The notes under the pieces: model-generated
Told to the model about the DNA's origin: nothing
The model's input: the letters and a program-made list of their open reading frames with translations, nothing else
Databases searched by the model: none
In this document: one piece after another, positions 1-12,999 of the stretch
How the letters are laid out: every line of letters begins with the position of its first letter
Position numbering within the stretch: the stretch's first letter is position 1
Source of the DNA: Akkermansiaceae bacterium
GTDB lineage: Bacteria > Verrucomicrobiota > Verrucomicrobiia > Verrucomicrobiales > Akkermansiaceae
Direction: 5' to 3'
DNA length: 12,999 nucleotides
NCBI GenBank assembly: GCA_029288115.1
Contig: JARFPV010000507.1
Location: 1-12,999, forward strand
Translations under genes and position numbers: made by a program

Positions 1-40
1 CCCCCCCCCCCCCACCACCCCCCCCCCCCCCCCCCCCCCC
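1..40. other. poly-C artefact at contig edge
   Basis: Thirty-eight of the first 40 bases are C (A at 14 and 17). On the opposite strand this is a poly-G run directly beyond Illumina adapter sequence. That is what two-colour Illumina chemistry produces when a read runs off the end of a short library molecule. It is a sequencing and assembly artefact and should be trimmed; it is not a genomic repeat. Confidence 0.95.
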
Positions 41-87
41 ACACTAGACAATCTTCGTCGGCAGCGTCAGATGTGTATAAGAGACAG
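41..87. other. Illumina P5 end, index and Nextera read-1 adapter
   Basis: Bases 55-87 match the 33-nt Nextera/Tn5 read-1 adapter exactly, ending in the 19-bp mosaic end AGATGTGTATAAGAGACAG at 69-87. Bases 41-44 (ACAC) fit the 3' end of the P5 primer, and 45-54 (TAGACAATCT) fit a 10-nt i5 index. The order is that of a finished library molecule, so this is untrimmed adapter joined to the insert at base 88. No biology should be read from it. The mosaic end here is a library reagent, not evidence of a natural Tn5 element. Confidence 0.97.
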
Positions 88-892
88 CCTCAGGATCTTT
101 GATGGCGAGCTCATCTGGTTGTGGCTCACGATCGAGGTTGCTCGCGATATCGTCCTGTCCCGCGGCGGAGGCCACTTGGGAGGCGGTCCAGCCGTGCTCA
201 TTGATCGCGTAGCGGTTGGCGCCACTATCTAACAATGCCTGAACCGTGTCCTTGTGACCTTTTTGCGCAGCGAGCATGAGTGGGGTCATTCCTCCAGTGT
301 GGCGGGCATAGACGGAAGCACCGTAGCTGGTGAGGGTATCGATGGTTTTGTGTCTTCCCTGGGCGGCGGCGTAGAGCAGGGCGGTGTCCAGACTGCTTCG
401 CGAGTAGGGTGCAAGCTCCTCGATACAGCTCGGATGATTGCCATCGACGGCAAGGATGAGGGCGGTGCGTTTTTTGGTATCCTTGAGCTCTGCCTTGGCT
501 CCCTTCCTGAGCAGGTAACGCACCATGGTGTGTTGTCCCTCACGTGCGGCAAGCATCAGTGGAGTGACGCCATCCAGTCCGGGAATGTCGATACCTACCT
601 CCGACTCAAGCAGGAAGGCGACGGACTCTTGTCTGCCTGCACGTGCTGAGAGATGCATGGCGGTCCAGCCATTGTCATCCTTGGTGAGGAGATCCATGCC
701 CTGTTTGGAAAAAAGTTCGAGCACCCGCACATCGCCGTTTTCCGCAGCGCGGAGGAAGTCCGCGGGGGTCGCCTCATACCCTGAAGTCTCCAGGTCCTGC
801 GCCGCCTTTTCCTTTTTATCACCGCATGAGGTCAATAGCAGGCATGCTGTTAGGCATCCGGTCAGCAAGATCGAAAGGTTTCCACATTTCAT
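88..892 (-). CDS. ankyrin-repeat lipoprotein, 3' end missing
   Basis: The product is predicted to be a lipid-anchored ankyrin-repeat protein, probably acting in protein binding in the periplasm or outer membrane. From the chosen ATG at 892 the N-terminus is basic, then hydrophobic, and ends in a lipobox, Leu-Leu-Thr-Ser before Cys. A charged linker follows (GDKKEKAAQD). An in-frame ATG at 904 would add four residues (MIRV); I prefer 892 because it gives a standard type II signal peptide. About six ankyrin repeats follow, with clear helix signatures such as GWTAMHLSARAG, GVTPLMLAAREG, GMTPLMLAAQKG and GWTASQVASAAG. About 268 residues are genuine. The frame then runs into adapter sequence, which adds the false tail VSYTHLTLPTKIV and a false stop at 44-46. 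The true C-terminus is unknown. The gene diverges from galK. Ankyrin repeats do not reveal the binding partner. Confidence 0.85.
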
Positions 893-918
893 AACCCTTA
901 TCATAGCCTGAGTCAGAT

Positions 919-931
919 GGCATTCAATGCC
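919..931. promoter_or_regulatory. hyphenated palindrome between ankyrin gene and galK
   Basis: GGCATT and AATGCC form a perfect 6-bp inverted repeat around one central C, in the 117-base gap between divergent genes. Size and position suit a small operator, but one 13-base dyad of this kind can arise by chance. No regulator gene lies beside it. Confidence 0.3.
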
Positions 932-968
932 GAAACACGTGTCCTCGACGATGATACGAAAGAATTTG

Positions 969-977
969 TGTAATAAT
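969..977 (+). promoter_or_regulatory. possible extended -10 promoter for galK
   Basis: The bases TGT followed by AATAAT resemble a sigma-70 extended -10 element (TGn then TATAAT, five of six hexamer matches). They lie about 33 bases upstream of the galK ATG at 1010. I see no convincing -35 hexamer at the usual spacing, so this is only a candidate. Confidence 0.3.
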
Positions 978-1009
978 GGCTCGCAGAGATCGTCAGATTA
1001 GGTATCCGT

Positions 1010-2218
1010 ATGTATCAGCAACACGACACCATGAGCGACGACAATCCCATATTCGACCAACTCAAAAAAGAGCTCCTTGAGCACTTCGAAAAAATCCACG
1101 GCATGGAGCCGTTTATCATCGCCGTGGCACCTGCGCGTGTGAACCTGATTGGTGAGCATATCGATTATTGTGATGGCTTCGTGCTGCCCGCTGGAATCAA
1201 CCGGCATGTGGTTATTGCGGCGGCTCCCAACGGGACATCCGAGGCGAACCTTCACTCCACCATGCTTCCAGACCAGCCAGCCACGGTGATGCTTGATGAG
1301 CCGCAAACACCGGGTCAGCCGAAGTGGGCTGATTACATTCGCGGGGTGTTTGATGGATTTTGCGACAAGGGTTTCTGGCCACTTCCCGGGTTTGATGCGG
1401 TGATTCACGCGAATATTCCACTAGGTGCCGGGCTTTCCAGCTCGGCCGCAATTGAGGTGGCGGCTGCGACAATGGTGGAAGGTCTGTTAGGTATTGAAAT
1501 TAACCCCAAAAACAAGGCGCTGCTATGCCAGCGTGCGGAACGGAAGTTCGCAGGTGTCCCCTGTGGCATCATGGACCAGTTCGCCTCTGTATTCGCGAAA
1601 AACGATCATTTTGTACTCATCGACTGCCGTTCAGAGGAAGCGCAGCCTATCCCGTTTACAGATAAATCCATCAGTATGGTGATCGCAGACACCAATGTAC
1701 ATCATGAACTGAGTGATGGGGCATACGCGAACCGCAGGAAACAGACAGAGATAGCTCTGTCGATCATTGGGAAGGAATCATGGCGCGAAGTCACCATGGA
1801 TGACCTCGATGCAGTGAAGGAGGAAATGAATGAGGTGGTCTATCGGCGTGCCCGACACGTGATTACCGAGATCGATCGCACCCAGCAGGCGGCGATTGCA
1901 GTTTCGCAAGGAAAGACTGGCGAGGTGGGTGAAATGATGGCGGCTAGTCACCGGTCGTTGCGTGACGATTTTGAAGTCTCTTGCAAGGAACTTGATGCCA
2001 TGGTGGAGATCGCCTGGGATATCGGTATTGATGGTGGTGTGCTTGGGAGCCGGATGACCGGTGGCGGCTTCGGGGGTTCGACCATTACTCTTGTTAGGAC
2101 AGAGAAGGTGGAGGAAGTGATGGCTGAAATGCGATCACGCTACCAAGAGCAAACCGGTATCAAGCCACAGATCTTTTCCACGCGTGCGGTTGATGGCGCT
2201 AGACAGGAGGAGCGCTAG
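1010..2218 (+). CDS. galK: galactokinase
   Basis: Galactokinase phosphorylates alpha-D-galactose with ATP to galactose 1-phosphate, the first committed step of the Leloir pathway, in the cytoplasm. All family marks are present: the N-terminal galactokinase signature PARVNLIGEHIDY (about residues 41-53), the GHMP ATP-binding loop PLGAGLSSSAA (about 136-146), the catalytic Asp in CGIMDQF (about 184-190), and the C-terminal GHMP motif MTGGGFGG (about 348-355). At about 402 residues it is slightly longer than the E. coli enzyme, because of a short N-terminal extension. The ATG at 1010 has an AGG about 10 bases upstream; an ATG at 1031 (MSDDNPIF) is also possible. No galT, galE or transporter is nearby, so the rest of the pathway must be elsewhere. 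The TAG stop overlaps the stop codon of the convergent phosphatase gene. Confidence 0.96.
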   Translation: MYQQHDTMSDDNPIFDQLKKELLEHFEKIHGMEPFIIAVAPARVNLIGEHIDYCDGFVLPAGINRHVVIAAAPNGTSEANLHSTMLPDQPATVMLDEPQTPGQPKWADYIRGVFDGFCDKGFWPLPGFDAVIHANIPLGAGLSSSAAIEVAAATMVEGLLGIEINPKNKALLCQRAERKFAGVPCGIMDQFASVFAKNDHFVLIDCRSEEAQPIPFTDKSISMVIADTNVHHELSDGAYANRRKQTEIALSIIGKESWREVTMDDLDAVKEEMNEVVYRRARHVITEIDRTQQAAIAVSQGKTGEVGEMMAASHRSLRDDFEVSCKELDAMVEIAWDIGIDGGVLGSRMTGGGFGGSTITLVRTEKVEEVMAEMRSRYQEQTGIKPQIFSTRAVDGARQEER

Positions 2219-3801
2219 AGCCCTGACCCGACATCCAGGGCGAATAGGCAAACGTCGTCGTCAAAGTCACCACCGGCAGAATGTCTGCGGGCGTGGTCGA
2301 TCAGGGAGTCCAGGCTGTCATCAATGTTCTCTTTCGATGTGTCCTGGATTTGCTGAATGATATTTTCGAGGCCCAGTTGTTGACCTTCGGCATCCTCCAC
2401 CTCATGCAGGCCGTCGGTGAAGATGACCATGCGGTCGATATCGTCGAGCGAAATGGATTCTGTCGTGTAGGGGCTTTTCGGTATGAGGCCGAGAGCGGGG
2501 TTGGGTTTGCCGTCGCCATGTGTGAGCTGATTGGTCTCGCCCAAGCGGGTGACGATGGGTGCCGGGTGACCAGCGCAGCTGTAGGAGAGGGTGCCTTTTT
2601 TTAAATCGATGACGCAGTAAACAGCGGTGGCGAAAAGGGTGACGTCCGCGCGTTCAAGGATGGATACAAGACCTTCGTTGATACCGTAGAGGAACCACTC
2701 CGGGCTGGTTGCGGAGTCGCGCTCTTTTTCAATCAGCCCGCGAAGCATTGAGACGATGAGTGAGGCGCGCACACCGTGGCCCATGACATCGCATACCAGG
2801 ACGCCAATGCAGTCCTGGGAAATGGGCATGACTTCGTAAAAGTCCCCTGCCATCTCAGAAGCCGGTGTGTATCGGCAGGCAAATGAGACCTCGCGGTCGT
2901 GAGCGCGTAGCACCAGACCCTCAACGCTGCTGGGAAGGAGCGCTTGCTGGATTTGGCGTGCGAGTTGGAGCTCTTCCTCGAAGGCGACGTTCCTCTGTCG
3001 CAATTCCTCAGCTGCATTGGTGAGAAGCCTTTGGGTTTTAACCAGTTTGGTAATGTCACTGGTGATGCCAAAGGTGCCGAGCAGATTACCGTGCCGATCC
3101 AGCCATGGCAGCTTGGTGATTTCCACCCATGTGTCCTCCTTACCGTCCCAGTTCTCACGTTGGATGACGTTGATCTGAGGTTCACGGGTTTCCATGATGT
3201 GGATTTCATCGGCCCGGGCAGTGTCCGCATGAGCTTTGCCAAAAAAATCGTGGTCGGTTTTGCCAACGAGGTCTTCACCGGATTCTTTGCCGAACTTTCT
3301 GGCGATGGAGGTGTTGGCAACCACAAACCTGGACTCCTTGTCCTTGTAGTAAACATTCACCGGGATGTTATCAATCAGCTCGCGCAGTCTGTAGCGCTCT
3401 TCCTCAAGTGATATTTCCGCGATCTTCCTGCGCGAAATATCAATGAATGAACCGACAACCCGCAAGGCTTTTCCCTGATCATCTCTAACAACTACGCCAC
3501 GTATTCTGAACCAGTGCCATTGTCCATCGGGATGGCGGTAGCGGCAGTCAGCAGCGAGGTTATCCGCTGCATCAGGTGAAAGGGCATCCGCGAGAGATTG
3601 TTGAAAATCCTCGAGATCCTCCTCGTGGAGATACTCGGTGGGTTCGGCGATGACATTCGGTGCGGACTCCTTGGGGTAGCCTAACAGTTTGAGGACTCGA
3701 TCCGAATAGTAGATTTCATCTTCTCCCACGAACCAGTCCCAGACGCCTTCATTGGATGCCTGCAACGCAAGCTCGAGCCGATCCTTAGAGTCGCCATCCA
3801 T
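2215..3801 (-). CDS. PAS-PAS-PP2C (RsbU/SpoIIE-type) serine phosphatase
   Basis: This is a cytoplasmic sensor phosphatase of 528 residues. Residues about 8-125 form a PAS domain with a PAC tail (RYRHPDGQWHWFRIRG, then GSFIDISRRK). Residues about 135-253 form a second PAS/PAC unit ending GTFGITSDITKL. A helical linker at about 255-290 ends ELQLARQIQQALLP, the typical lead-in to RsbU-type phosphatases. The PP2C core (about 300-525) has the metal-binding motifs AGDFYE (318-323), CDVMGHG (337-343), FTDGLHE (461-467) and DDDV (514-517). Proteins of this family dephosphorylate anti-anti-sigma factors (STAS domains) in partner-switching systems. No STAS protein or anti-sigma kinase is adjacent, so the target is unknown, and so is the PAS ligand. 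It is the last gene of a minus-strand cluster, 44 bases after the hydrolase gene. Its ATG has no clear Shine-Dalgarno sequence. Confidence 0.93.
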   Translation of the reverse strand: MDGDSKDRLELALQASNEGVWDWFVGEDEIYYSDRVLKLLGYPKESAPNVIAEPTEYLHEEDLEDFQQSLADALSPDAADNLAADCRYRHPDGQWHWFRIRGVVVRDDQGKALRVVGSFIDISRRKIAEISLEEERYRLRELIDNIPVNVYYKDKESRFVVANTSIARKFGKESGEDLVGKTDHDFFGKAHADTARADEIHIMETREPQINVIQRENWDGKEDTWVEITKLPWLDRHGNLLGTFGITSDITKLVKTQRLLTNAAEELRQRNVAFEEELQLARQIQQALLPSSVEGLVLRAHDREVSFACRYTPASEMAGDFYEVMPISQDCIGVLVCDVMGHGVRASLIVSMLRGLIEKERDSATSPEWFLYGINEGLVSILERADVTLFATAVYCVIDLKKGTLSYSCAGHPAPIVTRLGETNQLTHGDGKPNPALGLIPKSPYTTESISLDDIDRMVIFTDGLHEVEDAEGQQLGLENIIQQIQDTSKENIDDSLDSLIDHARRHSAGGDFDDDVCLFALDVGSGL

Positions 3802-3816
3802 ACTTTGACTGAATAA

Positions 3817-3832
3817 CCCCGATTTGGCGGGG
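3817..3832 (-). terminator. short GC hairpin between hydrolase and phosphatase genes
   Basis: CCCCG and CGGGG form a 5-bp stem with a 6-base loop. It lies 13 bases past the hydrolase stop on the minus strand and 15 bases before the phosphatase ATG, and is followed by TTATT. The stem is short and the T-tract poor, so it may attenuate rather than end transcription, or simply act in the 5' leader of the phosphatase gene. Confidence 0.35.
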
Positions 3833-3845
3833 AATCAATCAGGAA

Positions 3846-4565
3846 CTAACCCAGATACTTGTCCAGCCATGCGCAGACGTGCTCTGCCACAAGCTGGTGA
3901 TGATCTTCGAATGAATGAGTCGCGTTCTCGATTTCTACCAGCTCGGATGTGCCTTGAAGCACTGCGATCAGGTCGTGGCTGTCTCTAGGAAACACCACAT
4001 CGTCTGCTGTGCCGTGTAGCAGCAGCCATGGTGCCTTCACTCCCTTGGCAGCATCCAGAACGTTGTCAATGGCGTGCATGTCATCCACATACTTCTGGGA
4101 AAGCGGGCAGCCGTCTTCATCCCACATATTCCCTTGATCGGGTGTGACGTCTCCGAATTCTCTGTCGCAAAACTCCGCCGTATGAACCATCCCGGCGAGC
4201 GAAATGAGAGCGTTGATCCGCTCGTCCCGAGCTGCTGTTAGGGCCCCGACAGCGCCTCCCATGCTGTGTCCGATGTAGGCGATCTTTTTGCCATGGCCAA
4301 CTTGGTCGAGAACAGCTGTTAGGTCGGAGATTTCTTTGGTCACCGTGCTGTCCTGAAAACTACCTTCGGAGTTTCCGTTACCCGAAAACGACATCCGCAG
4401 TGTAGGATAGCCGTGATCCTGTAGTGCCTTTGCCAGCCAGAATAGCAGTGGCCGGTCCTTATCGCCTGTCACGCCATGACCGAGGATGACCAGGCAGTCG
4501 TCGCGCCCTGCATCGTGAAGTTCGGTATCGAGAAGCTCACCGTTTTGGTTTTTGATAGCTGTCAT
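3846..4565 (-). CDS. alpha/beta hydrolase (serine hydrolase of the S33/esterase type)
   Basis: This is a 239-residue cytoplasmic alpha/beta-hydrolase with a complete set of catalytic motifs. The oxyanion-hole segment is LGHGVTG (28-34). The nucleophile elbow is GHSMGG with Ser101. The acid is Asp188 or Asp189 in HGTADD, and the histidine is His217 in ATHSFEDH. An inserted lid region (about 125-175) includes DREFGDVTPDQGNMW. The fold and motifs support ester or amide hydrolysis, but the substrate cannot be read from the sequence. There is no signal peptide. The ATG at 4565 is three bases past the stop of the dehydrogenase gene, and CCTAACA ends one base before the ATG, with no Shine-Dalgarno sequence. 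The tight spacing implies co-transcription with the dehydrogenase and the DOMON-like gene. Confidence 0.9.
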   Translation of the reverse strand: MTAIKNQNGELLDTELHDAGRDDCLVILGHGVTGDKDRPLLFWLAKALQDHGYPTLRMSFSGNGNSEGSFQDSTVTKEISDLTAVLDQVGHGKKIAYIGHSMGGAVGALTAARDERINALISLAGMVHTAEFCDREFGDVTPDQGNMWDEDGCPLSQKYVDDMHAIDNVLDAAKGVKAPWLLLHGTADDVVFPRDSHDLIAVLQGTSELVEIENATHSFEDHHQLVAEHVCAWLDKYLG

Positions 4566-4566
4566 A

Positions 4567-4573
4567 TGTTAGG
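4567..4573 (-). promoter_or_regulatory. CCTAACA word one base before the hydrolase start
   Basis: On the coding strand CCTAACA contains the TAA stop of the dehydrogenase gene and ends one base before the hydrolase ATG. This is one of three copies of a window-wide repeated word that sit directly before a start codon. The function is unknown. Confidence 0.35.
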
Positions 4574-5462
4574 AGGTTCTGCCTTTGAATGTGAGTTCGG
4601 CAACACCGGATTTGTCCAGTTCGCCGATGCCGAGTTCGATCATTTTTCTGTACTGCTCTTCCGTTGCTTCGGAGAGTGGGAGGCTGATTCCTTCTGCCTT
4701 ACCCAGAGCATTGGCGATGCCGCTGTCCTTGGCTGCGTGAGCGGCGGAGAACCAGCATTCGTGGTCACGATCGATCATGTCTTCTGAGTCGGTCTCCAAC
4801 ACGCGTGAGTTGGCTCCTGTCTGGGAAAACACCTCACAGAGCATACCGAGGTCAAGCCCCAGGGCGTCGCCCAAACCAAGTCCCTCGGCGAGCGCGGCTG
4901 TGTTGATGTTCATCACCATATTGACGAGTGCTTTGACTTTCGCGGCTTCACCGGCGTGGCCGATGTAGCGCAGGTTCGTCGAGAGCTGATCCAGCACTTC
5001 CCGGCAGGCGTTGAATCCCTCCTCGCTGCCGCCAATCATCAGGTAGAGGCTGCCTTCGCGTGCCTGGCTGATGCTCGATGCCATACAGGCTTCAAGAGAG
5101 GTGGCTCCGACGAGATCCGCGGCTTTTTCGATCTCAACATGCACGTCAGGAGAAACGGTCGCGCAGTTGATGAAGGTTTTACCACTGGCGTCGACTAACA
5201 GGTTATCCTCCTCATTGAGGAAAATCTCACGCATGGAGTCGTCGTCGGTGACCACAGTGATGATGATGTCTGCGTCCCGGGTAGTTTCAGCGAGTGTGGC
5301 GGCGGCTGTGCAGCCGAGCTCCCCGGCAAGACTTTGTGCGGCCTCAGCATAGACATCATAAACGGCGGTGATGGTGTGGCCGCAGTCGTTCAGGCGGCGT
5401 GCCATGTTGGCACCCATGCGTCCGACGCCTACGAAGGATATTTTTTTTGTCGTGTTACTCAT
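4569..5462 (-). CDS. NAD(P)-dependent beta-hydroxyacid dehydrogenase (3-hydroxyisobutyrate dehydrogenase family)
   Basis: This 297-residue cytoplasmic oxidoreductase belongs to the family of 3-hydroxyisobutyrate dehydrogenase, tartronate semialdehyde reductase and GLYR1. Residues 8-36 are a Rossmann start with GVGRMGANMA. FINCATVSPD (97-106) matches the segment after the cofactor site. EACMASSISQAREGSLYLMIGG (124-145) corresponds to the substrate-binding glycine-rich region, usually APVSGG, here altered. Lys177 in AKVKALVNM aligns with the catalytic lysine of the K-x-x-N-N motif. By that alignment the first Asn is replaced by Val and the second is kept. A second conserved Lys is in HAAKDSGIA (242-250). 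The length is normal. The substrate is not predictable. The ATG at 5462 is four bases past the upstream stop, with CCTAACA ending two bases before it. It forms an apparent operon with the DOMON-like and hydrolase genes. Confidence 0.9.
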   Translation of the reverse strand: MSNTTKKISFVGVGRMGANMARRLNDCGHTITAVYDVYAEAAQSLAGELGCTAAATLAETTRDADIIITVVTDDDSMREIFLNEEDNLLVDASGKTFINCATVSPDVHVEIEKAADLVGATSLEACMASSISQAREGSLYLMIGGSEEGFNACREVLDQLSTNLRYIGHAGEAAKVKALVNMVMNINTAALAEGLGLGDALGLDLGMLCEVFSQTGANSRVLETDSEDMIDRDHECWFSAAHAAKDSGIANALGKAEGISLPLSEATEEQYRKMIELGIGELDKSGVAELTFKGRTS

Positions 5463-5464
5463 TT

Positions 5465-5471
5465 TGTTAGG
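5465..5471 (-). promoter_or_regulatory. CCTAACA word two bases before the dehydrogenase start
   Basis: On the coding strand CCTAACA contains the TAA stop of the DOMON-like gene and is followed by AA and the dehydrogenase ATG. This is the same arrangement as at the next junction in the cluster (4567-4573). No Shine-Dalgarno sequence is present. The function is unknown. Confidence 0.35.
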
Positions 5472-6087
5472 TGGTTGGTTCGTGAAAGGTGAGTCCGCCG
5501 TCGTGAATGCGGACGGGTTGAAAAAGATCCGTCTGGTGAAAGTCCGGTTCGCCCTCCGGGGCTGGTGTTGCTGTTAGAAATCGTTGCTCAGGTGAATCAA
5601 TAATCATCGTTACGTTCATATGGGACTGCGCACCGAAATTTACTCGCGCCTGCAGAATGTCGAGCGGAATTGACGCTGCTGCCATCCACGAGCCATCGGG
5701 TGTTAGATCGCCGAATGTTTTGACTCCTGGCATTTCAATATCCTCTTCATAGGCACGCACGCGTGGTGCGGTGAACTCCGCTCTCCACCACGCGCCATTC
5801 GGTGCGAGGTTGAACTCCAGATAACGGCCCGACTCAGGATCGCTGATAAAGAACTCGGCGACGTCATGTTTCCAGAGTTCCGGGATGAATTTTCCAGGGC
5901 GTGCCTGCGGATGTATCTGGGCGGGTTTTTGGCGTGTTGCTACGAACCAGAAGCTGCCGTGGTCGATCGCCAGCCCAAATGCTCCCGGGACCTCAATCGG
6001 TTCGCCGTACCAGTCCTTTTGCAGCCCGAAAAGCGCCAGATCGAGCTCCCCCCAATTCAGTGGTTGATGTTTTTTCTCGATGAGCAT
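5467..6087 (-). CDS. DOMON/CBM9-like domain protein
   Basis: This is a 206-residue protein that looks like one beta-sandwich domain of the CBM9/DOMON type. The key stretch is ELWKHDVAEFFISDPESGRY followed by LEFNLAPNGAWW (about residues 70-102), the pattern WxxDxxExF then YxEFxxxPxGxW. I associate this version with the DOMON domain found alone or fused to MurB-like proteins in Verrucomicrobia and relatives; that is from memory, not a search. Related domains bind carbohydrate, heme or other small ligands; no ligand is evident here. There is no signal peptide, so it is probably cytoplasmic. It is the first gene of the minus-strand cluster, and its TAA stop lies within CCTAACA four bases before the dehydrogenase ATG. 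The start at 6087 is the first in-frame ATG and lacks a clear ribosome-binding site. Confidence 0.8.
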   Translation of the reverse strand: MLIEKKHQPLNWGELDLALFGLQKDWYGEPIEVPGAFGLAIDHGSFWFVATRQKPAQIHPQARPGKFIPELWKHDVAEFFISDPESGRYLEFNLAPNGAWWRAEFTAPRVRAYEEDIEMPGVKTFGDLTPDGSWMAAASIPLDILQARVNFGAQSHMNVTMIIDSPEQRFLTATPAPEGEPDFHQTDLFQPVRIHDGGLTFHEPTT

Positions 6088-6229
6088 CTGCGGCGGATTC
6101 TGGGTGGCTCACACGGTTTTGCCAAAGCCAAAACACACCTAGTAGGGAGAAAAGTGAAAAAAATTCATGATTACGTGAAATATCCTCGCCAATGCGGCTT
6201 ATTTATGGTGTTAATAAGTCATTCACAAA

Positions 6230-6244
6230 CAGGGTTAATCCCTG
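6230..6244. promoter_or_regulatory. inverted repeat upstream of DUF1287 gene
   Basis: CAGGG and CCCTG form a perfect 5-bp inverted repeat with a 5-base AT spacer (TTAAT), 31 bases before the DUF1287 ATG. It has the layout of a dimeric regulator site, but this is unproven. Confidence 0.3.
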
Positions 6245-6251
6245 ATTCCAC

Positions 6252-6269
6252 AAGCTTTCTAGAAACCTT
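6252..6269. promoter_or_regulatory. 18-base palindrome just before the DUF1287 start
   Basis: The core TTTCTAGAAA (6256-6265) is a perfect 10-bp palindrome. It is flanked by AAG and CTT beyond one C:C mismatch, giving 16 of 18 symmetric positions. It ends six bases before the ATG at 6276. In DNA it could be an operator; in RNA it could fold over the ribosome entry site. Confidence 0.35.
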
Positions 6270-6275
6270 AAATAA

Positions 6276-7013
6276 ATGAACCACATCGAGTACATCGGCC
6301 CAAGACCCCAAAAAAAAGCACGCAAGCCGTGGGGGGGTGGATGGTTGATGATACTACTGGTTGTGGTTGTGGTGTCATTTATAGCCAAACCTTTCATCGC
6401 TGAGCTATGGGCTGACCGAGGCAATCCAACCGAGCTCAAAGTCGAGGAAACCGTCGCCTGGCTTGCCAAGGGAGATAGCTTTGGCAACGAGCTTGCAGCC
6501 GCGGCACTCGAGCGCACCCGCGAGGACGTGACCTACGATCCCGCATACTACAGTATTTCTTATCCCATGGGTGATATTCCCGTAGACAAAGGCGTCTGCA
6601 CAGACGTGGTGGTCCGCAGCTACCGCACGCTGGGGATCGATCTCCAACAGCTTGTCCACGAGGACATGCAAAACAATTTCCGCATCTACCCGCAGATCTG
6701 GGGATTGGAAGGGCCGGACACAAACATCGACCACCGTCGCGTGCCAAACCTGCAGCGCTACTTCAGCAGATTTGGAATCGAGATCCAAATCCCCGAATCA
6801 GGCCCACAGGCTGAGAATTTCAAATACGGCGATGTTGTTGCGTGGCGTCTGCCACATGGAGCAACCCATATCGGAGTCGTTGTCCCCGGACCCGGTGACC
6901 GCCGTGATGAAATGTGGATCGTGCACAACATCGGTTCAGGTCCGAAGTGGGACAACCAGTTGTTCGAGTACCAGATGATCGGTCACTACCGCTTTGACGG
7001 CAGCCGCCGGTAG
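6276..7013 (+). CDS. membrane-anchored DUF1287 protein
   Basis: This 245-residue protein has a basic N-terminus, one membrane helix at about residues 23-41, and a DUF1287 domain filling the rest, predicted outside the cytoplasmic membrane. The family marks are strong: YDPAYYSISYPMGDIP (87-102), GVCTDVVVRSYRTLGIDLQ (106-124), the NIDHRRVPNLQRYF stretch (150-163), and KYGDVVAW, then THIGVV (about 183-202). Cys108 and His198 sit where an NlpC/P60-like papain-fold peptidase would have its catalytic pair, with His153 or His217 as further conserved residues. A cell-wall peptidase or amidase role is an inference; the family remains of unknown function. Most homologues I recall carry a cleaved signal peptide. 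Here FIAKPFIAELWA follows the helix and no clear cleavage site is visible. The ATG is preceded by an AT tract without a Shine-Dalgarno sequence. Confidence 0.88.
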   Translation: MNHIEYIGPRPQKKARKPWGGGWLMILLVVVVVSFIAKPFIAELWADRGNPTELKVEETVAWLAKGDSFGNELAAAALERTREDVTYDPAYYSISYPMGDIPVDKGVCTDVVVRSYRTLGIDLQQLVHEDMQNNFRIYPQIWGLEGPDTNIDHRRVPNLQRYFSRFGIEIQIPESGPQAENFKYGDVVAWRLPHGATHIGVVVPGPGDRRDEMWIVHNIGSGPKWDNQLFEYQMIGHYRFDGSRR

Positions 7014-7036
7014 TTTTTTCGGTGCGGGGTGTTTGT

Positions 7037-8164
7037 TTACCCTGTCACGTCGGCTGAAGTGTTTCCCATGTGCAGGATATCTTTCCACGCTTGCGCACAG
7101 AACAGGCCACGGTGATGAAAAAACAGAACTTGGGCGATGCGCCGGAACACAGGATTCCCCAAGGCGAGGTTATAGAGCGCATTCGGTGGTGAGAGATGGT
7201 CCATCGACCAGCGCATCATACCCTTCACTCCATAGCGAGGAACCATCGCAAGAATGTCTTCCACCGGATCACTGATCTTTCCTTGCAAATAATGGCTGAT
7301 GGAGATTCCGGCGTTGGCTCCCAGCTCAAGAGACGGGTAGATGCCTCCAGCGGTTAGTGGGGACACCATGCCGGCAGCATCACCAAGAAGCATCACCCGG
7401 TCCGTGTACCAATGTTTGAGCACACCGCCGCAGGGAATGAGTCCACCTCTTCTGCCGATCACTTTGGCTTTGCTGAAATCGATCAGCTTGGCGATTTTTG
7501 CTTCAAACGCACGAAGGTCCGGCTTGTGTGGGCTGCGTACGGCGATACCCACTTGGCTGATGCCCACGCCAGGAACAATCCAGCCGATGTAGCCTGGTGC
7601 CAGCTTGGAATCTAGAAACACATGCAGTTTGTCCTGCTCCAGTCCGTCGATTCCCACATACTCAGCTTCGGCGCCCATCAGGAAGTCACGGTTAGAGCTC
7701 AGACCGAATTTGCGTGCGACATTTGAGCGGGCGCCGTCACAGCCCACAAGGAATCGGCTGATTATTCCAGCCTCTGGGAGCAGGACGTTACTTTCTTCCA
7801 TCTGGAACTGGGAAACGTTCTGTGAGAGCCGCACTTCTGCGCCAGCGGATTCTGCCTTTTGCATCAGCCATCGCATCATTCCAGGAGTATCTGTTGCTAC
7901 GAAGGAGTATCCCGGTGAGCTGAGGTCAATCCATTTTCCGTTGGGAGAATAGAGCCGAACACCACTGATATGCCTGCTGAGGTGCGATGGCAGGTTGAGT
8001 AAGTCTGCTGCTTCCTTGACCAGAATCCCGGTGGTTCTGATGTTCGCTCCAGGGCATGGCTTGCGCTCGAGAACCGCTGTTCTCATGCCTTGGGAAGCCG
8101 CCCGACGGGCACAAGCGAGCCCGGCGAATCCAGCGCCAATGATAGTGATGTCGTTTTGTTCCAT
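7037..8164 (-). CDS. FAD-dependent oxidoreductase, geranylgeranyl-reductase-like
   Basis: This 375-residue flavoprotein belongs to the class of geranylgeranyl reductases and aromatic hydroxylases. The N-terminal FAD-binding fold has IIGAGFAGLACARRA (8-22) and ends its second strand in VLER (31-34). GCDGARS (141-147) is the DG motif. LLGDAAGMVSPLTAGGIYPS (259-278) is the GD motif contacting the FAD ribityl chain. GYIGWIVPGVGISQVGIAV (191-209) resembles the YGWxFPKG region of geranylgeranyl reductases, but the lysine and first glycine of that motif are altered. It probably reduces or oxidises a lipid-like isoprenoid substrate; the exact one is unknown. I chose the ATG at 8164 because it places the FAD motif at the usual distance. 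An ATG at 8206 would add 14 residues, but it lies inside an inverted-repeat arm. The gene diverges from the sulfatase. Confidence 0.85.
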   Translation of the reverse strand: MEQNDITIIGAGFAGLACARRAASQGMRTAVLERKPCPGANIRTTGILVKEAADLLNLPSHLSRHISGVRLYSPNGKWIDLSSPGYSFVATDTPGMMRWLMQKAESAGAEVRLSQNVSQFQMEESNVLLPEAGIISRFLVGCDGARSNVARKFGLSSNRDFLMGAEAEYVGIDGLEQDKLHVFLDSKLAPGYIGWIVPGVGISQVGIAVRSPHKPDLRAFEAKIAKLIDFSKAKVIGRRGGLIPCGGVLKHWYTDRVMLLGDAAGMVSPLTAGGIYPSLELGANAGISISHYLQGKISDPVEDILAMVPRYGVKGMMRWSMDHLSPPNALYNLALGNPVFRRIAQVLFFHHRGLFCAQAWKDILHMGNTSADVTG

Positions 8165-8197
8165 ACCAATAGTCTGACGGGGGAATGTGAAAGCATG

Positions 8198-8256
8198 GTG
8201 AAGCAAGGATGAAAAATGCTACCGATCAAAGAACTTGTTCTCTACCCTTGCTTCAC
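8198..8256. promoter_or_regulatory. 11-bp perfect inverted repeat in divergent promoter region
   Basis: GTGAAGCAAGG at 8198-8208 is exactly repeated in reverse as CCTTGCTTCAC at 8246-8256, with 37 bases between the arms. The arm centres are 48 bases apart. This could be a pair of operator half-sites allowing looping between the two divergent promoters, or a stem in a transcript leader. Confidence 0.45.
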
Positions 8257-8271
8257 TAGGGCCTTATCTGA

Positions 8272-8288
8272 GAGGATGAGTCATCCTC
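8272..8288. promoter_or_regulatory. 17-base hyphenated palindrome upstream of sulfatase
   Basis: GAGGATGA and TCATCCTC are perfect 8-bp reverse complements around a single G. The site lies 56 bases before the chosen sulfatase ATG. The tight symmetry is that of a typical dimeric transcription-factor operator. It has no T-run, so a terminator is unlikely. No linked regulator gene is present. Confidence 0.45.
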
Positions 8289-8332
8289 GTGCACAAACAG
8301 GCACTTATCCCTCTCTCGAATCCTCAATTTCA

Positions 8333-8339
8333 CCTAACA
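8333..8339 (+). promoter_or_regulatory. CCTAACA word before the sulfatase start
   Basis: CCTAACA ends five bases before the sulfatase ATG at 8345, where a Shine-Dalgarno sequence would be expected but is absent. It is the third start-adjacent copy of the repeated word in this window. Confidence 0.35.
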
Positions 8340-8344
8340 AAACC

Positions 8345-9880
8345 ATGAAAATAATCGCTGTTCTAACAGTATTCTGCATGACCGCATTCGCCCAGGCAGC
8401 TTCCAAGCCCAATATTGTGCTCATCATGGTTGACGACATGGGCTGGTCGGACATCGGCCCCTATGGAGCGGAAATTATCCAGACTCCACACCTTGATCGG
8501 TTGGCGGCTGAAGGTCTGCGTTTTCGCCAGTTTTATAACAATGCCAAGTGCACCACCACGCGTGCATCGCTTCTCACGGGTCTATATCCGCGCAATGGTG
8601 GCCGTGGGATCGAGATCCTTAACGACCGTATGATCACCCTGGGAGAGGGGATGAAACTGGCTGGTTACAAGACGGGTATCAGCGGCAAGTGGCACAATGG
8701 CAGCCGTGCGCCTCATCGTCCCTTTGATCGTGGTTTCGATCAGTCGTACGGGCTTTGGGATGGTTGTTGTAATTTTTTTGACCCCTCACAGCGTGACCCG
8801 GAATTCAAAGGCGGGCGCGTCCGCTTCTACGGGGAGAATGATAAAAGGATCACCGAGTTTCCCGACGATTTTTACACGACAGATGCCTTCACTGATCATG
8901 CCGTGAAGATGATCAAGGACTTTGCAGGTTCCGGTGATCCATTTCTCGTTTATGTTCCCTATACTGCGCCGCACTATCCGCTCCATGCGAAGCCCAAAGA
9001 CATCGCGAAGTACAAGGGCAAGTTTTCGATGGGCTGGGACGAGCTGCAGAAGCGTCGCTATAACAAAACCGTTGAATTGGGTCTTGTCGATCCGAAGTGG
9101 AAACTACCACCGCGAGATCCTGAGGCAAAACCCTGGGAGCAGGCCGAGAACAAGGGGTGGCAGAATCAGCGAATGGAGGTTTACGCTGCGATGATCGACA
9201 GCGTGGACCAAGGGATCGGCCGTATCATGCAGGCACTCAAGGATGCCGGTGTTGATGACAATACACTGGTTCTGTTTTTGTCTGACAACGGGAGCTGCGC
9301 TGAATCGCCGGGTGGGGAAAACAACACCGCCCACATTCCCGGCCCCAAGGAGTTTTACTCTCACGTGGGCCCGAGTTGGGCGTATGCCCAGAACGCTCCA
9401 TTCCGGAGATATAAGTCACGTATGCACGAAGGGGGTATTGCCACTCCACTAATTGCGCGTTGGCCTGGTGTCGTGCCGAAAAATTCGTTCACCGACCAGG
9501 TTGGCCACATTATTGACTTTCTTCCTACCTTCCTAGAAATGGGTGGAGTTGATTACCCTGAGACCTACAAGGGCAAGGAGGTGATACCCGTGGAGGGCAT
9601 TAGCCTGCTCGGCGTCATCAAGTCGCCAGCCAAAACCATCAAACGTGACGAGCCACTTTACTGGGCTTTTGGTGGTAGTCGGGCGGTGCGCGAAGGTAAT
9701 TGGAAACTTGTCTGGGACCCGCGGGTAAAAAACTGGGAGCTCTACGACATGGCTGCAGACCGCACCGAGATGAACGATCTCAGCAAGTCCAAACCTGAGG
9801 TGGCGAATCGGCTGCAGGCACTCTGGGAAACTTGGGCTAAGCAAACCGGAGTCAAATACAAACCACAGAAGGCAAGATAG
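8345..9880 (+). CDS. secreted sulfatase (arylsulfatase family) with unusual CTTTR active-site motif
   Basis: The enzyme hydrolyses sulfate esters, probably on sulfated polysaccharides or their fragments, outside the cytoplasmic membrane. From the ATG at 8345 it is 511 residues with a signal peptide (residues 1-18, likely cut after AQA). KPNIVLIMVDDMGWSD (21-36) supplies the metal-binding aspartates 30 and 31. The formylglycine site is Cys69 in CTTTRASLLTG, with Arg73. GKWHNG (114-119) and TAPHYPLH (207-214) supply substrate and catalytic residues. SDNGS (313-317) has the metal-binding Asp-Asn. The C-terminal subdomain includes GGSRAVREGNWKLVWDP. The consensus C-x-P/A-x-R is changed at its third position to Thr. 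No sulfatase-modifying enzyme is adjacent. The start at 8345 is chosen over 8216 because it gives the signal peptide. Substrate unknown. Confidence 0.93.
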   Translation: MKIIAVLTVFCMTAFAQAASKPNIVLIMVDDMGWSDIGPYGAEIIQTPHLDRLAAEGLRFRQFYNNAKCTTTRASLLTGLYPRNGGRGIEILNDRMITLGEGMKLAGYKTGISGKWHNGSRAPHRPFDRGFDQSYGLWDGCCNFFDPSQRDPEFKGGRVRFYGENDKRITEFPDDFYTTDAFTDHAVKMIKDFAGSGDPFLVYVPYTAPHYPLHAKPKDIAKYKGKFSMGWDELQKRRYNKTVELGLVDPKWKLPPRDPEAKPWEQAENKGWQNQRMEVYAAMIDSVDQGIGRIMQALKDAGVDDNTLVLFLSDNGSCAESPGGENNTAHIPGPKEFYSHVGPSWAYAQNAPFRRYKSRMHEGGIATPLIARWPGVVPKNSFTDQVGHIIDFLPTFLEMGGVDYPETYKGKEVIPVEGISLLGVIKSPAKTIKRDEPLYWAFGGSRAVREGNWKLVWDPRVKNWELYDMAADRTEMNDLSKSKPEVANRLQALWETWAKQTGVKYKPQKAR

Positions 9881-9894
9881 CGTCGGCAATTCAG

Positions 9895-9929
9895 TCTTGC
9901 TTCTTACCTCTTTCCTCTTGCATCTTACC
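9895..9929. repeat. five tandem degenerate heptamers (TCTTNCH) before holA
   Basis: The 35 bases divide into five successive 7-base units matching TCTTNCH. Units 1 and 4, and units 2 and 5, are nearly or fully identical, giving an imperfect 21-base super-period. The array ends three bases before the chosen holA GTG start. On the other strand it is a purine-rich AGGTAAG-like array. It resembles in kind the short tandemly repeated heptamers described in filamentous cyanobacteria; any relation is only analogy. Confidence 0.6.
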
Positions 9930-9932
9930 TGT

Positions 9933-11021
9933 GTGAGCCAGATCCATGTCATTACCGGTAGCGATGAAGGGACTGTTGCCGAGGAGGCACTGAAGCTCTA
10001 CAATAAACTCAAACCCGACGGGGGTGACGAGTTTTCCCAGGAGGTGATCGATGGCACGGTGGCAAATGCTGACGAGGCGAATACAGCTTGTGGACAGGTG
10101 ATTCAGTCGCTTCAGACGCTGCCATTCTTTGGTGGCGGTAAAACCGTCTGGCTGAAACGTGCTAATTTCCTCGCGAGTGACCGCACCAGCGAGGCTGAAC
10201 TGACGCAAAACGCAGTGGCCGATTTGTTGGATTGTTTGCAGCAGGGATTGCCGGAGGACATCCACTTCATCATCAGTGCCACTGGACTCGAAAATCGGCG
10301 CGCATTTTACAAGTTTCTGAATAAAGAGGCGAGCGTGCAGAGCTTTGATAAGCCGGACGTCTCACGCGACGGATGGCAGGAGCAGGTGGCTGGGATGGTC
10401 CGAAAAAAAGCCGCTGAGCGTGAACTGCAATTTGATCGCGAGGCACTCGATCTTTTTGTGATGCTCGCCGGAGAAGATACCCGTCAGATCAATAGTGAGC
10501 TGGAAAAGATTGATGTGTACCTCGGTGATCGCCGTGACGTCAATGAGGAGGATGTACGCTTGCTTGTGCCACTCAGCCGCGCGGGTGTAGTTTTTGAAAT
10601 TGGAAATGCACTGCAGAAACGTAATGCGTCTCGTGCGATTAAGCTCATCGACCAACAACTCGCCCGCAAGGAAAGTGCTGTGGGTATCTTGCGAGCCTCA
10701 ATCATTCCGACGGTGAGAAACCTGTTCATGGCTTGTGCAGTGAGTGAGGGCCGCAACTTGCCGAGTGGAAATTACCAGTCGTACGCTGGTGCGATCGATT
10801 CATTACCCGAGGCTGAGCGCGCATGGTTACCTCAGAAAAAAGCCGGCGGAGTGAATGCCTACCCGATGTTTCTGGCGAGCCGCAATGCCAAGGGCTTCGG
10901 TGTTGGAAAGCTACGTGATGCCATGGCTTCCTGCCTGGAGGCTGACCGTACTTTGGTCACCACTGCACTCGATCACCGAGTGGTTCTGCACCGCTTGGTC
11001 GCTAACATTTGCACCGCATGA
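9933..11021 (+). CDS. holA: DNA polymerase III subunit delta
   Basis: The delta subunit is the wrench of the clamp loader: it opens the beta sliding clamp so it can be loaded at primed sites. From the GTG at 9933 the protein is 362 residues, beginning MSQIHVITGSDEG, the usual first strand of the N-terminal AAA+-like domain. LPFFGGGKTVWLKRANFL follows at about residues 70-87. The middle region LAGEDTRQINSELEKIDVYL is the strongly conserved HolA helix pair. The C-terminal collar domain has VVFEIGNALQKRNASRAIKL, then a helix resembling ILRASIIPTVRNLF. No Walker A motif is present, as expected for delta. A TTG at 9897 could extend the frame by 12 residues, but that would translate the heptamer array, so I prefer 9933. 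No Shine-Dalgarno sequence is visible. Its stop overlaps the start of the TSUP gene. Confidence 0.92.
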   Translation: MSQIHVITGSDEGTVAEEALKLYNKLKPDGGDEFSQEVIDGTVANADEANTACGQVIQSLQTLPFFGGGKTVWLKRANFLASDRTSEAELTQNAVADLLDCLQQGLPEDIHFIISATGLENRRAFYKFLNKEASVQSFDKPDVSRDGWQEQVAGMVRKKAAERELQFDREALDLFVMLAGEDTRQINSELEKIDVYLGDRRDVNEEDVRLLVPLSRAGVVFEIGNALQKRNASRAIKLIDQQLARKESAVGILRASIIPTVRNLFMACAVSEGRNLPSGNYQSYAGAIDSLPEAERAWLPQKKAGGVNAYPMFLASRNAKGFGVGKLRDAMASCLEADRTLVTTALDHRVVLHRLVANICTA

Positions 11022-11380
11022 AGACGTTCGCCATTTCCGCCCTCATTGGTATTTCCGCTGGCCTGCTGGGTGCGCTTTGTGGCGTCGGTGGCGGGATCGT
11101 TATGGTGCCGGCGTTTGTTGCAGCACTCGGATTTGAGCAAAAAAAAGCAGTCGCCACATCGCTCGCTGTCATCGTTGTTGTCGCCATCATAGCCACCGCG
11201 AACAATGCGCGACAGCCCGGGCTGATCGATTGGCGAGTCGTCGGTCTCGCCGCCGTGGCCGCTGCCTTAGCTGCATGGTTCGGCACCGATCTCATGCACA
11301 AGCTGAGCAACCAGCACCTGACACGGCTCTTCGGTGTAGTGCTGTTAGTTTTCGGCGTGAAAATGCTGTTAGGAAAGTAG
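11018..11380 (+). CDS. half-size TSUP (TauE/SafE, DUF81) permease
   Basis: This 120-residue integral membrane protein has about four predicted helices (about residues 4-36, 44-62, 72-90 and 100-118). The N-terminal family signature is GLLGALCGVGGGIVMVPAFV (about 16-35), and ATANNARQPGLIDWRVV is typical of the following loop. Family members usually have about 250 residues and eight helices made of two homologous halves, and export sulfite, sulfoacetate or other small organosulfur anions. This one equals a single half and would need to dimerise. Its end (LLVFGVKMLLGK) looks natural rather than torn. The ATG at 11018 overlaps the holA TGA in ATGA, which suggests translational coupling. Its TAG stop forms one end of the 11377-11447 inverted repeat. 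The substrate is unknown. Confidence 0.88.
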   Translation: MKTFAISALIGISAGLLGALCGVGGGIVMVPAFVAALGFEQKKAVATSLAVIVVVAIIATANNARQPGLIDWRVVGLAAVAAALAAWFGTDLMHKLSNQHLTRLFGVVLLVFGVKMLLGK

Positions 11381-11447
11381 GACAGCTTTGCAAGCTGTCG
11401 GCAGCCTTGGTGGCATATCCTGCCGATAGCTTGCATAGCTTTCCTAC
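11377..11447. repeat. 28-bp near-perfect inverted repeat between convergent genes
   Basis: The arms 11377-11404 and 11420-11447 match at 25 of 28 positions as reverse complements, with a 15-base loop. The outermost GTAG and CTAC contain the TAG stops of the TSUP gene (11378-11380) and of trmO (11446-11444). The left arm includes a smaller perfect hairpin at 11381-11399 (8-bp stem, 3-base loop TGC). It probably works as a bidirectional terminator. The nested palindromes also recall REP/BIME-type mobile repeats. Confidence 0.75.
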
Positions 11448-12121
11448 ACAAGCGAGCAGCCGAGCACCGCAATGCCACCCTGATCCACCACCCAGCGCAC
11501 ATTGTATCCATCAATCAGGCATCCATACTCCCGTTCATGATCATGCTGCCGGTAGGCAGGCCGCGGGTCGCACGCCAGTGTGTGCTCGATGAGTTTTCTG
11601 GTGGATGATGGAAGTTCTGCATCAGCGCTGTCTGCCCATGTGATAGCCAGCCGTTCCGGTGCCTCTTGTGCAAATCCGCTTGCTGCATTTGGCAGGGAGT
11701 CTGCATAAGGGATATAGGGTTTGATGTCCAAGATGGGTGTGCCATCGACAAGATCAACCCCGCTGAGTTTTAATACAGGTCCTTCTTTGTGATCCTGATC
11801 AATTTTCTCCAGCTTCACGCACGAAAGCCCGATCGGATTAGGCCGGAACGGAGACCTGCTGGCAAAAACTCCAACCTTGTCATTGCCGCCGAGTCGTGGC
11901 GGGCGAACCGTCGGTTTCCAGTCGTCCCTAACAGCCTGATGGAAAATAAAGACGAGCCAGACATGGGAGAACCCATCAAGCCCACGCAACGTGTCTGCAT
12001 TTCGAAACTCAGGTTCAAACACGAGTTCGCCCCACGCCTCGTCGACGAGACCCGATTGTCTGGGAACCCCGAATTTTTCCCCGTAGCAGGTTCTGACATG
12101 GCCGATGGTTTTTACCTTCAT
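11444..12121 (-). CDS. trmO: tRNA (N6-threonylcarbamoyladenosine(37)-N6)-methyltransferase
   Basis: TrmO (YaeB/TsaA/VirR family) methylates t6A at position 37 of threonine tRNAs using S-adenosylmethionine, giving m6t6A. The protein is 225 residues, close to the E. coli length of about 235. Diagnostic segments are LRGLDGFSHVWLVFIFH (about residues 45-61), KVGVFASRSPFRPNPIGLS (about 82-100) and DLVDGTPILDIKPYIPYAD (about 123-141). These are the beta-barrel core and cofactor-binding elements of the UPF0066 fold. The C-terminal region (about 155-225) forms the second domain and ends GGIAVLGCSLV. The ATG at 12121 gives the usual start (MKVKTIGHVRT). It lies 27 bases past the stop of the outer-membrane protein gene, so the two may share a transcript, with a weak 5-bp hairpin (12133-12145) between them. 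Confidence 0.93.
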   Translation of the reverse strand: MKVKTIGHVRTCYGEKFGVPRQSGLVDEAWGELVFEPEFRNADTLRGLDGFSHVWLVFIFHQAVRDDWKPTVRPPRLGGNDKVGVFASRSPFRPNPIGLSCVKLEKIDQDHKEGPVLKLSGVDLVDGTPILDIKPYIPYADSLPNAASGFAQEAPERLAITWADSADAELPSSTRKLIEHTLACDPRPAYRQHDHEREYGCLIDGYNVRWVVDQGGIAVLGCSLV

Positions 12122-12148
12122 AATTAAATTTTCACACTTGGTGTGGTG

Positions 12149-12999
12149 TCAGTGCACATGTGCATCGCCACCGCCCCATTCGATCATGAATTGGAGCCAG
12201 ATGGAATGGTCGTCGCCACGTTCTTCGCTGTGATCGTAGTTATATTGGAGGCGAATGCTGCTATGAACTTTATCATCCCAGTTGAAATAACGTGCAATTG
12301 AGGGCGAAATGCGGTGGCGTTCTGGGATGTGGTATGCCTCAACACCTTCCAGATAACCATAGCGCAATGCGACTTCCCAACTTGGATTGATTCGGTAGAT
12401 ACCCGTGGTGGAAAAAGCAAATTCTTCAAATTCGCCATCATCTGTACCAATTATTCTCAGCATGGCCTCATTGCGCCAGGTGAACTGCTGTCCGTGGGTT
12501 TCATCCTCGCAATAGTAGAATGTAAAATCAAATCCATACAGCTGCGAGCGGTTCCCCATCATATTCGTGCCCCGAATGTGGCTCACGCCGTACATGTATC
12601 GATGATGATCAGTTGGCCAGAATGTTGCTTCATATCGGATTGAAAAAATATTTCTGTCCCAAAGCATCTCCTCGGCGGTTTCATTGTAGTCGTGTTCATC
12701 ATGATCGTCGTCCTCATGGTCTTCGTGATCATCATGTGCATGATCGTGCTGAACGGCATGACCAAACGACATCACAATGCGGTCGTCCCAGCGTGTCGGC
12801 AGTGCCCAATGGATTTCCACCCCTTCAATTGCGATCCCGTCCTCACCTAGGAAACGGACGTTGCCAAGCTGGGCATCCACAAAGTTCCACGAGTGCGTGT
12901 GGATATGGTTTCGAGTGCCGATCATGGTGAGAAGCTTGCCGGCGTGGAGTTCAAATCCACCGGGCAGGTTCAAAAACATGACGTATGCCTCTTCAAGCT
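12149..12999 (-). CDS. His-rich outer-membrane beta-barrel protein, 5' end outside window
   Basis: At least 283 residues of an outer-membrane protein are present; the frame stays open to the window edge, so the N-terminus is missing and the internal ATG at 12979 is not the start. The first visible part (LEEAYV, FLNLPGGFELHAGKLLTMIG, WNFVDAQLGNVRFLGEDGI) and the later alternating aromatic strands (NIFSIRYEATFWP, WEVALRYGYLEG, SIWLQFMIEWGGG) indicate a beta-barrel. I recall this pattern from proteins named zinc-regulated outer-membrane receptors, but lineage and name are from memory. Bases 12689-12760 encode a segment of about 24 residues with nine or ten His among Asp and Glu, and the protein ends HVH. 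It probably binds or passes divalent metal such as zinc, though this is inferred from composition. trmO follows 27 bases downstream. Confidence 0.75.
   Translation of the reverse strand, partial: LEEAYVMFLNLPGGFELHAGKLLTMIGTRNHIHTHSWNFVDAQLGNVRFLGEDGIAIEGVEIHWALPTRWDDRIVMSFGHAVQHDHAHDDHEDHEDDDHDEHDYNETAEEMLWDRNIFSIRYEATFWPTDHHRYMYGVSHIRGTNMMGNRSQLYGFDFTFYYCEDETHGQQFTWRNEAMLRIIGTDDGEFEEFAFSTTGIYRINPSWEVALRYGYLEGVEAYHIPERHRISPSIARYFNWDDKVHSSIRLQYNYDHSEERGDDHSIWLQFMIEWGGGDAHVH

Follow-up and report, generated by a model that had tools for sequence, protein, structure and literature searches.

To our knowledge, only a few dispersed genomic words are understood, namely Chi, uptake sequences, HIP1 and KOPS. 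KOPS and other polar words are short and dispersed. The uptake sequences DUS and USS have 9-12 bases and are far more highly enriched than TGTTAG, the word described here. In Pasteurellaceae uptake sequences are biased to gene termini, as stated in the accessible part of PMC2346458. According to the part of PMC5959072 that was available, the known Chi words are 5-8 bases long and vary from group to group; that of Pseudomonas is over-represented, occurs about once per 3 kb and shows no orientation bias. HIP1 is presented, in the accessible part of PMC4390886, as a GC-rich palindrome of 8 bases that is linked to orphan methyltransferases, with a model in which it saturates near one site per kilobase.

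Copies of the word in the window

The window is the whole stretch of DNA that was analysed (12,999 nucleotides, contig label C178). All 11 copies of the heptamer TGTTAGG reported in a sequence-only reading are present where it had placed them, three of them on the minus strand (3680, 8333 and 11927). They are above chance, as claimed there, and the chance figure of 1.6 proved too high: the mean of dinucleotide shuffles was 0.59, with a maximum of 3 in 200 shuffles. Instead of about seven further copies of TGTTAG there are 8, bringing the total to 19, and 5 of these 8 are followed by A, in line with the remark that A mostly follows. The copies are listed below, with gene names read by eye from ORF translations and with conservation of the hexamer in the loci L149 and L150.

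TGTTAGG, 848..854, plus strand: exact match, antisense in an ankyrin-like ORF
TGTTAGG, 1485..1491, plus strand: sense in a galactokinase-like gene, CTG TTA GGT; hexamer conserved in L149 and L150
TGTTAGG, 2092..2098, plus strand: sense in the galactokinase-like gene, GTT AGG frame; hexamer conserved in L149
TGTTAGG, 3680..3686, minus strand: sense in a PAS/SpoIIE-like gene; hexamer conserved in L149
TGTTAGG, 4236..4242, plus strand: antisense in an alpha/beta-hydrolase-like gene; not conserved in L149
TGTTAGG, 4317..4323, plus strand: antisense in an alpha/beta-hydrolase-like gene; not conserved in L149
TGTTAGG, 4567..4573, plus strand: junction of two minus-strand genes, TTA being a stop codon on the minus strand; not conserved in L149
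TGTTAGG, 5465..5471, plus strand: junction of two minus-strand genes, TTA being a stop codon on the minus strand; not conserved in L149
TGTTAGG, 8333..8339, minus strand: 5 bases upstream of the likely start of a sulfatase-like gene
TGTTAGG, 11367..11373, plus strand: sense near a gene end, CTG TTA GGA; not conserved in L150
TGTTAGG, 11927..11933, minus strand: sense, GTT AGG frame, in the minus-strand ORF 11444-12121
TGTTAG, 229..234, minus strand: next base A
TGTTAG, 3485..3490, minus strand: next base A
TGTTAG, 5195..5200, minus strand: next base T; conserved in L149
TGTTAG, 5572..5577, plus strand: next base A; conserved in L149 and L150
TGTTAG, 5701..5706, plus strand: next base A
TGTTAG, 8363..8368, minus strand: next base A
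TGTTAG, 11002..11007, minus strand: next base C
TGTTAG, 11343..11348, plus strand: next base T

Three copies in the window sit just upstream of starts. Of 11 sites compared with L149, 5 were kept, and of 10 compared with L150, 2; the corresponding values for equal-GC hexamers are 0.27 and 0.11. Both comparisons involve too few sites for a conclusion. In keeping with its selection for the word, the window is denser in TGTTAG than the genome sample (19 seen, 8.5 expected, P 0.0014). The frequency of one TGTTAGG per 1.2 kb, which had been likened to that in Haemophilus, holds for the window only and is lower genome-wide, the whole genome containing 671 copies of TGTTAGG in 3.17 Mb and 299 of the reversed word.

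A hexamer enriched at the DNA level

The enriched unit is the non-palindromic hexamer TGTTAG/CTAACA; a preceding T and a following A or G are preferences only. Thus the enrichment noticed for TGTTAGG stands, but the heptamer is not the unit: under a maximum-order (order 5) model it is unexceptional (63 seen, 52.7 expected, rank 452 of 8192), because its hexamers already hold the excess. In a sample of 80 contigs of the same genome (G000), which excludes the window and therefore provides an independent test, TGTTAG was first among 2080 hexamers with 184 copies, the expectations being 48, 56 and 115 by Markov models of orders 2, 3 and 4, respectively. The excess persisted when synonymous codons were shuffled. 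A genome-wide count near the codon-aware expectation had been named beforehand as the outcome that speaks against the word; the count in these 80 contigs, which are a sample and not the whole genome, lies above that expectation. TGTTAG is also the rank 1 hexamer in G007 and G013. Its 18 one-base neighbours stand jointly at 1.00-1.03 (1.00 in the 80-contig sample). Copies lie on average 1.52 kb apart in the readable sequence of G000 and 1.35 kb apart in G013; the background density expected is roughly one per 5 kb. In the search for a longer consensus, the adjoining positions showed only weak preferences (T at -1, R at +1, A at +2), and the farther flanks carry little information. No inverted pairs or preferred spacing were detected within 100 bases; G000 has slightly more close pairs than expected (14 vs 7.0, calculated for the length including N), G013 does not (22 vs 24.6).

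In coding sequence the largest single effect is on the Leu codon TTA, which occupies 80 of the 371 Leu sites between xTG and G and 4-6% of those elsewhere. Raw enrichment is greater in sense than in antisense orientation. Per codon opportunity, the sense and antisense odds ratios are 2.42 and 2.27 in G000, 2.17 and 2.17 in G007, 1.63 and 1.68 in G011, 2.67 and 2.05 in G013, and 2.51 and 1.89 in the named pool. Non-coding DNA is enriched as well (16 vs 8.5 and 56 vs 19.6 expected). No replication-strand bias was found in G013, the one species analysed in this respect, where sense enrichment is 4.7-fold in leading-strand and 5.8-fold in lagging-strand genes, and antisense enrichment 2.0- and 2.3-fold, respectively. 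Taking into account that antisense copies are about as enriched as sense copies per opportunity, that non-coding DNA is enriched and that the excess survives synonymous shuffling, a cause at the level of protein, codon pairs or mRNA is unlikely. A codon-pair, translation or mRNA signal acting through the rare TTA codons is in fact highly improbable: the xTG_G effect, the raw sense preference and the somewhat higher sense ratios in G013 and the named pool would fit it, but the near-equal ratios in G000, G007 and G011 and the non-coding copies already largely refute it. The proposal of a dispersed DNA word that does not derive from protein motifs and is realised through otherwise rare codons is thus supported, whereas the role in translation suggested alongside it is not, antisense and non-coding copies being enriched too. 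These results leave very little doubt that TGTTAG/CTAACA is a dispersed word kept above chance at the DNA level.

A start-codon or promoter signal was also considered. In a pooled sample, which includes the window, no clear peak was seen before starts, with room for a weak excess: CTAACA preceded the ATG of a long frame 28 times at 0-19 bases and 16 times at 20-39 bases, TGTTAG 19 and 13 times.

The word marks 19 of the 67 genomes scored, all of them Verrucomicrobiales, and none of the 19 outgroups. Some congeners carry it only weakly (G012, for example) or not at all. In Persicirhabdus (G188) it is broadened to NGTTAG: when G follows, TTA accounts for 15 of 37 sites after TG and 11 of 46 after other G, and for 5 of 114 when G does not follow (17 kb). 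In G193 CGTTAG is also raised (2088 vs 703 for CGTTAC), and the words CTGCTAGA and CTGATAGA occur beside TGTTAG in L215 and L212, each a single locus. No sharp replacement word was detected in the word-minus congeners G003-6, G008 and G012 (71-84 kb each), where the top words reach only 1.7-2.5-fold. Literature searches yielded no report of the word among the titles and abstract openings listed. The order has named strains in Haloferula, Roseibacillus, Luteolibacter and Persicirhabdus, and the presence and absence of the word between species of one genus offer a comparative test of what maintains such words.

Candidate mechanisms

TGTTAG is probably maintained by a DNA-reading protein. We infer that a sequence-specific DNA-processing protein reads the word and that selection or recombination-driven enrichment keeps it. 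The most likely mechanism, to which we tentatively assign a probability of about 0.3, is a Chi-type recombination signal. The enzyme would be a helicase-nuclease (an AddAB-like pair in most of these species) that opens broken DNA ends and at TGTTAG switches from degradation to recombination, so that own DNA would be repaired and unmarked DNA degraded. Such a signal is expected to be a short, non-palindromic word over-represented beyond codon bias, as TGTTAG is, and to have a cognate RecBCD or AddAB enzyme, for which there are putative AddB-like frames. A PDDEXK_1 frame of at least 900 aa, taken as AddB-like, is present in 18 of the 19 genomes that bear the word, and the remaining one has a frame of 746 aa; in the three frames checked for AddB identity the best NCBIfam matches were AddB-type models, below the curated cut-offs. 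Such frames of at least 900 aa also occur in 11 of 15 word-minus genomes, hence AddAB is not sufficient for the word. RecC was found in two of 38 genomes (G012 and G188), both lacking an AddB-like frame and both deviating from the TGTTAG pattern; with two genomes only, this coincidence does not reach significance. AddAB does not appear to be needed everywhere, since G188 keeps a strong GTTAG effect, nor is the broadened word tied to RecBCD, since G193 has an AddB-like frame yet raised CGTTAG. In five sequences, 14 AddB columns split word-bearing from word-minus species, which is not above the 5-37 columns of other splits, and a solved-structure sequence search with the AddB-like protein returned chance-level matches only (best E 0.16). 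If the Chi-type reading is correct, TGTTAG would be the first proposed AddAB signal for Verrucomicrobiales; we know of no earlier one. The leading-strand orientation bias looked for in G013 is absent; among Chi sites such a bias is frequent without being universal or defining, and its absence does not exclude Chi, because Pseudomonas Chi is likewise described without orientation bias in the available part of PMC5959072.

If it is not Chi, TGTTAG points to a DNA-reading system not yet known. The word might mark an undescribed genome-wide Verrucomicrobiales self-recognition or DNA-processing system, a possibility we regard as doubtful, with a reader that is neither AddAB, ComEC nor PF01555/PF07669 and with species dialects (TGTTAG, NGTTAG, perhaps TGNTAG) in some congeners only. 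Among the reader candidates compared by phyletic pattern (ComEC, PF01555, PF07669, RecC and PDDEXK_1/AddB), none tracks the word cleanly.

It is unlikely that TGTTAG is a HIP1-like word kept by a DNA methyltransferase and/or methyl-directed mismatch repair and saturating near one site per kb. Its density is near one per kb, a conserved PF01555 methyltransferase frame of about 285 aa is common in the genus, and the low or replaced word in some relatives parallels HIP1 as portrayed in the accessible part of PMC4390886. However, TGTTAG is no palindrome, its inverted pairs have no preferred spacing within 100 bases, and the two methyltransferase families compared, PF01555 and PF07669, do not track it. 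The word-bearing genomes G022 (96% complete) and G014 (72% complete) lack a PF01555 match, yet 11 of 15 word-minus genomes have one; PF07669 has no match in 6 of 19 word-bearing genomes, 5 of those 6 being incomplete assemblies. Methylation, raised as a possibility in the sequence-only reading, is therefore contradicted as a general cause acting through these two families, the unmatched word-bearing genomes including several incomplete assemblies.

An uptake word, in which the competence machinery would favour DNA carrying TGTTAG and uptake with recombination would spread the copies, is also improbable. Copies are scattered over several frames and the two orientations; there is dialect-like drift (NGTTAG in Persicirhabdus, CTGCTAGA and CTGATAGA at the single loci L215 and L212); the word is weak or absent in some relatives; and ComEC is present in all 38 genomes. 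ComEC is, however, equally present in word-minus genomes, one-off words are jointly not enriched, and 6-8 informative bases with a background of about one per 5 kb would discriminate poorly. TGTTAG is shorter than known uptake sequences and has no long (9-12 base) conserved motif around it, the flanks beyond -1/+2 adding little information. Among the matches listed, which represent part of the literature, there was no report of sequence-specific uptake in Verrucomicrobia.

There is a small chance that TGTTAG is the binding site of a non-polar nucleoid or chromosome-organising protein. The word is genome-wide, nearly balanced between the orientations and, in G013, independent of the replication strand, but the analysis turned up neither a candidate protein nor a favoured spacing within 100 bases, nor anything that positively supports such a role. 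A functionless mutational or repair bias (hotspot or coldspot) has little probability, too. Enrichment in coding and non-coding DNA alike would agree with it, as would some mildly low neighbours, e.g. TGCTAG at 0.69 and TGTGAG at 0.75 (G000, order 2); no one neighbour is depleted enough to account for the roughly 136 surplus copies in G000, and the joint level of the 18 neighbours given above also speaks against it. The other Leu codons, even those that differ from TTA at two positions, give up roughly proportional shares to the excess TTA, and this speaks against a single mutational route; TTG in G013 falls beyond its proportional share against one baseline and not against the other. A single mutational route into TGTTAG was not seen, and a mutational cause would have to be a general shielding of the exact hexamer against mutation.

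Comparison with known systems

In contrast to KOPS and other polar chromosome words, which have a replication-strand bias, TGTTAG has no replication polarity in G013. It resembles DUS and USS in being dispersed, in occurring in both orientations, in its dialects and in its absence from some relatives, but the known uptake words are longer and far more enriched. With the HIP1 of cyanobacteria it shares the genome-wide occurrence near one per kb and the low or replaced word in some relatives; unlike HIP1, it is non-palindromic and is not tracked by PF01555 and PF07669. Chi signals are, like TGTTAG, non-palindromic words of 5-8 bases that are over-represented, frequent and group-specific, whereas the known Chi words given in the available part of PMC5959072 are G-rich (GCTGGTGG, AGCGG and GCGCGTG).

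The word in the window and across its genome

All 11 copies of the heptamer TGTTAGG/CCTAACA that the sequence-only reading had located in the window were found in place, against 0.59 expected and a maximum of 3 in 200 dinucleotide shuffles. The hexamer TGTTAG (CTAACA on the opposite strand) occurs 19 times, and the window is locally dense in it (8.5 expected). The window constitutes contig C178, part of a fragmented assembly of 3.17 Mb in 710 contigs (81% complete), and a galactokinase search returned chiefly Akkermansiaceae and other Verrucomicrobiales records (closest UBA8040, 90%). In the whole genome (G000) TGTTAGG was counted 671 times and the reversed word 299 times; for the hexamer the counts were 1790 and 1201.

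The enrichment was borne out beyond the window in a sample of 80 contigs, picked at regular intervals of contig number with C178 excluded (347,620 bases, 280,306 readable; N present in 30 contigs). Among all 2080 hexamers TGTTAG came first at each of the Markov orders 2, 3 and 4, with 184 copies seen and 47.9, 55.9 and 114.8 expected, respectively. The 18 single-base neighbours stood at 1.00 taken together and singly at 0.69-1.29 in G000 (order 2); the highest neighbours at order 2 were AGTTAG in the congener G013 (1.72) and TGTTGG in the pooled named relatives (1.59). As for the extended consensus, which was to be looked for as a check, the flanks contributed only a preference for a preceding T and a following A or G. 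In samples of other species TGTTAG ranked first (G007, G013), first or second (G011) and fourth (G022).

Two further kinds of feature were recorded in the window:
4567-4573, CCTAACA, ending 1 base upstream of a likely start codon
5465-5471, CCTAACA, ending 2 bases upstream of a likely start codon
8333-8339, CCTAACA, ending 5 bases upstream of a likely start codon
44-904, region of the open reading frame at the left contig end, which terminates in an adapter-like tail

Beyond these three places, no clear general trend for CCTAACA close upstream of starts was found in the sample. The sampled contigs were also enriched in poly-C runs and in the sequencing-adapter remnants AGAGACAG, CTCTTATA and TATACACA, which fit the Nextera mosaic end.

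Codon choice and level of action

The excess persisted in a codon-aware test, a kind of check proposed from the window: after synonymous-codon shuffling TGTTAG ranked first of 2080 (185 copies against 56.6 in the set including the window), and without the window 167 sense and antisense copies stood against 53.7. Between xTG and G, leucine was encoded by TTA in 80/371 cases in G000 and 206/823 in G013, in other contexts of both in 3-7%. Asparagine AAC mirrored this effect for CTAACA (47/53 and 60/66 between xCT and A; 64-75% in other contexts before A). Mutational bias is an unlikely source of the word; where TTA is in excess the other five leucine codons are reduced roughly in proportion, so a single mutational route does not fit. 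The same shuffle revealed strong depletion of words containing GGTACC or GTACC (AGGTACC 1 against 24.6, G000 sample plus window), which suggests restriction-site avoidance.

Odds ratios were derived by counting every codon able to create TGTTAG by synonymous choice; sense/antisense values were 2.42/2.27 (G000), 2.67/2.05 (G013), 2.17/2.17 (G007), 1.68/1.63 (G011) and 2.51/1.89 (named pool), the z-scores being inflated because a word that extends over several codons enters the count repeatedly. Control words gave 0.57-1.41 (G000 and G013). Non-coding DNA was enriched too (16 against 8.5 in G000, 56 against 19.6 in G013), and in G013 enrichment was alike in genes of the leading strand, inferred from GC skew, and of the lagging strand. 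Since antisense and non-coding DNA are also enriched and both replication strands behave alike, the signal resides in the DNA itself and is largely or wholly indifferent to the direction of transcription; the strand bias raised earlier was not seen for replication in G013, the one species tested. A role in translation, also proposed from the window, is nearly excluded.

Distribution among relatives

For 67 genomes, whole-genome counts were combined as OR = (TGTTAG x CGTTAC)/(TGTTAC x CGTTAG). With cut-offs chosen after the data were seen (OR >= 2.3 and TGTTAG/TGTTAC >= 1.3), 19 were word-bearing: 13 that by their labels are the window's genome itself or belong to its genus, family or order, and six named Roseibacillus, Haloferula and Luteolibacter genomes, likewise of Verrucomicrobiales. 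Roseibacillus persicicus (9.2) and Haloferula BvORR071 (8.0) scored highest. None of the 12 class and 7 phylum outgroups qualified by these cut-offs; outgroup ORs were 0.62-1.97, except G040 with 3.9 on only 62 copies.

Within the genus, G003-G006, G008 and G009 scored 1.27-1.88 and G012 2.06. Sense/antisense odds ratios were 1.32/1.13 (G003-6 pooled), 0.89/0.54 (G008) and 1.69/1.15 (G012). The TTA effect was absent in sampled sequence of G008 (1/63) and G012 (7/96), G012 keeping a weak overall excess (26 against 14.6). G003-6 may carry a weak word, since the little sequence sampled from G005 and G006 held 6 against 2.4 and 12 against 2.3 copies and the pooled sample had an odds ratio of 2.44 (1.40-4.28). 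The missing word in some congeners may reflect either loss or lack of gain.

Persicirhabdus (G188) enriches all NGTTAG (17 kb sampled), with 2691 CGTTAG genome-wide; CGTTAG is also raised in G193. Further TAG-type words, CTGATAGA, CTGCTAGA and GACTAC/GTAGTC, were enriched in loci L212, L215 and L171 and the G022 sample, L212 and L215 (one locus each) carrying the first two; they are possibly dialects or separate words. The G013 sample (L121-L125, L129-L148) contained a dispersed family with 9-mers, e.g. AACCCAACA, CCCAACAGG and CCAAAACCC, with 29-32 copies in 500 kb.

Candidate readers and mechanism

Among the matches listed (titles, abstract starts), open-access full text showed nothing relevant on TGTTAG or CTAACA as whole words, and the open-access literature nothing relevant on Verrucomicrobia with uptake, methylome or over-represented words. 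A putative reader protein was sought in 38 genomes: 19 word-bearing, 15 word-minus and four others (intermediate or broadened G023 and G188; G192 and G193, in which TGTTAG was not counted).

A Chi-type signal is the best-fitting mechanism, tentatively given a probability of about 0.3; the fit would rest on how long, asymmetric and sharp the word is, how densely it occurs and how specific it is to certain species. A PDDEXK_1 match within a 900-1010 aa frame, taken as AddB-like, occurred in 32 of the 38 genomes; the frames were shorter in G002, G003 and G005, and none was found in G012, G016 and G188. An AddB-like frame thus accompanied standard TGTTAG enrichment wherever this was scored. Three frames that were checked matched AddB-type models, below those models' cut-offs, and those of word-bearing and word-minus congeners were similar (58-69% identical, four sequences). 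The frame is not sufficient for the GTTAG word, nor is it necessary, because Persicirhabdus enriches NGTTAG without it; Persicirhabdus and the AddB-bearing word-minus species count against Chi and keep it at this level. RecC was found in two of the 38 genomes, G012 and Persicirhabdus (loci L249, L250), where, unlike in most of these relatives, the AddB-like frame was not found and AddAB has apparently been replaced by RecBCD.

A word for DNA uptake is improbable. ComEC was present in all 38 genomes, whether word-bearing or word-minus. We likewise doubt a methylation or repair word like the dispersed cyanobacterial HIP1: PF01555 was present in 31/38 genomes, including 11/15 word-minus, with no match in word-bearing G014 and G022, and PF07669 in 24/38, with no match in 6/19 word-bearing genomes. 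A PF01555 methyltransferase frame of ~280-310 aa, possibly an orphan methyltransferase, is conserved across most of the genus (G000:C689:7281-8000). A nucleoid binding site has similarly little likelihood.

For the Chi-type reading, Pseudomonas Chi (PMC5959072) provides a precedent: as there described, that signal lacks orientation bias, as TGTTAG does between the replication strands of G013.
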